Shown piece by piece: positions 1 to 64,000 of a DNA stretch of 64,000 nt (position 1 is its first letter; each line of letters starts with the position of its first letter). Under the pieces are notes generated by a model. That model was not told where the DNA came from and made no database searches. It saw only the letters and a list, made by a program, of their open reading frames with translations. The stretch lies in the NCBI GenBank assembly GCA_017415715.1, contig JAFQFD010000046.1:1-64000 (forward strand), written 5' to 3'. The position numbers and the translations under genes are program-made. The stretch comes from Bacteroidales bacterium (GTDB taxonomy: Bacteria; Bacteroidota; Bacteroidia; Bacteroidales; UBA932).

Positions 1-498
1 AATAACAATTGTCTCATCTAGCAAGTCATGACATTCCTTTTCGCGGAACGTATATTCTGAAATATACCTGTCCTTCCAGTACTCCTTGTCCGGATGATCT
101 ATGTCCACTCCCATCAGTCCGATGAGGTAGACTGGCGGGACGTCATAGTCAAATCCGGTCTTGTTCTGTCTGTCATATGCCCTGCTCGCATAGCTGACGC
201 ATCGCTTGAACCACGACTTCTCTCTGTATCGTTGCGTCTCCACGATGAACTTCGCGCCCGAGGCGTCGCTGCACATGAAGTCGTACTTGAATTCCTTGCT
301 CTGCCCGATGACGGGTCCCTGATGCTCCGTCGGCTGATAATAGATCTCCTTGATCTGTCTGTGCTTCGGAAGCATAGTGTTCAGCAGTGCCATCACCGCC
401 TCCTTGTTGCTCTCGTCCCCGAAGAATGCCTTGAAACCTCCGTTGCTGAGTATGTCCACATACTTCTGCTCTCTCTCTTCATGAATCTTATTTCCCAT
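1..498 (-). CDS. Rpn/PD-(D/E)XK nuclease family transposase-like protein (3' end outside window)
   Basis: The reverse strand reads open from an ATG at 498 to the window edge (166 codons, no stop), so the C-terminus is missing. It begins MGNKIHEEREQKYVDILSN and has the core of the PD-(D/E)XK family found in Rpn recombination-promoting nucleases: an Asp in KYDFMCSDASG about 10 residues before FIVETQRYREKSW, giving the D...ExQ active site. A helix of the form SYASRAYDRQ follows, as usual in this family (about 280-310 residues when complete). Known members are DNA endonucleases linked to RecA-independent recombination; many are annotated as transposases although they do not look like IS elements. 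It is alone here, transcribed away from the rest of the window. Confidence 0.8.
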   Translation of the reverse strand, partial: MGNKIHEEREQKYVDILSNGGFKAFFGDESNKEAVMALLNTMLPKHRQIKEIYYQPTEHQGPVIGQSKEFKYDFMCSDASGAKFIVETQRYREKSWFKRCVSYASRAYDRQNKTGFDYDVPPVYLIGLMGVDIDHPDKEYWKDRYISEYTFREKECHDLLDETIVI

Positions 499-1070
499 AA
501 CAAAAAAATTAAAGTTTACAGGAGCAAAGTTCGGGAGTCTGTGTCAGATGCTATGTAAAATAAAGAAAAACAGACGTTTACGAATTTTATAATTCCGGGA
601 TTTCGTCACACATAGACGCTTTTCGTCACATTTTTCTTTTTCTTATAATTTTTTCTTTTTTTAGGGCGCCAATTTATCTTCCCCTGACAACCCTTCCGAC
701 ATTAATGCAGAACCATCGCCAGGCATAGTCGGAGACCAAGCGCACTCTAGGGGTATTTCTGCCCTTGGTCTCTACATTTTGTGGGGTACCAAGGGCATTT
801 CGATAGTGTTTCTGCTCTTGGTCTCTTAACTACTGGAAGGTATGATGTACACTTCTGGGCATAATTGTACGCGAAACCTCCAATTTTGTGGGTATCAAGT
901 ACATTCAGATGTGTTTTCGTCCTCGATACCTGCAAATAGAACGGTATCGAGGACGATTATAGACTTTATCTTACTAGATGCAATTCCATCTCTTCCTCGG
1001 TCAATGGTACACAGCATCCATCATATACACTATCATCAACAACACCAGCCGGTATGAGCGCTGAAACTTT
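499..1070. other. Gene-free stretch with hairpin repeats
   Basis: No convincing gene in about 570 bases on either strand; short open frames here have no family resemblance and overlap the repeats. An AT-rich tract (570-665) precedes the Rpn-like gene start on the minus strand and may hold its promoter. From 760 to 956 there is an array of alternating inverted repeats, listed separately. 957-1070 shows nothing clear apart from the 3' flank of the SDR gene. Confidence 0.6.
760..956. repeat. Array of alternating inverted repeats with compensatory changes
   Basis: TGCCCTTGGT (760-769) is exactly complementary to ACCAAGGGCA (788-797), which also pairs with TGCTCTTGGT (813-822) through one G-U. 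A second, diverged unit follows: GGTATCAAGT (891-900) pairs 8 of 10 with CCTCGATACC (921-930), and that arm forms a perfect 14-bp stem (917-930 with 943-956, 12-nt loop). The two units share a TTTTGTGGG lead-in (from about 777 and 885), so they look like diverged copies whose arms changed together. Function unknown; a structured RNA, terminator cluster or REP-like element are all possible. Confidence 0.65.
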
Positions 1071-1832
1071 CTATGGTCTCAGGCCGCTGCCGCCCTGGAG
1101 GGTGATGGTTTCTCCTGTGACATATTCGGCGTCGGAGCTGGCGAGGAATACGCATACGCGTCCGATGTCGTTCTTCGGGTCTGCGAAGTGGCCGAGAGGG
1201 ATGCCCTGGATGGTCTTTGCGTAGAGGTCAGGGTAGTGCTCCTTCCATTCCTGGAGGCTTTCTGTCATCGCGAGAGGGCAGATGACGTTGACTCTGACAC
1301 CGTCAGGTCCCCATTCTGCGGCAGCTACTCTTGACATGCCGCGGATGCCTTCCTTGGCTGCGGCGTATGACGACTGTCCGAGCTTGCCGAAGAGGCCGGC
1401 GCCCGATGCGAAGTTGATGACCGAGCCCTTGCTTTCCTTGAGGTATGGGAAGCATTCACGCATGTAGAAGAATGCGGCGTAGAGGCCGGAGTATATTGCG
1501 AGGTCGAAGTCTTCTCTGGTGTGCTCCACCAGCGGAAGGCCGGATTTGGACACCTGGGCGTTGTTGACGAGAGTCGTGATCTTGCCGAACTTCTCGACAG
1601 TCTTTGCCACTACGTTCTTTATTGCACTCTCGTCTGCTCCGTCCGCCACGATAGGCAGCACCTCTATTCCATATTCTTCTTCAAGCCTTTTCTTGGCGTC
1701 AAGCAGTCTTGACTCTGTCCTTCCTGTGATCACGAGATTGGAGCCTTCCTGCGCGAAGGCCTGTGCCAGGCCGAAGCCTATTCCTTTACCGCCACCGGTG
1801 ATGATGGTGACATTTCCTTCAAGTCGTTTCAT
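1071..1832 (-). CDS. SDR family NAD(P)-dependent oxidoreductase
   Basis: A 253-residue classical short-chain dehydrogenase. Visible features are the cofactor motif TGGGKGIG (residues 12-19), NNAQ (90-93), catalytic Ser143, Tyr156 and Lys160 (SSYAAAK), and the C-terminal YVTGETITLQGG typical of 3-oxoacyl-reductase or 3-hydroxy-dehydrogenase-like members. The start at 1832 (MKRLEG) fits family alignments better than an in-frame ATG 14 codons upstream, and a TACATTTG -7 box lies at 1860-1853 between the two, so the upstream start would precede transcription. Substrate cannot be told from sequence; the FabG name should not be assumed because the gene stands alone, divergent from the nucleotide-sugar operon. 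Confidence 0.85.
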   Translation of the reverse strand: MKRLEGNVTIITGGGKGIGFGLAQAFAQEGSNLVITGRTESRLLDAKKRLEEEYGIEVLPIVADGADESAIKNVVAKTVEKFGKITTLVNNAQVSKSGLPLVEHTREDFDLAIYSGLYAAFFYMRECFPYLKESKGSVINFASGAGLFGKLGQSSYAAAKEGIRGMSRVAAAEWGPDGVRVNVICPLAMTESLQEWKEHYPDLYAKTIQGIPLGHFADPKNDIGRVCVFLASSDAEYVTGETITLQGGSGLRP

Positions 1833-1883
1833 GTTCTTAATGTTTAATTGAACAAATGTACGAAATCTGTGCAATTCTTGTTA

Positions 1884-1913
1884 TTGCTATCTAATATAAA
1901 ATTGCTAATTTTG
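1884..1913 (+). promoter_or_regulatory. Promoter of the nucleotide-sugar operon
   Basis: TTG (1884-1886), a 19-base spacer and TAATTTTG (1906-1913) match the Bacteroides consensus TTTG-N19-21-TAnnTTTG. It sits about 20 bases before the ATG at 1933. Confidence 0.6.
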
Positions 1914-1932
1914 TTAGATTAAAGTTTACTAT

Positions 1933-3255
1933 ATGAAGATAGCTGTTGCAGGTACTGGATATGTGGGTCTGTCTATGGCGACGCTCTTGTCGCAGAGGCA
2001 TACCGTCACTGCTGTGGACATCGTTCCGCAGAAGGTCGAGATGATCAACCGCAGGCAGTCGCCGATACAGGATGAATACATCGAGAAATATTTCGCCGAG
2101 AAGCAGTTGGACCTTACGGCGACTCTTGACGCGGAGGCGGCATACGCCGATGCGGAGTTCGTGATCATAGCGGCGCCGACCAACTACGACCCGAAGAAGA
2201 ATTTCTTCGACACGTCAGCCGTCGAGGCGGTGATAGAGAAGGTCCTCGCGGTCAATCCCGAGGCAGTTATGGTCATCAAGTCGACCATCCCTGTGGGATA
2301 TAGCCGTTCGCTCTATGTGAAATATGCGCTTCGCTTCGCTTATGACGAGAGGCTGCGCGGAAAGAAGTTCAATCTTCTTTTCTCGCCGGAGTTCCTGCGC
2401 GAATCAAAGGCGCTGTATGACAATCTATATCCGTCACGCATCATTGTGGGCGTGCCGAAGTTCATCGACAACTTCGATGACGAGAACAGGGCGATTGCCA
2501 TGATCGCTGATTTCGACAGGCTCAATGCCGCGGCCCGTAAGTTCGCATCGCTGCTGCAGGAGGCGGCTCTGAAGGAGGATGTGCCGACGCTCATCATGGG
2601 CTTGAAGGAGGCGGAGGCCGTGAAGCTTTTTGCTAATACATACCTCGCTCTACGCGTGTCATATTTCAATGAACTGGATACATATGCAGAGGTGAAGGGG
2701 CTTGATACACAGGCTATTATAAATGGTGTCTGTCTGGATCCCCGCATCGGTGACCACTATAACAATCCGTCGTTCGGCTATGGCGGATATTGCCTGCCGA
2801 AGGACACCAAGCAGCTTCTGGCGAACTATCAGGACGTGCCGCAGGACCTTATGCGTGCAATCGTGGAGAGCAACAGGACAAGGAAGGATTTCATTGCTGA
2901 CCAGGTGCTCCAGATGGCAGGATACTATTCATATAGTGAGGGATATCATTATGACGCGGCGCAGGAGCGCAAGTGCGTCATAGGCGTTTATCGCCTGACT
3001 ATGAAGGCCAATTCTGACAATTTCCGCCAGAGTTCGATCCAAGGCGTCATGAAGCGCGTTAAGGCTAAGGGCGCGACTGTGGTCGTGTATGAACCGACTC
3101 TCGAGGACGGCACTACGTTCTTCGGAAGCCTTGTGGTGAATGATCTTGAGAAGTTCAAGGCTATGTGCGACGCGATCATAGCGAACCGCTATGATGCCGT
3201 TCTGGACGATGTGGTGGACAAGGTATATACCAGAGACGTATTCAAAAGAGACTAG
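1933..3255 (+). CDS. ugd: UDP-glucose 6-dehydrogenase family nucleotide-sugar dehydrogenase
   Basis: Oxidises UDP-glucose to UDP-glucuronate with two NAD+. The 440-residue protein starts with the NAD motif GTGYVG (residues 7-12) and carries the thiol active-site segment [11 protein letters not shown] with catalytic Cys287, followed by a C-terminal UDP-binding domain. Length and motifs fit the UDP-glucose/GDP-mannose dehydrogenase family; the uronate epimerase placed 5 bases downstream argues for UDP-glucose as substrate. It is the first gene of a tight operon (1933-6199) whose genes together would make UDP-uronic acids for surface polysaccharide. Confidence 0.88.
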
Positions 3256-3260
3256 ATGAT

Positions 3261-4325
3261 ATGAGGATTCTTGTGACCGGAGCTGCCGGATTCATAGGCA
3301 GCAATCTTGTGAAGACGATTTTCGCGCGCGTCTGCGATGCGCAGGTCGTGGGCATAGACAATATGAATGACTACTATGACCCTGCGCTTAAGGAAGAACG
3401 TCTCTCGGAGCTGGAGCGTTATGAGGGTTTCACTTTTGTCAAAGGAAACATCGCAGACCGCCAACTTATAGATGAGACTTTCGCTTCGTTCAAGCCGGAG
3501 ATTGTCGTGAATCTTGCCGCTCAGGCGGGCGTACGCTACAGCATCACCAATCCGGATGCATATATAGAAGCCAATCTCATAGGTTTCTACAATATCCTTG
3601 AGGCTTGCCGCCACTCATACGAGCAATATGAAGGAGGCGTGCAGCATCTTGTATATGCTTCATCTTCATCGGTTTACGGATCTAATAAGAAGGTTCCGTA
3701 TTCGACGGATGACAAGGTAGACAACCCTGTTTCGCTCTATGCGGCGACGAAGAAGAGCAACGAGCTGATGGCTCATGCATACAGCAAACTATACAATATT
3801 CCTTCGACGGGACTCCGCTTCTTCACGGTGTATGGCCCCGCCGGACGTCCGGACATGGCGTATTTCGGATTTACGAACAAGCTTGTCAAGGGTGACAAGA
3901 TCCAGATATTCAATTATGGAAACTGCAAGAGGGACTTCACCTATGTCGATGACATTGTAGAGGGTGTGTTCCGCGTGATGCAGAAGGCGCCGGAGCGCCA
4001 GACAGGCGAGGACGGCCTGCCGCTGCCTCCGTATGCGGTATATAATATCGGAAACAGTTCTCCGGAGAATCTTCTGGAGTTTGTCGACATCCTTCAGCAG
4101 GAACTTGTGAGCGCTGGTGTGCTGCCGGAAGACTATGACTTTGAGGCGCATAAGGAGCTCGTGCCTATGCAGCCGGGCGATGTCCCGGTGACTTTCGCCG
4201 ATACGTCGGAGCTTGAGCGCGACTTCGGCTTCAAGCCGTCCACCTCGCTCCGCGAAGGCCTTCGCGCCTTTGCGCAGTGGTACGCGGCGTATTATGGATA
4301 TAAGAACGGTGTCAAAATAAAGTAG
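3261..4325 (+). CDS. UDP-glucuronate 4-epimerase-type NAD-dependent epimerase
   Basis: A 354-residue extended SDR with the Rossmann motif GAAGFIGSN near the N-terminus, the NMNDYYD segment typical of UDP-glucuronate epimerases, YASSSSVYG, and catalytic Tyr160/Lys164 (SLYAATKKSNE). Residues around RFFTVYGPAGRPDMA agree with the GalE/LspL-type UDP-GlcA 4-epimerase group. Expected reaction: UDP-glucuronate to UDP-galacturonate, using the product of the gene 5 bases upstream. Only 3 bases separate it from the kinase gene, so it is in the same operon. Confidence 0.88.
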   Translation: MRILVTGAAGFIGSNLVKTIFARVCDAQVVGIDNMNDYYDPALKEERLSELERYEGFTFVKGNIADRQLIDETFASFKPEIVVNLAAQAGVRYSITNPDAYIEANLIGFYNILEACRHSYEQYEGGVQHLVYASSSSVYGSNKKVPYSTDDKVDNPVSLYAATKKSNELMAHAYSKLYNIPSTGLRFFTVYGPAGRPDMAYFGFTNKLVKGDKIQIFNYGNCKRDFTYVDDIVEGVFRVMQKAPERQTGEDGLPLPPYAVYNIGNSSPENLLEFVDILQQELVSAGVLPEDYDFEAHKELVPMQPGDVPVTFADTSELERDFGFKPSTSLREGLRAFAQWYAAYYGYKNGVKIK

Positions 4326-4328
4326 ATT

Positions 4329-5471
4329 ATGGAAGGCTATCAGTATCATATCTTTTCTCCTTACCGTGTGTGTCCTCTGGGCGCGCATGTGGACCATCAG
4401 CATGGTCTTGTGACCGGTTTTGCCTTTGACAAGGGTGTGGATCTCTGGTTCAATCCGACTGAGGACGGATCCGTGTCTTTGAAGAGTCTTACTTTCGAGG
4501 GGGCAGTTTCTTTTGATGTCAGGAAACCGGTGCAGATCAAGGAAGGCAACTGGGGCGATTACGCTCGCGGAGCGAAGTATGCCCTGAAGAAGCGTTTTGA
4601 GCTTCGCAGGGGCATTGAGGGAGTGATCAAGGGCAGTCTTCCTGTGGGCGGATTGTCGAGCAGTGCTGCAGTGCTGACTGCATATGTGATGGCGCTGGCC
4701 AAGGCCAATGACATCACGCTTTCCAAGATGGAGGTCATAAGGATCGCCAGCCAGGCGGAGCGTGAGTATATAGGTCTGACCAACGGCATTCTCGACCAGG
4801 CGTGCATCGTTCTCGGAGAGAAGGATGCGCTCCTGTTCCTGGATACTGATTCAGAGCAGTATCGCATCATCAAGAAGAATCCGCGTATGCCGGAGTTTGA
4901 GATTGCGATCATATTCTCCGGTCTTACGCGCAGCCTTGTCAGCAGCGATTACAATCTCCGCGTGGCGGAGTGCAAGACTGCAGCATGGAACATGATGGCA
5001 TACACCGGAATGCCTCTGAAGTCGCTTGACAAGACCTTCCTGCGTGACATCCCGAAGGAGACATTCGAGCTGACCAAGGAGAAGATGCCACCTCGTTTCG
5101 CACGTCGTGCAGAGCATTTCTATAGCGAGTATAAGCGTGTTCGCAAGGGTGTAACTGCTTGGGAGACAGGTAATCTGGAGCTTTTCGGAAAGCTCAGTTA
5201 CGAGAGCTGCCAGAGCTCGATCAAGAATTATGAATGCGGCAGTGAGGAGCTCATAGCAATATATAACATCATGCGTCAGTGTGACGGCATCTACGGCGGC
5301 CGCTTCAGCGGCGCAGGCTTCAAGGGCGCCTGCATCGCGCTAGTGGATCCTTCGAAGAAGGACCAGATCCGCGAGCAGATCACCAGCGAGTACCTGCGCA
5401 TGTTCCCAGAGTATACAGAGTCGTTCGAGATCCATTTCTGCAAGACTGACGATGGAGCAAGATTCGTATGA
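4329..5471 (+). CDS. GHMP kinase, galacturonokinase-like (galactokinase superfamily)
   Basis: A 380-residue GHMP kinase. The sugar-binding signature of galactokinases (GRxNxIGEHTDY) appears as SPYRVCPLGAHVDHQHG, so the Glu that contacts the C6 hydroxyl of galactose is Ala19. Plant galacturonokinases have the same PYR-CPLGAH-DHQ form, which makes room for the C6 carboxylate. The phosphate loop PVGGLSSSAA (about residue 101) and C-terminal GGRFSGAGFKGACIAL are intact. The C-terminal part, including NYECGSEEL, also resembles the plant enzyme. Inferred reaction: D-galacturonate + ATP to galacturonate-1-phosphate. It overlaps the next gene by 4 bases (ATGA). Confidence 0.78.
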   Translation: MEGYQYHIFSPYRVCPLGAHVDHQHGLVTGFAFDKGVDLWFNPTEDGSVSLKSLTFEGAVSFDVRKPVQIKEGNWGDYARGAKYALKKRFELRRGIEGVIKGSLPVGGLSSSAAVLTAYVMALAKANDITLSKMEVIRIASQAEREYIGLTNGILDQACIVLGEKDALLFLDTDSEQYRIIKKNPRMPEFEIAIIFSGLTRSLVSSDYNLRVAECKTAAWNMMAYTGMPLKSLDKTFLRDIPKETFELTKEKMPPRFARRAEHFYSEYKRVRKGVTAWETGNLELFGKLSYESCQSSIKNYECGSEELIAIYNIMRQCDGIYGGRFSGAGFKGACIALVDPSKKDQIREQITSEYLRMFPEYTESFEIHFCKTDDGARFV

Positions 5472-6199
5472 AGAACATAGTTATAGCGGCAGGATACGCC
5501 ACGAGGCTTGGCGAACTGACAAAGAATTTCCCGAAGCCCCTTCTCCAGATCGGAGACTCTACGATTTTAGGCAGAATGCTTGATGACATCGACCGCATAG
5601 ACGAGATCGATGAGCATATAATCATAACCAACCATCGTTTCGCTCCTATCTTCGAGGAGTGGGCGGCGAAGCAGACCTATGTCAAGCCGGTTACAATTGT
5701 CAATGATGGTACATCGACAAATGAAACCCGTCTTGGAGCGGTCTGCGACCTGCTTTTCGCGATGGAGAAGCTCTCGCTTGACGATGATCTTCTCGTGGTT
5801 GCTGCTGATAACATCCTGATGTTCAGTTTTCAGGAGTTTGTTGATTTCGCTCGCCAGAAGGATTCGTCATGCATCATGTGCCACGAGCAGCCGAGCATCG
5901 AGAGGCTGCAGCGCACAGGCGTTGTCGTGCTTGATGCGAACAACCGCGTACTGAACATGGAAGAGAAGCCTCATGTGCCTAAATCGACATGGGCGGTGCC
6001 GCCGTTCTACATCTATCTTAAGAAGGATCTTGACCTGGTCCGTCACAGCGTGGAGAACGGCTGCGGCAAGGATGCCCCCGGCAACCTCGCACACTATATG
6101 GTAGACAACACTGTCATGCACGCCTGGCCAATGTCAGCCGGACGCTTCGACATAGGAAGCCTCGACAGCTACGAAGAAGCAAAAAAACTGTTTGGATAA
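5468..6199 (+). CDS. Sugar-1-phosphate nucleotidyltransferase
   Basis: A 243-residue NTP_transferase protein with the signature [19 protein letters not shown] at residues 7-25 and the later EEKPHVPKS segment that binds sugar phosphate. It is single-domain, without a left-handed helix acyltransferase tail. Translation is coupled to the kinase gene through an ATGA overlap, so the natural reading is that it activates the kinase product (a uronate-1-phosphate) with UTP, completing a salvage route parallel to the dehydrogenase/epimerase route. The nucleotide and sugar are inferred from context only. Confidence 0.82.
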
Positions 6200-6200
6200 T

Positions 6201-6632
6201 ATGAAAGTAAAGATTGTAAACAAGTCGGCTTATGAGACTCCTTTTTATGCTACGGAGAAGTCGGCTGGTATGGATTTGAAGGCGAATATTACTGAGCCGA
6301 TTACGCTTGGACCTCTGGAGAGGGCTATGGTGCCGACAGGCCTTTTCATCGCCCTTCCGGACGGAACGGAGGCGCAGGTGCGTCCTCGCAGCGGCTTGGC
6401 GGCGAAGTATGGCATATCGGTGCTGAATGCCCCTGGTACCATCGATGCTGACTATAGGGGAGAGGTGAAGGTGATCCTCGTGAACTTGTCCAATGAGCCT
6501 TTCGTCGTCAATCCGGGCGAGAGGATCGCGCAGATGGTGGTGGCCCGTTACGAGAAGGTGGAATGGGACGAGGTCGAGGTGCTCGACGAGACGGAACGCG
6601 GAGCGGGCGGCTTCGGCTCAACCGGACGTTAG
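6201..6632 (+). CDS. dut: dUTP diphosphatase (dUTPase)
   Basis: Hydrolyses dUTP to dUMP and pyrophosphate, keeping uracil out of DNA and feeding thymidylate synthesis. The 143-residue protein has the five trimeric dUTPase motifs: [40 protein letters not shown] and the C-terminal [11 protein letters not shown] arm. The ATG at 6201 lies one base after the preceding stop. A TTG three codons upstream is in frame but overlaps the previous stop and is not needed. Confidence 0.95.
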
Positions 6633-6634
6633 TC

Positions 6635-6720
6635 CTGTCATTCCGACCGAACGTTTTACCTGTCATTCCACCGAACGTTTTACCTGTCATTCCGACCGAA
6701 CGAAGTGAGTGGAGGAATCT
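6635..6720 (+). repeat. Three tandem units of a CATTCCGA-type dispersed repeat
   Basis: Units begin at 6635, 6660 and 6684, each with CTGTCATTCC(G)ACCGAACG; the first two continue GTTTTAC and the third continues AAGTGAGTGGAGGAATC. The reverse complement of the same element, with slightly different centre, is found within murF at 7537-7586. The third unit ends in GGAGG (6711-6715), 11 bases before the murF ATG, so the repeat supplies a Shine-Dalgarno-like sequence. Confidence 0.85.
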
Positions 6721-6726
6721 ATATTT

Positions 6727-8118
6727 ATGGAAATAATATCAATATACAATAAATTCAAGGAGTGCGGAGTCGTGACCACCGACACGCGTACGCTCAAGGG
6801 CGGGGAGATGTTCTTCGCTCTGAAGGGCGAGAACTTCGACGGCAACGAGTATGCGCTGAAGGCGCTGGAGCTCGGCGCGAGATATGCTGTGGTCAACAAG
6901 TCGGCTGCAGTTGCCGCTTCTGATGATCCTCGTCTTGTGAAGGTGGAAGACACTTTGAAGACTTTGCAGGAGCTGGCGCGCTGGCACAGATCTATGACCA
7001 TTGTTGATGGCAAGCCATTGACAGTCATTGCTTTGACCGGTACCAACGGAAAGACTACAACAAAAGAACTGATCCGTGAGGTGCTGTCTGTGAAATACCG
7101 TGTGACTGCGACCGAGGGCAATCTGAACAACAGCATCGGAGTGCCTTTGACTCTGCTGCGCATCACCTCGGAGACACAGCTTGCTGTGGTGGAGATGGGC
7201 GCGAGCCACCCTGGCGACATCAAGGAGCTGGTGGAGATTGCTCTGCCGAACTATGGCCTCATCACCAATGTCGGCAAGGCTCATCTGCTCGGTTTCGGAA
7301 GTTTTGAGGGTGTGAAGAAGACCAAGGGAGAGCTGTATGACTATCTTCGCCGCACGGCTGACAAGGTGTTCATCAATGTGGACAATCCGCATCTCTGTCA
7401 GATGGCCTCGGAGCGCAATCTGCAGAGCGATCCGGAGCGTCCATATTCGCTTCTCATTCCTTATGGTCTTGAATATCAGGGGGCTGAGGTGCTGCCGTCA
7501 TCGGCGGAGGAGCCTTTCCTTCGGATTCGGCTTGGGGATTCCTCGACTTCGCTCGGAATGACAGGGGGAAATGTCGGAATGACAGGTCGTATCATTGCTA
7601 CCAACCTGGTAGGCTCATACAATGCCGACAATGTCATGGCGGCCCTTGCTGTCGGTGCGCAGTTCGGAGTTTCTCTAGAGGATGCAGTCCGTGCTATCGA
7701 GGCATATGTGCCGTCGAACAATCGTTCACAGATGACCAGGACCGAGCGCAATACTCTCATTGTGGATGCATACAATGCCAATCCTACAAGCATGGCAGCA
7801 GCGCTGGAGAACTTCTCGAATGTGTCTGCAGAGTGCAGGATCGCCATGCTCGGCGACATGCTGGAGCTTGGCGAGGACTCAGCAGCTGAGCACAAGTCTG
7901 TCGTGCAGTCTGCTCTCTCACGCGGCTTCTGCAAGGTGTTCTTTGTCGGTAAGGAGTTCGGTGCGGTATCTTCAGTAGCTGATGGTACTACTGCAATGTT
8001 CTTCAACACGTCAGACGAGCTCGCAGAGTACCTCAAGGCAAATCCGGTGTCTGGAGCGACAGTTTTGATCAAAGGATCGCGCGGTACCCGCATGGAGAAG
8101 GTCCTGCCGGTATTGTAG
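6727..8118 (+). CDS. murF: UDP-N-acetylmuramoyl-tripeptide--D-alanyl-D-alanine ligase
   Basis: Adds D-Ala-D-Ala to the UDP-MurNAc tripeptide in cytosolic peptidoglycan synthesis. The 463-residue protein shows VTTDTRTLKGGEMFFAL at the N-terminus, the ATP loop TGTNGKTTTKE (from residue 104), the LNNSIGVPLTLL segment, VVEMGASHPGDI, and the C-terminal-domain DAYNANPTSM. The start at 6727 was chosen over the in-frame GTG at 6709, which lies inside a repeat. Residues about 271-289 (GDSSTSLGMTGG and following) are encoded by an inverted copy of the dispersed repeat; the frame is kept, so the gene is probably functional with a surface-loop insertion in the central domain. Confidence 0.93.
   Translation: MEIISIYNKFKECGVVTTDTRTLKGGEMFFALKGENFDGNEYALKALELGARYAVVNKSAAVAASDDPRLVKVEDTLKTLQELARWHRSMTIVDGKPLTVIALTGTNGKTTTKELIREVLSVKYRVTATEGNLNNSIGVPLTLLRITSETQLAVVEMGASHPGDIKELVEIALPNYGLITNVGKAHLLGFGSFEGVKKTKGELYDYLRRTADKVFINVDNPHLCQMASERNLQSDPERPYSLLIPYGLEYQGAEVLPSSAEEPFLRIRLGDSSTSLGMTGGNVGMTGRIIATNLVGSYNADNVMAALAVGAQFGVSLEDAVRAIEAYVPSNNRSQMTRTERNTLIVDAYNANPTSMAAALENFSNVSAECRIAMLGDMLELGEDSAAEHKSVVQSALSRGFCKVFFVGKEFGAVSSVADGTTAMFFNTSDELAEYLKANPVSGATVLIKGSRGTRMEKVLPVL
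7537..7586 (-). repeat. Inverted copy of the CATTCCGA repeat inside murF
   Basis: GATTCCTCGACTTCGCTCGG and following AATGACAG (7537-7564), then TGTCGGAATGACAGG (7572-7586), are the reverse complement of the element seen in tandem at 6635-6720. They lie within the murF reading frame without breaking it and encode the low-complexity GDSSTSLGMTGGNVGMTGR. Confidence 0.85.
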
Positions 8119-8161
8119 CGTCTTGTGTAACTGCTTGATATCTAATATTATACATATTTAA

Positions 8162-8183
8162 GGGTCGGTTGATTAACCGGCCC
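8162..8183. terminator. Hairpin terminator between convergent murF and PAP2 genes
   Basis: GGGTCGGTT (8162-8170), loop GATT, AACCGGCCC (8175-8183): nine pairs with one G-U. The T-tract is weak in the plus direction (TTAGTC), so termination may be partial or helped by Rho. Confidence 0.6.
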
Positions 8184-8214
8184 TTAGTCGTGTAATGTAT
8201 TAATAGCTAACCTG

Positions 8215-8817
8215 TTATGCAAAACGGCGTGATGCCTTGCTGGCAAGCCAGCCGAAGGCGATGCCGGCGAGGGAGCCGATGAGGATTCCGACTATGACGT
8301 CGCCGAGGTAGTGCTTGCCGACGAAGATGCGGCTGACTGAGACCATGAATGCCCAGAAGAACATCCATGCGCCATAAGCCTTGAGCCATTTCGGAGCCTG
8401 AGGCGTGTCATGAGTACGGAGTGTAAGCTTCATGCCGAGGAAGGTGCTGAAGGCCAGGCCGAAGGAATTGGCCGAATGCGCCGAGAAGAAGCTGTAGCCG
8501 CCGCCTGATTCGAGTATATGAAGGCCGCTGGCGACCATGAATGGGTCGTTCAGCGGTCTTATTCTTTGCACTGCGTGCTTGATGATATTCGAGAACTGGT
8601 CACAGAATCCGAAGGTGAGGAGGGCTCCGGCGAGGACTATGAGGCCTCGCTTCCATCCGAGTTTCCATACGAGGAGGGCTATGATGGCCGCATACATCGG
8701 CGCCCATACGAGCTTGTCCGAGAAGAACTGCCATATGGGGTCGGTGACGGGGGAGTCCCAGCTGTTGATTTCGAGGGTCAGGAGCTGGTCGAATCTGTGG
8801 ATTTCCTGCCAGGTCAT
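8215..8817 (-). CDS. PAP2-family membrane phosphatase
   Basis: A 200-residue membrane protein with several hydrophobic segments and all three PAP2 active-site motifs: KHAVQRIRP (KxxxxxxRP), FSAHSAN in place of PSGH, and [12 protein letters not shown] (SRxxxxxHxxxD). Such proteins dephosphorylate lipid pyrophosphates such as undecaprenyl-PP or lipid A at the periplasmic face; the size fits an undecaprenyl-diphosphatase-like member, but the substrate is inferred. The start overlaps the obgE stop by 4 bases, placing it last in the hpt-adk-obgE operon. Confidence 0.85.
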
Positions 8818-9872
8818 TCTACTGTTATTTCATTGTCGTCGCCAGGGAAGAGGACTGTCGGCTGCTCTTCTTCCGTGATGTCCCTCTGGAGGGCTTCCCA
8901 GAGGAGGTCTTTAAGTTCCTTGATGCCTTCCTGGGTGAATGACGATATGAATACATGAGGGATGTCCTCTGGGAGCTGCGCCTCTATCTCGCTCTTGAGC
9001 TGGTCGTCGAGCATGTCTGACTTGGTGATCGCGAGGACGCGGTCCTTGACAAGAAGTTCAGGGTTGTATTCGCGTAACTCGTTGAGCAGCACTTCATAGC
9101 CTTCGCGGATGTTGTCCTGGTCTGCAGCCACCATGAAGAGCAGGATGGAGTTGCGCTCGATGTGTCTGAGGAAGCGCATTCCGATGCCCTTTCCCTCATG
9201 CGCACCCTCGATGATGCCCGGGATGTCTGCCATCACGAATGACTTGTCGTCATAGTAGCTGACGATGCCGAGGTTCGGCTCGAGTGTGGTGAACGGGTAG
9301 TCTGCGATCTTCGGGCGAGCTGCCGAGACAGTAGAGAGCAGGGTTGATTTTCCGGCGTTAGGGAAGCCTACGAGTCCGACGTCTGCCAGGAGCTTGAGCT
9401 CAAGGATGAACCATCCTTCTTCATATGGTTCGCCAGGCTGAGAGTATCTTGGTGTCTGGTTGGTCGCGCTCTTGAAGTTGTTGTTGCCGAGTCCGCCTCG
9501 GCCGCCTTTCACAAGGATGCGCTCCTCATGCGGCTCCACAAGCTCGAAGAGCACTTCTCCGGTCTCTGCATTCTTTGCCACTGTTCCGAGAGGGACGTCC
9601 AGGATGATGTCTGCTCCGTTCTTTCCTTTCTGGAGCTGTCCGCTGCCCGCCGCACCATGCTCTGCCATGATGTGCTTGCGATATTTCAGGTGGATCAGGG
9701 TCCAGAACTGCGGATTCGCCCTGAGGATGATGTGTCCTCCACGTCCGCCGTCTCCTCCGTCAGGTCCTCCCTTCGGGATGTATTTCTCCCTCCTCATATG
9801 CGTAGAGCCCGCACCTCCATTGCCCGAACGGCAATAGATCTTAACATAGTCTATGAAATTCGAATCCGCCAT
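8814..9872 (-). CDS. obgE: GTPase Obg/CgtA
   Basis: Essential GTPase of late 50S ribosome assembly and stress control. The 352-residue protein has the Gly-rich Obg fold (residues 1-160, with [13 protein letters not shown]), then the G domain: [12 protein letters not shown] (P-loop), [15 protein letters not shown] (G3 DxPG), TKSD (G4) and SSF (G5). The short acidic tail lacks an OCT domain. It follows an unknown 135-residue gene by 9 bases and overlaps the PAP2 gene by 4. Confidence 0.95.
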
Positions 9873-9881
9873 GATATAAAT

Positions 9882-10289
9882 TTATTCGTTCAGGAAGTCT
9901 GTGATCATTGTTTCAAGGATTTCTTTTGTGCATTCCTTGAGGATGCCTTTGTAGATCGCGACGTCCTGGTAGTTGGTCTTTGTTATCTTTTCCCAGAGTG
10001 TGACCTTGAGGGCATCGTGCATGGTTTCCCTGAGCCTTTCCAGGTAGCTCTCGTAGGTTATCTGGGTGAGTCTTCCTGCACCCATCAGTTCGTTCAGGGA
10101 ACGTCCGTCTCCGTTGGCTTCCCACAGGGCCTCGATGTAGTCATGCATCTGCGCAGCTATCAGGAGCGGGAGGTCTATGGTGTATCTGCCGCTGAGGAAC
10201 TCAGGGTTTCTCGGATCGTCCGTGAAGTGGGTGTCGAGCAGCTGGTTGTATTTGGTCCAGCACTGCTGCCTTATTGCATCACTGAGCAT
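9882..10289 (-). CDS. Conserved-looking hypothetical protein between adk and obgE
   Basis: A 135-residue protein I do not recognise. It appears mostly helical, with several Trp and Tyr residues, no signal peptide, no membrane segment and no Cys-pair motif. It sits 5 bases after adk and 9 bases before obgE in a tight minus-strand operon, which supports it being a real translated gene. A role connected to nucleotide metabolism or ribosome assembly would be guilt by association only. Confidence 0.75.
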   Translation of the reverse strand: MLSDAIRQQCWTKYNQLLDTHFTDDPRNPEFLSGRYTIDLPLLIAAQMHDYIEALWEANGDGRSLNELMGAGRLTQITYESYLERLRETMHDALKVTLWEKITKTNYQDVAIYKGILKECTKEILETMITDFLNE

Positions 10290-10294
10290 CTTTG

Positions 10295-10867
10295 TCAGAA
10301 TTTGTCCATTACTGAGAAGATGCGGTCGCGCACTTCTTCTATTGTGCCGATGCCGTCGATCTCGTGATATTTCTCTACCTTGTCATAGAACTCGATGAGA
10401 GGCTCGGTCTGGTTGTGGTATGTCACGATGCGGTTGTTGATGATGTCCTCGCTGGCGTCATCAGCGCGGCCTTCCTTGAGGGCGCGGCCCTTGATGCGCT
10501 CCATGATCATTGCGTCAGGAATCATTATCGAAACAGTCGCTGTAACCTCTTCGCCTGCCTTTGCGAGGATCTGGTCGAGGGCCTCAGCCTGCGGGAGGGT
10601 GCGAGGGAATCCGTCAAGGAGGAATCCGTCCACTCCTGTGACTGTCTTGAACTCGCTCTCGATCATTCCTTCAACTACTTCGTCAGGCACGAGGCATCCT
10701 TTCTCGATGAGGGCCTTTGCCTGAAGCCCGAGCTCTGTGCCTGCCGCGATCTCCTTGCGGAGGAGAGCTCCTGTGGAGATGTGGTGAAGGTTGTACTTTT
10801 CTACCATTGCTGTGGCCTGGGTGCCTTTACCTGCGCCTGGAGGGCCAAAGAGGATGTAATATTTCAT
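10295..10867 (-). CDS. adk: Adenylate kinase
   Basis: Interconverts ATP + AMP and 2 ADP. The 190-residue protein is the short form: P-loop GPPGAGKGTQA (8-18), AMP-binding STGALLRKEI, DGFPRTLPQA, and a short lid with no zinc-binding Cys residues. It is 27 bases downstream of hpt and 5 bases upstream of the next gene. Confidence 0.95.
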   Translation of the reverse strand: MKYYILFGPPGAGKGTQATAMVEKYNLHHISTGALLRKEIAAGTELGLQAKALIEKGCLVPDEVVEGMIESEFKTVTGVDGFLLDGFPRTLPQAEALDQILAKAGEEVTATVSIMIPDAMIMERIKGRALKEGRADDASEDIINNRIVTYHNQTEPLIEFYDKVEKYHEIDGIGTIEEVRDRIFSVMDKF

Positions 10868-10894
10868 GTTATCGGTTTTGTGTTGTGTTCTGTG

Positions 10895-11437
10895 TTATTC
10901 GTCAAGGATGTAGATGTCTTTGAAGTTGCGTCCGAGCTCGTCGTAGTCAAGTCCGAAGCCTACGATGAAGTCATTTGGAATCTCCATGGCCGTATAGTCG
11001 ATCTTGACGTCTTTCTTGTATGAGTCAGGTTTGAGAAGCAGGGTGCAGATTCTGGAGTCTGCTGCTCCTTTCTCTGCAAGGATGCGCTTGAGCTCCACGA
11101 TTGTGTTGCCTGAGTCCACGATGTCCTCCACGACGATCACGCGTCTTCCTGTGATGTCGGCTGTGAGTCCCATGGCCTGCTTCACCTTTCCCGTGGTCTC
11201 TGTTCCCACATATGATGTGAGCTTGGTCGAAACGATCTGGCAGTTGAATGTCAGCCTCTTCATGAGCTCCGCCATAAACATGATGGATCCGTTGAGGACG
11301 CAAAGGAGAATGGGCACGTCCGTGCAGCCTTCGAAATCCTTGTTTATCTGTGCGGCTACCTCGTCAATTGCCGTCTCCAGCTTCTCATAAGGAATGAATT
11401 TCCTGAATGTCTTGTCGTTTAGGGTGACCTTCTCCAT
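10895..11437 (-). CDS. hpt: Hypoxanthine phosphoribosyltransferase
   Basis: Purine salvage: hypoxanthine (and probably guanine) + PRPP to IMP/GMP. The 180-residue protein has the PRPP-binding VIVVEDIVDSGNT motif, the N-terminal LCVLNGSIMF loop and the C-terminal VGFGLDYDELGRN. The start at 11437 (MEKVTLNDK) is preferred to the in-frame one at 11455; a TAAATTTG -7 box lies at 11470-11463, so transcription would start close to 11455. It is the first gene of the hpt-adk-obgE-PAP2 operon. Confidence 0.93.
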   Translation of the reverse strand: MEKVTLNDKTFRKFIPYEKLETAIDEVAAQINKDFEGCTDVPILLCVLNGSIMFMAELMKRLTFNCQIVSTKLTSYVGTETTGKVKQAMGLTADITGRRVIVVEDIVDSGNTIVELKRILAEKGAADSRICTLLLKPDSYKKDVKIDYTAMEIPNDFIVGFGLDYDELGRNFKDIYILDE

Positions 11438-11589
11438 AGGTGAAATAATTATCAAAAACGAACAAATTTAACATATTAGTTTTAAAAAAAAGAAATTACT
11501 TTAAAAAATAGAAAAAGTTGACACTCAGATTGCAGAAAAATTAGGTTTTATTGCATTCACACCCTTATTTTTGAGGAAAATTCGTTGTT

Positions 11590-13296
11590 ATGAGGAGAGT
11601 GATTTTTTCTGTTTTGTTTCTCGTGATGTGGGGGATTGCCGCGGCGCAGGAAGGCGGCATGGAGGCCATCATGAAGATGGCCGGCGCAGTGAGCGCTGAG
11701 GAGATGGATTCTTATGAAGTGGAGAGACTTTCTGACTTTCTTGAGCATCCATTGAAGATCAATCTGGTGTCTTCGTCAAGACTTTCGTCATCGGGGCTGT
11801 TGACACGCTATCAGGTCGCATCCCTTATGGATTATCGGGCGAGGCATGGCAATGTGATGTCGCTTGCCGAGCTTGCCGCCGTGGACGGCTTTGGCGAGGA
11901 CTATGTCGCCCGCCTGGCCCCTTTCGTTTCTCTGGAGAGTCTGTCGCTCGGGCTGATGAAAGAACCGGTCAGAAATGACCTGGCTGTGCGCGGAGCGTTC
12001 AAGATGAATGACGGCAATGACTGGAATGCCGGTCTGAAGTACAGGCTGGAAGCAAGCGGATTCTCCATGTCGCTGGCTGCCAACAGATCGTATGGGAGCG
12101 CTGACTCCAAGCCTTCAGACTATGCAGGCTCTGTCGGCTATGATTTCAGGAAAGTCCGAGGAAAAGTGCTTCTGGGGGATTTCAACGCCCGTTTCGGGCA
12201 AGGATTGGTACTATGGAACGGAGCATTCATAAATAGTCTTTCGACTCCTTCTGCATTCATGAAGAAACCGTCCGGTCTTTCGCGCAGCTGGTCGTATACG
12301 GGTGGGGCGGCGCTGACCGGGGCTGCGGCGGAGGTCGGCGTGGAAGGTTTCACCTTCAGCGCCGTCCTCGCGGCCCCGGGCGTCAAGGACGCCGCCCGCC
12401 GCCCCGACAAGGTCCGCCTGATGCCCGCAGCCAACATCGCGTGGTTGTGCCGTCACGGGCAGGTCTCCGTGACGCATATGGCTGAGATATCCGGGTTTCG
12501 TGCCAATGATGAGGTGCAGACCAGAATCCCGGTGATGAAGACCTCGGCTGACGCCGCCTTCTGTGTCAGAGGTGTCAATATATATGGAGAATCGGCATAT
12601 GACTGGGTGGAGAGGAATGTCGATGTGCTTGCGGGAACCGACTTCAAGGCAGGGGAGGATGTGAGACTTGCCGCATTATGCAGATATTTCCCTGATGAAC
12701 TTTATGGAACGGCATTCAGCGGAGCATTCCGGTCTGGAACCTTCTCGGTCGATGCCGTATATTATCCTGTCCCGAAAGATGCCTCTGTCAAGCATAGTAT
12801 CCAGGTAAAGACTCAGGTCGACTGGAGCTGGACATTGGGACAATCTTTCACGATCCGCATGAGAGCGTCCGAGAGGTTCAGGACATGGGGGAATATGTTC
12901 CGTTCAGAGATTCGCGGAGACTTTGCCTATGCTTCCGGACCATTCGTTATGACAATGCGTCTGAATGCACTTCATTGTGACAAAATCGCCCTTGCAGGTT
13001 ATCTGGAACAGGGTTATAAGACCGACAGGTTCAGCGTATATACTCGTCAGACCATTTTTAAAGTCGATGACTGGGATGACAGGATATATGTCTATGAACG
13101 CGATGCTCCCGGCTCTTTCAACGTTCCTGCCCTATACGGCCGAGGCTGGTCTGCGAGCCTTGTCGCATCGGCGAAGATCGCCTCGCTCCTGCGCCTCTAC
13201 GCCCGGGCATCCTACACAGGCTACCACCTCATGCCGCCAGCAAAAAGAAAGCCCGGCAAAGCCGAGCTTAAATTGCAGATGGTGTTCAGGTTCTGA
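11590..13296 (+). CDS. Secreted helix-hairpin-helix protein, probable outer-membrane beta barrel
   Basis: A 568-residue protein with a clear signal peptide (MRRVIFSVLFLVMWGIAAAQ). Residues about 45-115 contain ComEA-like helix-hairpin-helix repeats (LEHPLKINL, LAAVDGFGEDYVARL). The rest is rich in alternating aromatic/polar beta strands (GKVLLGDFNARFGQGLVLWN, SFTIRMRASERFRTWGNMF) and ends in Phe (LQMVFRF), the usual C-terminal signature of outer-membrane barrels. Proteins with this layout are common in Bacteroidales and have no settled function; DNA uptake by analogy with ComEA is only a suggestion. It converges with the transglycosylase gene, 3 bases apart. Confidence 0.8.
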   Translation: MRRVIFSVLFLVMWGIAAAQEGGMEAIMKMAGAVSAEEMDSYEVERLSDFLEHPLKINLVSSSRLSSSGLLTRYQVASLMDYRARHGNVMSLAELAAVDGFGEDYVARLAPFVSLESLSLGLMKEPVRNDLAVRGAFKMNDGNDWNAGLKYRLEASGFSMSLAANRSYGSADSKPSDYAGSVGYDFRKVRGKVLLGDFNARFGQGLVLWNGAFINSLSTPSAFMKKPSGLSRSWSYTGGAALTGAAAEVGVEGFTFSAVLAAPGVKDAARRPDKVRLMPAANIAWLCRHGQVSVTHMAEISGFRANDEVQTRIPVMKTSADAAFCVRGVNIYGESAYDWVERNVDVLAGTDFKAGEDVRLAALCRYFPDELYGTAFSGAFRSGTFSVDAVYYPVPKDASVKHSIQVKTQVDWSWTLGQSFTIRMRASERFRTWGNMFRSEIRGDFAYASGPFVMTMRLNALHCDKIALAGYLEQGYKTDRFSVYTRQTIFKVDDWDDRIYVYERDAPGSFNVPALYGRGWSASLVASAKIASLLRLYARASYTGYHLMPPAKRKPGKAELKLQMVFRF

Positions 13297-13299
13297 GCC

Positions 13300-14919
13300 T
13301 TACTTCTTATGGATCACGAGCTTCTGACCGACCTTTATCATGGTGCCGGTCAGACCGTTCCATTTCTTCAGGTCATTGACGGTCACTCCGTATTTTTCAG
13401 CGATCTTGCCGAGGTTGTCTCCGCTCTTGACCGTGTATGTCACTTTTTCGCCTGACTGTGTGGTCGACGATGATGACGAGCTGGTCGATGATGACGACGA
13501 GCCTGACGAAGAAGGAACAACGCCGCCTCTATATATCCTAAGTCTCTGTCCGATCCTTATGTTGTTGCTGGTGAGACCATTCCATTTCTTGATCTGCGCT
13601 ACGCTCACGCGGTATTTTCCGGCTATCTTGCCGAGGTAGTCTCCGCTCTTGACCTTGTACCAGATCAGTTCTCCGTCTCCGCCATCGATGATCTTCTTGA
13701 TGGTAGTAGGATTGAAGTATTCTTCGGCCTTGTGTCTGTAGATGGTGTCCTGCTTCTCTATGAATGCGTTTGAGTATTCGATAGGGATCCTGAGGATGTA
13801 TTCTCTGCTGTGTCCCGGGATGATCTCGTGGCGGTACTGAGGATTGAGGTTCTTCAACTCTTCCAAGGGCGCTCCTGTAAGCTCGCTGACCTGCTTGAGA
13901 TGCAGCTGCTTGTTGATGCGGAATGTGTCTACGGCCACTGGCATGCCCACATCGGCAGGCTTGATGCCGTGCTCTTTATAATAATTGAGTGCATAGAGTG
14001 CTCCGACAAACGCGGGACCATAGCTCCTGGTCTCACGCGGCAGGTATGGCCAGATGTCCCAGAAGCCTCTCTTTCCGTCTGCGCGGCGGATGGCCTTGCG
14101 GACATTGCCGGCGCCGCAGTTGTACGATGCTATCGCGAGGTTCCAGTCTCCGAATATCTCATATGCATCCTGGAGGTACTGAGCAGCAGCTTCTGCGGAC
14201 TTCACAGGGTCGAGGCGTTCGTCGACAAATGAATCGATATGGAGTCCATATACCTTTGCGGTATTATACATGAATTGCCACATGCCCTTGGCTCCGGCAC
14301 GTGAAACCGCCAGCGGATTCATTCCAGACTCGATGATCGTCATAGCTTTGAGCTCCAGCGGGAGATCGTACGAGTCGAAGATCTCCTCGAATATAGGCAT
14401 GTAGTATCTGGACAGTCCGAGCATGTGAGACATCTTGTTCGGCATCTTTTCGGAGTACAGGATGATGTATTTCTTTACCGTCTCATTGTATGGAAGCGTG
14501 ATGAATGAATTCATCTTCTTGAGCCTCTCTATATACACGTCGTCAGGCACGTTTGACTCGAATCTTACCGAATCAACTTCCTCGAAGTCCACCTCATAGG
14601 CGGCCATCTGATGGGCATACCATATGTTCAGAAGGCTGTCTGATACTTCTGCGGTATATTCCATAGACTCGAATGAATCCCTGCTCCTCTCCACGCTCTC
14701 GCCATACGCTTCGAGCATCTCGATCTCGAGACTGTCTGTGACGTCTGCCTCCATCCTGTATCTGTCGAGCTCCATCTGCAGTGAGTCTATCTTCTCCTGC
14801 AGCCTCTTGTTCTCTTCCTCGATCTTCTTCCTGCTGTCGTTCTTCGGTCCTGCATATGCCGGAGATGAGGCAATAAAAACAGCCGCGAGGGCGACTGTGA
14901 TTGTTCTGAATATTTTCAT
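13300..14919 (-). CDS. Membrane-bound lytic murein transglycosylase with two LysM domains (MltD-like)
   Basis: A 539-residue exported protein that should cleave peptidoglycan glycan strands with 1,6-anhydro product formation. Order: signal peptide (to about 23, ending AYAG), coiled coil (30-90), SLT domain with catalytic Glu197 (TIIESGMNP), AGAKGMWQFM and AIASYNCGAGN, then LysM 1 (about 415-465), a Ser-rich linker of about 20 residues and LysM 2 (about 493-538, VKSGDNLGKIAEKYG). It is the last gene of the parA-parB operon, 7 bases after the DUF5683 gene. Confidence 0.9.
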   Translation of the reverse strand: MKIFRTITVALAAVFIASSPAYAGPKNDSRKKIEEENKRLQEKIDSLQMELDRYRMEADVTDSLEIEMLEAYGESVERSRDSFESMEYTAEVSDSLLNIWYAHQMAAYEVDFEEVDSVRFESNVPDDVYIERLKKMNSFITLPYNETVKKYIILYSEKMPNKMSHMLGLSRYYMPIFEEIFDSYDLPLELKAMTIIESGMNPLAVSRAGAKGMWQFMYNTAKVYGLHIDSFVDERLDPVKSAEAAAQYLQDAYEIFGDWNLAIASYNCGAGNVRKAIRRADGKRGFWDIWPYLPRETRSYGPAFVGALYALNYYKEHGIKPADVGMPVAVDTFRINKQLHLKQVSELTGAPLEELKNLNPQYRHEIIPGHSREYILRIPIEYSNAFIEKQDTIYRHKAEEYFNPTTIKKIIDGGDGELIWYKVKSGDYLGKIAGKYRVSVAQIKKWNGLTSNNIRIGQRLRIYRGGVVPSSSGSSSSSTSSSSSSTTQSGEKVTYTVKSGDNLGKIAEKYGVTVNDLKKWNGLTGTMIKVGQKLVIHKK

Positions 14920-14926
14920 TTAAAGT

Positions 14927-15925
14927 TTAAAATGTTAGGCCTACACGCAGTCCGAAGGCGTTTTCGCCTGCCACTGCATTTGAAGCATAGGCATTGTTAG
15001 GAGGTATCACCGCCGGCTCGATATTCATCGAAATGTCGTCAGTCACCTCGAAATCATGCATATATGAGAAGACGTTCGCATCCATGACCTGCAGTACATA
15101 TACGAGCGCGGTCGCTACGATGGAATAGTCTCTGTATCTTCTGTATACGTCTCTGTACCACTTCGCCGTCTCTCCGCTTATCGGGCCGTCGTATGGCACG
15201 TCCGGATTGGTGGCCTGGTTGTGTATCGCCTTGAACCTCTTATAGTTGCGATTGTTCAACAGGAGGCAATGGGTTGATACCATCAGGCCTCCCCAGTAGA
15301 TCGGCACCTTGTAGAGCTCTCCGTTGTATATCTGTCCGAGTCCGGGAAGGAGGATCGAGTATAGTGTGGCTTTGCCCGGATGCGGATATTTGTCTGTCTC
15401 ATAGCTGACCACTCCGTCAAGCAATGTGCCCCAGTACATCAGACCGGCTCCGAACATAAGCCATGTTCCTGTCTTCTTGTATTTCTCGTTGACAAAAGGA
15501 GCGAGCTCGGGATATGCCGTTCCGTGCTCGTCTTCATACGCGGTCTTGTTGATCTCCCACGTCGCATATGCCTTCTTCTGCTTGTTGTACTGGTGGAGGT
15601 AATATCCGCCGGAACCGGCAAAAGCTCCTATGCCTCCGTACACTATCGGCAGCTTCCAGTATTGCTTGTTGTATATCTGTGCTGTTCCGGGGAGTACGAC
15701 AGAGCCGGCGAACATTGTGCCGGGCTTCAGCTCGTTCTTATGTGCCAGACCTCCGAAATATTCCTTGAAAGAAAAAAGCTTTTCTGTCGTGTCTGCAGGG
15801 TTGTATGTTCCCGGCTCGTTGTAGTTCTGTGTAAATGCCTCTTCCTTGAACTGTGCGTGACCGCCTGTCGCGAAGGCCAGAAGCCCCACGACAACAGTCA
15901 GTATGTATTTCGACAGTCTCTGCAT
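14927..15925 (-). CDS. DUF5683 domain membrane protein
   Basis: A 332-residue protein with a signal peptide (ends FATGGHAQ) and several hydrophobic segments of the kind GSVVLPGTAQIYNKQYWKLP and LLPGLGQIYNGELYKVPIY; the repeated PG-QIYN-Y-K-PI pattern is the DUF5683 hallmark. The function is unknown. In Bacteroidota it is commonly found just after parB and before a MltD-like transglycosylase, as here (6 bases after parB). Confidence 0.82.
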   Translation of the reverse strand: MQRLSKYILTVVVGLLAFATGGHAQFKEEAFTQNYNEPGTYNPADTTEKLFSFKEYFGGLAHKNELKPGTMFAGSVVLPGTAQIYNKQYWKLPIVYGGIGAFAGSGGYYLHQYNKQKKAYATWEINKTAYEDEHGTAYPELAPFVNEKYKKTGTWLMFGAGLMYWGTLLDGVVSYETDKYPHPGKATLYSILLPGLGQIYNGELYKVPIYWGGLMVSTHCLLLNNRNYKRFKAIHNQATNPDVPYDGPISGETAKWYRDVYRRYRDYSIVATALVYVLQVMDANVFSYMHDFEVTDDISMNIEPAVIPPNNAYASNAVAGENAFGLRVGLTF

Positions 15926-15931
15926 CTTGCT

Positions 15932-16867
15932 TTAGAACTTAGAATCTTCAAGAGCCTTGAGGAACTTGCTGACCTCCTCGTCAGAGCTGAAGTGGATTGT
16001 CATGGTTCCCTTGCCTGCAGCCGTACGCTTCAGGCTGATGTTGTTCTCAAAATACTTGCCTATGATCTCGAGGACCTTGAAATAGTCGTCCGGAAGGTCC
16101 TGTGCAGGCTTTTCCGTACCCTCTTCCTTCTTTGCCAGCTTCTTGATCTTGTCCTCAAGCTGACGCACCGACAGGTCTTCCTTGATCACGAGGTCACAGA
16201 GATATTCCTGCACCTTGGCATCCTCCACTCCGAGGAGCACCTTGGCGTGACCTACCGAAAGAAGGCCGACCTTGAGATCGTGCTGGATCTTTGCAGGGAG
16301 CTTCAGCAGGCGGAGGTAGTTGGTCACCGACGCGCGCTTCTTGCCGACCCTTGCGGCCATCTGCTCCTGTGTGAGGCTGCATTCCTCTATGAGCCTCTGG
16401 TAGCTCAGGGCCACTTCGATAGGGTCGAGGTCCTCGCGCTGGATATTCTCCACGATCGCCATCTCGAGCATTCCCTGGTCGTTTGTGTCGCGGATATATG
16501 CAGGAATCATGTTCATTCCCGCGAGCCTGCAGGCCCTGAAACGGCGCTCTCCGCTGATGATCTGGTATCTGCCGTCAGCTTTTCTGCGGACGGTGATCGG
16601 CTGGATGAGGCCCAGTGTCCTGATCGACTCCGCCAGCTCCTCGAGCGCCTCCTGGTCGAAGGACATTCGCGGCTGGAACGGGTTAGGCTCTATGAGGTCT
16701 GCGGGTATGAGAAGCACGTCTGCGGAGCCGCCCTGCTGCGGCTGCTCTTCGCTTACCACTTCCTTGTTTATGTATCCGACCGGCTTTCTGATGTGTCCGA
16801 GGTCTGCTGCGTCATCTCCGAAAAGCGCGCTGATGCCTTTGCCGAGTCCTCTCTGCTGCTTGCTCAT
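15932..16867 (-). CDS. parB: ParB/Spo0J chromosome partition protein
   Basis: CTP-dependent sliding clamp that loads at parS and works with ParA to segregate origins. The 311-residue protein has the N-terminal LIEPNPFQPRMSFD and catalytic GERRFRACRLAGM boxes, the helix-turn-helix with LTQEQMAARVGKKRASVTNY, and a C-terminal dimerisation segment. It starts 4 bases after parA stops. A possible degenerate parS core lies within this operon at 14298-14307. Confidence 0.95.
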   Translation of the reverse strand: MSKQQRGLGKGISALFGDDAADLGHIRKPVGYINKEVVSEEQPQQGGSADVLLIPADLIEPNPFQPRMSFDQEALEELAESIRTLGLIQPITVRRKADGRYQIISGERRFRACRLAGMNMIPAYIRDTNDQGMLEMAIVENIQREDLDPIEVALSYQRLIEECSLTQEQMAARVGKKRASVTNYLRLLKLPAKIQHDLKVGLLSVGHAKVLLGVEDAKVQEYLCDLVIKEDLSVRQLEDKIKKLAKKEEGTEKPAQDLPDDYFKVLEIIGKYFENNISLKRTAAGKGTMTIHFSSDEEVSKFLKALEDSKF

Positions 16868-16871
16868 GCTG

Positions 16872-17660
16872 TTACTCTGTTACTGTTACTTCTTCTCCGT
16901 TCTTGACGAGGATCTCCTGGGCGAGGCTCATGTAGTTTGCCGTACCGTTGCAGATCACATCGTACAGGATGATCGGCTTTCCGTGTGACGGCGCTTCGCT
17001 CAGCCTGATGTTTCTCTGGATGATGGTGTTGAACACCATGTCCTTGAAGTGCTCGCGGAGCTGCTCGAGCACCTGGTTGTGCACCTTGGTCCTTCCGTCG
17101 AACATGGTCACGAGGAAGCCTTCCACAGCGAGGTCCGGGTTTGGTCTGCTCTGCACCAGGCGGATGGTCTGGAGGAGCTTGCCGAGGCCTTCGAGGGCGA
17201 AGAACTCAGGCTGTACCGGGATGATCACGGAGTCAGCTGCCGTGAGGCAGTTGATTGTGATCAGACCGAGGGAAGGGGAGCAGTCTATTATGATGTAGTC
17301 ATATCTGTCCCTGATCTCTGCAAGGGCATATTTGAGGAGTGTCTCTCTGTTGGGGTCTTTCACCAGCTCGATCTCGGCGCCCACGAGGTTGATGTGTGAC
17401 GGAATCATGTGCAGTGATGCAAGCTCAGTCTGTATGAGGCTGTCCTTGATGTCTATCACGCCGGTGATCACCTCGTACAGCGTCCTTTTCTGGTCGCTGT
17501 CGGGAGAAAAGTTCAGGCCGGATGTGGTATTTGCCTGAGGGTCAGCGTCAATGATGAGCACTTTCTTCTCAAGCACAGCCAGCGATGCGGCCAGGTTTAT
17601 GGCGGTTGTAGTCTTGCCGACTCCGCCTTTCTGATTTGCTATAGCAATTACTTTTCCCAT
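16872..17660 (-). CDS. parA: ParA/Soj family partition ATPase
   Basis: A 262-residue ParA with the deviant Walker A KGGVGKTTTAINLA, LIIDADPQANTT, and IIIDCSPSLGLIT. It drives ParB-parS positioning. The ATG at 17660 (MGKVIAIAN) matches family starts; the open frame extends 6 codons further to a TTG that is unnecessary. It is the first gene of parA-parB-DUF5683-mltD, read from a TAAATTTG box at 17696-17689. Confidence 0.95.
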   Translation of the reverse strand: MGKVIAIANQKGGVGKTTTAINLAASLAVLEKKVLIIDADPQANTTSGLNFSPDSDQKRTLYEVITGVIDIKDSLIQTELASLHMIPSHINLVGAEIELVKDPNRETLLKYALAEIRDRYDYIIIDCSPSLGLITINCLTAADSVIIPVQPEFFALEGLGKLLQTIRLVQSRPNPDLAVEGFLVTMFDGRTKVHNQVLEQLREHFKDMVFNTIIQRNIRLSEAPSHGKPIILYDVICNGTANYMSLAQEILVKNGEEVTVTE

Positions 17661-17688
17661 TTTATTTTCATTAAGCAAATAATCTTGG

Positions 17689-17725
17689 CAAATTTACGAA
17701 AATTAACGTTTAATTACTACTTTTG
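17689..17725. promoter_or_regulatory. Divergent -7 boxes for parA and diacylglycerol kinase
   Basis: Minus strand TAAATTTG at 17696-17689 (parA) and plus strand TACTTTTG at 17718-17725 (kinase gene). Both fit TAnnTTTG; -33 elements are not obvious. Confidence 0.55.
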
Positions 17726-17752
17726 TTGATAACTTTTTAGAGTCATAAGGAA

Positions 17753-18739
17753 ATGGATGCAGTCAAGGACAAATGGCTTGTGGTAGTCAATGTTTTCGCG
17801 GCCTCGAAGAAGGCTGGCTCGGTGTGGAAGAAAGCCGCCGTCATGCTTGAGCAGGCGGGTGTGCCATATAAGGCCATGTTCACCGGAGGCGAGGATAATG
17901 CCATAGAGATCAGCCGCAAGGCCAGCGCAGCCGGGTACAGGCGTTTTGTTGCCGTCGGAGGAGACGGAACGGTGCATGATGTGCTCAATGGAATAGCTTC
18001 ATATATATATTCATCTGATGCGTCCGGGGCTGTGCTTTCTGATTTCACTTTGGGTGTCCTTCCGGTGGGTTCGGGTAATGACTGGGTCAAGACTACCGGT
18101 GTTCCGCGTGATGTCCGTGGCGCTGTGGACGTTCTTGCCGAAGGTCATACGGGCCAGCAGGATGTGGTCCGGGTCAGCATTCTTGACAGGCAGGACCATG
18201 AAGTGGTCAAGCGTGTTTCTTATATGGCGAATGTAGGCGGTGTCGGTCTGGACGCCCGTGTGTGCGAGATAGTCAACAGAAAGAAGGAGGCGGGAAAACG
18301 TGGCAAGAAGCTTTATGTGGGAGCGCTGCTTTATTGCATAAGGCATCGTGTCCCTGTGCGTGCCAGAGTCATATGTGACGGTGAAGAAGTTTTTGCAGGC
18401 AAATATCTTTCGATAGCTTTCGGAGTCGGTAAATATTCCGGCGGAGGCATGAGGCAGACGCCTCTTGCGGAGCTCGGAGACGGCCTGCTTGACATAGCCG
18501 TCATTCCGGATATTCCTCTGATGGTCATAGCGAAGGAGGTGCCGAAACTTTTCACCGGCACTTTCCATACTGTTTCCGTATTGACCCAGGCGAAGTGCCG
18601 TGAGGTCCTTGTGATTCCTTATTCGGAAGCCGATGCAGAACCTGTGGAGGTTGACGGAGAGGTTGTAGGTAGAGCTCCGGTGCGCATGGAGGTCATGGCG
18701 GAGCATATAAATGTCGTTATGCCGGGTCCACGTCAATGA
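17753..18739 (+). CDS. Diacylglycerol/lipid kinase family protein
   Basis: A 328-residue DAGK_cat protein (YegS/DgkB type), phosphorylating diacylglycerol or a related lipid. The nucleotide motif AVGGDGTVHDVLNGI is at about residues 66-80, followed by GVLPVGSGNDWVKTTG, then YMANVGGVGLDA and a C-terminal beta domain. Its 3' end overlaps the convergent priA by 23 bases. Confidence 0.9.
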   Translation: MDAVKDKWLVVVNVFAASKKAGSVWKKAAVMLEQAGVPYKAMFTGGEDNAIEISRKASAAGYRRFVAVGGDGTVHDVLNGIASYIYSSDASGAVLSDFTLGVLPVGSGNDWVKTTGVPRDVRGAVDVLAEGHTGQQDVVRVSILDRQDHEVVKRVSYMANVGGVGLDARVCEIVNRKKEAGKRGKKLYVGALLYCIRHRVPVRARVICDGEEVFAGKYLSIAFGVGKYSGGGMRQTPLAELGDGLLDIAVIPDIPLMVIAKEVPKLFTGTFHTVSVLTQAKCREVLVIPYSEADAEPVEVDGEVVGRAPVRMEVMAEHINVVMPGPRQ

Positions 18740-20978
18740 CGATGTGATCGGCATATTTCCCATCGTTTTCAAACTTGCGGACAATGTCTGCTACGGCCTG
18801 CTTGCCGGCCTTGAGCTGGCGGTCCTTGCGCAGGCTGATGCGGATGCATCTGATGTGCTGGTCGGCGACCTTGCCGACGGCCGGGGCGTACGGTCCTGTG
18901 ACCGGACTGCCCGGCAGGGCTAAGGCGCCCGGCCTCATGCCGAAGTGTCTCTTCAGAATGTCTGCCAGCGAGCGGGCCATCCTTTCTGCCCGGTCTTCAT
19001 ATCTGTCCCTGATGGTGATCTCGATTATTCTTGAGTATGGAGGAAAGTTGAAAGCCTTTCTTTCAAGGAGAAGCGTACTGTTCTGCGGGTCTTCTTCCTT
19101 GTTGATAAGTTTTTGATATATAGGATGTTCCGGTTGTGATGTCTGGATGACGAACATGCCCTTGCTTCCGCGTCTTCCGCATCGGCCCCTGAACTGCTCG
19201 AGCAGTTGCAGGGCCTTCTCGTCGGCGCGGAAATCCTGCATGCCGAGCAGGGTGTCTGCTGCTATTACGGCAACCAGTGAGAGCCTGCTGAAATCAAATC
19301 CCTTGGTAAGGATCTGTGTTCCTACCAATATGTCTATCTCACCTTTGGCGAATGCCTTGATGGTCTTTGTTTCGTAGCCTTTGTTCTGGGCCGTGTCGCT
19401 GTCCAGCCTTGCCACTCTCGCTTCCGGGAACAATGCCGCCGCCTCTTCCTCTATCTTCTGGGTGCCGGCTCCGAGCGGCTTCAGCGGACCGTTGCACTTC
19501 TGGCATGTGCCTGTATGGCGCATCCTGTGGCCGCAGTAGTGACATATCATGTCGCCACTCCTGTGCAGGCTCATGCTGACATTGCAGTGCGGGCATTTCG
19601 CCAGCTCGCCGCACTCTTCGCACTGCAGGGCCGGGGCCCATGCGCGCCTCGAGCGCAGGATCATCACCTGGCCGCCCTCTGCAAGCGTCTTCTTGATATG
19701 CTCTATCAGTTTTCTGGAGAAACTTCCGACCATGCCCCGCTTCTTCCTCTCTGCCTTGGTGTCGATTATCTCTATGTCAGAGTCTTCCGATCCGTGATAT
19801 CTTTCCTTTAATTCTACAAGAATATGTTTGCCGCACTCGCAGTTGTAAGCCTCTTCAAGTGAAGGGGTTGCGGAACCGAGTATGATGTCGCTTCCCTGGA
19901 TCTGAGAGAGCATCAGTGCGGTGTCTCGTCCGTTGTATCTTGGAGCAGGGGAGTCCTGCTTGTATGAGCTGTCGTGCTCTTCGTCCACGATGATAAGGCC
20001 TATGTCGTGGTGTGGCAGGAATAGAGCAGAGCGCGTTCCGAGCGTGATGTATCCGTCCCTGCTGTTTCTGATGCATTCTGCAGTATTCCTCCTGCCTGCT
20101 GCCGTGATGCCCGAGTGGAACACGAGAAGACTCTCTCCGAAATGTTCCTCAAGCCTGTCCTCCAACTGTCTGCTCAATGCAATTTCGGGAACGAGATACA
20201 GCACATTCTTGCCTTTCGATATGGCTTCCTGGGCCAGTCTGATGTATATTTCCGTCTTGCCCGAACCGGTCACGCCATGCAGCATCACAGGCTTGGCCTT
20301 TGCGAATCCTGCCTTTATTTCCGAGTATGCCTTCTCCTGCGCCTGGCTGAGAGTGAGTCTTGCTCCCTGTTCGTTGGCGTTTCCATTCATGTCGGAAACC
20401 TCTCCCTCCGGTGCGGCTTTGCCGGCTCTCGCTGCCTCGAGCGCCGCCTTGGCCGTCTCCAGTTCCATGCGTATCTTCCCGACACCCTCTTCCAATGCGA
20501 ACTTCTTCTTGGTGCCCTCCTTGGCCTTCCGAAGCTGTTCTTCCTTCTTTGCCAGTCTCTCCTCGATCTTGGCTACGCGTCCCTCCATGCTGCGGATTAT
20601 CTTCTCCCGGCGTTCCCTGGAGGTCTTCAGCGCAGCAGCTCGAGCCTCCTCAAGCGTGACCTTCATAGCAGGGTAGGCGGCCTTGTAGACCTCGCCGATG
20701 CTGCACATGTAATATTCTGCAATATATCTCCAGAGCCTTATCTCTTCCTGATATGTTTTCTCGAGGTCTGTCTCTATTGATACGACCGGAAGTATCCTTT
20801 CAGGGGCAATCTCCGGTGTGATGTCAACAGCGCTCACAACCCCGACATACTCCTTCGCCCCGAACCTCACCTTCACTCTGTCTCCCACCTCGATCTTTAC
20901 CTCCTTAGCCACCGCATAGCAAGGCTCCCACTCAAGTCTGAGCGGCAGGATGACGGATATGTAGAGCACCTCACTCAT
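18717..20978 (-). CDS. priA: Primosomal protein N' (replication restart helicase)
   Basis: A 753-residue superfamily 2 helicase that reloads the replisome at stalled forks. Order: 3'-DNA-binding domain, a Lys/Glu-rich coiled-coil insert (about residues 130-190), helicase Walker A GVTGSGKTEIY, DEEHDSSYKQ (DEEH box), GSATPSLEE, then eight Cys in zinc-binding pairs (CEECGELAKCPHC, CHYCGHR, CQKC), GTQILTKGFDFSRL and QFRGRCGRRG. The start at 20978 (MSEVLYISV) lies just downstream of an alternative in-frame start at 20996. Confidence 0.95.
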   Translation of the reverse strand: MSEVLYISVILPLRLEWEPCYAVAKEVKIEVGDRVKVRFGAKEYVGVVSAVDITPEIAPERILPVVSIETDLEKTYQEEIRLWRYIAEYYMCSIGEVYKAAYPAMKVTLEEARAAALKTSRERREKIIRSMEGRVAKIEERLAKKEEQLRKAKEGTKKKFALEEGVGKIRMELETAKAALEAARAGKAAPEGEVSDMNGNANEQGARLTLSQAQEKAYSEIKAGFAKAKPVMLHGVTGSGKTEIYIRLAQEAISKGKNVLYLVPEIALSRQLEDRLEEHFGESLLVFHSGITAAGRRNTAECIRNSRDGYITLGTRSALFLPHHDIGLIIVDEEHDSSYKQDSPAPRYNGRDTALMLSQIQGSDIILGSATPSLEEAYNCECGKHILVELKERYHGSEDSDIEIIDTKAERKKRGMVGSFSRKLIEHIKKTLAEGGQVMILRSRRAWAPALQCEECGELAKCPHCNVSMSLHRSGDMICHYCGHRMRHTGTCQKCNGPLKPLGAGTQKIEEEAAALFPEARVARLDSDTAQNKGYETKTIKAFAKGEIDILVGTQILTKGFDFSRLSLVAVIAADTLLGMQDFRADEKALQLLEQFRGRCGRRGSKGMFVIQTSQPEHPIYQKLINKEEDPQNSTLLLERKAFNFPPYSRIIEITIRDRYEDRAERMARSLADILKRHFGMRPGALALPGSPVTGPYAPAVGKVADQHIRCIRISLRKDRQLKAGKQAVADIVRKFENDGKYADHIVIDVDPA

Positions 20979-21073
20979 AGGACTGCGAATATACAAAACT
21001 AATTTCTAAAACACCCCAAAACCACCACCGGGAAAGGAAAAATCGAAAATTTTGACAAAAAGTGAAAGAAAAA

Positions 21074-21104
21074 TTTGCAGGTAAAGAAAAAATGCCTACC
21101 TTTG
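21074..21104 (+). promoter_or_regulatory. Consensus Bacteroides-type promoter of tRNA-Phe
   Basis: TTTG (21074-21077), exactly 19 bases, then TACCTTTG (21097-21104): a full match to TTTG-N19-TAnnTTTG. Predicted transcription start near 21111, giving a leader of about 70 bases before the mature tRNA. Confidence 0.8.
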
Positions 21105-21179
21105 CAATCCCAAACGAAAAGAATGGGACGTTCTTTGGAACAAACAACAAGTTCTTAAATTCATTTTTGGAACAAAAAT

Positions 21180-21252
21180 GGTGTCATAGCTCAGTTGGTA
21201 GAGCAAAGGACTGAAAATCCTTGTGTCCCTGGTTCGATTCCCGGTGACACCA
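21180..21252 (+). tRNA. tRNA-Phe (GAA anticodon)
   Basis: A 73-base cloverleaf: acceptor GGTGTCA with TGACACC plus discriminator A (21252), D arm GCTC-AGTTGGTA-GAGC, anticodon stem AAGGA/TCCTT with loop CTGAAAA (anticodon GAA at 21213-21215), T arm CCTGG-TTCGATT-CCCGG. CCA is not encoded (CGC follows). A strong terminator follows within 5 bases. Confidence 0.97.
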
Positions 21253-21255
21253 CGC

Positions 21256-21290
21256 AAAAAGGCTTTCGAGATTTCTCGAAAGCCTTTTTT
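21256..21290 (+). terminator. Rho-independent terminator of tRNA-Phe
   Basis: AAAAAGGCTTTCGAGA (21256-21271) pairs with TCTCGAAAGCCTTTTT from 21274, a 15-16 bp stem with a tiny loop and a run of T. AT-rich ends make it usable in both directions. Confidence 0.9.
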
Positions 21291-21310
21291 GTTATGCGGT
21301 GAGCGCTATG

Positions 21311-21442
21311 TGCGTTTTGCTTAACTTGTTGATACCCAAGGCTTTTATAGGTCTAGCCTGCATGGCTGGGAAGGCAGGCTGGACCTGTTAAGTGCTTGAT
21401 GGATAGGCTGTTGGGTGGAACGCTCGTAACGCATCAGGCTAG
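21311..21442. repeat. Compact nest of inverted repeats between tRNA-Phe and the glycosidase gene
   Basis: A central hairpin (21349-21361 with 21374-21386, 13 positions with one G-U, 12-nt loop) is flanked by further complementary pairs: TGCGTT (21311) with AACGCA (21428), CTTAAC (21320) with GTTAAG (21387), and ACCCAA (21334) with TTGGGT (21411). The last two cross each other, which would be a pseudoknot in RNA. CTAGCCTG (21353-21360) can also pair with CAGGCTAG at 21435-21442, the glycosidase stop. It may be the glycosidase terminator or a small structured RNA. Confidence 0.55.
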
Positions 21443-23598
21443 TATGTCAGGGCTTCTTCGTGGTAGGTGCTGAAGCATGGGTAGTTGTTGAGCGGGTCCG
21501 GGGTGCAGAAGGTCACGCCTTCGAAGAGAGGGGAGTCCTGCTGGCCCTGCTGCTCGTGGATTTCGAGGTCGGCGTCGCATCCGTCGAGTTTGACAGACAC
21601 TTTGCCGTTGTGGTAGCTGTAGTGCAGGGTGCCGCTTCCGATCTTGACTTTGGTTTCGAGGTCAGTGATTTCTGCCGGGATGTGCGGCTCGATGACTATC
21701 TTGCCCTCAAGCAGGTTCGGACGGATGCCGAGGAAATGCTGGTACCATGCGCGCAGGTGCTCGGCATTGCTCCACGCCTGAAGGAATGTGCCGGAGCGCT
21801 TTACCCATGACTGGCCTTCACGTGGATGAGCGTCAGCATTCTCGCTGAGGCTGCCGACGGCTCCTTCGTTGAGAGCCTGCCTGTTCATGTTCTTGAAAAG
21901 CTCCCATGCAGGTTCGACCTGTCCGTACTCGATCATCCTCTGCATCGCAGCTCCATTGTTCCAGAGCCAGATTGTACCGTTGTGGTATGCGTCGTCCTTG
22001 TGATAATAGTGCCAGTTCTCGTGCTGAGGATGGAACTGCGGATCCCACTGGGCGAGCGATGCGACGCCCCATGGATATACGAGTTCTTCCCATACCCGCC
22101 TTGTGACCTTTTGCTTGAAAGTGTCATCATTCACAAGTTCGAAGCAGTATAGCTGGTTCGGGCGGAACTGCTTGTCCGGAGTTCCGTCTGAGTTTAAGTG
22201 ATCATATATAAGAGCCTCATCCTTGGCGCAGTAGTCGCGCTCGAAGTTGCTTGCCAACAGTGTAGCCAGACCACTCCATTCCTCTGCCGAAGCGGTGTCG
22301 CCCATGAGACGGGCGATCTCGCTGCCGGCAGTAAGCTGGCCGTACCATAGTGCCTGGATGTCATTGGCCCTGTCGCCTCGTGGAGAGCCCGGGATGCCGT
22401 TTCTCTTCACGTCCATCCATGTGTCTGCGTCGGCGTGGGTGAGGTAGCCGTTCTCGTCAGTGTAGTTCTTTATCGAGGCGTCGATGCTTGTCTTGATGGC
22501 AGGGTAGAGGTCGTGCAGGAAGTCTATGTCTCCCGAATATCTGGCAACCTCAAGCGCCTGGATGACGAAGCGCGGAGTACCGTCTGTAGTATTATATAGT
22601 ATGCCTTCCAGGTTTGCCCTGTTAGGGATTCTGCCGTATGTTTCAGACGCTGGATCGGTGTCCTGGAGCTGGGCGAAGTCCTTGAGGATCTGCTTTGCGG
22701 TCTCGAACTGTCCGGTCACCAGGCATGCGCCAGGGAATGATATGAACATGTCTCGTCCCCAATATTCATTGAACCATGGCAGGCCGGCATAAATGCCCTT
22801 GCCCTGCTGCTCTGTGATGAGCTCGTCCATGGTGATGGTTATCCAGTTCAGGGCGCTGTCAAGCGACGGCAGGTTGGTCTTCACATAGTTGTAATCTGTG
22901 ATGAGTCCGCTGATCCTTTCCTTCCTCTCCTTCATCATCTGCCTGCCTGACTTACGATACAGGTCGGCGAGTGCAATGCATTCATCTTCAGTGCCATATG
23001 TCATTATGAATCCGTCAGCCTCCGCCCCGGCCTTGATGCCGTCTCCGAACCTCACGAAACCGGTTTTCCTGGCCGGTGCAATGAGGATATTCATGTCTGG
23101 AGCCTCTGTCGGAGTCAGGAACAGCCCGTGTTCCGAATCTTTCACTTCCGATATGTGGCTGAGGTCAGGAACAATGAAGAGAGAATCTGCGATGGAAACC
23201 AGATCGATCGAGAGAATTGGGGTATTGTCAAGCATCTGGAATGTCTCCTGAGTGTGGCCCCAGCCGCGAACGATCCTGTCCGGATAAACGACGCATTCGA
23301 GAGCGTCCTTCCTGTTGAGCGTGAGGTCCGAGCCTATGGCCGGGTCGTCAACGCCGATGGCGTAGTCGGCCAGTATCCTCTTCTTTGCCATGTTCCATCC
23401 CGACCACCATTCTGTCTTCTCCTGGTGTGTCGTTCCATACCAGTATCCGGCCTTTTTGTCGGTGTATGAATACTCCCTGTTTTCCTCAGGTGAAACCAAT
23501 ACTCCAATTGTGTCAGAGGCCATTTCTCTGTTTCCAAATCCGCATGACTGCGCAATCACAGTCGCTGCCAACAGGCAGATTCCAGCTGTCTTTTTCAT
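21439..23598 (-). CDS. Exported amylo-alpha-1,6-glucosidase/MGH1-like glycoside hydrolase
   Basis: A 719-residue probable lipoprotein: signal peptide MKKTAGICLLAATVIAQSC with Cys19 as lipidation site. Residues about 260-680 form the (alpha/alpha)6 barrel of glycogen-debranching C-domain/MGH1-like enzymes, with GLPWFNEYWGRDMFISFPG, GRIPNRAN, DADTWMD, FRPNQLYC and YHNGTIWLWNNG. Such enzymes cut alpha-glucosidic or related links in oligosaccharides at the cell surface or periplasm; exact specificity is open. It is not in a SusCD locus here, and stands alone, divergent from trmO. Confidence 0.83.
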   Translation of the reverse strand: MKKTAGICLLAATVIAQSCGFGNREMASDTIGVLVSPEENREYSYTDKKAGYWYGTTHQEKTEWWSGWNMAKKRILADYAIGVDDPAIGSDLTLNRKDALECVVYPDRIVRGWGHTQETFQMLDNTPILSIDLVSIADSLFIVPDLSHISEVKDSEHGLFLTPTEAPDMNILIAPARKTGFVRFGDGIKAGAEADGFIMTYGTEDECIALADLYRKSGRQMMKERKERISGLITDYNYVKTNLPSLDSALNWITITMDELITEQQGKGIYAGLPWFNEYWGRDMFISFPGACLVTGQFETAKQILKDFAQLQDTDPASETYGRIPNRANLEGILYNTTDGTPRFVIQALEVARYSGDIDFLHDLYPAIKTSIDASIKNYTDENGYLTHADADTWMDVKRNGIPGSPRGDRANDIQALWYGQLTAGSEIARLMGDTASAEEWSGLATLLASNFERDYCAKDEALIYDHLNSDGTPDKQFRPNQLYCFELVNDDTFKQKVTRRVWEELVYPWGVASLAQWDPQFHPQHENWHYYHKDDAYHNGTIWLWNNGAAMQRMIEYGQVEPAWELFKNMNRQALNEGAVGSLSENADAHPREGQSWVKRSGTFLQAWSNAEHLRAWYQHFLGIRPNLLEGKIVIEPHIPAEITDLETKVKIGSGTLHYSYHNGKVSVKLDGCDADLEIHEQQGQQDSPLFEGVTFCTPDPLNNYPCFSTYHEEALTY

Positions 23599-23668
23599 GT
23601 CTGTAATCAATAATTTCTATAAAGTTACATAAATTTTATAAATTTGAGGGTTGTAACTATGATTTGTC

Positions 23669-24355
23669 ATGGAAATCAGGCCGATTGCGCATATCAGGAC
23701 GGAGTTTCCCGAAAAATTCGGGATTCCACGTCAGAGCGGTCTTGCAGAGAGCCTCTCGGGCAAGATCGTCTTTGAAAAGGAGTTCAGGAACATTGATTCA
23801 TTGAGGGGTCTTGAGGATTTCTCTCACCTTTGGCTGATCTGGGAGTTCTCTGCCAACAGGCATTCCGAGTGGCAGCCGACGGTGAGGCCTCCGCGCCTTG
23901 GCGGCAACGCCCACATGGGCGTCTTCGCGACAAGGTCGCCATACAGGCCGAACCCTATAGGCCTGTCATGCGTGGAGATCACTTCCATAGAACCGGATAC
24001 ACCTGATGGCCCGGTCATATATGTAAAGGGAGCCGACCTTATGGACGGTACTCCCATATATGATATAAAGCCGTATATAAGATATGCGGATTCCCGTCCG
24101 GAGGCCGTCTGCGGCTATGTCGACGAACTGTCGGAACGGAAGCTTAATGTGAAGATTTCTGCTGAACTTGTGTCGAAAGTTACTGACGATGATGTTCTGG
24201 CCGCGCTTGTCGAGACTTTAAGCCTGGATCCGCGTCCTTCATATCACAACGACCCGCACAGGGAGTATGGACTCTCATTTGCCGGATATAATGTGAAGTT
24301 CGTCGTATGTGCCGATATTCTTAATGTAATAGAGATCGAGAGCGAGGGATTGTAG
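23669..24355 (+). CDS. trmO: tRNA (t6A37-N6)-methyltransferase TrmO-like
   Basis: A 228-residue TsaA/TrmO-type beta-barrel methyltransferase that methylates N6 of threonylcarbamoyl-A37 in threonine tRNAs. Visible motifs are GIPRQSGL, EDFSHLWLIWEF, MGVFATRSPYRPNPIGLS and GTPIYDIKPYI; a C-terminal extension (LSLDPRPSYHNDPHREYGL) is the usual TrmO tail. A TAAATTTG box at 23639-23646 is a likely promoter. Confidence 0.9.
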   Translation: MEIRPIAHIRTEFPEKFGIPRQSGLAESLSGKIVFEKEFRNIDSLRGLEDFSHLWLIWEFSANRHSEWQPTVRPPRLGGNAHMGVFATRSPYRPNPIGLSCVEITSIEPDTPDGPVIYVKGADLMDGTPIYDIKPYIRYADSRPEAVCGYVDELSERKLNVKISAELVSKVTDDDVLAALVETLSLDPRPSYHNDPHREYGLSFAGYNVKFVVCADILNVIEIESEGL

Positions 24356-24397
24356 AAAATAATATATCTTTGCACGCAATTCTAACCATAAGGATAT

Positions 24398-25015
24398 ATG
24401 TTGAAAATTCTGCGCTCGTCGATTTTTGCGGGCATATGCATAGGAACAGCGGGGTTCGGATTCCTCGCTTCAGGCATTCAGGCTGAGACTTACGGCAGCC
24501 TTGTGGGTGCCGTACTCTTCTCCCTCGGCCTTCTTGCCGTGGTGGGATATAAACTGAAGCTTTATACCGGAACAGCCGGTTTCATAGAGAAGAACCAGGT
24601 CGGAGAACTCTTCCTCATACTTCTTGGAAACATCATAGGATGCCTTTGCCTTGCACTGCTCGCCAGGGTTTCACCGATGGACATACAGGGCGCCGCGCAG
24701 AATATCCTGGAGCTCCGCCTCCGCACCGGAGCGCTCCGCTGCGGCCTTCTCGGCATCGGCTGCGGTTTCCTGATGACGACAGCGGTGACATTCGCCCGTC
24801 AGGAGAAGTATCTTCCGCTCCTGTTCGGCGTGCCGCTCTTCATCGTATGCGGCTTCACCCACTGCGTGGCCGACGCCTTCTACTACCTCTGCGTGCCGGT
24901 GGCATTCATGAAAGCTCATGCCCTCCAGATCCTCGGAGTATACGCATGCATCGTGATCGGCAACCTGATCGGCTGCAATCTATACAGAATAGTTCTGGCC
25001 AAAGATCAGTATTGA
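24398..25015 (+). CDS. Formate/nitrite transporter (FNT) family channel
   Basis: A 205-residue membrane protein with about six hydrophobic segments. The KLKLYTGTAGFI segment after TM2 and the CGFTHCVADAFYYL segment with a central His fit FNT proteins, as does the length being slightly under the usual 250-280. Substrate (formate, nitrite or hydrosulfide) cannot be told. A TATCTTTG -7 box lies at 24365-24372. Confidence 0.75.
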   Translation: MLKILRSSIFAGICIGTAGFGFLASGIQAETYGSLVGAVLFSLGLLAVVGYKLKLYTGTAGFIEKNQVGELFLILLGNIIGCLCLALLARVSPMDIQGAAQNILELRLRTGALRCGLLGIGCGFLMTTAVTFARQEKYLPLLFGVPLFIVCGFTHCVADAFYYLCVPVAFMKAHALQILGVYACIVIGNLIGCNLYRIVLAKDQY

Positions 25016-25033
25016 TTTCATGTTCAGACTGGT

Positions 25034-25140
25034 GTGACACATAAATACGTATCTGTGTCACGCCGATAGGGAAAACTGCCCGAATCAGCCCAAAAACAAT
25101 ACCGGCGTGACAAATCAAAGAAGATATTTGTCACGCCGGT
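25034..25140. terminator. Two tandem hairpins between convergent genes
   Basis: First hairpin GTGACAC (25034-25040) with GTGTCAC (25055-25061). Second, a perfect 15-bp stem from ACCGGCGTGACAAAT (25101-25115) and its complement (25126-25140) with a 10-base loop. The arms share TGTCACGCCG, so the second left arm can also pair with 25056-25065. The position between the FNT and DUF2147 genes fits bidirectional termination, though T-tracts are short. Confidence 0.65.
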
Positions 25141-25149
25141 TGTTGTGTG

Positions 25150-25578
25150 TTATTTCACTCTAAGCCAGTTCATTGTCCTTCCGAGTAGTCCTTTCTTGTC
25201 GAGTGATCCGCGGACTCTTAGGATGTCGCCCTCTACCTTCATCGAGCAGTTGTAGGTCTTTCCGTTGCCCGGATCGTAGATCGAGCCTCCGCCGTACTCG
25301 TTGCCGCCCTGTGCCTTGAGGCCGCTGAGCATGTTCAGACCGATGATCTGTCTTGTGCGGAGAGACTTGTCGGGGTTCTTGTTGTCTACTGCAGGAGAGC
25401 CGTCAGCTTCTGTAGGATTCTGGAGCCATACTACCTTGCCGTTGTATACGTCGCCGCTCTTGTAGACCTCTACGATTGCCGATCCGTCTTCGAGTTTCCA
25501 CTTTCCTGCAACGTCCTGTGCGAATGCTGCCGCAAGGGGCAGAAGCATGAAGATCATGCTGAAAATAATCTTTTTCAT
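25150..25578 (-). CDS. DUF2147 secreted protein
   Basis: A 142-residue protein with signal peptide MKKIIFSMIFMLLPLAAAFA, then DVAGKWKLEDGSAIVEVYKS, GKVVWLQNP, LNMLSGLK, GGSIYDPGNGKTYNC and VRGSLDKKGLLGRTMNW, which is the DUF2147 pattern across its whole length. Family function is unknown; the fold is lipocalin-like. TATATTTG at 25613-25606 is its likely -7 box. Confidence 0.9.
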   Translation of the reverse strand: MKKIIFSMIFMLLPLAAAFAQDVAGKWKLEDGSAIVEVYKSGDVYNGKVVWLQNPTEADGSPAVDNKNPDKSLRTRQIIGLNMLSGLKAQGGNEYGGGSIYDPGNGKTYNCSMKVEGDILRVRGSLDKKGLLGRTMNWLRVK

Positions 25579-25697
25579 CTCTTGTCTGGGTTTTAGTTAC
25601 ATGTGCAAATATACCGACTTCCGAAAAAGATTGTTATATTTGTGGGTATTTTGTGGTAAAATACGCATTAATAACGCCAAAATTGGGAGAGAAACTT

Positions 25698-26813
25698 ATG
25701 GGCAAGATCATTTTGACGGGAGACCGTCCTACAGGCAAACTTCATTTGGGACACTATGTCGGATCACTCAAGAGGAGAGTAGAACTCCAGAATTCGGGTG
25801 AGTACGAAAAGATATTCATCATGATTGCAGACGCGCAGGCACTGACAGACAATGCCGATAACCCTGAAAAGGTGCGTCAGAACATCATAGAGGTGGCATT
25901 GGACTACCTTTCTGCGGGCCTCGACCCTGAGAAGGTCACAATCTTCATCCAGTCTCAGGTACCTGAGCTCTGCGAGCTGGCATTCTATTATATGAACCTT
26001 GTCACAGTGCAGAGACTGCAGCGTAATCCGACTGTAAAGCAGGAGGTGCAGCTGAGAGGCTTCTCAGACTGCGAGGATGATGAGACTCAGAATAAGAAGG
26101 GCATCCCTGTGGGATTCTTCACATATCCGATAAGCCAGGCGTCAGACATCACGGCGTTCCGTGCTACAACGGTGCCTGTGGGCGTGGACCAGGCTCCTAT
26201 GATCGAGCAGACACGCGAAATCGTGCACAAGTTCAATACAGTGTACGGCGAGACTCTCGTGACTCCGGAGATGATGCTTCCGGAAAATGCGACATGCTGC
26301 CGCCTCCCCGGCACTGACGGAAAGGCGAAGATGAGCAAGTCTCTCGGAAACTGCATCTATCTTTCAGACACATCAAAGGAGATCAAGAAGAAGGTCAACA
26401 GCATGTACACCGACCCTGAGCATCTCCAGATCACCGATCCTGGCCACATTGAGGGCAACGTGGTATTCACATATCTCGACGCATTCAGCACAGACGAGCA
26501 TTTCGCGAAGTATCTTCCTGAGTATGCAAACCTCGAGGAGATGAAGGATCACTACCGCCGCGGCGGACTGGGAGACGGCACATGCAAGAAGTTCCTCTTC
26601 AACATCATGGAGGAGTTCCTGCAGCCTATGCGCGAGAGAAGAGCGCATTACGAGCAGAATATCCCGCAGGTATATGAGATCCTGCGCAAGGGCTCTGAAG
26701 TGGCCCGCGCAGAGGCCGCAAAGACCCTCGCGGATGTACGCAAGGCCATGAAGATCGACTATTTCGACGATGCCGAACTGATTGCCGAGCATACGAAGAA
26801 ATACCAGAAATAA
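25698..26813 (+). CDS. trpS: Tryptophan--tRNA ligase
   Basis: A 371-residue class I aminoacyl-tRNA synthetase charging tRNA-Trp. GDRPTGKLHLGHYVGSL contains the HIGH-type motif and AKMSKSLGN the KMSKS motif; PVGVDQAPMIEQTREI is typical of TrpRS. The ATG at 25698 after GGGAGAGAAACTT is preferred to an in-frame upstream start 15 codons earlier, since homologues start at GDRPTGKLH. A TATATTTG box is at 25635-25642. Confidence 0.95.
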   Translation: MGKIILTGDRPTGKLHLGHYVGSLKRRVELQNSGEYEKIFIMIADAQALTDNADNPEKVRQNIIEVALDYLSAGLDPEKVTIFIQSQVPELCELAFYYMNLVTVQRLQRNPTVKQEVQLRGFSDCEDDETQNKKGIPVGFFTYPISQASDITAFRATTVPVGVDQAPMIEQTREIVHKFNTVYGETLVTPEMMLPENATCCRLPGTDGKAKMSKSLGNCIYLSDTSKEIKKKVNSMYTDPEHLQITDPGHIEGNVVFTYLDAFSTDEHFAKYLPEYANLEEMKDHYRRGGLGDGTCKKFLFNIMEEFLQPMRERRAHYEQNIPQVYEILRKGSEVARAEAAKTLADVRKAMKIDYFDDAELIAEHTKKYQK

Positions 26814-26845
26814 TATTATAGTGTATTAAAAACTAAACCAACCTT

Positions 26846-28327
26846 ATGAACACAAATCGTCGAATCTCCAACCTCCTCAGGACGGAGGACTGGCTCTCTG
26901 TGTGGATAGGAGCCATTGTAATCATCCTGGGCGCTGTTGCAGTCCTTACGGGATGGTTCGATTTTTCAGCATTGAGTTTCAAGACCTGGACAGCTGGCGA
27001 GACCCTCGCAGCTGCGGACGCCGCAAAGGTCGTTCCGCTCGGCGAGCAGCTCGGCACATGGGCGTTCTGGTGGAAGTGCATCAAGACTGTCCTGATTCTC
27101 GGCGTTCTCTTTGGAGCCGGAGTCAAGCTTCAGGGCGAGAAGCTCCGCAATTTCATCCCTGCATTCCTTGCACTGTTCGTCATTGCAGTGATTGTCAGGA
27201 TGGTCAGCGCGGAATTCACCCTCAAGAGATATCTCGAGTGGGCTTTCTGGGCTCTTATCATAGGTCTGTTGATTGCCAATACTGTCGGTGTGCCTAAGTG
27301 GCTCAAACCGGCAATCCGCACCGAATTCTTCATCAAGACCGGATTGGTGATCTTCGGATTCTCCATCCTCTTCTCCAACATCGCGAAGTTCGGTCTCTAT
27401 GGCCTCGGCATCGCTTGGGGTGTGACTCCTGTTGTCATCATCTTCATGTGGTGGTTCGGAAACAGGATCCTCAAGATCAAGAACAAGCCGCTTCTGATGA
27501 CTGTGGCTGCGGCAACATCAGTCTGTGGAACATCAGCGGCGATCGCTACAGGAGCAGCATCTGGCGCAAAGAAGGAAGACCTTTCGGTTGCGATCTCGAT
27601 CTCAATCATCTTTACTATCATCATGATGGTGTTCGAGCCGATGATCATCGAGTGGACAGGAATGGGTCAGATCATGGGTGGAGCGCTCATCGGAGGAACA
27701 GTAGACTCGACAGGAGCCGTAGTGCTTGCGGGTAGCGCCCTCGGCCCTGAGGCTGAGCAGGTTGCATCTCTTGTGAAGATGATCCAGAACATCCTCATCG
27801 GCTTCATCGCTTTCTTTGTTGCGATTTTCTTTGCAAGGAAGATCGACAAGACAGGAAAGTCGGAGGTCAAGGCGGTCGAGATCTGGGACCGCTTTCCTAA
27901 GTTCATCCTCGGCTTCATGGCGGCTTCGATCATAGCATCCATAATCTTTGTTCCTGCTTTCGGTGCAGAGAAGACAAGTGCGGTGAACAAGGTCCTCGGT
28001 CAGTTCAAGGACTGGTGCTTCGTGCTTGCGTTCACATCGATCGGACTTGACACCAACTTCAAGCAGATCGCCAAGAGCATGCAGGGCGGAAAGGTCCTCT
28101 GGCTCTATATCGTGGGACAGACATTCAACATCATCCTCACCTTCGCAGTGGTATGGCTTCTCCTTTCAGGCAAGGTGTTCCCTCAGCCGGACATCAAGAC
28201 ATTCACTCACAAGGAGGATAAGATCAATGCCAAGAAAGAGGCCAAGGCTGTCAAGGCGGAAGAGCAGCAGCCTGCAGTCGACCTGATGCCTCAGGCAGAA
28301 CCTGTTCAGGATAATGAAAATAAGTAA
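26846..28327 (+). CDS. YeiH/UPF0324 family putative sulfate exporter
   Basis: A 493-residue polytopic membrane protein with about ten hydrophobic stretches. FGFSILFSNIAKFGLYGLG, SVCGTSAAIATG and GGTVDSTGAVVLAG match the YeiH/UPF0324 family (annotated as putative sulfate exporter transporters). The N-terminal 120 residues and a charged Ala/Lys/Glu tail are extensions. The gene overlaps the next by 14 bases. Confidence 0.85.
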   Translation: MNTNRRISNLLRTEDWLSVWIGAIVIILGAVAVLTGWFDFSALSFKTWTAGETLAAADAAKVVPLGEQLGTWAFWWKCIKTVLILGVLFGAGVKLQGEKLRNFIPAFLALFVIAVIVRMVSAEFTLKRYLEWAFWALIIGLLIANTVGVPKWLKPAIRTEFFIKTGLVIFGFSILFSNIAKFGLYGLGIAWGVTPVVIIFMWWFGNRILKIKNKPLLMTVAAATSVCGTSAAIATGAASGAKKEDLSVAISISIIFTIIMMVFEPMIIEWTGMGQIMGGALIGGTVDSTGAVVLAGSALGPEAEQVASLVKMIQNILIGFIAFFVAIFFARKIDKTGKSEVKAVEIWDRFPKFILGFMAASIIASIIFVPAFGAEKTSAVNKVLGQFKDWCFVLAFTSIGLDTNFKQIAKSMQGGKVLWLYIVGQTFNIILTFAVVWLLLSGKVFPQPDIKTFTHKEDKINAKKEAKAVKAEEQQPAVDLMPQAEPVQDNENK

Positions 28328-28616
28328 GAAATTGATATTCAATATAGTCACCGTCATTATGGCGGTGACTATAGTTATAGGGGCCCTATATGTGATGTCT
28401 AATCATCTGGGGCTTGTGGAAGGCTATGACTTCGGAGGAGGAGCATACTATTATGTAGACATTCCAAATTTTGACCAGGTCCTTCCGGAGGATGCCTACC
28501 AGGCAAAGACGCCTGTATGGGTGCATGTCGTGCTCTTCATCGCATGGGGCTGGCTCATGTGGCGCCTCTGGCTATGGGTGGACAGCCGATCTAAAAAAGG
28601 TCCGGACGGTCAGTGA
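28314..28616 (+). CDS. Small membrane protein coupled to the YeiH-type exporter
   Basis: A 100-residue protein with two hydrophobic helices (about 8-28 and 68-88) and a polar loop rich in Gly/Tyr (GGGAYYYVDIPNFD). It overlaps the exporter gene by 14 bases, so the two are translated together; it is probably an accessory subunit. I do not recognise a named family. Its end overlaps the convergent GDPD gene by 26 bases. Confidence 0.75.
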   Translation: MKISKKLIFNIVTVIMAVTIVIGALYVMSNHLGLVEGYDFGGGAYYYVDIPNFDQVLPEDAYQAKTPVWVHVVLFIAWGWLMWRLWLWVDSRSKKGPDGQ

Positions 28617-29283
28617 TGATGCCGTCCACATTGTCTGCGTAAAACTGTTCAGGGGTCTGGAGTGTCCAGACCTTTATTTCTTTCCCTCTGGCATGCATCT
28701 TCTCTACGAAGCGTCTTGTGACCAGTCCGAGGCGGAATATGTTGTATGATGCTATATATGGCTTCTCGTCAACTTCTTTCCAGCAGAAAGGGCGTATGAA
28801 GAGAAGCTTCTCAAGCCTTATCGAAGGATCCATCGCGTGAAATCTCTCCAGCACGATGTCGTTGAACGACTGGACCGTCACTCTTCCGTATGCTCCGCAT
28901 TCGTGAATTATGTCCAGACATGCCTTTTCGAGGCCGTCATCCCTGTCGTCGTCCCTCTTTATCTCGAGAAGAATCTCAGCCCGTGAACCAATGAACGTCA
29001 GGACCTCTCTGAGTGTCGGAATCTGGTCAGGAGTTGTCTTCCCGTCGCGGTCTTTGACGTGGAGCGACTTGATCTCCTGAAGTGTCATGTCTTCGATCAT
29101 ACCCCTGCCGTCGGTCGTCCTGTCCACATCCGGGTCGTGACATACCACGACTTCTCCGTCCTTTGTCAGATGGACGTCGATCTCTACCATGTCCGCTCTG
29201 CTGCAGGACAACCCCTTCTCTATGCATGAGAGAGTGTTCTCGCATCCGAGACCAGCCCCTCCTCTGTGAGCTATTATTCTCAT
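28591..29283 (-). CDS. Glycerophosphodiester phosphodiesterase family protein
   Basis: A 230-residue GDPD TIM barrel hydrolysing glycerophosphodiesters to glycerol-3-phosphate and alcohol. Catalytic features: RIIAHRGG, CENTLSCIEKG, EIDVHLTKDGEVVVCHD (metal-binding Glu/Asp and His) and the later LLEIKRD. There is no signal peptide, so it is cytosolic. Its ATG overlaps the stop of the large STAND gene (ATGA, 29280-29283), so it is translationally coupled to it; whether this is functional or only compact packing is open. Confidence 0.9.
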   Translation of the reverse strand: MRIIAHRGGAGLGCENTLSCIEKGLSCSRADMVEIDVHLTKDGEVVVCHDPDVDRTTDGRGMIEDMTLQEIKSLHVKDRDGKTTPDQIPTLREVLTFIGSRAEILLEIKRDDDRDDGLEKACLDIIHECGAYGRVTVQSFNDIVLERFHAMDPSIRLEKLLFIRPFCWKEVDEKPYIASYNIFRLGLVTRRFVEKMHARGKEIKVWTLQTPEQFYADNVDGIITDRPDLF

Positions 29284-32200
29284 AATTTCACTTTAAAGAG
29301 ATGCCTGAACAAAACTCTTACCACTTTGTCGAACCACTCGAAGCTGTCTTTTGACTCCGGTGCCAGACACATAGCCTCGTAGGCGAATTCGTCCACGGCC
29401 TCCTCGTGGATCAACGACCAGATGAGGAAGTTGCCGAACTTGTGGGTGAACAGGTCGGAGAGCCTTTCTCCGCCAGGATTGTAGCTCAGCAGCTCGTCCT
29501 TGTATTTCGGAATTCCCGGGAACGGAAGGCCGGAGAGGTCCTTCTTCAGGAAAGTGTTCACCTCGTCAGGGAAGTAGTTCTTAGCTGTGCCGAGCACCTT
29601 GCCGATGAGTGTTACGATGTCCTCGCTGAACTCCTCCAGCATCTTTTCGCTGTCTATCCTGCTCATTACGGAAAGGAGCAGGTCAAGTGCCGTGTATATG
29701 TATCCCGAGTCTGTGACCAGCTCGGAAATGTTCTCTATCAGGTGTACGAGAAGCTCGGTGTCGCGAGCCTCTATCGCGTCGTTCAGAAGTCTTCTGAACA
29801 ATGGTGCGTTGGCGCAGTCAGGATCCTGGACGTCTCCGTGGCGGCACGCCCATACCATTGCGTACCAGGTCATTACGTTTCTCTTGTAAAGCTGGCGAGG
29901 GTTGGCCTTGTGGCTATTTCTGCCCTTGAAGTAGCCCTTGCACTTGAGAGTCCATTCCTCGCACCACTCGGACAGCATTTCCCAGGCGTAATCAGGATAT
30001 GTATCCATCTTCAGTCCGAGCTGGTAGAGGACGTAGATCAGAGACATCTGCGAGTAGTCGAACCATTCGGTATCCCTGATGCCTCCTTCCCTGAAGTTCT
30101 TCAGGATAGGGAATACCTTGTCCCATGAGCATATGCCCATGATGATGAGGATCCTCTCGAAGGCGAAGTATGTGAAGCTGTCACCTGTGCGATAAGCTGA
30201 GATCACCTTGTCCTGGAAAGGTCCGAAGTCGGGAGCATCTTCCTTGCTGTGTTTCGCGTCCGGAGCGAAGTAACGGGAGTGCTGGAAGATGAACTGCATG
30301 GCGGTCTTGAGGTCTTCGCGGCACCATGATCCGTCCTCGCTCTTGAGAGGGATCACCGAGTCTTCCCAGAAGGTCTGGTATTCGATCACATTGTTTACGT
30401 AATCGGACTGGAATGTAAGCTGTTTCCTGAGAACCATCTGGAAGAAAGGAAGCAGCATCCTGATGAGCGAGTAGTTCGCTGTCAGGTGCTTGAAAACTTC
30501 TATGGTCTCACCCAGCATTCCGCCGACCCTGGCCCTGTCTTCCTCCTTTCCGGAAATCAGGGCGTCTATAATCAGCAGCACGTTGAGCCTTGTGCCGACC
30601 TCCAGGTCACTCATTATCGACTTCCTTCTGCGTTCCCCGAACGGTATGGCGAGCAGCGGAGTCGTGCAGATTTCCTTGTACATCCTGTTCACGATCTGCT
30701 CTGAGAGGTTTTCCTTGAGAGGAGTGCCACTGAGGGTTGTCTTCTTGTTGGAGACGTAGTATGCATACATGCAGACGTCGTTCTTGACTTCCGTGACAGG
30801 GTCGAGAAGCAGTTTCCACAGCAGCGTGAACGGATCCTGTGAGTATATGCCTTCGTTGTGGTAGTCTGTGAGCAGGACTCCGTTGAGGAGGGTCACCGAG
30901 GCGAGGGAGCGCTGCCTGATCAGCGGAGCGATGACAGGCGAGAGCTCCTTGTGCCTTGCGATTGTCGCCTCGTCTGCCTTGTTGGATTCGATTTTCTTTG
31001 TGACTGTGTTGTATTCAGGAATGATTGCAGTACATTCTTCGCCTGTCCTCTCAATGAGCTCTCCGAGCAGAGAGAAAATCTCCGTCTCATAGTTTTCGCG
31101 GACCATGATGTTCATTACATCCGTGGCCAGTGACATGATCTCGAAGCCGCTGTCCTCGAGGTTGGACAATGCTATGATAGTATCGGGCTTGCCTGTGGTC
31201 AGGTAGTCCATTATCAGCACGTTACGCATTGTGCCCATGAAGACTTCGTTCGCAGTCGCCTTCTCTATCGTGTCTACGAATGTCTGGCAGGTGATGTTGT
31301 CTGCTCCCTGCGCGTTCCTTTCAAAGTAGAGAAGCGCGAGCATATACTCGAGGAATCGCTCGTAGATGAACTGGATCTTTTCATTGTCGACCAGTCTGAG
31401 GATCGGTCGCTCAGGTTTGTTGAGGAGCTCGGCGAATGCCACGCTGTAGCCGTCCTTCTTGAAGATGAGGGATGCGGCCTTGTGCAGAGGCGAGCCAGGG
31501 TCTTCGGATGCAGCCTGAAGGTCTGTCATCGTGATGGAGTCCGTTGCGTTTCCGGCAAGGTACGAATCGAGGATGTGTCCGGCTATTTCCCGCAGGATCT
31601 CAACCTGTCTGTTTCCCGCATATGACACTGAAATGTCCTGCACCATCTTGTGGAAAAGGGCCAGTGATGTGAACTCCCTCATGGCTTCCGGAAAATACTG
31701 GCCGAGGTAGTTGGTGCATGACATCTTCAGCACGAGAGGGTCCTTCATCCTGATGGTGATGCCTCGCGGCAGGAGGTCGAACGGGGTCTTCATCTGGAAG
31801 AGGTCTCCATATATATGGTATGCCGTCTTTACTTCATTGTCTGTGAATCCCTTGACTGCGGTGTTCTCCTCTTCTCCGGAGTTGTAGAACAGCGACTGGT
31901 CCTGCTTGGAAGTCTCCGGCATGAGAAGGTTCTTCCAGGTGTAGTTGCGACAGGTGAAGAGTATCTTGAAGTGTCCGTATCCGGGTTCTATGAATATCTT
32001 ATAAAGGTCTCTGTAAAGCATCAGAGGACCGTCTGCGTCTGAAGTGAGGCCAGGATATTCTATACACTCGTTTATCGCATCAATGAATATCAGCACGTCT
32101 TTTCCTCTTGACTCTGCTGCATTCGCCAGCGACTGCACAAGGCCAGCCACAGGCTTGTGCATGGCCCATCCGAAGGAGGACTTCAGCCTGTTTTCAAGCG

Positions 32201-33323
32201 TGATGTCAGCGAATTCCGAGCCTGAGAAGATCATGACACCCTCGTCAGTCTCGGAGAATGTCTCTGTCCAGTAGCATAGCTGCGTGGTCTTTCCCTGTCC
32301 GGCTTCTCCCAGGAGAGGGAAGATGCATGAGTCTGACCCGAGGAATCCGTTGAGTTCCCTTGTGAGGCTCTCTCTCTCCACGAACAGTTCTCGGTTGTAT
32401 TTCTTCTCCGCATACAGTTTTGTCAGGAATGCGGATGTGTTCTCATGCAGAAGCCCTGTCCACTGCTCCCAGTTGAGGATCTTGCTTATGTCGAATGACG
32501 GCATGAGCTCCTGCATCCAGGCGTCGAACTCGGCGTTGCGGGAGTCTGTCGTCAGCGAAACTGCCTCTTCGTTTGATGAAATGTGAGCAGTGCTTTCATC
32601 CTTGAGCGTCTGGAATATATATATGTGTCTCTTCTCGTTGCAATATGCAAGAGGGTAGAGGTCAGTAAGCTTTCCGTCACAGCTGAAGTAGTAGTGCCCG
32701 TCCTTCAATGTGCCGTCGGCCGGCGCCGCTTCCGGACTGTGTCCGTTCAGCAGCAGCGTGCCGCCTCCCGGCACAGCTGCCTTGAACTCCATCTGCGCGA
32801 GCGGCAGCAGAGCCTCAGTGAACTCGAGCAGTCTGCCTTCGAGTGTCAGTACCACGTCTTTGTAGATGTCCTGCGACAGTGTGGTTCCGTGTCCTTTGTA
32901 GTCGTTTCTGATCTTGACAATGCTCTGCTCGCCCTTTCGGCCGAGGATGATATGCTTCTTCGGTGATATGACTTTGGAAAGCGACTGAGCCAGGGCGTTG
33001 TCAGGCAGCCTTGATGCCGCCAGCATGGTCAGCGGAGTCAGAATGTCGTTGGCCCAGTCTCCGAATGACAGAGGCCTCTTGTTGTCGATCTTTCCTATTG
33101 CCTTGACTATGGCGGGGTCATTCTTGAACATCTCGCTTTCTGCCTTCATGAAGCCCAGGAGCACGATCGAGAGGAATTGGCATGATGTCTCGAAGAAGTC
33201 AAGCATATAGTTCATGGCGCTTTGCCAGTTCATCTTTTCCGTATTGTCCTTGAATCCCTGCAGCGGATGCGCAAGAGAATATGGAAGTGATGTTGTGCCT
33301 TTGGCGAGAATTTCAGTTTCCAT
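29280..33323 (-). CDS. Large HEPN-STAND (NACHT-like) NTPase with helical repeats; candidate immune sensor
   Basis: A 1347-residue cytosolic protein. The N-terminal helical domain ends in IRNDYKGHGTTLS, an Rx5H motif (R139-N140, H145) as in HEPN ribonucleases. A small beta-rich linker (about 180-280) follows. The P-loop NTPase has Walker A GEAGQGKTT (339-347), Walker B VLIFIDAINE (Asp415, Glu419) and the sensor-like ILFTCRN (about 454-460), the pattern of STAND/NACHT ATPases. The remaining 750 residues are predicted helical, HEAT-like. Effector-NTPase-sensor order matches Avs/bNACHT antiphage proteins. The start at 33323 follows a TAAATTTG box at 33356-33349. I infer, but cannot show, a defence role. 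Confidence 0.75.
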   Translation of the reverse strand: METEILAKGTTSLPYSLAHPLQGFKDNTEKMNWQSAMNYMLDFFETSCQFLSIVLLGFMKAESEMFKNDPAIVKAIGKIDNKRPLSFGDWANDILTPLTMLAASRLPDNALAQSLSKVISPKKHIILGRKGEQSIVKIRNDYKGHGTTLSQDIYKDVVLTLEGRLLEFTEALLPLAQMEFKAAVPGGGTLLLNGHSPEAAPADGTLKDGHYYFSCDGKLTDLYPLAYCNEKRHIYIFQTLKDESTAHISSNEEAVSLTTDSRNAEFDAWMQELMPSFDISKILNWEQWTGLLHENTSAFLTKLYAEKKYNRELFVERESLTRELNGFLGSDSCIFPLLGEAGQGKTTQLCYWTETFSETDEGVMIFSGSEFADITLENRLKSSFGWAMHKPVAGLVQSLANAAESRGKDVLIFIDAINECIEYPGLTSDADGPLMLYRDLYKIFIEPGYGHFKILFTCRNYTWKNLLMPETSKQDQSLFYNSGEEENTAVKGFTDNEVKTAYHIYGDLFQMKTPFDLLPRGITIRMKDPLVLKMSCTNYLGQYFPEAMREFTSLALFHKMVQDISVSYAGNRQVEILREIAGHILDSYLAGNATDSITMTDLQAASEDPGSPLHKAASLIFKKDGYSVAFAELLNKPERPILRLVDNEKIQFIYERFLEYMLALLYFERNAQGADNITCQTFVDTIEKATANEVFMGTMRNVLIMDYLTTGKPDTIIALSNLEDSGFEIMSLATDVMNIMVRENYETEIFSLLGELIERTGEECTAIIPEYNTVTKKIESNKADEATIARHKELSPVIAPLIRQRSLASVTLLNGVLLTDYHNEGIYSQDPFTLLWKLLLDPVTEVKNDVCMYAYYVSNKKTTLSGTPLKENLSEQIVNRMYKEICTTPLLAIPFGERRRKSIMSDLEVGTRLNVLLIIDALISGKEEDRARVGGMLGETIEVFKHLTANYSLIRMLLPFFQMVLRKQLTFQSDYVNNVIEYQTFWEDSVIPLKSEDGSWCREDLKTAMQFIFQHSRYFAPDAKHSKEDAPDFGPFQDKVISAYRTGDSFTYFAFERILIIMGICSWDKVFPILKNFREGGIRDTEWFDYSQMSLIYVLYQLGLKMDTYPDYAWEMLSEWCEEWTLKCKGYFKGRNSHKANPRQLYKRNVMTWYAMVWACRHGDVQDPDCANAPLFRRLLNDAIEARDTELLVHLIENISELVTDSGYIYTALDLLLSVMSRIDSEKMLEEFSEDIVTLIGKVLGTAKNYFPDEVNTFLKKDLSGLPFPGIPKYKDELLSYNPGGERLSDLFTHKFGNFLIWSLIHEEAVDEFAYEAMCLAPESKDSFEWFDKVVRVLFRHLFKVKL

Positions 33324-33338
33324 AGTGATTGTTTTGAA

Positions 33339-33377
33339 CTGTAACATACAAATTTACAATAAATTTGCGTGTTACAG
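33339..33377. promoter_or_regulatory. 39-bp palindrome containing divergent -7 boxes
   Basis: Arms CTGTAACA (33339-33346) with TGTTACAG (33370-33377) and CAAATTTA (33349-33356) with TAAATTTG (33360-33367) are both perfect and share one centre at 33358; only two positions per arm and the centre break symmetry (16 of 18 pairs). Each inner arm is a TAnnTTTG -7 box, one for each divergent gene. A further plus-strand promoter is possible: TTTG 33364-33367, 21 bases, TAATTTTG 33389-33396. This looks like a shared operator or mirror promoter. Confidence 0.75.
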
Positions 33378-33412
33378 GTTATAATGATTAATTTTGTGAA
33401 AAAATAAGAAGT

Positions 33413-34636
33413 ATGCAGTATAAAGATACAGCGTTTCTCTGCGGATACTTTTCCGTGAAGACCGGAAATCCGGCAGCGATAATCGCATCTCAGGGTGACT
33501 TCTGGACCCCGGTCGAGTATGATGACAAGGAACTTTCATGGGCGAAGGATTTCTATTATCCTGAGTTCGCAGAATTCATGATGTCGGATGTAAAGACCTA
33601 CAGTCATGCATATGATCTGGGCTTTTCGCTTACATTGAGGGACGGCAGGGAGCATGAAGTGCACCTCGATGAACTTCGTACATATCTTTTCCCTTTCGGG
33701 ATCGTGATGTACTCTGTAAGGGTAAGCCAACAGTCGGAACAGGTCCAGGACATGCTGGACGCCTTGTTCATGATGAGAGGCGTATGCAGTCTCAACCAGG
33801 AAGCTTCCAAAGATTATATCACCCTGGCTCTTGATCCCCTGATCGCATTGAACAAGGCGGCGGGCAATTCCGGAGATTTCCGTGCCCTCATGGAATGCGG
33901 AAACAAGCTGAAGATCTTCCATACTCTGTCATGTGCGGAAAGACCTGCGGATGATGCGTCATATGACGCGCTGCTGTACGGAGGCGGCACTTTGCTGGTG
34001 TACAAGGAGAATGACCCGAAAGGCTTTTCGAAGGAATATTATGACAGCATCATGTCGGGAAGCCGCGTGTCCGTCTTCAACAACTGGAAGTCGCTGTCGC
34101 TTCTTGACACATATACCATAGTGGCTCATGATGTGCCGGACAATATGCTTGAGTTCTGGAACAAGGAATATTTCGGCAAGATGTATATGTATGCGCTGTA
34201 CCGCAAGTTCTTCCTTTTCCGAATCAACGGAGACTTCCGTGGCGAGATCAAGGATGTCTCAGATGTCCGCAAGGATCTGACTGCGTTCGAGAAGGACTAC
34301 ACTTTCCCTAAGGTGTCATACAACTTCCTGCCTGAGATTCTGATGGATTCTATGGAAAAGGGACTCGATGTGGAGCAGGAGACTGCTAAGATCGCAGAGA
34401 TGATCAACCGTGAGAATGCCCGCAGGGAAGCGGAGACGGGAGATAAGATGAACCTTTTCCTCGGAGTGATCACCTGTCTGACACTTTTCTCGGCGATATG
34501 GGACTTTGCCTGCCTGATGGACGGAGTCTTCGAGTTCAGCACCAACATCGGAACCGCGACAGGCATCAGGGCCTGCGCCATGGCGCTCATATCCATCATC
34601 TGCATGGCGGCGATATTTGTCAGGAGAAAAAAATAA
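33413..34636 (+). CDS. Unknown protein with CorA-like two-TM C-terminus, divergent partner of the STAND gene
   Basis: A 407-residue protein with a soluble N-terminal 300 residues of mixed alpha/beta character, then a charged helix (QETAKIAEMINRENARREAE, about 320-340) leading into two membrane segments (347-368 and 384-403) joined by a short loop and ending in RRKK. This is the membrane layout of CorA-type channels, but no GMN motif is seen after the first helix, so magnesium transport is not supported. It might be a membrane effector or sensor. It shares a palindromic promoter region with the STAND gene. Confidence 0.7.
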   Translation: MQYKDTAFLCGYFSVKTGNPAAIIASQGDFWTPVEYDDKELSWAKDFYYPEFAEFMMSDVKTYSHAYDLGFSLTLRDGREHEVHLDELRTYLFPFGIVMYSVRVSQQSEQVQDMLDALFMMRGVCSLNQEASKDYITLALDPLIALNKAAGNSGDFRALMECGNKLKIFHTLSCAERPADDASYDALLYGGGTLLVYKENDPKGFSKEYYDSIMSGSRVSVFNNWKSLSLLDTYTIVAHDVPDNMLEFWNKEYFGKMYMYALYRKFFLFRINGDFRGEIKDVSDVRKDLTAFEKDYTFPKVSYNFLPEILMDSMEKGLDVEQETAKIAEMINRENARREAETGDKMNLFLGVITCLTLFSAIWDFACLMDGVFEFSTNIGTATGIRACAMALISIICMAAIFVRRKK

Positions 34637-34665
34637 AGAGACTCGCGTGAGTCTCTTTATTTTTT
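34628..34665. terminator. Bidirectional terminator shared by two convergent genes
   Basis: A 17-bp perfect stem (34628-34644 with 34649-34665), loop GCGT, with A-rich left and T-rich right flanks so it works both ways. The stop codons of both neighbours (34634-34636 and 34664-34666) lie inside it. Confidence 0.92.
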
Positions 34666-34963
34666 ATCTTTCGTACTCGACTTTTGCACGAACCTCGGCA
34701 ATAGTCTTCACGTACTGTATTACGTTGCCCCTCAAGGTGTCTGCCTTATATGCTGCGAGAGCTTCCCAAGAGTCGAAGTCTGCCATCATTACTGCATCAT
34801 AAGATGTCTTTCCTTCATTTCTGTTTACGCCAACTTCAATGCTCTTGAGTCCTGGCACGAGTCCCATGAGGGACTCATATTGTTCCTTGACATCTTCAGC
34901 GAGCTCCTTGGAAGTCTTGCCATCTGATGGCTTGAACTTCCACATTACACAATATCTTACCAT
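34664..34963 (-). CDS. Dabb (stress-responsive alpha/beta barrel) family protein
   Basis: A 99-residue ferredoxin-like dimeric barrel protein: MVRYCVMWKFKP, EVGVNRNEGKTSYDAVMMAD and a C-terminal TIAEVRAKVEYE fit the Dabb family throughout. Biochemical role is not known for most members. Single gene, convergent with the CorA-like gene. Confidence 0.88.
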   Translation of the reverse strand: MVRYCVMWKFKPSDGKTSKELAEDVKEQYESLMGLVPGLKSIEVGVNRNEGKTSYDAVMMADFDSWEALAAYKADTLRGNVIQYVKTIAEVRAKVEYER

Positions 34964-35081
34964 AGCTGTTAGTGTTTAGTGATCAATTTTCATAACTGAC
35001 CACTAATTTAGCAATAATAATCGAGACTGCCAAAATAAAATGTTTTAATGTATAAAATTTATGTTTTACGTCAATTAATGC

Positions 35082-35089
35082 TATATTTG
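35082..35089 (+). promoter_or_regulatory. -7 box of the exopolysaccharide cluster
   Basis: TATATTTG ends only 6 bases before the flippase ATG at 35096, so the predicted transcript begins at or next to the start codon (leaderless). Confidence 0.55.
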
Positions 35090-35095
35090 TAGATT

Positions 35096-36628
35096 ATGGA
35101 TAACTATGGACATAGGGGAACGAAGATAGCCAGGAATACGCTGATGCTGTATGTCAGGATGCTTGTCCTCATGCTCGTCGGGCTATACACCTCGCGTGTT
35201 GTCCTGGGAGCCCTCGGAGAGAACGACTTCGGCGTATACAATGTCGTTGGAGGCGTCGTGTCCATGTTCACCATAATATCCGGGGCGCTGAATTCCGCAG
35301 TCTCGAGATTCATAACCTTCGAGATGGGCAAGGGCGCTGACGCGCAGCTCAATAAAGTTTATTCTACAGCGGTGACCATCCAGCTGATCCTTGCGGCCGT
35401 CGTGGTCCTCCTTGCGGAGCCCCTCGGCCTGTGGTTCATAGACAACAAGATGACCATAGACCCGTCGAGGATCCCTGCAGCACGCTGGGTGCTGCATTTC
35501 TCCCTCCTGGCATTCGTGATAAACCTCATGAGCGTGCCGCAGATGGCTTCAATTACCGCTCATGAACATATGTCCGCATACGCATACATAGGCATCCTTG
35601 ACGGCCTTCTGAGGCTTGGAGTGGCATTCCTCATACTCCATTCTCCTATAGACAGACTTATATATTATGCGGCCCTGATGGCCGGTGTCGTGCTGATTGT
35701 GCGTCTGGCCTATGGCCTGTATTGCCGTCTGCATTTCGAAGAATGCCGGTATCGTCCTGTGTTCGACAGGCCTCTGATCAAGGAGATGTTCTCCTTTGCG
35801 GGCTGGAACTTCATAGGAGTGACCTCGGGAGTGTTGAGGGACCATGGAGGAAACATCCTGGTAAATCTGTTCTCGGGACCGGCTGTAAATGCTGCAAGAG
35901 GCGTTGCCGTGCAGCTTAACGGAGCGGTGCAGGGATTCGTGACCAACTTCATGACAGCCGTCAATCCGCAGATAACAAAGTCGTATGCGGCAGGGGAGAA
36001 GGAATACATGTTCTCTCTGGTGAGAAGGTCATCCAGAATGTCTTTCTTCCTTCTTTTCCTCATAGCCCTTCCGGTGATCTTCAATGCGGATTACCTGTTG
36101 TCAATATGGCTCAAGGAGGTGCCGGAGCATTCATCGCTCTTCGTGCAGCTCTTCCTGATTTTTGCCCTGAGCGAGTCGCTCTCCAATCCTATGATAACAG
36201 CGATGCTGGCGACAGGAAACATACGTAACTATCAGCTTGTCGTGGGTGGAATCCAACTGCTGAACCTGCCAGTGTCGTATGTATGCCTCAGGATGGGAGC
36301 GATCCCTGAAGTTACTGTAATCGTAGCAATCATAATATCACAGATATGCATGTGGGCGCGCCTGCTGATGCTCAGCAAGGCGACCGGATTCCCTGTGCTG
36401 CCTTTCCTTGAGGAAGTGTACTTCAGTGTCCTCTTCAAGGTGGTATGCGGCTCGCTGGTCGTGCCTCTGATTCTTGAGGCAGCCAAGCCGGCTGGATTCG
36501 TGGGTTTCCTGATCAGCGCATCGGTGTGCGTGCTGTGGTCTATGCTTGTGATCATGACGCTCGGGCTGCAGAGTGATGAGCGCAAGTGGCTGGTAAACAA
36601 GATTAAAGAGAAATTTGTCAGGAAATGA
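35096..36628 (+). CDS. Oligosaccharide flippase (Wzx/MOP family)
   Basis: A 510-residue polytopic protein with about 12-14 hydrophobic helices. The N-terminal RNTLMLYVRMLVLMLVGLYTS, GENDFGVYNVVGGVVSMF and FSGPAVNAARGVAVQLNGAV are typical of Bacteroidales MATE-like polysaccharide export flippases. It would move lipid-linked repeat units across the inner membrane. It heads a five-gene overlapping operon (35096-41105) with sugar-modifying and transferase genes. Confidence 0.9.
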   Translation: MDNYGHRGTKIARNTLMLYVRMLVLMLVGLYTSRVVLGALGENDFGVYNVVGGVVSMFTIISGALNSAVSRFITFEMGKGADAQLNKVYSTAVTIQLILAAVVVLLAEPLGLWFIDNKMTIDPSRIPAARWVLHFSLLAFVINLMSVPQMASITAHEHMSAYAYIGILDGLLRLGVAFLILHSPIDRLIYYAALMAGVVLIVRLAYGLYCRLHFEECRYRPVFDRPLIKEMFSFAGWNFIGVTSGVLRDHGGNILVNLFSGPAVNAARGVAVQLNGAVQGFVTNFMTAVNPQITKSYAAGEKEYMFSLVRRSSRMSFFLLFLIALPVIFNADYLLSIWLKEVPEHSSLFVQLFLIFALSESLSNPMITAMLATGNIRNYQLVVGGIQLLNLPVSYVCLRMGAIPEVTVIVAIIISQICMWARLLMLSKATGFPVLPFLEEVYFSVLFKVVCGSLVVPLILEAAKPAGFVGFLISASVCVLWSMLVIMTLGLQSDERKWLVNKIKEKFVRK

Positions 36629-37764
36629 TAAGGATATCGGATAAGTCTCTGTGCTGCGGCTGCACTGCCTGCGCCACTGCGTGTCCCGCGCAGTGCATAG
36701 TCATGCGCCGCGACCGCGAGGGATTTGACTATCCGGTAGCCAATCCGGACCTGTGCATCGGCTGCGGCAAGTGTGAGAAAGTGTGTCCGATGCTGAATCC
36801 TCCTGCTGCCTCGGCTCCTGTTGAGGTCCTGGCGGCGAGGTCCGGGGAGCATCTGGCCGGATCGTCTTCCGGTGGAGTGTTCCCGGAGCTGGCAAAGTCT
36901 GTGATCGAGGATGGGGGAGTTGTCTTCGGAGCGGTCTTCGAGAGTGACCATAAGGTTGCTCATGCCGAGGCTTCGGAATTGTCGGGGATTGAGCCGATGA
37001 GAGGCTCGAAATATGCCCAGAGCGACCTGTATTCGGCTTTTGAGGATGTAAATCAGTATCTGACGGATGGAAAGAAGGTTCTTTTTACAGGCACCCCATG
37101 CCAGGTTGCGGGCCTGAATAATTATTTGGGCAGCAATACTGAAGGATTGATGACTGTAGACTTTGCATGTCATGGCGTGCCGAGCCCGGGTCTTTGGGAG
37201 AAATATGTGAAGGCGCTCGAGGCCCGAAGCGGCGGAAGGATCAGGTCCCTGTCCTTCAGGGACAAGTCCCGCAGCTGGAGACATTACTGCTTCAGACATG
37301 ATGACGTCAGTGTGGAATATGTTGATGACCCGTATATGGCATTGTTCGTCCAGGACATGTCGTTGAGGCCATCTTGTTATAAATGTCCTTTCCGTGCAGG
37401 CAGGAAGGCGTCAGACCTGACGCTTGCCGACCTGTGGAGCGTTGCCGAGGCGGCTCCTGCATTCAATGATGACAGGGGCGCGTCAGCTGTGTTTGTCAAT
37501 ACGGCAAAGGGCAAGGCTCTGGTGCACTCTGTGAGTATGCAGTCTGTCGCTGTAAGTTCGGAGGCGGCGATGCGTGACAACGGAGGATATTCTGACCCGG
37601 CTGCGGTTCCGGAGAGGCGGGAAGAGTTCTTCAAGGGAGTCCACAGTGCATCGGACTTGATTGCATATATGAAAGGATTCGTTGTCAGAAGGCCGCTGCA
37701 TCAGAGAATATACAGAAAGGTCCGCAGGTTCCTTTCTGACATTAAGAAGAGAATTGTACGATGA
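36625..37764 (+). CDS. Coenzyme F420 hydrogenase/dehydrogenase beta-subunit-type 4Fe-4S protein
   Basis: A 379-residue protein with two 4Fe-4S sites at the N-terminus (CCGCTACATACPAQC and CIGCGKCEKVCP), then a FrhB-like N- and C-domain (SSGGVFPELAKSV, GTPCQVAGLNNYL, CHGVPSPGLWEKY, YKCPFRAGRKASDLTLADLW). In polysaccharide clusters this family occurs with pyruvyl transferases, as here, and probably performs a redox modification of sugar or lipid precursors; the reaction is not known. It overlaps both neighbours by 4 bases. Confidence 0.88.
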   Translation: MIRISDKSLCCGCTACATACPAQCIVMRRDREGFDYPVANPDLCIGCGKCEKVCPMLNPPAASAPVEVLAARSGEHLAGSSSGGVFPELAKSVIEDGGVVFGAVFESDHKVAHAEASELSGIEPMRGSKYAQSDLYSAFEDVNQYLTDGKKVLFTGTPCQVAGLNNYLGSNTEGLMTVDFACHGVPSPGLWEKYVKALEARSGGRIRSLSFRDKSRSWRHYCFRHDDVSVEYVDDPYMALFVQDMSLRPSCYKCPFRAGRKASDLTLADLWSVAEAAPAFNDDRGASAVFVNTAKGKALVHSVSMQSVAVSSEAAMRDNGGYSDPAAVPERREEFFKGVHSASDLIAYMKGFVVRRPLHQRIYRKVRRFLSDIKKRIVR

Positions 37765-38894
37765 GGATAGCTATAGTGACACTGCCTCTGCACACAAATT
37801 ACGGAGGCATTCTTCAGGCCTATGCGCTGAAGACATACTTGGAGTCCATGGGACATCAGGCCACGGTTCTGGACCGTGAGGTCAAGATGCCGCTGCCGGC
37901 CCTGTGGAAGGCCCCATTTGTCTATGCCAAGCGGGCTTTGCAGTGTCTGACCAAGGGTGCGGCAGGACCGGAAGTGTTCCGCGAGATCAGATTCCGCAGA
38001 GAGTTTCCGGCTGTTTCGGCCAATACTCAGAGGTTTGTCGACGAGATGATAGCGCCTCGTATGATCAAGAGATTCAAGGATGTCCGAGAGGACGAATACG
38101 ATGCATTCATAGTCGGCAGCGACCAGGTGTGGCGTCCGCGTTATTTCGGCCGTATAGAGGATGCGTTCCTGGATTTTGCCAGGGACTGGGATGTCCTGAG
38201 AGTGGCATACGCCGCGTCTTTCGGCACGGACCAGCTTGAATATGAATACATGCAGGTGCAGGAATGCGCGTCTCTGCTGGAGAAGTTCAACGGAGTGTCT
38301 GTCCGCGAGGATGTCGGAGTGCAGATGTGCCAGGAGTGGTTTGACTGTGAGACTGCAGTGCAGGTGCTTGATCCGGTGATGCTTGTGGATGCCTCTGTGT
38401 ATAAGGCCATGGCCGCTTCAGTGAAGGAGCATCCGGCAGAAGGCAAGCTTGTGACATATATACTGGACAAGTCGAAGGAGAAGGCTAATGTCCTTGATTT
38501 CATGGTGCGCGTTTCGGGACTTCAGGTTCATGACCTCTCTCCGGTGACAGAAAGGTCTCTGCCTTTGGCGGAGCGTGTCGTGCCGCCTCTGGAGGCCTGG
38601 CTGGCGGGTTTTGCCGATGCGGGATTTGTAGTTACGGATTCGTTCCACGGATGCGTGCTGTCTATCCTGCTCCATAAGCCTTTCGTGGCTGTGGGCAATT
38701 CGATGAGAGGAATGGCGAGGCTGCAGTCGCTGCTGGTTCGATTCGGCCTGGACATGAGGCTGGTGCACGGCATAGATCCGGAGGATGACGGGGAGTTCTT
38801 CCTGTCGCAGCCGGACTGGGACGCTGTCGATGCGGTGCTGGCAGAAGAAAGAATCAAATCCGGAAGCTTCCTGAGTGAGGCTCTCCGCAAATGA
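37761..38894 (+). CDS. Polysaccharide pyruvyl transferase family protein
   Basis: A 377-residue protein beginning MRIAIVTLPLHTNYGGILQ, the classic PS_pyruv_trans start, with IVGSDQVWRPRYF, SVREDVGVQ and the C-terminal VTDSFHGCVLSILLHKPFV. Family members transfer pyruvate from PEP to sugars in exopolysaccharide, adding negative charge; others have related roles. It is coupled to the Fe-S gene upstream and lies 7 bases before a GT2. Confidence 0.9.
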   Translation: MRIAIVTLPLHTNYGGILQAYALKTYLESMGHQATVLDREVKMPLPALWKAPFVYAKRALQCLTKGAAGPEVFREIRFRREFPAVSANTQRFVDEMIAPRMIKRFKDVREDEYDAFIVGSDQVWRPRYFGRIEDAFLDFARDWDVLRVAYAASFGTDQLEYEYMQVQECASLLEKFNGVSVREDVGVQMCQEWFDCETAVQVLDPVMLVDASVYKAMAASVKEHPAEGKLVTYILDKSKEKANVLDFMVRVSGLQVHDLSPVTERSLPLAERVVPPLEAWLAGFADAGFVVTDSFHGCVLSILLHKPFVAVGNSMRGMARLQSLLVRFGLDMRLVHGIDPEDDGEFFLSQPDWDAVDAVLAEERIKSGSFLSEALRK

Positions 38895-38901
38895 TAAAGT
38901 T

Positions 38902-39927
38902 ATGGATAAGAGCAGATTAAGTATCATTGTCCCCGTGTACAACGCGGAGGAATATCTTGACAGATGCATAAACAGCATTCTTGATCAGGATTTCACCTCG
39001 TATGAGGTCATCCTCGTGGATGACGGAAGCACGGACTCCTCTTCGCTGATATGCGACAGGTATTCCTCTACTGATCCCCGTTTCAGGACATTGCATAAGC
39101 CCAACGGGGGAGTAAGCTCTGCCCGAAATGCCGGTCTGGAGCTTGCCAAGGGCGAATACATCATGTTCCTTGACTCCGATGATGCTCTGCTTCCGTTCGC
39201 GCTGGACGACATGATTGATGTCGTTGCTGGCGATGACATGGTCATCGGCGGATACGCGGCCTTTGTGGGAAACATTCCGGTAAAGGACGTTCGTCCGGCA
39301 CTGACAAAGACCTACAGGGGAGCGGACTATCCACTGTTCTTCCAGGACAACATAAGACGCAACTGCGAAATGCTTGACGCCCCGTGGGCCAAGCTTTTCA
39401 AGCGCAAGGCCATAGGCGATGTCAGGTTCAATGAGAGTCTCCACTATGCCGAAGACAAGCTTTTCGTCTTCACGGTCATGTCGAGATGTTCGTCCATAAT
39501 GACATTTTCGGGTGCCGTATATGGATATTATATGCGTCCGGGCTCTCTGGGAAGCGATATTTCTTCTGACAGGCACATTCAGCAGCTGCAGATTTTCCTG
39601 CCGCTTTATGTGGAGGTCATAGAAGCCTTGAAGGAGCGCTGCCCTAATACAAAAAGCGTCCTGACTCTATATCGCAAGGAAGTGATAGGCAGGTATATAT
39701 GTCGCCTGCTGAACCTTTATGCCAGAAGAAGCACAGATATGCTTACCAAGGAAAACATTGCCTTGTTATATAAATATATGGATGCCGACCCCGGCCTTGG
39801 CATATTCTCCATCAGGGCAGGACAGGTGGTAAACCTGATTCTATATAAGATAGGCAAGCCTGGCTTTACTGTGAAAGTATATAAGGTGACCTCGTTTTTT
39901 GCAACTATATTCCGCAAGAGGAAATGA
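38902..39927 (+). CDS. Family 2 glycosyltransferase
   Basis: A 341-residue GT-A enzyme: SIIVPVYNAEEYLDRCINSI, VDDGSTDSS, GVSSARNAGLELAKG and the metal-binding FLDSDD. Such enzymes transfer sugars from nucleotide donors to the growing lipid-linked unit. The start at 38902 is used because the reading frame upstream overlaps the previous gene; 7 bases separate the stop and start. Confidence 0.92.
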   Translation: MDKSRLSIIVPVYNAEEYLDRCINSILDQDFTSYEVILVDDGSTDSSSLICDRYSSTDPRFRTLHKPNGGVSSARNAGLELAKGEYIMFLDSDDALLPFALDDMIDVVAGDDMVIGGYAAFVGNIPVKDVRPALTKTYRGADYPLFFQDNIRRNCEMLDAPWAKLFKRKAIGDVRFNESLHYAEDKLFVFTVMSRCSSIMTFSGAVYGYYMRPGSLGSDISSDRHIQQLQIFLPLYVEVIEALKERCPNTKSVLTLYRKEVIGRYICRLLNLYARRSTDMLTKENIALLYKYMDADPGLGIFSIRAGQVVNLILYKIGKPGFTVKVYKVTSFFATIFRKRK

Positions 39928-41105
39928 TGAAGATAGCCGTCATATTCGAGAGCAGTCCGTTCGACAGGAAGGGGCTCTTCAATGCCGTGCATGAGCGCGT
40001 GCGCCATCTGCTTGCAGAAGGCGGCTGCACCATTGATGCATATTGCGTCCACAGCAGGGACAATGCCTTCACCCGCAAGGTCCGTCACACTCCTGAGACT
40101 CCTTCTGTGGACCATGTTACGATTGACGGCATCAGGTATGAAATGATGTGGTACAGGTTCTCCGTCGTGGATCATGTGCTGGTTGAGAAGATGCATCGCA
40201 GGCCGCTCTTATTCAAGAGTTTAGTGCGACGTGTCGTGGATAGGCTCCAGGGCTATGATGTGATCATTGGCCACTCGTTCACAGGTTCATATATTGCCTA
40301 TATGGCCCATTGCATCTATGGTACCATCTTCTTTGCAAACTGGCACGGGTCAGATGTCCATACACATCCGTGGCGTCTGCCTATGATGCTGGATGACACG
40401 CGTAAGATAATGAAGAATGCAGCCTGCAACTTCTTTGTCAGCAAGGCGTTGAAGGATTTTTCCGACAAGATCGTTGCAGATGCGCCTAAGGAGGTTTTAT
40501 ATAATGGAGTATCTGACTCGTTTGTGAGATTCCCAGACGCTGAGCGTGCTGCAGTGCGTAAGAGATTCGGTGTGACAGAAGGAGATAAGTCAGTGTCATT
40601 TGCTGGCAGTCTTGTTTCAGTCAAGAATGTCCGCGTGCTGGCTCCTCTTTTCAGGAAGATATGTGAGCGTTTTGACGGAAGTGTCAAGTTCCTGATTGCC
40701 GGAGATGGCAAACTGCGTTCATCAGTTGAGGCCGACATGTCTGCAGCCGGGCTTGACGTGAGCTTCCTTGGCAATCTTGGTCCTGAGGAAATGCCTGCAT
40801 TCATGAACAGCACCGATGTCCTTGTGCTCCCTAGTCTGAACGAAGGCCTCCCGCTGGTCTGCGCCGAGGCCCTGCGCTGTGGCGCAAACGCCGCCGGCTC
40901 CGACGTCGGAGGCATTCCTGAAGTGATCGGTGCAGAAAACGTCTTCCCGCTCGGCCCCGGCTTCACCGATGCCCTGGCCGACAGAGTCGTCCAGATGCTT
41001 CAGGGCAATGTCCTCCAGCAGGTCCCGTCAGAACTGGACTGGTCGGCAACCGCCTCAAAAGAACACCGCATCCTTTGGAAGCTTCAGGCTTTTGGGGAGG
41101 GGTGA
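39924..41105 (+). CDS. Family 4 glycosyltransferase
   Basis: A 393-residue GT-B enzyme. The N-terminal domain has VIFESSPFDRKGL and NWHGSDVHTHPWRLP; the C-terminal domain has FAGSLVSVKNVRVLAPLF, LIAGDGKLRS and the donor-binding LNEGLPLVCAEALRCG (E-x7-E). It is the last gene of the cluster, overlapping the GT2 by 4 bases; its last 51 bases also code, on the opposite strand, for the end of the RluA-type gene. Confidence 0.9.
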   Translation: MMKIAVIFESSPFDRKGLFNAVHERVRHLLAEGGCTIDAYCVHSRDNAFTRKVRHTPETPSVDHVTIDGIRYEMMWYRFSVVDHVLVEKMHRRPLLFKSLVRRVVDRLQGYDVIIGHSFTGSYIAYMAHCIYGTIFFANWHGSDVHTHPWRLPMMLDDTRKIMKNAACNFFVSKALKDFSDKIVADAPKEVLYNGVSDSFVRFPDAERAAVRKRFGVTEGDKSVSFAGSLVSVKNVRVLAPLFRKICERFDGSVKFLIAGDGKLRSSVEADMSAAGLDVSFLGNLGPEEMPAFMNSTDVLVLPSLNEGLPLVCAEALRCGANAAGSDVGGIPEVIGAENVFPLGPGFTDALADRVVQMLQGNVLQQVPSELDWSATASKEHRILWKLQAFGEG

Positions 41106-41759
41106 GGTGAATTTCATGACTTTGCCGGTCCATGGGTGGATGAATGACAGTCTGTGGGCATGGAGGGCGAGGCGTCCGAACGGATTGGTCTGAGCGCCGT
41201 ATTTCTTGTCTCCTGCTATGGGGTGTCCTATCCATTCCGAGTGTGACCTGATCTGGTTTTTCCTGCCTGTCTCCAGCTCGAATTCCACATTTGTATATGC
41301 TTGCCCCTCAATGCTGAAGCGCTTGAGCGTGATGCAGTGGGTGGATGCGAACTGCCAACCCTTGCGAGGCGGCCTTTCAGGCGTGTCGCCCTCGCGCAGG
41401 GCAAAGCTGTGCACCTTCATGGACTTCGGGCTTTCATATAGCCATGACTCTATCCATCCTTCCTCGTCCTCGATGTTGCCCTCGAGGGTCGCCAGGTATT
41501 TGCGCTCCTGCACCGCCTCGTCCCAGTTCTCCTGCAGGGCCTGCTTGGTGTCCTGATCCTTGGCGAAGACGAGCAGTCCGGAGGTGTCGCGGTCCAGCCT
41601 GTGGACTATGAACACTCTGCAGTAGTCGTTGAGGATGGAATATGCCGTCACGTCGTCCTTCTTGCCGGTCGACATGCTGAGAAGGCCGGACGGCTTGTCA
41701 ACGACGATCAGCCACTGGTCTTCATATACTATTTCAAGCTTCTTGCTCTTTGCTTTCAT
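41055..41759 (-). CDS. RluA-family pseudouridine synthase
   Basis: A 234-residue enzyme isomerising uridines in rRNA or tRNA. VVDKPSGLLSMSTG, the catalytic HRLDRDTSGLLVFAK, and the C-terminal NQIRSHSEWIGHPIAGDKKYG identify the RluA family; no S4 domain is present. The ATG at 41759 lies 6 bases after a TACTTTTG box (41773-41766), so the message is likely leaderless. Target site cannot be named from sequence. Confidence 0.9.
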   Translation of the reverse strand: MKAKSKKLEIVYEDQWLIVVDKPSGLLSMSTGKKDDVTAYSILNDYCRVFIVHRLDRDTSGLLVFAKDQDTKQALQENWDEAVQERKYLATLEGNIEDEEGWIESWLYESPKSMKVHSFALREGDTPERPPRKGWQFASTHCITLKRFSIEGQAYTNVEFELETGRKNQIRSHSEWIGHPIAGDKKYGAQTNPFGRLALHAHRLSFIHPWTGKVMKFTSPLPKSLKLPKDAVFF

Positions 41760-41765
41760 ACTCTG

Positions 41766-41792
41766 CAAAAGTAATAATTTTAATTATCTTTG
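41766..41792. promoter_or_regulatory. Back-to-back -7 boxes for the RluA-type and HsdR_N-type genes
   Basis: Minus strand TACTTTTG at 41773-41766 and plus strand TATCTTTG at 41785-41792. Start codons follow at 6 and 4 bases, which leaves no room for 5' leaders. Confidence 0.6.
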
Positions 41793-41796
41793 CAGA

Positions 41797-42198
41797 ATGA
41801 ATGACAGGAAAACCATATGGGATCCGCTCAGGAAGAAGGAAGTCGCTCTGACTCCCGAGGAGAGGGTGAGGCAGTGGTTCATAGGAGTGCTGGCAAATCA
41901 GATGGAAGTGCCGATGCATATGATGATGAGCGAGGCCGGCTTCCGTCTCGGAGGGAAGCAGTTCAGGGCCGACATCATTGTCTATGACCGCAAGACCGCC
42001 CCGCTGATCGTCGTCGAGTGCAAGAGGCCTGAGGTAGAGCTGACACAGGAAGTCCTTGACCAGGCGATAAGATACAACATGGTTCTCAATGTCAGGATGA
42101 TAATTATAACCAACGGCACCAGGACCTTCATCCTCGAAAGGGGCGAGGAGGGCTACAGGTGCACGGGGAATGTTCCTAAATATACAGATCTGTTATAA
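41797..42198 (+). CDS. Stand-alone HsdR N-terminal-like PD-(D/E)XK protein
   Basis: A 133-residue protein that matches the type I restriction enzyme R subunit N-terminal domain family (HSDR_N_2): MNDRKTIWDPLRKKEVALTP, RFRADIIVYDR and VVECKRPEV give the D...ExK nuclease core, followed by AIRYNMVLNVRMIIITNG. No helicase, HsdM or HsdS gene is near, so it is not a restriction subunit here; the family is common as a single gene in Bacteroidales. It overlaps cca by 1 base (TAATG). Confidence 0.85.
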   Translation: MNDRKTIWDPLRKKEVALTPEERVRQWFIGVLANQMEVPMHMMMSEAGFRLGGKQFRADIIVYDRKTAPLIVVECKRPEVELTQEVLDQAIRYNMVLNVRMIIITNGTRTFILERGEEGYRCTGNVPKYTDLL

Positions 42199-43709
42199 TG
42201 CAACCGACTATCACTCAGGGCTTTCTTGAGCATGAAATATTTGGCATCGTTTCGGATGTGGCGGCTTCCATGGGCGTACGCGCATTCGTCATCGGGGGAT
42301 ATGTGCGCGACTGCTTCCTCGGAAGGCAGAGCAAGGACATAGACATCGTTGTGGAGGGAAGCGGCATCGAGCTCGCCGAGGCTGTAGGAGCCAAGGTCCG
42401 CAGCAATGTGTCCGTGTTCAAGAATTATGGCACGGCGATGCTGCGCTTCAAGGGCATCGAAGTGGAGTTCGTCGGAGCGAGGAAGGAGTCATACAACAGG
42501 GACTCCAGGAAGCCTGTCGTCGAGGACGGCACACTGCAGGAGGACCAGATGCGCCGTGACTTCACCATCAATGCTATGGCCTTCAGCCTCCAGAAAGAGG
42601 ACTATGGAGCTCTTGTCGATCCGTTCGGTGGCATAAGGGACCTGGCCGCAGGCATAATAAGGACTCCGCTTGATCCTGATGTCACGTTCAGCGACGATCC
42701 TCTCAGGATGGTGAGGGCGATAAGGTTTGTGACCAGACTCAGCACAGAAGAGAATCAATTCAAGATCGTTCCTGAGGCATTGGAGTCGATCCGAAGAAAC
42801 CGCGGCAGGATGGAGATCCTGTCAAAGGAAAGGATCGTGGAAGAACTGAACAAGATGCTTGTCAGCGAGAAGCCTTCCATAGGATTCAGGCTCCTTGACG
42901 AGACCGGTCTGCTGGATATGATCCTGCCTCAGCTCTCCAAGCTCAAGGGTGTGGAGACAGTAGAGGGCAAAGGCCATAAGGAGAATTTCTCGCATACTCT
43001 TGAAGTGCTTGACAATGTGGCCGTTGCCGAGATCGAGGCAATATCCGCAGGTCAGCTCAAGGATTTCGTGTTCGAGGACGGAGAGGAGGTCGCAAAGGTC
43101 CGCACTGAGCCTAACGTATGGCTCCGCTGGGCGGCTCTGCTGCATGATATCGCCAAGCCTGCGACCAAGAGGTATGACCCGGCTCTCGGATGGACATTCC
43201 ATGGCCACGAAGTCGTAGGAGCCAAATGGATACCGAGGATATTCCAGAGCCTCAAGATGCCTCTCAACGAGAAGATGAAATATGTGCAGAAGCTGGTGAA
43301 CCTGCATCTGCGTCCGATCGCTCTTGTGACTGACGAGGTGACGGATTCTGCAGTCCGCAGGCTCCTTTTCGATGCGGGCAATGACATAGATGACCTCATG
43401 CTCCTCTGCAATGCGGACATCACGTCTAAGAATCCTCGCAAGGTGGCTAGGCTCAAGGCGAACTTCGAGCTGGTGAAGACCAAGCTGGTAGAGGTCGAGG
43501 CCAAGGACGCCATCCGCAATTTCAAGAATCCGATAACAGGTGACTATGTCATGGACCTCTTCGGCATAGAGCCGAGCAATGTGATAGGCCAGCTCAAGGA
43601 GAAGGTGAAGAATGCCATCCTGGATGGTGAGATTGAGAATACTTTCGAGGCGGCGGACGCCTACATGAGGGCGAGGGCTGCCGAGATGGGCATGTTTCCG
43701 GTGAAGTGA
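42198..43709 (+). CDS. cca: CCA-adding tRNA nucleotidyltransferase/poly(A) polymerase with HD domain
   Basis: A 503-residue class II nucleotidyltransferase: VIGGYVRDCFLGRQSKDIDI with the catalytic DxD, VEFVGARKESY, EDQMRRDFTINAMAFSL, then the RNA-binding helical part and an HD domain (LRWAALLHDIAKP, TFHGHE). The tRNA-Phe in this window lacks an encoded CCA, consistent with need for the enzyme. The stop overlaps the GTG start of the recombinase gene. Confidence 0.92.
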   Translation: MQPTITQGFLEHEIFGIVSDVAASMGVRAFVIGGYVRDCFLGRQSKDIDIVVEGSGIELAEAVGAKVRSNVSVFKNYGTAMLRFKGIEVEFVGARKESYNRDSRKPVVEDGTLQEDQMRRDFTINAMAFSLQKEDYGALVDPFGGIRDLAAGIIRTPLDPDVTFSDDPLRMVRAIRFVTRLSTEENQFKIVPEALESIRRNRGRMEILSKERIVEELNKMLVSEKPSIGFRLLDETGLLDMILPQLSKLKGVETVEGKGHKENFSHTLEVLDNVAVAEIEAISAGQLKDFVFEDGEEVAKVRTEPNVWLRWAALLHDIAKPATKRYDPALGWTFHGHEVVGAKWIPRIFQSLKMPLNEKMKYVQKLVNLHLRPIALVTDEVTDSAVRRLLFDAGNDIDDLMLLCNADITSKNPRKVARLKANFELVKTKLVEVEAKDAIRNFKNPITGDYVMDLFGIEPSNVIGQLKEKVKNAILDGEIENTFEAADAYMRARAAEMGMFPVK

Positions 43710-44695
43710 ATCTGATCGAGAAATATATTTCGTACATAAGGGATATCAGAAGGTATTCCGGCCGCACTGTGCAGCTGTATGAGGATGCCATCAGGAATTT
43801 CTGCAAGACTGTCCTCGAGTCTGACGAGCCTTCGGACAGCGACATTGTCGCTTCGCTCAATTTCTCCCAGATCCGTTCCCACATGGTATGTCTGATGGAT
43901 GAACAGCATCTCGTCCCGAAGACCGTCAGCTTGCATATGTCGGCATTGAGCGGCCTGTGCCGCTATCTCGTGAAGGAAGGACATATGAAATCCAATCCCG
44001 TCCGCCTGATCCGCAAGCCTAAGGTGGAGAAGCGTCTGCCGGAGTATTACAGGAATGATGCTCTCGAAGAATATTTTAAATATACAGCGATCTATGCGTC
44101 TCAGGAATACCTGGATGCTTTCCTGTCCGATCCAAAGGCAGACTACTCCAAGGATTTCTACGAAAGACGCCTTGCGAGGCTGATAATTTCCATGCTTTAT
44201 GGCACGGGTCTTCGCCGTTCGGAGCTGATCGCTCTGAAGATTGAGGACGTGGATTTTGGCCGCAGCAAGCTTAAAGTTGTCGGAAAAGGCAATAAAATGC
44301 GAGAAATTCCGCTTGTGGCATCATTATGTGAAGAAATTTTATTATATTTGAAAGCAGTTGAGGCGATGGCTGAAACGGAAAGGTCTTTGAAGGAGCCGCT
44401 GCTGGTCACATACACAGGAAGACCTCTGTATCCGACGTATGTCGACAGGGCAGTGAAAAAGGAGCTTGGGGGAGCCAAGGGCATCACGGGACGCAAGTCC
44501 CCGCATGTGCTGAGGCATTCCATAGCGACCGAACTGATGAATGAAGGAACTGACCTTAATTCCATTAAGGAGATGCTCGGCCATTCATCGCTGGCGACGA
44601 CTCAGGTCTACACCCACAGCAGCTTCGCCCGGCTGAAGAATATTTATGAACAAGCCCATCCAAGGGCAAAAAACGGAGGTAAACATGGAGATTAG
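43706..44695 (+). CDS. Tyrosine recombinase, XerC/XerD type
   Basis: A 329-residue site-specific recombinase. N-terminal SAM-like core-binding domain (IRDIRRYSGRTVQLYED), then the catalytic set: Arg in GTGLRRSEL, Lys in VVGKGNKMREIPL, HVLRHSIATELMNEG (HxxR), LGHSS and nucleophile Tyr in TTQVYTHSS. GTG start overlapping the cca stop (GTGA). Location among core genes and length point to chromosome dimer resolution rather than a mobile element; XerC versus XerD cannot be told. Confidence 0.88.
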   Translation: MNLIEKYISYIRDIRRYSGRTVQLYEDAIRNFCKTVLESDEPSDSDIVASLNFSQIRSHMVCLMDEQHLVPKTVSLHMSALSGLCRYLVKEGHMKSNPVRLIRKPKVEKRLPEYYRNDALEEYFKYTAIYASQEYLDAFLSDPKADYSKDFYERRLARLIISMLYGTGLRRSELIALKIEDVDFGRSKLKVVGKGNKMREIPLVASLCEEILLYLKAVEAMAETERSLKEPLLVTYTGRPLYPTYVDRAVKKELGGAKGITGRKSPHVLRHSIATELMNEGTDLNSIKEMLGHSSLATTQVYTHSSFARLKNIYEQAHPRAKNGGKHGD

Positions 44696-44975
44696 AGTGC
44701 AGTCGATCAAGTTCAATGCAGATCAGAAACTGTTGGACTTTGTAGAAAAGAAATTCTCTAGACTTGAGAAATTCTATGAGGCGGTGACATCGGTGGATGT
44801 AGCGCTTTCATTGCTTCCAGAACACGAAAACAAGAATGTTAAAGTCCAGGTAAGCATTCCGGGAAGCACCATCGTGGTGGAGAAGAATGCAAAGACTTTC
44901 GAAGACGCAGTAGTAGACTGCGCAGACATCCTCAAGGAGAAACTGGTGAAAGTCAAAGAAAAAAGAGCAGAATAA
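44685..44975 (+). CDS. hpf: Ribosome hibernation promoting factor (HPF/RaiA, short form)
   Basis: A 96-residue S30AE protein that dimerises or silences ribosomes in stationary phase: MEIRVQSIKFNADQKLLDFV, KFYEAVTSVDVALSL and ETVV-like IPGSTIVVEKNAKTFEDAV. The ATG at 44685 follows a strong GGAGGT (44676-44681), unusual in this window, and overlaps the recombinase end by 11 bases. A terminator follows. Confidence 0.92.
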   Translation: MEIRVQSIKFNADQKLLDFVEKKFSRLEKFYEAVTSVDVALSLLPEHENKNVKVQVSIPGSTIVVEKNAKTFEDAVVDCADILKEKLVKVKEKRAE

Positions 44976-44983
44976 AACCTTAT

Positions 44984-45008
44984 AAAGCAGCGTCAAAGGC
45001 GCTGCTTT
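44984..45008 (+). terminator. Rho-independent terminator after hpf
   Basis: AAAGCAGCG (44984-44992) and CGCTGCTTT (45000-45008), 7-base loop, followed by TTTTA. Confidence 0.9.
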
Positions 45009-45084
45009 TTTATTTTCTCCAGCGTGTCAATTTTCCTGTGTCATTTCGAGTTAAATCGATAATTCTTACTATATTTGTATGATT

Positions 45085-46125
45085 ATGGCAAAAGGATTTG
45101 TAGAAACGGACTCTCTGTGCAGGGAGATTGTGAAAGATGCCCGCAGCGGCGTCTTCAAGCCGGTGTATCTGCTGATGGGCGATGAGCCTTATTACGTTGA
45201 TATGGTGTGCGATGCGATACTTGAGCATTGCATTGACGAGAGCGAGAAGGACTTCAATCAGACAGTGTGCTACGGAGCTGATGTGAATGCAGATGCAGTC
45301 ATCACTGCGGCGAGAAGATATCCTATGTTCGCCGACCGTCAGCTGGTGGTGGTGAAGGAGGCGCAGATGATGAAGGGACTTGAAGATCTGGCCGTATATT
45401 GCCAGGCTCCGCTTGAGTCTACTGTCCTTGTGATTGCCATGCATGGGGCGAGCGCTGACAAGCGCAAGTCCCTATACAAGACTGTCTCCAAGATGGGTGT
45501 GGTTGTGGACTCTCAGACGTTGAGGGACTATGACATGCCGAAGTGGATCCCGATGTACTATCAGTCAAAGGGGTTGCAGATCGCTCCTGATGCTGCAGCT
45601 CTTCTTGCAGAGCACGCTGGAACGGATCTTAACAAGATTGCCATTGAGACAGAGAAGATGTTGAAGAATCTTCCGGAAGGAACGACCACTGTCACAGCGT
45701 CCGACATAGAGAAGAATGTCGGCATAAGCCGTCAGTTCAGCATCTTCGAGCTTACGAAGGAATTGTCTTTCAAGAACTCGGCAAAGGCGCTGAGGATTGC
45801 TGCATACATCGGCTCTGCCGCTAAGTTTGCATTGCCAATGGCGGTGGCCGCCCTGTATACGCATTTCTACAGGCTCCTCAGGTATAACGCGCTGCTGATG
45901 GTCACTCCGCGTCCTGCGAACGACCAGAAGGCTAAGGTCCTGGGAGTCAATCCGTATTTCTTTGCCGAATATGATACCGCAGTCCGCAACTATCCTGTGA
46001 AGAAATGCATGGCTGCGATAGCCCTCCTGAAGGAGTATGACTTCAAGGGCAAGGGAGGCGAGACAGGCGAGGCGACGGACGCCCAGCTGATGGTCGAGCT
46101 CACTGCTAAACTGTTGAACTTATAA
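45085..46125 (+). CDS. holA: DNA polymerase III subunit delta
   Basis: Clamp-loader wrench subunit. The 346-residue protein shows PVYLLMGDEPYYVD near residue 26, FADRQLVVVKEAQ, GTDLNKIAIETEKM and ISRQFSIFELTKEL, all typical of HolA. TATATTTG at 45070-45077 ends one base before an earlier in-frame ATG (45079) and 7 bases before ATG 45085; the later start fits both promoter geometry and family length, and implies a leaderless message. Confidence 0.9.
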   Translation: MAKGFVETDSLCREIVKDARSGVFKPVYLLMGDEPYYVDMVCDAILEHCIDESEKDFNQTVCYGADVNADAVITAARRYPMFADRQLVVVKEAQMMKGLEDLAVYCQAPLESTVLVIAMHGASADKRKSLYKTVSKMGVVVDSQTLRDYDMPKWIPMYYQSKGLQIAPDAAALLAEHAGTDLNKIAIETEKMLKNLPEGTTTVTASDIEKNVGISRQFSIFELTKELSFKNSAKALRIAAYIGSAAKFALPMAVAALYTHFYRLLRYNALLMVTPRPANDQKAKVLGVNPYFFAEYDTAVRNYPVKKCMAAIALLKEYDFKGKGGETGEATDAQLMVELTAKLLNL

Positions 46126-46135
46126 AACTAACACA

Positions 46136-47050
46136 ATGGGAATAATCGAATGCAAGAATGTCAGCAAGAGCTTCGGTGAGAAAGTGGCTCTTGACAATGT
46201 GACGGTTGAAATCCCCAAAGGAAAGATCTTCGGTCTGCTCGGCCCTAACGGAGCCGGCAAGACCACTCTTATCCGAATAATCAACCGCATCACGATTCCA
46301 AATTCTGGAACAGTAAGTTTTGACGGCCGTCCTATAACCCAGGACGATGTCGAGAAGATAGGTTATCTGCCGGAAGAGCGCGGACTTTACCGTAAGATGA
46401 AGGTGGGCGAGCAGGCAATGTATTTCGCACAGCTCAAGGGAATGAGTTACCGCGATGCGATGACCGAGCTCAAGAAATGGTTCGTGAGATTCGGTATCGA
46501 GAGCTGGTGGAACAAGAAGGTCGAGGAACTCTCAAAGGGTATGGCCCAGAAGGTTCAGTTCATCACCACAGTGGTGCACAAGCCATCTCTGCTTATCCTT
46601 GATGAGCCGTTCTCAGGCTTTGATCCTGTCAATGCGCAGCTCATCCGTGAGGAGATTCTCCGTCTGAAGTCAGAGGGAGCAACCATCATCCTTTCTACAC
46701 ATAACATGGAGTCTGTCGAGGAACTCTGCGACAACATCGCGCTGATCAACAAGTCACATGTCGTGATCACAGGAGGTGTGGACGAAATACGTCATAAATA
46801 CGGTAACAACAATGTCGAGCTCATATACACTGCAAAGCAGGCTGTGACATCGGTGGAAGGTGTCTTCAAGACACTGTCAGACCAGGATGACTCAGGAAGG
46901 CATACTGCAGTCCTGGCTCTCGAAGATGGCGTTACAGGCAATCAGGTGCTTGAAGCGGTCATAGCGCAGGGGCTTACCGTCAATTCGTTCAAGGAGCTTG
47001 TTCCGAGAATGAACGACATATTCATCAAACTTGTAACAGAGGAGGAGTAG
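46136..47050 (+). CDS. ABC transporter ATP-binding protein (NatA-like)
   Basis: A 304-residue ATPase: Walker A GPNGAGKTTLIR, LPEERGLYRKMK, signature VEELSKGMAQKVQ, Walker B LLILDEPFSGFDPVN and STHNME. The C-terminal 80 residues are the DUF4162-like domain of NatA/DrrA-type exporters. It pairs with the permease 3 bases downstream. Substrate (sodium, drug or other) is unknown. Confidence 0.92.
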   Translation: MGIIECKNVSKSFGEKVALDNVTVEIPKGKIFGLLGPNGAGKTTLIRIINRITIPNSGTVSFDGRPITQDDVEKIGYLPEERGLYRKMKVGEQAMYFAQLKGMSYRDAMTELKKWFVRFGIESWWNKKVEELSKGMAQKVQFITTVVHKPSLLILDEPFSGFDPVNAQLIREEILRLKSEGATIILSTHNMESVEELCDNIALINKSHVVITGGVDEIRHKYGNNNVELIYTAKQAVTSVEGVFKTLSDQDDSGRHTAVLALEDGVTGNQVLEAVIAQGLTVNSFKELVPRMNDIFIKLVTEEE

Positions 47051-47053
47051 GCT

Positions 47054-48412
47054 ATGAAACTGAGAAACATAAATATCATCATATCACGCGAATATCTGAC
47101 CCGCGTAAAGAAGAAGTCATTCCTTCTCACCACTTTCCTTGTACCTGTGCTCTTTGCGGCGATGTGCATACTTCCGAGCGTCATCATGTTCATGGCCAAG
47201 GATACAGACAAGAAGGTGGCGGTCGTAGACCAGTCCGGCATTGTCATGCCATACCTCGTTGATACTGATGCTGTTGACTATGAGGACTACTCGACAGAGC
47301 CTGTGGACAGCATGAAGCTGCGTTTCGATGAGCTCGGCCTTGACGCCCTTGTCGTGGTCTCTCCGCTTGACAGCGTCCAGCGCAGTGTCACAGTGGCTTC
47401 ATATTCGGCAAAGCCGCTCAGCATGGAGCTGAAGGAAGGCGTGCAGTCGAAGGTCAACGATGCTGTAGAAGACTATCGTCTCGCGCTGTATGAGATCGGC
47501 GACCTCAAGCAGATAATGGAGGATGTGAAGTCTGACATTTCCATGTCTACATACACTCTTGACGAGTCGGGCGAGGAGAAGATCACTTCCTCTGAAGTGT
47601 ATATGATCATCTCTATGCTCCTATCGATCATCATTTACATGTTCATCGCGATGTTCTCGGGAATGGTGATGCAGAGCGTCATCGAGGAGAAGTCGAGCCG
47701 CGTGGTCGAGGTTCTCGTGTCGTCAGTGAAGGCGACTGAGCTGATGTTCGGCAAGATCATAGGAGTCGCATGTGTCGCTCTGACTCAGTTCTTCCTGTGG
47801 ATCATCCTCACCCTCGTGCTTGTCGGAGGCTTCTCTGCATTCGTAGGATTTGACTCTCTCATGGGCGATCCTGCACAGACCGAGCAGATGATGGAGATGG
47901 CCCAGATGGGCGGTGTGGATATGGCCGAAATGACCGAGACAATGGCCGAGGAAGAAGGCATGGGAGCAGTCTTGAGTACTCTTAAGGATATCGACTGGGT
48001 GCAGATGATTCTTGCTTTCATCATCTATTTCGCTCTGGGATATCTGCTCTATGCTTCATTCTTTGCAGCGATAGGATCTGCTGTGGAGAACGAGGCGGAC
48101 ACAAACCAGCTTCAGATGCCTGTGACAGTGCCGCTTCTTCTTGCATTCTTCATAGCAATCTATGCATTCAACGCTCCTGACAGCCCGATCGTATGGTGGG
48201 GATCTATGATTCCTTTCACATCTCCGATCGTAATGCTCGCCCGCATACCGTTCGGTGTGCCGATGTGGGAGCTTGTTCTGTCAATAGTGCTGCTGCTTGC
48301 TACATTTGCGGCATGCGGATGGGCTTCGGCGAAGATATACAAGATCGGAATCCTTATGTTCGGCAAGAAGACCACATTCAAGGATCTCTGGAAATGGCTC
48401 AAGCAGAAATAA
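47054..48412 (+). CDS. ABC-2 type permease (NatB-like)
   Basis: A 452-residue membrane protein with one N-terminal helix (about 23-43), a 150-residue extracytoplasmic domain and six C-terminal helices; VIEEKSSRVVEVLVSSVKA is the conserved ABC-2 cytoplasmic loop. An unusual Met-rich acidic stretch (EQMMEMAQMGGVDMAEMTE) falls between helices. It forms an exporter with the preceding ATPase. Confidence 0.9.
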   Translation: MKLRNINIIISREYLTRVKKKSFLLTTFLVPVLFAAMCILPSVIMFMAKDTDKKVAVVDQSGIVMPYLVDTDAVDYEDYSTEPVDSMKLRFDELGLDALVVVSPLDSVQRSVTVASYSAKPLSMELKEGVQSKVNDAVEDYRLALYEIGDLKQIMEDVKSDISMSTYTLDESGEEKITSSEVYMIISMLLSIIIYMFIAMFSGMVMQSVIEEKSSRVVEVLVSSVKATELMFGKIIGVACVALTQFFLWIILTLVLVGGFSAFVGFDSLMGDPAQTEQMMEMAQMGGVDMAEMTETMAEEEGMGAVLSTLKDIDWVQMILAFIIYFALGYLLYASFFAAIGSAVENEADTNQLQMPVTVPLLLAFFIAIYAFNAPDSPIVWWGSMIPFTSPIVMLARIPFGVPMWELVLSIVLLLATFAACGWASAKIYKIGILMFGKKTTFKDLWKWLKQK

Positions 48413-48416
48413 TCAT

Positions 48417-49247
48417 ATGAAGAACAGATTCATAGCAATATCCGTGTTCCTGTTCATGACGCTGGCTGCCGCCGCCCAGGAATATACCTGGACGGCAGTT
48501 CCGGTTGTCGGTGAGAGGACCGGATGCACCACTCCGTCGAAAGACAATGTCAGGGAATCCATTGGATATCTCAAAGGAGGGAAATACTACGCACCCAACG
48601 GCACGGTGCACGGCCGCCGCAGCGCGGCTGCAAAGGCTGCCAGGGCAGTCCTTGCAGCGCAGCCGGCGATGGCGCGTGTCAAGGACGTGATCGCATATTC
48701 TCCTGAAGCGATGGACAAGGACTATCCTGAAAGCGAACTGTCCAACATGTATGTTGACATCATCATGCGTAAGGTGCAGGAGCTTTCCGGCAAGAAGGTC
48801 CACATGGGTGTGACCAACTTCGGCGGCATCAGAGTGGACATGCCGAAAGGTGATGTCCTTCTGGATGACATGCTCTCTATGTTCCCGTTCAAGAACAGCC
48901 TCGTGTATGTCGAGCATAAGGGAAGTGTCATAAGAGGATGGCTGGAGGACATGGCTGCCGGCAAGTTCCAGGTGCTTGGCGGAGTCAGGGTGGTTGCTCA
49001 GGACGGAAAGCTTGTGTCTGTAGAGATAGATGGCGAACCTCTCGATGATGAGAAGGTATATGGCGTCGCCACAATCTCATTCCTTATGGAGGGAGGTGAC
49101 GGCCTGGCCATAGGCAGAGGTGCACTCTCTGTCACTGACTTCAAGGATTGTGACATCATTGATGCTGTCCTTGAGTATATTTATGCAGAGACAAAGGCTG
49201 GCAGGCCGATTGTGTACCATAAGGATGGACGAGTAGTGATAAGATGA
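48417..49247 (+). CDS. 5'-nucleotidase C-terminal domain protein (separate gene)
   Basis: A 276-residue exported protein (signal peptide ends LAAAAQ) corresponding to only the substrate-binding C-domain of UshA-type 5'-nucleotidases: VTNFGGIRVDMPKGDVLLDD, FPFKNSLVYVEHKG and TISFLMEGGDGL. No metallophosphatase domain is present in this chain; it is provided by the next gene, whose ATG overlaps this stop. The two would have to assemble in the periplasm. Confidence 0.88.
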   Translation: MKNRFIAISVFLFMTLAAAAQEYTWTAVPVVGERTGCTTPSKDNVRESIGYLKGGKYYAPNGTVHGRRSAAAKAARAVLAAQPAMARVKDVIAYSPEAMDKDYPESELSNMYVDIIMRKVQELSGKKVHMGVTNFGGIRVDMPKGDVLLDDMLSMFPFKNSLVYVEHKGSVIRGWLEDMAAGKFQVLGGVRVVAQDGKLVSVEIDGEPLDDEKVYGVATISFLMEGGDGLAIGRGALSVTDFKDCDIIDAVLEYIYAETKAGRPIVYHKDGRVVIR

Positions 49248-50071
49248 TGATTATGAGAAGATTATTGTTGACAATAGCCGCCCTTGCGGCATTCACTGCT
49301 GCGCAGGCGCAGGATCTTGTCATCCTGCATATGAATGATACACACAGCCATGTGGATCCCGAGCGTTCCGGCAAGCATGCCGGCAAAGGCGGGGCGATAG
49401 AGCAGGCTGCTTATATAGATGAAGTCCGCTCGGAAGTAGGAAAGAAGAATGTGCTGCTGGTGCATGCAGGAGATTTCAGCCAGGGTACGTCATACTTTAC
49501 CGAGCTTGGCGGGGACATGGAGATTTCGCTTCTCAATGCCATGGGATATGACGCTGTCGCTCTTGGAAATCATGAGTTCGACAACGGCATGGAAGAGCTT
49601 GCCAGAAGGCTGAAGAACCTGAAGGCAGTACCTGTGTGTGCAAACTATGATTTCACCGGCACTCCGCTTGAAAAGCTTGTAAAGCCATACACCATAGTGA
49701 AGAAGGCCGGCAGGAAGATAGGAATCATAGGACTTCTTCCGGATCTGATGGATGTTGTGGATGCAAGCATTGCTTCTCAGATCACTTTCATTGCACCGGA
49801 CAAGGTCGTTGATGAATATGCGGCATATCTCAAGGATGAGAAGGACTGCGACCTGGTTGTCGTCCTCTCCCATCTCGGATATGAGGGAGAGCCGTATACT
49901 GACAGGGAACTTGTCGCTGTGACAAGAAATGTGGATGTGATTGTCGGAGGACATTCGCATACGAAGCTCAATGACAAGAAAGTCTTCAAGAATGTTGACG
50001 GCGAAGATGTTGTCGTCGTAACAGACTGGAAGTGGGGTTTGCAGGTCGGTAGACTGGATATTGACTTTTAA
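49244..50071 (+). CDS. Exported metallophosphatase, 5'-nucleotidase catalytic half
   Basis: A 275-residue protein with signal peptide (RRLLLTIAALAAFTAAQA) and a complete dinuclear metal site: LHMNDTHSH, HAGDFSQG, LGNHEFDNG, VLSHLGYEGE and GGHSHTK. It ends where UshA-like enzymes continue into their C-domain, which is encoded by the preceding gene. Four-base overlap; ATGs at 49247 and 49253 are also possible starts. Likely substrates are nucleotides or UDP-sugars. Confidence 0.9.
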   Translation: MMIMRRLLLTIAALAAFTAAQAQDLVILHMNDTHSHVDPERSGKHAGKGGAIEQAAYIDEVRSEVGKKNVLLVHAGDFSQGTSYFTELGGDMEISLLNAMGYDAVALGNHEFDNGMEELARRLKNLKAVPVCANYDFTGTPLEKLVKPYTIVKKAGRKIGIIGLLPDLMDVVDASIASQITFIAPDKVVDEYAAYLKDEKDCDLVVVLSHLGYEGEPYTDRELVAVTRNVDVIVGGHSHTKLNDKKVFKNVDGEDVVVVTDWKWGLQVGRLDIDF

Positions 50072-50082
50072 CAGTTAGCGTA

Positions 50083-50637
50083 ATGCATCTAGCCGAGATT
50101 CTCATAATAGCAGTAGGAGTGTCGATGGACGCCTTTGCAGTGTCGATATGCAAAGGCCTGTCGGTCAGGACCCTTCAGCCGAAGCATGCCGCGCTGACAG
50201 CGCTCTGGTTCGGAGGCTTCCAGGCCCTGATGCCTCTGATCGGCTATTATATGGGAGTCAGCTTTGCAGATTTCGTGTCGTCTGTCGATCATTGGATCGC
50301 GTTCATATTGCTGGGGATCATAGGAGGAAACATGATCAAGGAGTCCTTCTCGAAGGACGAATGCGAACATAGTCCGGACTTCTCTGCAAAGGCGATGTTC
50401 CCGATGGCTGTGGCGACAAGCATAGACGCTCTGGCCATAGGAGTTTCATTGGCTTTCCTGCGTGCGGACATATGGAGCTCTGTCCTGATAATAGGACTGA
50501 TCACAGGAGCATTTTCTGCTGCAGGAGTGTGCCTGGGCAAGTTTTTCGGCTGCAGATTCAAGTCCGGGGCCGAATTCGTCGGTGGATTCATCCTTGTGGC
50601 TATGGGACTTAAGATACTTTTGGAACACACATTATAG
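50083..50637 (+). CDS. mntP: Manganese efflux pump MntP family
   Basis: A 184-residue membrane protein with six short helices; VSMDAFAVSICKGL and the second-half VATSIDALAIGVSLAFL carry the paired conserved Asp residues of MntP. Expected to export Mn2+. No Mn riboswitch is seen; the gene sits in an operon-like run. Confidence 0.93.
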   Translation: MHLAEILIIAVGVSMDAFAVSICKGLSVRTLQPKHAALTALWFGGFQALMPLIGYYMGVSFADFVSSVDHWIAFILLGIIGGNMIKESFSKDECEHSPDFSAKAMFPMAVATSIDALAIGVSLAFLRADIWSSVLIIGLITGAFSAAGVCLGKFFGCRFKSGAEFVGGFILVAMGLKILLEHTL

Positions 50638-50639
50638 AT

Positions 50640-51737
50640 ATGCCTGTACTGGAGAAAATAGTAATATCTGATTTCAGGAACATAGAACTTCAGGAACTGG
50701 AGTTCTCGCCTAATATAAACTGCATCAGCGGAAACAACGGCGAGGGCAAGACCAACCTTCTGGATGCAATTTATTATCTGTCGATGACCAAGAGCGCTTT
50801 TGCGTCGTCGGACAAGTATACCTTCCGCTATGGAACGGAAGAGTTCTCCATATCAGGTACCTATCGCATGGAGAACGGCCTTTCAAGCCGCTTTTCACTC
50901 AAGATGACAACAAAGGGGGAGAAGAAGGTGAAGCGCGACGACAAGACTTACGGAAAGGTGTCCGAGCATGTCGGCATATTGCCGATAGTGATGGTCTCTC
51001 CGGCGGATATCTCCATGGTAAGCGAGTCCGGTGAGGAGAGGAGACGCTTCGTCAATGCAGTGCTCTCTCAGATGGACCGTGAGTATATGACTTCTCTCCA
51101 GCAGTATAACAGGCTTCTTCAGCAGAGGAACAAGATGCTTAAGGAGATGGATCCGGACAGGTCTCTTCTTGAGGTAATCGACATGAGGATGTCTGCGCTT
51201 GCAGAGCCGATATATCAGGCGAGAAAGAAGTTTGTAGAGGATCTCAAGCCGATAATCGCCGAGTATTACAAGGCTGTTTCAGGCGGTTCGGAGCAGGTCG
51301 ACATAGAGTATGAGTCAGAGTTGTCGAAGGCTTCGCTTGAGGAGCTTCTGGCGGTGTCATATGAGAAGGACAGGATACTGAAATATACCACTGCAGGCCT
51401 CCAGAGGGACGATTTTGCCTTCAAGATGAATGGCTGGCCGATAAGACGTCACGGCTCGCAGGGCCAGCAGAAGTCCTTCCTTGTGTCGTTGAAGTTCGCC
51501 CAATATGAGATCATGAAGAAGAATTACGGTTTTGCTCCGGTTCTTCTTCTTGACGACGTGTTTGACAAGCTTGACATGGGAAGGATATCCAATCTTCTCG
51601 AGATGGTGTCCGGCAAAGATTTTGGACAGATCTTCATTACGGACAGCAACAAGGTCCGCATGTCAGGAATAGTGGACGGTCTGACTCAGGACCGTGCATA
51701 TTTCGAGACGACGGCAGGTACATTCAGAAAGATATAG
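50640..51737 (+). CDS. recF: DNA replication and repair protein RecF
   Basis: A 365-residue SMC-like ATPase acting with RecO/RecR at gaps. Walker A is SGNNGEGKTNLLDAI, a signature-like GSQGQQKSFLVSLK and Walker B PVLLLDDVFDKLD. It is away from dnaA/dnaN, as is common in Bacteroidales, and starts 2 bases after mntP. Confidence 0.95.
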   Translation: MPVLEKIVISDFRNIELQELEFSPNINCISGNNGEGKTNLLDAIYYLSMTKSAFASSDKYTFRYGTEEFSISGTYRMENGLSSRFSLKMTTKGEKKVKRDDKTYGKVSEHVGILPIVMVSPADISMVSESGEERRRFVNAVLSQMDREYMTSLQQYNRLLQQRNKMLKEMDPDRSLLEVIDMRMSALAEPIYQARKKFVEDLKPIIAEYYKAVSGGSEQVDIEYESELSKASLEELLAVSYEKDRILKYTTAGLQRDDFAFKMNGWPIRRHGSQGQQKSFLVSLKFAQYEIMKKNYGFAPVLLLDDVFDKLDMGRISNLLEMVSGKDFGQIFITDSNKVRMSGIVDGLTQDRAYFETTAGTFRKI

Positions 51738-51739
51738 AC

Positions 51740-52084
51740 ATGGCATACGATTCAAAGTCAAACAAGATGCGCAAGCAGGAGGCAGTTGCGATGGATGAGC
51801 TGGTGAAACAGTTCATCCGCGAAATGCGTCTTGATGCAGGGCTTAACAGGGAACGTATGGCGGAGGTGTGGGCGGAAGTCTCAGGCGCAGGGATGTATAC
51901 GCTTGATGTCAGCTTTGACAATGGTGTGCTGTATTGTACGATAAATTCGTCGGTGATAAGGAATCATCTTTACTTTCAGAAGGATGCGTTGGCGGAAGCC
52001 GTCAATGAGGCTCTGCGTAAGGATGAACTTTTTACATGGGACTGGGAAAAGGGACCTTGTGTGAAGTCCTTGGTTTTAAGATAG
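51740..52084 (+). CDS. DUF721/DciA-like protein
   Basis: A 114-residue protein: VKQFIREMRLDAGLNRERMA, then VWAEVSGAGMYTLDVSFDNG and LYCTINSSVIRNHLYFQKDA, the DUF721 pattern. DciA, the helicase operator of bacteria lacking DnaC, belongs to this family, and adjacency to recF is typical. Starts 2 bases after recF. Confidence 0.88.
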   Translation: MAYDSKSNKMRKQEAVAMDELVKQFIREMRLDAGLNRERMAEVWAEVSGAGMYTLDVSFDNGVLYCTINSSVIRNHLYFQKDALAEAVNEALRKDELFTWDWEKGPCVKSLVLR

Positions 52085-52090
52085 TTGCTT

Positions 52091-53128
52091 ATGAAGATAG
52101 TAGCAGATAAGGATATTCCGTTCCTCGAGGGAGTCTTCGAGCCTTATGCAGAGGTGGTCTATAAGACCGGAAGTGCAATTGCATCGGCAGATGTCGCTGA
52201 TGCGGACGCATTGATTGTCCGCACCAGGACGAGATGCGATGCTTCGCTGCTTGACGGTTCGACCGTCAGGATGATAGCGACGGCGACGATCGGCATGGAC
52301 CATATAGATCTGGAATATTGCAGGGCACACGGAATACATGTGGAGAATGCGGCGGGATGCAATGCCGGCGGAGTCATGCAGTATGTGTTCTCGGCTCTGT
52401 ATGGTGTCGGCGCCCGCAAGGGAATCAAGCTGGAAGACTGCACTTTCGGCATAATAGGTGTCGGACACGTCGGCAGCAAGGTCGAGGCTATGGCCAGATA
52501 TCTGGGTTTCAACGTCCTTCTTTGCGATCCGCCAAGGGCGGCTGCCGAAGGCCCTGAGAAATTCTGTTCTCTGGAATATCTGCTGGAAAACTCAGACATA
52601 GTCACTATGCATGTCCCGTTGGATGAAACAACGAGGGGGATGGCAGACGAGACGTTCTTCGCGCTGATGAAGCCGGGTGCTATATTCATCAATGCAGCAC
52701 GTGGTGAAGTGATTGATGAACAGGCTCTTATAGCGGCTGCTCCGAAATTTGGAGCGGTGGTCATCGATACATGGTGCAATGAACCGCATATAAATGAGGA
52801 ACTTCTTGACATAGCCGACATCGCTACGCCTCACATAGCAGGATACTCGCTGCTTGGAAAGCAGAATGCGACGACTATGGCTGTGCAGGCCGTTGCAAGG
52901 TTCTTCGGTATCCCGGAACTATACGATTTCAAGCCATTGGATGCGGACTCGGCACACGAACCGGTGCTTCTTGACCTCAAGGGGAAGAATCATGGCGAAA
53001 TAGCTGCTGTATTCCAGTATAATTATCCTATATTCACGGATGATTTCAGGCTTCGCATGGAGCCGCACAAGTTCGATAAGCTGCGGACGGAATACCAGTA
53101 CAGAAGAGACATATATTATATAGAATAA
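52091..53128 (+). CDS. pdxB: 4-phosphoerythronate dehydrogenase
   Basis: Second step of DXP-independent vitamin B6 synthesis. The 345-residue D-2-hydroxyacid dehydrogenase has MKIVADKDIPFLEGVFEP, ATIGMDHIDLEYC, NAAGCNAGGV, the NAD motif GVGHVGSKVE and catalytic FINAARGEVIDE, ending with the PdxB dimerisation tail. The ATG at 52091 is used; a TTG two codons upstream also fits. Confidence 0.92.
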   Translation: MKIVADKDIPFLEGVFEPYAEVVYKTGSAIASADVADADALIVRTRTRCDASLLDGSTVRMIATATIGMDHIDLEYCRAHGIHVENAAGCNAGGVMQYVFSALYGVGARKGIKLEDCTFGIIGVGHVGSKVEAMARYLGFNVLLCDPPRAAAEGPEKFCSLEYLLENSDIVTMHVPLDETTRGMADETFFALMKPGAIFINAARGEVIDEQALIAAAPKFGAVVIDTWCNEPHINEELLDIADIATPHIAGYSLLGKQNATTMAVQAVARFFGIPELYDFKPLDADSAHEPVLLDLKGKNHGEIAAVFQYNYPIFTDDFRLRMEPHKFDKLRTEYQYRRDIYYIE

Positions 53129-53149
53129 CCATCATAATCAATAACCGAA

Positions 53150-54730
53150 ATGTTTACAAAAGAAGACATCGCGCAGATCGAGCAGAGAGGCTCGTCTGTA
53201 CAGACAGTTGAAGAGCAGGTGGAGCGCTTCAAGAAGGGGTTCCCTTGGCTCAAGATCGTTGCACCGGCTACTCCGGAGAGAGGAATCCAGGTCCTGGATG
53301 AGGCTGCCGTAGAAGCTGCTGCAAGCTATTATGACAATGCGACTATGAACGGCAAGTGCAAGTTCGTTCCGGCTTCCGGAGCCGCTTCACGCATGTTCAA
53401 GGACCTCTTCAGCGGCCTTGACGCCCTGAAGGCAGGCAAGGAACTCGCAGATGACGCTCCTGCAGCAAAGTTCGTAGACCAGATCCGGTCTTTCGCATTC
53501 TACACTCCAGAACTCTTCGGTGAGCAGACATGCAAGTGTCCTGAATACCGTGAGTCAGTTCTTGCCAAGACTCTTACAGATGAGGGCCTTGGATATGGAG
53601 CGAAGCCTAAGGGTGTCCTCAAGTTCCATAAGTATACTGACGGCGAGATCCGCACGGCATTCGCCGAGCATCTTGTGGAGGCTCAGAACTATATGAGGAA
53701 CGAGGACGGCACTGCAAATCTCGTTGTGACCATCTCTCCTGAGCATCAGCATCTCTTCGAGGAGGCATATGCTGAAGTGAAAGCGGCTTATGAGGCAAAG
53801 TATGGTGTGAAGTACAATATCACCTTCACATTCCAGGACAAGGCTACGGACACAGTCGCTGTCGATGTGGAGAACAAACCTTTCAGAACAGAGACAGACT
53901 CGCTTCTTTTCCGTCCGGCAGGCCACGGAGCGCTCATCTATAATCTCAATAATATCGCTGAGGAAGTCGTTTCCATCAAGAATATCGACAACGTGGCAAA
54001 CGAAAGACTCCTTCCTGCTACTGCTACATGGAAGAAGGTGCTTCTCGGCAAGGCTCTCGAACTTCGTGACACTCTTCACGGCTATCTCCGTGAGCTTGAC
54101 ATAGTATGCAATCCTATCCAGGGTTCGAGGAATACAACTGTTGGAGTACCTGGTTACGATCCTGTATATGATGACCTTTGCTCTACTCCAGAGGCTCTTG
54201 CTCTCTGTGACGACATAGAGGCGTTCCTCAAGAATGTTCTTTGTGTGGAAATGCCTGAGGCTGAGACTCCTAAGAAGAGGGTGGAGGCGCTTCGCGCCAA
54301 GCTTGACAGGCCTGTCAGAGTGGCCGGAATGGTGAAGAATCAGGGCGAGCCAGGCGGTGGACCTTTCATCATTGCGGAGAAGGACGGATCTACATCGCTT
54401 CAGGTGCTTGAGAGCGTGCAGATCAATATGTCAGACGATCATGCTCGTGAGTGCCTTGCAAATGCAACTCACTTCAATCCTGTTGACATCGTATGCTGCC
54501 TGCACAACTACAAGGGTGAGAGCTTCGATCTCTTGAAGTATGTAGATGAGGATGCGGGATTCATCAGTTCGAAGAGCTATCAGGGCCGCGAGCTCAAGGC
54601 TCTTGAGCTGCCGGGCCTCTGGAATGGCGCGATGAGCAACTGGAACACTTTGTTCGTGGAGGTTCCGCTTGAGACGTTCAACCCGGTCAAGGTAGTCCTC
54701 GACCTCCTTCGTCCAGCACACCAGAACTAG
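53150..54730 (+). CDS. DUF4301 family protein
   Basis: A 526-residue soluble protein: FTKEDIAQIEQRGSSVQ, KFVPASGAASRMFKDLF, PKGVLKFHKYTDGEIRTAF and RPAGHGALIYNLN match DUF4301, widespread in Bacteroidota. The GASR-like loop and GHGALI motif resemble nucleotidyltransferase-type sites, but the reaction is unknown. It lies 21 bases after pdxB. Confidence 0.87.
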   Translation: MFTKEDIAQIEQRGSSVQTVEEQVERFKKGFPWLKIVAPATPERGIQVLDEAAVEAAASYYDNATMNGKCKFVPASGAASRMFKDLFSGLDALKAGKELADDAPAAKFVDQIRSFAFYTPELFGEQTCKCPEYRESVLAKTLTDEGLGYGAKPKGVLKFHKYTDGEIRTAFAEHLVEAQNYMRNEDGTANLVVTISPEHQHLFEEAYAEVKAAYEAKYGVKYNITFTFQDKATDTVAVDVENKPFRTETDSLLFRPAGHGALIYNLNNIAEEVVSIKNIDNVANERLLPATATWKKVLLGKALELRDTLHGYLRELDIVCNPIQGSRNTTVGVPGYDPVYDDLCSTPEALALCDDIEAFLKNVLCVEMPEAETPKKRVEALRAKLDRPVRVAGMVKNQGEPGGGPFIIAEKDGSTSLQVLESVQINMSDDHARECLANATHFNPVDIVCCLHNYKGESFDLLKYVDEDAGFISSKSYQGRELKALELPGLWNGAMSNWNTLFVEVPLETFNPVKVVLDLLRPAHQN

Positions 54731-55956
54731 ACTGTAATAATAAGCAGATTGCCGAGGGTGTCTGCTTTCAGACCGAATATGTGGGCGTCATCTCCTGAGG
54801 TGACGCCCAGTTTTTTGCGTAGGGTGTCGGTGTCCATCGGGATGTTGCGGGCTGTCACTTCTGCACGTGGATAAGTCCTGCCGGCATCTTTGATGCTTCG
54901 CTTGTCGAGCGGAACGCACCTGATGATCCTGTATACTCTTCCGAGTTTCCTCAGATCTTCAGCCTTCCGGGCATCTTCTGTCAGATAGAAGTGTGTGGAA
55001 CGGCCCAACTTGATCATATCAAGTTTCCTTCCGATGAGATTGAAGCATCCCGACTTCATCAGAGCCTTTCCCGGCTCGAACAGTAATGTCCCCTCGGAAG
55101 GCATTGTGCCACATATTTCTGCGGGTTTTTCTTTTTCTTCTTCAGGCCTGAATCCGAAGATGACAGGTTCTGAGGCAGGGTAGTCAGCAGGCAGTTCTGC
55201 TGCCGTTATCGAGTATTCTCCAGACCATTCTCTATCCATCCATACGAGAAGTTCCTTGCATTCGCCTCCTGTCGCCACGATATGCACTTCTCTGCAAGTC
55301 TCGCCCAATCTGCTGCACACCATTGATATGTCGGCCATAGGGGAGAGTTTCAGCAATATGTGTCTTGCATGCTTGAACAGGCTTTCCTTGAGCCCGAGCA
55401 CGTCAGGCGTACATTCCTCTATAAGGAATACTTTTCTGCCTTCCTCGCCCCTTCTTGCCGGGTCCAGATATATTATGTCCGGATAAAAGCCTCCGAGCAG
55501 CGCGTCTATGGTTTCAATGGACGCAATATTATGGCTGATGACAATATTGTCGCTTCCGAGTGCCTTGAAATTATGTTCTGCAGCCTCGCAGAGAGGCTTC
55601 TGCATCTCGTTGTATAGTACTCTCCCGGCTTTCTTTGAGAAAAACCAGCTGTCTACTCCGAGACCGCCTGTGAGATCTGCAAGCGTGAATTGCTTTCTGG
55701 CTGCTATCCTTTCTGCAAGCGCTGATTTGTATAGTCCGGTGGCCGTGCTGCTGCATTGCTCGGCCGAGAGACGCACAGGAAAAACAAGTTCAGGATTGGC
55801 GTACCATTCCTGAACTTTATTCCTGAGCTTCCTGCGGCTTTCGATGCAAGCTGCAGCAAGCTCCATGTCAATCTCCGGCCATTTCGCGCGGTCGAGAATC
55901 AGTCTTGTTACATCATCTTCCAGATGTTCCTGCACAAAGGAAACAAGATTCTTCAT
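54727..55956 (-). CDS. THUMP-like domain class I SAM methyltransferase
   Basis: A 409-residue protein: residues about 90-240 form a Rossmann methyltransferase (LADLTGGLGVDSWFFSK, VLYNEMQKPLCEAA, IIYLDPARRGEEGRKVF), followed by a THUMP-like C-terminal part (GTLLFEPGKALMKSG, FYLTEDARKAEDLRKLG). DPARR resembles a catalytic DPPY-type loop. The substrate is probably RNA but not known. It follows the lipoprotein gene by 2 bases and overlaps the convergent DUF4301 end by 4. Confidence 0.87.
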   Translation of the reverse strand: MKNLVSFVQEHLEDDVTRLILDRAKWPEIDMELAAACIESRRKLRNKVQEWYANPELVFPVRLSAEQCSSTATGLYKSALAERIAARKQFTLADLTGGLGVDSWFFSKKAGRVLYNEMQKPLCEAAEHNFKALGSDNIVISHNIASIETIDALLGGFYPDIIYLDPARRGEEGRKVFLIEECTPDVLGLKESLFKHARHILLKLSPMADISMVCSRLGETCREVHIVATGGECKELLVWMDREWSGEYSITAAELPADYPASEPVIFGFRPEEEKEKPAEICGTMPSEGTLLFEPGKALMKSGCFNLIGRKLDMIKLGRSTHFYLTEDARKAEDLRKLGRVYRIIRCVPLDKRSIKDAGRTYPRAEVTARNIPMDTDTLRKKLGVTSGDDAHIFGLKADTLGNLLIITV

Positions 55957-55958
55957 CC

Positions 55959-57260
55959 TTATTTGCGTGCTTCGCCTTTGTAGTATACGTCTATGCTGCA
56001 GGCAGGCATGCCTGTCGCCACTCCGTTGAGCACGAACTCCACTTCGTATGTATCGCCGTCGTGATTGATCTCAATCCAGTCTGTGTCGGCCGGATGTGGT
56101 TTGTCCGCATCATCTTCGTATGGCCAAACCTGCATCATGTCGAATGCGAAATCCCATCCCTTGATGTCTTTGAACAGCTTCTTTCCTCCGTTGATTATTT
56201 CTGAAGGGACTGTGAGGATCGGCATATGGATGTGTGTGTATGATGTCGTGTATGCTTCGTCCGGCGATAGGTAGAATTTTGTGCTGCCTGCGCCGCCTGT
56301 CACCATCAGCTTGACGATTTCATGACGGCCCTCGTAGGTGCTGGTGCCTTCGTAGTCATAGACATATCTGTTTGTCTTGACTATATCTTCTGAATATGCT
56401 CCGCTGTAATGCGCCCTGAGCTGCTTGCCGTTCTTGAGGACGTCTACGCTAGCCTCGAGATTTCCATCTTTGGTTATTTTTGTCATTATTGTGCCTGAAG
56501 CATCATCGAGATCGAAGTCTGCGCCTCCAAGATACTCCAGTCTGAGTCCGTCAACTTTATCCGTTGCTGTGAATGTGAAACTCTTGTTTATGTTTTCCGG
56601 ACTCATGAGGATTGTGACTGCTTCATTGCCGTTTTCGTCAAGCATTGTAACGGACGAGTATCCGCCGTCCTCGCGGGTAGTGTATACTGCAGAAGAAAGT
56701 CCGGTACGCTCCCTGTCAAATCCCCATTCGTTGGAGTATCTGCTTTCTTTCTCAGTAACGAAGGTTCCTTTGTATTCGCCTTTGAGCATAATTGCCGGAA
56801 CGGGGCTTTCCTTTGTGCGAAGCACCTCGGCAAGGAAGCTCAAGGTGAGTTCCCCGTCTTTGATGTCAGCCTCTATATAGGCCATGCCTTTGTCTCCAAA
56901 TGCAAATTCGAGGTCGGTGAACTTCAGATATGAGTTCTTTGATGTTGCGCCTTCGAATCTGTCACGCTTGCCGAGATATGTCACGTGAGTGTTGAGTACA
57001 ACATAGTCTCCTGCATTCTGGATTGCTTCTGATGTAGTCAGACCGGAAAGGGGAGAGAGCCAGATCTCTACAGAATTGTCACCCTTTTCATATTTTACAG
57101 CGGAGTTTATGTCGAAATGATATCCGTCGTAGATGAAATAGCATGTAGATTCTTCTTCTGGTGTAACCGGCGTTGTGTCGTCAGGTTCTGTGCATCCTGC
57201 GAGCAGGAATAGTGAAGTCATAAAGATAGAAGCAGCAAGTGCAAAGCGTGTGTTTCTCAT
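55959..57260 (-). CDS. Hypothetical lipoprotein
   Basis: A 433-residue protein with lipobox SLFLLAGC (Cys about 23) then a Thr/Pro/Glu-rich linker and an all-beta body of strand-like segments with many Tyr and Ser. No named domain is recognised. The pairing with a methyltransferase gene 2 bases downstream is probably only operon packing. A TATATTTG box at 57289-57282 is its likely -7 element. Confidence 0.75.
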   Translation of the reverse strand: MRNTRFALAASIFMTSLFLLAGCTEPDDTTPVTPEEESTCYFIYDGYHFDINSAVKYEKGDNSVEIWLSPLSGLTTSEAIQNAGDYVVLNTHVTYLGKRDRFEGATSKNSYLKFTDLEFAFGDKGMAYIEADIKDGELTLSFLAEVLRTKESPVPAIMLKGEYKGTFVTEKESRYSNEWGFDRERTGLSSAVYTTREDGGYSSVTMLDENGNEAVTILMSPENINKSFTFTATDKVDGLRLEYLGGADFDLDDASGTIMTKITKDGNLEASVDVLKNGKQLRAHYSGAYSEDIVKTNRYVYDYEGTSTYEGRHEIVKLMVTGGAGSTKFYLSPDEAYTTSYTHIHMPILTVPSEIINGGKKLFKDIKGWDFAFDMMQVWPYEDDADKPHPADTDWIEINHDGDTYEVEFVLNGVATGMPACSIDVYYKGEARK

Positions 57261-57307
57261 AATAGTTATTGTTTATCAAGGCAAATATAATAAAATTATA
57301 TGCATTT

Positions 57308-57338
57308 TTTGCACTTTTGAATTTTATGAGTAATTTTG
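57308..57338 (+). promoter_or_regulatory. Consensus promoter of the DUF4332 gene
   Basis: TTTG (57308-57311), 19 bases, TAATTTTG (57331-57338): full match to the Bacteroides consensus; leader of about 35 bases before 57379. Confidence 0.8.
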
Positions 57339-57378
57339 ATGATAGAAATTTTACATTAACCACTTAATACTTAAAATT

Positions 57379-57786
57379 ATGGCTTACAAAGTTATTGACA
57401 TTGAAGGAGTAGGCGCCGTATATGCAGAGAAACTTACTGCAGCTGGCGTTGTTACTGTAGCACAGCTTCTTGAGAAGTGTTCAGCTCCTGCAGGACGCAA
57501 GGCTCTTGCAGAGGCTACCGAGATTCCTGAGAAGGTTATTCTCAGATGGGCAAATCACGCTGACCTTATGCGTGTAAAGGGTGTCGGCCCTCAGTTCGCT
57601 GAACTTCTTGAGGCAGCTGGCGTTGATACCGTGAAGGAGTTTGCACATCGCAAGGCTGAGAATCTTGCAGCAAAGATGCTCGAGGTCAACGAGGAGAAGC
57701 ATCTTGTAAGAAGAGTTCCTGTAGTTGTGGAGGTTGAGAAGATGATCGCCTATGCAAAGGAACTTCCTGCAGTGATGACCTACTAA
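57379..57786 (+). CDS. DUF4332 helix-hairpin-helix protein
   Basis: A 135-residue small protein with two HhH repeats: DIEGVGAVYAEKLTAAGV and RVKGVGPQFAELLEAAGV, as in DUF4332. Such modules bind DNA non-specifically; no enzymatic domain. Its consensus promoter and strong terminator suggest an abundant monocistronic transcript, perhaps a nucleoid or structural protein, which is inference. Confidence 0.88.
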   Translation: MAYKVIDIEGVGAVYAEKLTAAGVVTVAQLLEKCSAPAGRKALAEATEIPEKVILRWANHADLMRVKGVGPQFAELLEAAGVDTVKEFAHRKAENLAAKMLEVNEEKHLVRRVPVVVEVEKMIAYAKELPAVMTY

Positions 57787-57813
57787 TGACATATTTCCGC
57801 ATCAGAAACTATG

Positions 57814-57841
57814 ATCGGCAGGGAGACCTGCCGATTTTTTT
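57814..57841 (+). terminator. Rho-independent terminator of the DUF4332 gene
   Basis: ATCGGCAGG (57814-57822), loop GAGA, CCTGCCGAT (57827-57835), then seven Ts. Confidence 0.93.
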
Positions 57842-58056
57842 GTCTACCGGTGTCTCTCTGGTCCGAACCTTGCCTGTTGAAGGTTAACTTCTCTCGTCCT
57901 CATAAGTGGAACTGCAGTCCATACTGTGAGGCTCTCCATATAGACAAAGGGCTACCTCACGGCAGCCCTTTGTTTGTGTACTTTAACTTGGAACAGGTTT
58001 GTTACTTACCTTTTCTGATGCAAAAATATCTACTATTCCTCATCTCTGCCAATAAA
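57842..58056. other. Non-coding stretch with hairpins
   Basis: No gene seen. It holds AACCTT/AAGGTT (about 57867-57886), a CCTCA...TGAGG arm pair (about 57898-57932) and a perfect 10-bp hairpin ACAAAGGGCT (57944-57953) with AGCCCTTTGT (57964-57973). The last could end a small RNA or act as a second terminator; no clear promoter was identified. Confidence 0.45.
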
Positions 58057-58170
58057 TGTGATTTCTGTGACTAAAATGTGATTAAAAGGGGTGTTTTGTG
58101 ACTAAAATGAGATATTTGTGACTAAAAAATATATTTTGTAATTTTGTCACATCAAATTTGTGACTAAAAT
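58057..58170 (+). promoter_or_regulatory. TGTGACTAAAA repeat array across the LytTR-gene promoter
   Basis: TGTGACTAAAAT or a one-base variant starts at 58066, 58097, 58117 and 58159; looser copies start at 58057, 58077 (TGTGATTAAAAG) and 58137. Most starts fall on a 20-22 base ladder (58057, 58077, 58097, 58117, 58137, 58159), two DNA turns apart, as expected for LytTR-type direct repeats. A promoter TTTG (58115-58118), 20 bases, TAATTTTG (58139-58146) lies inside the array, and the last copy touches the ATG. Autoregulation is likely. Confidence 0.78.
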
Positions 58171-58965
58171 ATGAGCCTTGTACCTAGACTTTTCAGACGA
58201 TTCAGCCCGCAGCTCCTGCATATGATCGTCCTTCCTCTTTTTGTTTTTGCATTCACTCTCGTATACAGACCTCTCGGCGTCAGCCATATGATCGGCCAGG
58301 AGTTTTTCGGAGTTCATGTGACTATTGCGACCTGCATCATACTTGTAAGTGTAATCATAATGAGGGTCCTGTATTATTTCCTTCCCCTCAGGCTGAATTA
58401 TACCCTATATACATTGTGGTGCGTCGGCGAGACGCTTTTCATGTCGTTCTTTGTGGCGTTGTACCTCTGGCTTGTTCTCGATAAGCCGGCGCCATATTTC
58501 GATATCATGATGTACTCTTTCAAGTATCTCTTCTTCACGCTTCCAATTCCTTATGCCATACTCGCTCTTTCAATCAAGGTATATGATTCGAATATATCAT
58601 CGGAGACCCCTGCGGAGAGTCAGAAGAGAATGAGATTTTACGATGTCAGCCATAATCTGAAGTTTGTCATAACAGCAGGGAGTATCCTTTACATCGGAGC
58701 GGATGTGAACTATGTCAATATATATTATCTGGACAATGGCAAGGTGAAGTCCTATGTCCTCAGGAATTCAATGAGGTCCATAGACGAAGTATGCCTGTCC
58801 AACGGTCTTGTGAGATGTCACAGGTCATTCTACATAAACCCCTCCCATGTCAAGGTCCTGAGGAAAGACAAGGAAGGGGTCGTTTATGCTGTGCTGGATG
58901 CTGACGATGTGAGAGATATACCTGTCAGCAAGAAGTTCTATAATAATCTCACTGAACTCCTTTAG
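58171..58965 (+). CDS. Membrane-anchored LytTR transcription regulator
   Basis: A 264-residue protein with four predicted membrane helices in the first 140 residues (VLPLFVFAFTLVYRPLG, ATCIILVSVIIMRVLYYF and others), a linker, and a C-terminal LytTR DNA-binding domain (about 165-264: ILYIGADVNYVNIYYLDNGK, VRCHRSFYINPSHVKVL). No receiver domain, so it is not a standard two-component regulator. The repeat array immediately upstream suggests it binds its own promoter. It overlaps the convergent kinase gene by 4 bases. Confidence 0.9.
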   Translation: MSLVPRLFRRFSPQLLHMIVLPLFVFAFTLVYRPLGVSHMIGQEFFGVHVTIATCIILVSVIIMRVLYYFLPLRLNYTLYTLWCVGETLFMSFFVALYLWLVLDKPAPYFDIMMYSFKYLFFTLPIPYAILALSIKVYDSNISSETPAESQKRMRFYDVSHNLKFVITAGSILYIGADVNYVNIYYLDNGKVKSYVLRNSMRSIDEVCLSNGLVRCHRSFYINPSHVKVLRKDKEGVVYAVLDADDVRDIPVSKKFYNNLTELL

Positions 58966-59573
58966 AAGAGTCCGTAGAGCTGTGCGTCGATCTTGTCCGT
59001 GATCAGTGCGAAGTCTTCCGGACGATGCTCGTAGTCCAGGTCGTCCGCCTCTATGATGAGCACCTTGCCCTTATAGTCGGCTATCCATGACTCATACCTC
59101 TCGTTCAGGTTGCTGAGGTATTCTATACTGATGCTCTTTTCGTAGTCGCGTCCTCTTTTCTGGATCTGTGACACCAGGGTAGGGACCGATGTCCTGAGGT
59201 ATATCAGCAGGTCGGGCTCGCTGACCATCGACATCATGAGGTTGAAAAGCTGCATATAGGTGTCGTAATCGCGGTCGGAAAGGTTTCCCATAGCCTTGTT
59301 GTTGGCTACGAATATGTGCACGCCCTCAAGGATCGTCCTGTCCTGGACGATTACATCCTTTGATTTTGCGATGTCCACAAGGTCCTGGAATCTCTGCGCC
59401 AGGAAATATGTCTCGAGGTTATAAGACCACCTTTCGATGTCCTTGTAATAGTCCTCGAGGTACGGATTGTATGTGACCGCCTCGAATTTCGGGGTCCATC
59501 CGTAATGCTCAGCGAGCATCTTTGTAAGTGTTGTCTTTCCGCAGCCTATGTTGCCGGCGATACCTATATGCAT
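58962..59573 (-). CDS. Deoxynucleoside kinase
   Basis: A 203-residue dNK-family salvage kinase: P-loop IAGNIGCGKTTLTKML, the active-site EAVTYNPYLEDYYKD, VIVQDRTILEGVHIF (DRS-like) and RGRDYEKSI lid. It phosphorylates deoxynucleosides (dA/dG or dC); base preference not readable. Last gene of the minus-strand run, 16 bases after the barrel gene. Confidence 0.92.
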   Translation of the reverse strand: MHIGIAGNIGCGKTTLTKMLAEHYGWTPKFEAVTYNPYLEDYYKDIERWSYNLETYFLAQRFQDLVDIAKSKDVIVQDRTILEGVHIFVANNKAMGNLSDRDYDTYMQLFNLMMSMVSEPDLLIYLRTSVPTLVSQIQKRGRDYEKSISIEYLSNLNERYESWIADYKGKVLIIEADDLDYEHRPEDFALITDKIDAQLYGLF

Positions 59574-59589
59574 AATTTAACCTATAATA

Positions 59590-61122
59590 TTAGAAGAGGA
59601 ATCCGGTATTGATGTAGAATGCTCCGTTTCCGTCCTGCTTGTTGAAGCAGCGGGCATACTCGAATGCCACGATGAAGTTCTGGTTCATGATGAAGCGGAG
59701 ACCTGCTCCTGCAGAGCCATGGAATCCGTCCTTGCGGTCGAACACGAACTTGTTGTACAGTCCTTCGTAGTTTGCTGCAGGAATCTCACCCTTCAGAATG
59801 CTGACTGCGGCAGCTTCCTTCGCCTCCTGGCTGAATTCCATATCATAGCCTCTGAATACATGTGCACCGTCGCAGAATGCGCTGAGCGCGAAGGCGATGT
59901 TCTGCTTCCAGAGCTTGAAGTCTATGAATCTCCAGCGGAATTCGGCATTGTAGAATCCTGTGTCAAGTCCCTGTACTCTGTTGAGCATCAGACCTCTGAC
60001 TGTCCTGTATCCTCCGAATCCGTCATTGTCTGCCTTGATTCCCATGTTAGTGTAGAATGGAAGATTATACCATGGAGCTGAGTTTCCAAATGTGCCCTGG
60101 TATCCGATTCTATATGCAAATGTGAGCTTGTCCTGGACGATTGGAACATAGTGACGGAATGTCGCGCAGTATCTGTAGTGTTCGTGAGTTGTGCCGAGCC
60201 ACTTAGGTGCGGCAATCACATGGGCTTCTGCCCAGATACCTTTGGTAGGGTTGTTCTCGACATTTCTGCTGTCATACATGAGTCCGAGACGGATTGATGA
60301 TGTGAGGCCGCCTTCCGCTTCGTCCTCTGGAATGATTCCCCAGATCTTGTACAGATCGAAGAGGGTAGTGCCGCCAGGGACATAGAGAACTGCGTTCTCA
60401 GGATCCAGGAGTTCTCCCGGATTGTCAAGGACTGCATATCCCTTAGGAGTGAATGGCTGTGCCTTTGTCCATGAGAAGTTGTATCCTGCCTCCCAGTAGA
60501 AGTTCTTCAGGATTTCGCCTGTGAAGTCGATCTTGGCTTTGACGAGGTCACGTCCGAAGCGGTAGAAACCCTTAGGGAGCTTGCCTTTCTCCTCGAACTT
60601 CTTGAGCAGTTTCTCCCCTGACTTGTCATCGAAGAATCGGTATGTCGGCTCGAGCATCGACATGTCGTAGTTGCTCTGATAGCCGTTGAATCCGTAGAAA
60701 TCGAGGGCTGCATCCTTGTAGTATCCTGTGCAGATCGACATTCTGACACCAGGGATGAGGGTCTTGTTGTCGTAGTTTACGATGAATTTGTAGCTGTTGA
60801 TCGCGCTTTCCTTTGTGTAAGCAGAAGCCTCGAAGTACCATTGTGACTTAGGATTCGGATATGTGTCGCCGTTTCCGAAGTTGTAAAGGTTCAGGAGTGC
60901 TCCGAACTGGAATCCGCGGTCAGCGTCGAAAGCTACGACAGGGAGAGGACCGAAGTTGGTGCCGGTCTTGATGATCTCGCCTTTCTCGTTGTATGTTACG
61001 TTTTTCTTCTGTTTCTTTTCAGCCTTTGCTTCTGTCGCCGTGTCAGAGTTTGTCGCAGTCTCGGCAAAAGCCGGAGTGCAAAGCATGAATGCCGCCAGGG
61101 CGATGATGAATGTCTTCTTCAT
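59590..61122 (-). CDS. BamA/TamA-type outer-membrane beta-barrel protein
   Basis: A 510-residue exported protein: signal peptide ends TPAFAE, a Lys/Glu-rich linker, then a barrel starting PLPVVAFDADRGFQFGALLN. GLMYDSRNVENNPTKGIWAE and the C-terminal FHGSAGAGLRFIMNQNFIVA and INTGFLF are Omp85-family signatures. There are no POTRA domains, so it is a small barrel-only member, not BamA itself. Cargo unknown. Four bases after the acyltransferase. Confidence 0.86.
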   Translation of the reverse strand: MKKTFIIALAAFMLCTPAFAETATNSDTATEAKAEKKQKKNVTYNEKGEIIKTGTNFGPLPVVAFDADRGFQFGALLNLYNFGNGDTYPNPKSQWYFEASAYTKESAINSYKFIVNYDNKTLIPGVRMSICTGYYKDAALDFYGFNGYQSNYDMSMLEPTYRFFDDKSGEKLLKKFEEKGKLPKGFYRFGRDLVKAKIDFTGEILKNFYWEAGYNFSWTKAQPFTPKGYAVLDNPGELLDPENAVLYVPGGTTLFDLYKIWGIIPEDEAEGGLTSSIRLGLMYDSRNVENNPTKGIWAEAHVIAAPKWLGTTHEHYRYCATFRHYVPIVQDKLTFAYRIGYQGTFGNSAPWYNLPFYTNMGIKADNDGFGGYRTVRGLMLNRVQGLDTGFYNAEFRWRFIDFKLWKQNIAFALSAFCDGAHVFRGYDMEFSQEAKEAAAVSILKGEIPAANYEGLYNKFVFDRKDGFHGSAGAGLRFIMNQNFIVAFEYARCFNKQDGNGAFYINTGFLF

Positions 61123-61126
61123 ATAG

Positions 61127-62446
61127 TTACAGTTTTTTAAAGTCTTTGACTATTCCTTTGAATTTCTTCCAAAGTTTCTTGTTTGATAGGAGTCTTAAGT
61201 CTGAGAACCATCGTCTGCATCCTTCAACATAGTCATAGAAGTAGCTGTATGACGGTAGCCATAGAGCCAGAAGTGCAATCGCGAGCCACCACGGAGCCAG
61301 ACAAAAGGCCAATACGGTGTAGATTATACCCAGAAGGACTGTCATGACGAGCTTTACTCCGAATCCTACGGTGTTCCTGAAAGCCTTGTCCTTGACCTTT
61401 CCTCTGATCAGTTCTGACACACCCCACATCGGAAGCGATGTGATGGCGCTGAATAAGAAGTATGGGAGCCCAAGCAGGGCGGCAAATCCCTTTCCTATGG
61501 CGCTGAGCACGGGATTGCTCTTCTTCTTGAATGCGTATGTCGAGATGCCTTTCTTCTTCCTCTTCGCTTCAAACTCCTTGACTTCCTCGAGAATCTCCGC
61601 CATCTTTTCAGGTTTGCCTTCGAGAGCCTTCTCTATGTCCTGAGCGATCTCGCGGTTGCGGAGCATGCCCTCGTAGAGACCGGTGCCGTAATCTCCATAT
61701 CCCTTCTTCGTACCGGCGATGGACAGCATCTTCAATAGCGCCCATTTCGCCTCGTAGTTCTCGTCGTCAGGGATGAATGTCATGAGTCCCGACATCCTTG
61801 CCGAGAGTTCCTTGCGGAGCGGCTCTATCATCTGCACGTCGTTCTCGACGTCAAGCGTCTTGACGAACTCCGTCACATTGATCGCCTTGCCATAGTTTAC
61901 AAGAGAAGTGCTCCTGTATCGGAAGTAGTCTCCGTATTCGATGCCGACAGGCACTATATATATAGGTCTCTCGCTTCCGAATTTCTCGTTGGCAGCCAGT
62001 GCGGCTCTGAATGCTCCTTTGCCGAGAACCTGAAGCGAATGCATTGTCCTGTGCTTTCCCTCAGGGAACATGCAGAAGCGGACTCCGTTCTCGAGTGTCT
62101 CTACGATCACTTCCTGAGTGTCCTTGTTCTTGAGCACATTACGAAGGCCGTCTCTCTGACGGACCATAGGCAATATCCTCAGGAAGTACATGATCTTGGC
62201 AAGGAACGGATTGTTGAAGATGTCCGCCCTCGCTCCGAATACTGTCGATCCTTTGTATGCACGAAGCATGACCAAAGCATCCATCAGGGTGTTGCAGTGG
62301 TTGGGAGTGAGCAGAAGCGCTCCGTCGGTCGGGAGATTCTCCTCTCCGTGCACTTCAACCTTCCTGTAACTGTGCTTTATGCTCCAGTCGACCAGATGTC
62401 TGAGAGCGCTGTAAGCGGAATCCTTCTCGTATATCTTTCTAGCCAT
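61127..62446 (-). CDS. 1-acyl-glycerol-3-phosphate acyltransferase-type enzyme
   Basis: A 439-residue PlsC-superfamily protein; acyltransferase motif 1 is PNHCNTLMDALV (an HX5D spacing seen in the GPAT/DHAPAT-like branch), then FPEGKHRTMHSLQ (motif III) and IVPVGIEYG (motif IV). C-terminal part has two or three hydrophobic segments. It likely acylates glycerol phosphate or lyso-phospholipid. The ATG at 62446 overlaps the transporter stop by one base (TAATG); longer upstream frames are rejected. Confidence 0.85.
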   Translation of the reverse strand: MARKIYEKDSAYSALRHLVDWSIKHSYRKVEVHGEENLPTDGALLLTPNHCNTLMDALVMLRAYKGSTVFGARADIFNNPFLAKIMYFLRILPMVRQRDGLRNVLKNKDTQEVIVETLENGVRFCMFPEGKHRTMHSLQVLGKGAFRAALAANEKFGSERPIYIVPVGIEYGDYFRYRSTSLVNYGKAINVTEFVKTLDVENDVQMIEPLRKELSARMSGLMTFIPDDENYEAKWALLKMLSIAGTKKGYGDYGTGLYEGMLRNREIAQDIEKALEGKPEKMAEILEEVKEFEAKRKKKGISTYAFKKKSNPVLSAIGKGFAALLGLPYFLFSAITSLPMWGVSELIRGKVKDKAFRNTVGFGVKLVMTVLLGIIYTVLAFCLAPWWLAIALLALWLPSYSYFYDYVEGCRRWFSDLRLLSNKKLWKKFKGIVKDFKKL

Positions 62447-63411
62447 TATTCTTCGTTTGCTTCTTTTCTTCCTCTGATTTTCCATGCGTATGCAAGGGTG
62501 AGACCTGAAATGATGTGCCATACGCCCCACCATGCTGTGATCACGAGCATGCCTCCGTTATTGGCCCATGCGCCTGAATCAGGGAAGATCGCAGGGTTGA
62601 GAAGGAGGATCAGGCCGAGGCCTGAGTTCTGGATGCCGGTCTCTATGGTAATGGTCCTGCGGTCCTTGTATGGCAGCTTGAGCGCCGTACTTGTGCCGAA
62701 GCCGATGCCGAGTGCGAGGAGGTTGTGGATGAGTACCACGAGGAAAATGTATTTGATGCACTTCATGAATGCGTCGAAGTTTCCGGCGAAGATCGCAATC
62801 ACCATTACAATGAATACCGCGATGGAGAAGTACTGGAAAGGCTTCTTGATCTTGGCTGTAATCTTCGGCAGGTACTGTGCGCAGAGGATTCCGAGCACGA
62901 GAGGAATGCCGAGGAGAATGACGATGCTCTTGAATATCTCCCAGAAAGGAATGTCAAGCTCAGGGAGCACCATTCTCTTTTCCGCGAACTTGAGGTAAAG
63001 GCCGCCCCAGAATGAGAAGTTCAGAGGGGTGGTGAACACGCAGGCTGCTGTGTTGAACGCTGTCAGCGATACCGAAAGTTCTGTGTTTCCCCTTGAGAGA
63101 GAGGTGATGAAGTTGGAGATGTTTCCTCCAGGGCATGATGCCACGAGGATCATTCCGAGGGCGATCATCGGTGAGATGAAGTTTCCAAGGCACATGATCA
63201 GCACGAGAGTGAGAGCCGGAAGAAGGACCAGCTGGCAGACGATGCCTGTGATGATCGACTTGGGATTTCTTATGATGTCTATGAAAGTGGCGGGCTTGAT
63301 TCCGAGAGCTACTCCGAACATTACCAGGGCCAGGACGACATTCAGGAGGTTTGAGCCTCCGCCCATCGTGACGTCTATTGCATCAAGATGCTGAATGATT
63401 TCTTCACTCAT
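62446..63411 (-). CDS. Bile acid:sodium symporter (BASS) family transporter
   Basis: A 321-residue membrane protein of about nine or ten helices: VMFGVALGIKPATF, LVASCPGGNISNFITSLSRGN (the conserved sodium-site crossover) and ETGIQNSGLGLILLL are BASS hallmarks. Substrates in bacteria include organic anions such as pantoate or bile acids. It heads an operon with the acyltransferase, barrel and kinase genes. Confidence 0.9.
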   Translation of the reverse strand: MSEEIIQHLDAIDVTMGGGSNLLNVVLALVMFGVALGIKPATFIDIIRNPKSIITGIVCQLVLLPALTLVLIMCLGNFISPMIALGMILVASCPGGNISNFITSLSRGNTELSVSLTAFNTAACVFTTPLNFSFWGGLYLKFAEKRMVLPELDIPFWEIFKSIVILLGIPLVLGILCAQYLPKITAKIKKPFQYFSIAVFIVMVIAIFAGNFDAFMKCIKYIFLVVLIHNLLALGIGFGTSTALKLPYKDRRTITIETGIQNSGLGLILLLNPAIFPDSGAWANNGGMLVITAWWGVWHIISGLTLAYAWKIRGRKEANEE

Positions 63412-63442
63412 TTTGTTGTAGGTTTTATAACGTTATAAAGAA

Positions 63443-63470
63443 CAAAGTTAGTAAACTTTTGCTATTTTTG
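63443..63470. promoter_or_regulatory. Divergent -7 boxes for the BASS gene and the unknown gene at 63496
   Basis: Minus strand TAACTTTG at 63450-63443; plus strand TATTTTTG at 63463-63470. Both match TAnnTTTG; -33 elements are not clear. Confidence 0.5.
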
Positions 63471-63495
63471 TAAAGATATCAAAAAAAACGGCTAA

Positions 63496-64000
63496 ATGGA
63501 CATTAGAAAGACTTGTTGCTCGGTGGATAAGAACCCACTGTCATATCCTTCATTCTCAGTTGTCTTTATCCATACCTTCATGGCGGATGCTGATGTCGTT
63601 GCTGAACATCTGCCCGAAGCGGAGCTTTCAATAGACAGATATCGGGAAATGATGACCCAGATGAAGCGAAGACTGAAGAAGGATCCGAAAGAAGGAGATG
63701 TACCGGTCTCCTCTCTTGCGGAATTTTCAGGAATGAACATAGTCAGGATGAATCCGGAAGTCGAAAGGCTTGTTTTCCCGGAGAGCTATATGAGGAAGGA
63801 GAATGAGCAGATCGCAAGATATTCATTGAGAGGATTTGATTTCCGTATTCCTGTACGCTCAGACGTTGAGATCAGCAAAGACGGTAAGGCGAAGCTGGAT
63901 TTTGATCCTATAGACCTGCAGGGACATGTCAATGTCGAAGTGTCCCAATTTTTTGGAAACATCTTTTCACTTACATATCGTTTCCTTTTCGACGGCTTCA
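63496..64000 (+). CDS. Unknown protein, cut by the window end
   Basis: Open from ATG at 63496 to the edge (168 codons). It begins MDIRKTCCSVDKNPLSYPSF and has a run HTFMADADVVAEHLPEAELS, later PVRSDVEISKDGKAKLDFDP and a final hydrophobic/aromatic VEVSQFFGNIFSLTYRFLF. No signal peptide is visible and no family is recognised. The plus-strand TATTTTTG box 25 bases upstream supports it as a real gene. Confidence 0.65.
   Translation, partial: MDIRKTCCSVDKNPLSYPSFSVVFIHTFMADADVVAEHLPEAELSIDRYREMMTQMKRRLKKDPKEGDVPVSSLAEFSGMNIVRMNPEVERLVFPESYMRKENEQIARYSLRGFDFRIPVRSDVEISKDGKAKLDFDPIDLQGHVNVEVSQFFGNIFSLTYRFLFDGF

Follow-up and report, generated by a model that had tools for sequence, protein, structure and literature searches.

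The window, i.e. the whole stretch of 64,000 nucleotides of Bacteroidales DNA that was analysed, contains three adjacent genes that we treat as one module: a gene for a large STAND NTPase with an N-terminal HEPN-type motif, a glycerophosphodiester phosphodiesterase (GDPD) gene overlapping its 3' end and, on the opposite strand, a gene for a CorA-like protein (Table 1). The interval marked in the initial annotation was without the third gene. Boxes of the TAnnTTTG type, which we take to be the promoter consensus, occur on both strands of the region between the divergent genes, together with an imperfect palindrome. In the window the palindrome surpassed each of 60 shuffles; it was not kept in the homologous loci L018 and L019 and was therefore set aside as an operator. 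GC content was unremarkable (0.47-0.55 across 22-42 kb, 0.47-0.53 over the module).

Table 1. Positions of the module genes and of their sequence features in the window.
Feature	Position	Strand	Remarks
GDPD (glycerophosphodiester phosphodiesterase)	28591..29283	-	230 aa; signal peptide absent in window copy
ATGA	29280..29283	-	4-base overlap of GDPD start and STAND stop
HEPN-STAND (NACHT) protein	29280..33323	-	1347 aa from ATG at 33323; weak NTPase-range matches
HEPN-STAND longest ORF	29280-33347	-	1355 aa from first ATG
Walker B-like DAINE	32067..32081	-	residues 423-427
Walker A GEAGQGKT	32286..32309	-	residues 347-354
RN-DYKG-H, HEPN-type Rx4-6H motif	32889..32909	-	R147-H153 in 1355-aa numbering
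Divergent promoter region	33324..33412	.	imperfect palindrome about 33339-33377; TAnnTTTG-type boxes on both strands
CorA-like protein	33413..34636	+	407 aa; third module gene, divergent from STAND in window

The RNx5H-type motif R139/H145 seen in the initial annotation is present and corresponds to R147/H153 in the longer numbering; all 41 aligned rows, fragments and near-copies included, have R147, N148, Y150, G152 and H153. With its polar residue after the arginine, the motif agrees with the HEPN superfamily signature, which the consulted part of PMC3710099 gives as Rx4-6H with the R followed by N, D or H; the same paper counts HEPN-STAND fusions among conflict proteins. Pfam HEPN families matched none of 31 members, and PDB and profile comparisons likewise gave the HEPN fold no support. 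By hhalign, the N-domain scored a probability of 0.8% against seven Abi_C sequences (from nine loci chosen by motif pattern, the two without the motif being dropped), and a decoy, the module's own linker, scored 0.9%. An Apea-HEPN search, with two matches in 80 genomes, was left out of the profile comparison, and a PADLOC scan of 31 N-domains returned a single match, to Csn2 at 0.011. Judged by its motif, the N-terminal domain is a putative HEPN domain and may be RNase-like.

The NACHT-like Walker A/B reading was borne out by conservation: G347, G350, Q351, G352, K353 and T354 of Walker A were kept in all 40 rows with a letter at these positions, as were D423, N426 and E427 of the Walker B-like DAxNE. 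The NACHT profile had no match in the window protein itself and was found in a distant homologue, L084; Walker A, Walker B with its acidic residue in the alignment, and this profile together place the protein among STAND/NACHT NTPases. The repeat nature of the 750-residue tail proposed earlier was not confirmed: a DNA direct-repeat search gave short scattered matches only, and the sole hint of repeats was that a pentatricopeptide-repeat (PPR) protein was matched weakly in a profile comparison (E 0.017). A hypervariable C-terminal sensor region was not seen either, mean column identity being 0.28-0.65 per 50 residues compared to 0.41-0.59 in the NTPase.

The window GDPD matched PF03009 at 2.3e-37 (129.9 bits; gathering score 23.6) and, in the PDB, 2pz0 at 3.6e-28. 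Enzymes of this family act on glycerophosphodiesters. The catalytic positions HRG, EN, E/D/H, HD and K are intact in the window copy and were kept in 38-40 of 40 rows, among them three GDPDs that do not adjoin a STAND gene on their contig, one distant GDPD and one fragment. A feature overlooked in the initial annotation is a signal peptide or anchor on most homologues: a hydrophobic N-terminal stretch precedes the first strand in 36 of 42 rows, and a lipobox pattern was seen in 10. The rows surveyed include near-copies, the three GDPDs away from STAND and a number of N-termini that are short and ambiguous. The signal was absent from the GDPDs of the window, L018 and L052. Since it lacks a signal peptide, the window GDPD is predicted to be cytoplasmic, whereas most of its homologues look exported or anchored as judged from their N-termini. 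The signal-less copy had a dN/dS of 0.068. GDPDs of the same family also occurred where the genome had no STAND match: in G031 and G091, both times with a signal peptide, and weakly in G100.

Two C-terminal hydrophobic helices, at about 345-373 and 379-406, were found in the window CorA-like protein; hydropathy across the family gave two helices in 24 of 34 rows and one in 10. Two PADLOC CorA models, presumably those of the CorA accessory to type III CRISPR, matched 20 and 19 of 30 members at up to 0.01 (best 5e-8), the window protein at 8.1e-6 over 243-383. Pfam CorA matched one of 30 members, at 0.036, and the GMN motif by which CorA is generally recognised was absent from the window protein on reading.

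The three genes are a conserved unit with its motifs kept and under purifying selection (dN/dS 0.06-0.12 for STAND, CorA-like and GDPD). Of the 28 homologous loci that extend 2.5 kb or more to each side, 26 have all three, and so do 18 of the 19 clusters formed at 90% identity. Where 1 kb or more follows downstream, GDPD adjoined STAND in 33 of 34 loci, and the two genes overlapped by 1 or 4 bases in 21 of 35 rows, the ATGA coupling in the window being as initially described. Across 151 genomes of the genus, STAND co-occurred with CorA (p 3.6e-6) and with GDPD (p 5.4e-7). These conservation counts across loci rule out a chance or mis-annotated pairing of STAND and GDPD. The set was found in four different gene orders, and on a quick tree the position of the CorA-like gene changed state six times, one change being a loss of the gene. 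No fourth gene was conserved, the next neighbour family, a mixed ABC-ATPase cluster, reaching at most 6 of 35 loci. GDPD was absent from L019 (genome G032), and the CorA-like gene from L033 and L057; neither is thus strictly needed. Distances among the three proteins were correlated (r 0.89-0.95; 0 of 2000 permutations reached the observed value), a result that vertical descent alone would also produce.

For the motif and locus counts, duplicates L026, L027, L031 and L032 (the same loci as L018-L021) were removed; they were kept in the GDPD signal-peptide survey. The correlations and the conservation profile exclude L018, L029, L030 and L045 as well as the fragments L043, L049, L053, L054, L055 and L063, and L044 enters both via its second GDPD. 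L007 (STAND of G021) was used in the STAND alignment only, and the tables use L043, a near-copy from the same contig.

The same three genes are present in the deep homologue L084, with identities to the window of 29% for STAND, 35% for GDPD and 25% for the CorA-like protein, the latter with an hhalign probability of 100. Its STAND protein aligns with the window protein over the whole length, retains the RN-x4-H motif and matches SAM and NACHT above the Pfam cut-offs (NACHT 1.2e-10), SAM lying ahead of both the HEPN motif and NACHT. A second copy of this type was not found within one family of G723 (11 genomes), and a plasmid search with the L084 STAND gave only NTPase-range matches, on two Vibrio plasmids.

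Occurrence of the module was patchy (6 of 151 genomes of the genus, 3 of 363 of the order), which speaks against a housekeeping distribution. The module partners are conserved, unlike the random genomic neighbours named in the initial annotation as evidence against an immune operon; beyond the module, neighbours vary between loci. The suggested enrichment in defence islands gave no clear signal: among 122 near-neighbour genes, scanned without a control set or a count of distinct proteins, no PADLOC family was matched by more than four at 1e-20. These genes were 116 of 141 listed ORFs plus six from L084, the other 25 being left out mostly for a residue limit and some as likely antisense. Individual neighbours had strong PADLOC matches, e.g. 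PDC-S34 at 1.5e-111 and mad3 in up to four genes, and L044, L059, L049 and L063 have kinase-AAA, M48 or PP2C genes immediately upstream. Searches of phages, plasmids and viral contigs turned up no STAND relatives, and those of plasmids and viral contigs no CorA-like relatives; for each of the two proteins, part of the search used two short peptide patterns. Six regions read from 17 YeiH-matching genomes among 41 contained no clean empty insertion site; they had only YeiH and the small gene that follows, and 0 of 9 other queried window genes.

Next we compared the module with known systems. With Avs (best PADLOC Avs2, NCBIfam NF041813) it shares the STAND NTPase core, preceded by an effector-like domain and followed by a long C-terminal region, but the HEPN motif and the CorA-like and GDPD genes set it apart. 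The Avs2 matches of the window protein, the best at 7.8e-9 over residues 344-677, all fell within 304-701, and membership was ruled out by its score of 26.8 bits with the NCBIfam Avs2 model, which has a cut-off of 1000. Avs proteins recognise phage terminase or portal. With the bNACHT or bacterial NLR-related proteins the module has the NACHT domain in common (above the Pfam cut-off in L084), whereas it adds the CorA-like and GDPD partners and the HEPN motif ahead of NACHT, in L084 with SAM in front of the two. In the usual picture of many bacterial NLR-like proteins, one chain carries both sensor and effector. That the HEPN-NACHT protein has kept two membrane or lipid partners through repeated rearrangement points to a machine of several parts at the inner membrane. 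HEPN-STAND fusions share the N-terminal HEPN signature and the STAND ATPase, but the main text of PMC3710099 mentions neither a CorA nor a diesterase partner.

In a type III CRISPR system known from Bacteroides fragilis, the effector at the membrane belongs to the CorA family; according to the consulted part of PMC12255297, it stands beside the phosphodiesterase NrN and SAM-AMP is the signal. The pairing of a CorA-family membrane protein with a phosphodiesterase resembles our module, which has a GDPD, mostly exported, instead of NrN; in the window, its neighbouring ORFs as read include no Cas gene. GDPD is listed among lipid-modifying toxin domains in the portion of PMC3482391 at hand; in the PVC-SS-delivered toxins described there the GDPD, a lipid-attacking weapon domain, ends a delivered toxin (Cyanothece), while in the module, where it may play a similar part, it is a separate gene coupled to STAND. 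In other systems, a pneumococcal GDPD mutation was tied to phage resistance, with an effect on adsorption suggested (excerpt of PMC4652380), and gdpD is named only as a resistance gene in the available part of PMC10975372. No description of the three-gene module was found among the papers listed in the literature searches, most subscription journals and preprints lying outside their coverage. 'GDPD' and 'CorA' are absent from the main text of DefensePredictor (PMC13092281) and of the paper on NTP-dependent conflict systems (PMC7159879), and in the part of PMC10910872 seen, CorA and NACHT occur only in figure legends.

We propose that the three genes probably form a system protecting the cell against viruses or membrane damage and, with a probability of roughly 0.55, that this is a three-component NLR-like system of Bacteroidales composed of a HEPN-STAND sensor, a CorA-like membrane arm and a GDPD. 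The cytoplasmic STAND ATPase would sense a danger signal, presumably phage rather than other envelope injury, through its long C-terminal region, and ATP-driven assembly would switch on the N-terminal HEPN RNase-like domain and stop growth. The CorA-like two-helix inner-membrane protein may serve as the membrane arm, either as a channel or pore or as a membrane anchor of the sensor, and GDPD, acting at the envelope as a second effector or a clean-up enzyme, might cleave glycerophosphodiester lipids or head groups. Counting against this NLR-like protection are the lack of a clear defence island, of STAND or CorA-like relatives on the mobile carriers searched, of a hypervariable C-terminal region and of Pfam, PDB or profile support for the HEPN fold, as well as the loci missing GDPD or the CorA-like gene. 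Tentative, and on balance doubtful, is its extension to a trans-envelope immune machine of HEPN-NACHT sensor, CorA-like channel and periplasm-facing lipid-head-group hydrolase, in which phage entry or a membrane breach, once sensed, would set off cleavage of RNA within the cell and an attack on, or remodelling of, lipids outside it. A lipid-diester hydrolase would then serve as an arm of a bacterial NLR.

The hydrophobic N-termini and lipobox patterns of most GDPDs would also suit a response to envelope damage or lipid stress. Here the inner membrane would be watched over or mended by the CorA-like protein and an exported GDPD, and the HEPN-STAND protein would act as a guard that halts growth upon a breach of any cause, phage included. 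The absence of STAND from the mobile carriers searched, a C-terminal region conserved as expected for a self ligand, and the upstream kinase-AAA, M48 or PP2C genes point in the same direction, but 3 of 363 genomes is an unusually patchy distribution for a general stress response and the signal is wholly missing in three GDPDs, so that we consider this rather unlikely. The signal-less GDPD of the window, predicted to be cytoplasmic, would fit a second-messenger logic as for the type III CRISPR CorA: the STAND-HEPN protein or a host enzyme would raise a small signal, the CorA-like protein would be gated by it, and GDPD would remove it, taking the role of NrN for SAM-AMP. This appears improbable: the CorA-like proteins do resemble the PADLOC CorA models, and the consulted part of PMC12255297 has the phosphodiesterase beside CorA as required for CRISPR immunity, yet domain searches named no nucleotide-synthesising domain in the module, most GDPDs would face away from the cytoplasm, and the family's substrates are of another kind, glycerophosphodiesters. 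There is little, finally, to recommend GDPD as an ordinary periplasmic enzyme fixed beside the HEPN-STAND/CorA-like pair without a part in its action. Such a bystander would explain the same-family GDPDs, partly with signal peptides, in genomes lacking STAND, and the absence of GDPD from G032 although STAND and the CorA-like gene are intact there; however, adjacency and gene overlap are kept at most loci, the association survives moves of the CorA-like gene and persists in L084, and the signal-less copy is itself constrained.

Should the NLR-like protection system prove true, lipid head-group hydrolysis would join the effectors of STAND immunity, and STAND proteins would be linked to CorA-like effectors known from CRISPR. 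Gut Bacteroidales would then offer a testable case, e.g. the copy (L065) found in a named strain, Phocaeicola plebeius DSM 17135.

The initial annotation had proposed a candidate operon in which a STAND gene is coupled through ATGA to a GDPD gene. The pair itself stood, but its extent did not, as the unit comprises three genes including one for a CorA-like protein. A six-member alignment was scanned against GTDB genomes and returned at least 40 loci, a lower bound because the scan rests on two peptide patterns; the loci bear names of Bacteroidales or of groups inside it (Cryptobacteroides, Alistipes/Rikenellaceae, Paludibacteraceae, Muribaculaceae, Bacteroidaceae, and Phocaeicola plebeius DSM 17135). 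Among 41 tabulated loci, GDPD was found in 33 of 34 with at least 1 kb downstream (exception: L019, genome G032), bearing out the pairing as real. The CorA-like gene was present in 32/36 loci with at least 1.5 kb upstream; L033 and L057 lacked it in a whole-locus profile search, and the other two, L049 and L063, are cut off inside STAND. Where the sequence extends 2.5 kb or more to either side (28 loci), GDPD occurred in 28 and the CorA-like gene in 26, so that all three genes occur together in 26/28. These 28 loci form 19 clusters at 90% STAND identity, the CorA-like gene missing in one. The three proteins diverge in step (distance correlations r = 0.95, 0.91 and 0.89, reached in 0 of 2000 permutations), which would also be expected from descent alone.

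Coordinates of the three genes in the window
Gene	Position	Strand	Description
STAND	29280-33347	minus	1355 aa; 1347 aa from ATG at 33323 (start in the initial annotation)
GDPD	28591-29283	minus	230 aa; start overlaps STAND stop by ATGA
CorA-like protein	33413-34636	plus	407 aa; two C-terminal hydrophobic helices; divergent from STAND

The CorA-like gene was recognised as part of the set from locus L020 (genome G087), where the order is CorA-like, STAND, GDPD, all co-directional, with the CorA-like gene overlapping the STAND start by one base. It is likewise co-directional upstream in L041, L046, L051, L054 and L084, downstream in L044 and L059, downstream and opposite in L047, and elsewhere divergent upstream. 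Its position changed state 6 times on the tree (one change being the absence in L033/L057), an approximate count because the tree was quick and several long branches were flagged by the tool. Outside the module, every neighbouring family is confined to at most 6 of the 35 loci. The deep homologue L084 (L084:3815-11002, genome G723), from another family of the same order, keeps the three genes on one strand, an additional gene (191 aa) separating CorA-like from STAND. Its STAND is 29% identical to that of the window over the whole length, and its GDPD (35% identity) and CorA-like protein (hhalign probability 100, 25% identity) are true relatives. Near this module, a methyltransferase gene (L084:12988-14424) encodes an N-terminal part with R-x4-AHG, a HEPN-like motif by eye.

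In Pfam, the window STAND gave one sub-threshold match and nothing more. PADLOC Avs2 models hit its NTPase stretch (best 7.8e-9), and NCBIfam Avs2 scored 26.8 bits (cut-off 1000). The NTPase type was settled by the L084 STAND, whose matches to Pfam SAM and NACHT score above cut-off. An RN-x4-H motif lies at 147-153 (1355-aa numbering), and R, N, Y, G and H of RNxYxGH are unchanged in 41/41 rows (RNTYLGH in L084). The motif fits the HEPN signature as defined in PMC3710099, and the HEPN fold is putative: no Pfam HEPN family matched any of 31 STAND members, and hhalign of the N-domain against seven Abi_C sequences was negative.

The neighbouring product is certainly a GDPD (PF03009 at 2.3e-37; solved relatives from 3.6e-28; catalytic positions kept). 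A hydrophobic N-terminal stretch, reading as signal peptide, lipobox (pattern in 10) or anchor, was found in 36 of 42 GDPD rows, a set that also counts near-copies, several N-termini that are short and ambiguous, and three GDPDs without STAND alongside. GDPDs of the window, L018 and L052 begin just ahead of the first strand, without a signal; so counted, its presence or absence amounts to two changes on the tree. Since STAND has no transmembrane stretch, these signals suggest that most lineages place GDPD outside the cytoplasm and STAND within it, the CorA-like protein standing between the two. L044 carries a second GDPD gene at 15091-15882, following the CorA-like one.

Between the window and G066 (locus L018), dN/dS was 0.062 for STAND, 0.068 for GDPD and 0.065 for the CorA-like gene, and against G032 0.074 for STAND and 0.095 for CorA-like; module dS (0.55-0.61, window versus G066) was about twice that of nearby trpS (0.30) and YeiH (0.25). 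The low ratios indicate that all three are working genes in the window's lineage, signal-less GDPD included. The longer STAND frame leaves 65 bases to the CorA-like gene. On the minus strand, 33349-33356 reads as a TAnnTTTG-type box; transcription would then begin roughly at ATG 33347 or downstream of it, making 33323 the likelier start codon. An imperfect palindrome (33339-33377) in the divergent promoter region is not shared by L018 and L019, the nearest relatives. Adjoining the module, 35096-38894 is the beginning of a surface-polysaccharide region (flippase-like and ferredoxin-like genes by reading, polysaccharide pyruvyl transferase).

As the immune proposal implied, the distribution is patchy and not that of a housekeeping gene. 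In 151 genomes of the genus, many incomplete, STAND was found in 6, CorA-like in 5 and GDPD in 8 (E at most 1e-20); CorA-like occurred in 4 of the 6 STAND genomes, and in the remaining G106 and G021 the contig runs out no more than 0.2 kb upstream of STAND. STAND was detected at 1e-30 in 3/363 genomes of the order and at 1e-10 in 6/395 of the phylum, full-length only in the window's own (a 2.58-Mb assembly of 56 contigs, 86% complete) and over the NTPase range in the other five. GDPD occurred without a STAND match in G031, G091 and, weakly, G100.

This patchiness, the effector-type motifs, the NLR-like architecture, the CorA resemblance and GDPD, a known weapon domain (PMC3482391), speak for defence. 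Against it, or neutral, are the non-hypervariable sensor region, the negative search for a mobile carrier (50,697 records of phages, 72,556 of plasmids, and viral contigs, none yielding a STAND relative) and the neighbour counts: in PADLOC on 122 near-neighbour genes, run without a control set, no family exceeded 4 matches at 1e-20 (mad3 4; IetA, BrxH and DpdF 2 each, among the 25 of 32 families listed). The suggested defence-island enrichment thus gave no clear signal, apart from strong single matches such as PDC-S34 (1.5e-111). With the evidence mixed, we keep an anti-phage role and a guard against membrane damage side by side. The unit is best filed as a variant of bacterial NLR-like/STAND systems, whose architecture it has in common and from which its membrane-lipid arm sets it apart, with a mechanism and a role in immunity that we infer. 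Among the matches listed in the literature searches, none describes the STAND-GDPD pairing.

A scan of 32 loci placed tRNA genes no further than about 250 bases from the module in three of them (L046, L051, L065). Kinase-AAA, M48 or PP2C genes, a possible regulatory layer, stand immediately upstream of STAND in L044, L059, L049 and L063 (checked against Pfam for L059 and L063; relative to the L059 kinase-AAA, that of L044 is 83% and that of L049 67% identical). Multi-AAA genes, too, lie directly upstream there (L059:3-8946).

The window CorA-like protein hit two PADLOC CorA models (best 8.1e-6), which matched 20/30 and 19/30 family members; Pfam CorA matched one of 30 weakly, and PDC-M19A six of 30 weakly (best 0.0011). 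CorA-like genes without STAND were found in G191, from the phylum draw, and in G114, there adjoining a gene for a 1513-aa S1-domain protein. Locus L081 (3991-10411) holds, without STAND, a CorA-like gene, a relative of the L084 191-aa gene (30% identity, 9e-27) and a 1513-aa S1-domain protein, which suggests that STAND is not the only partner of the CorA-like protein. At L078:9355-15577, a CorA-like gene adjoins genes for what we take to be a VKYAYxAD-repeat protein, a DUF4407-like membrane protein and an OmpA-like protein.
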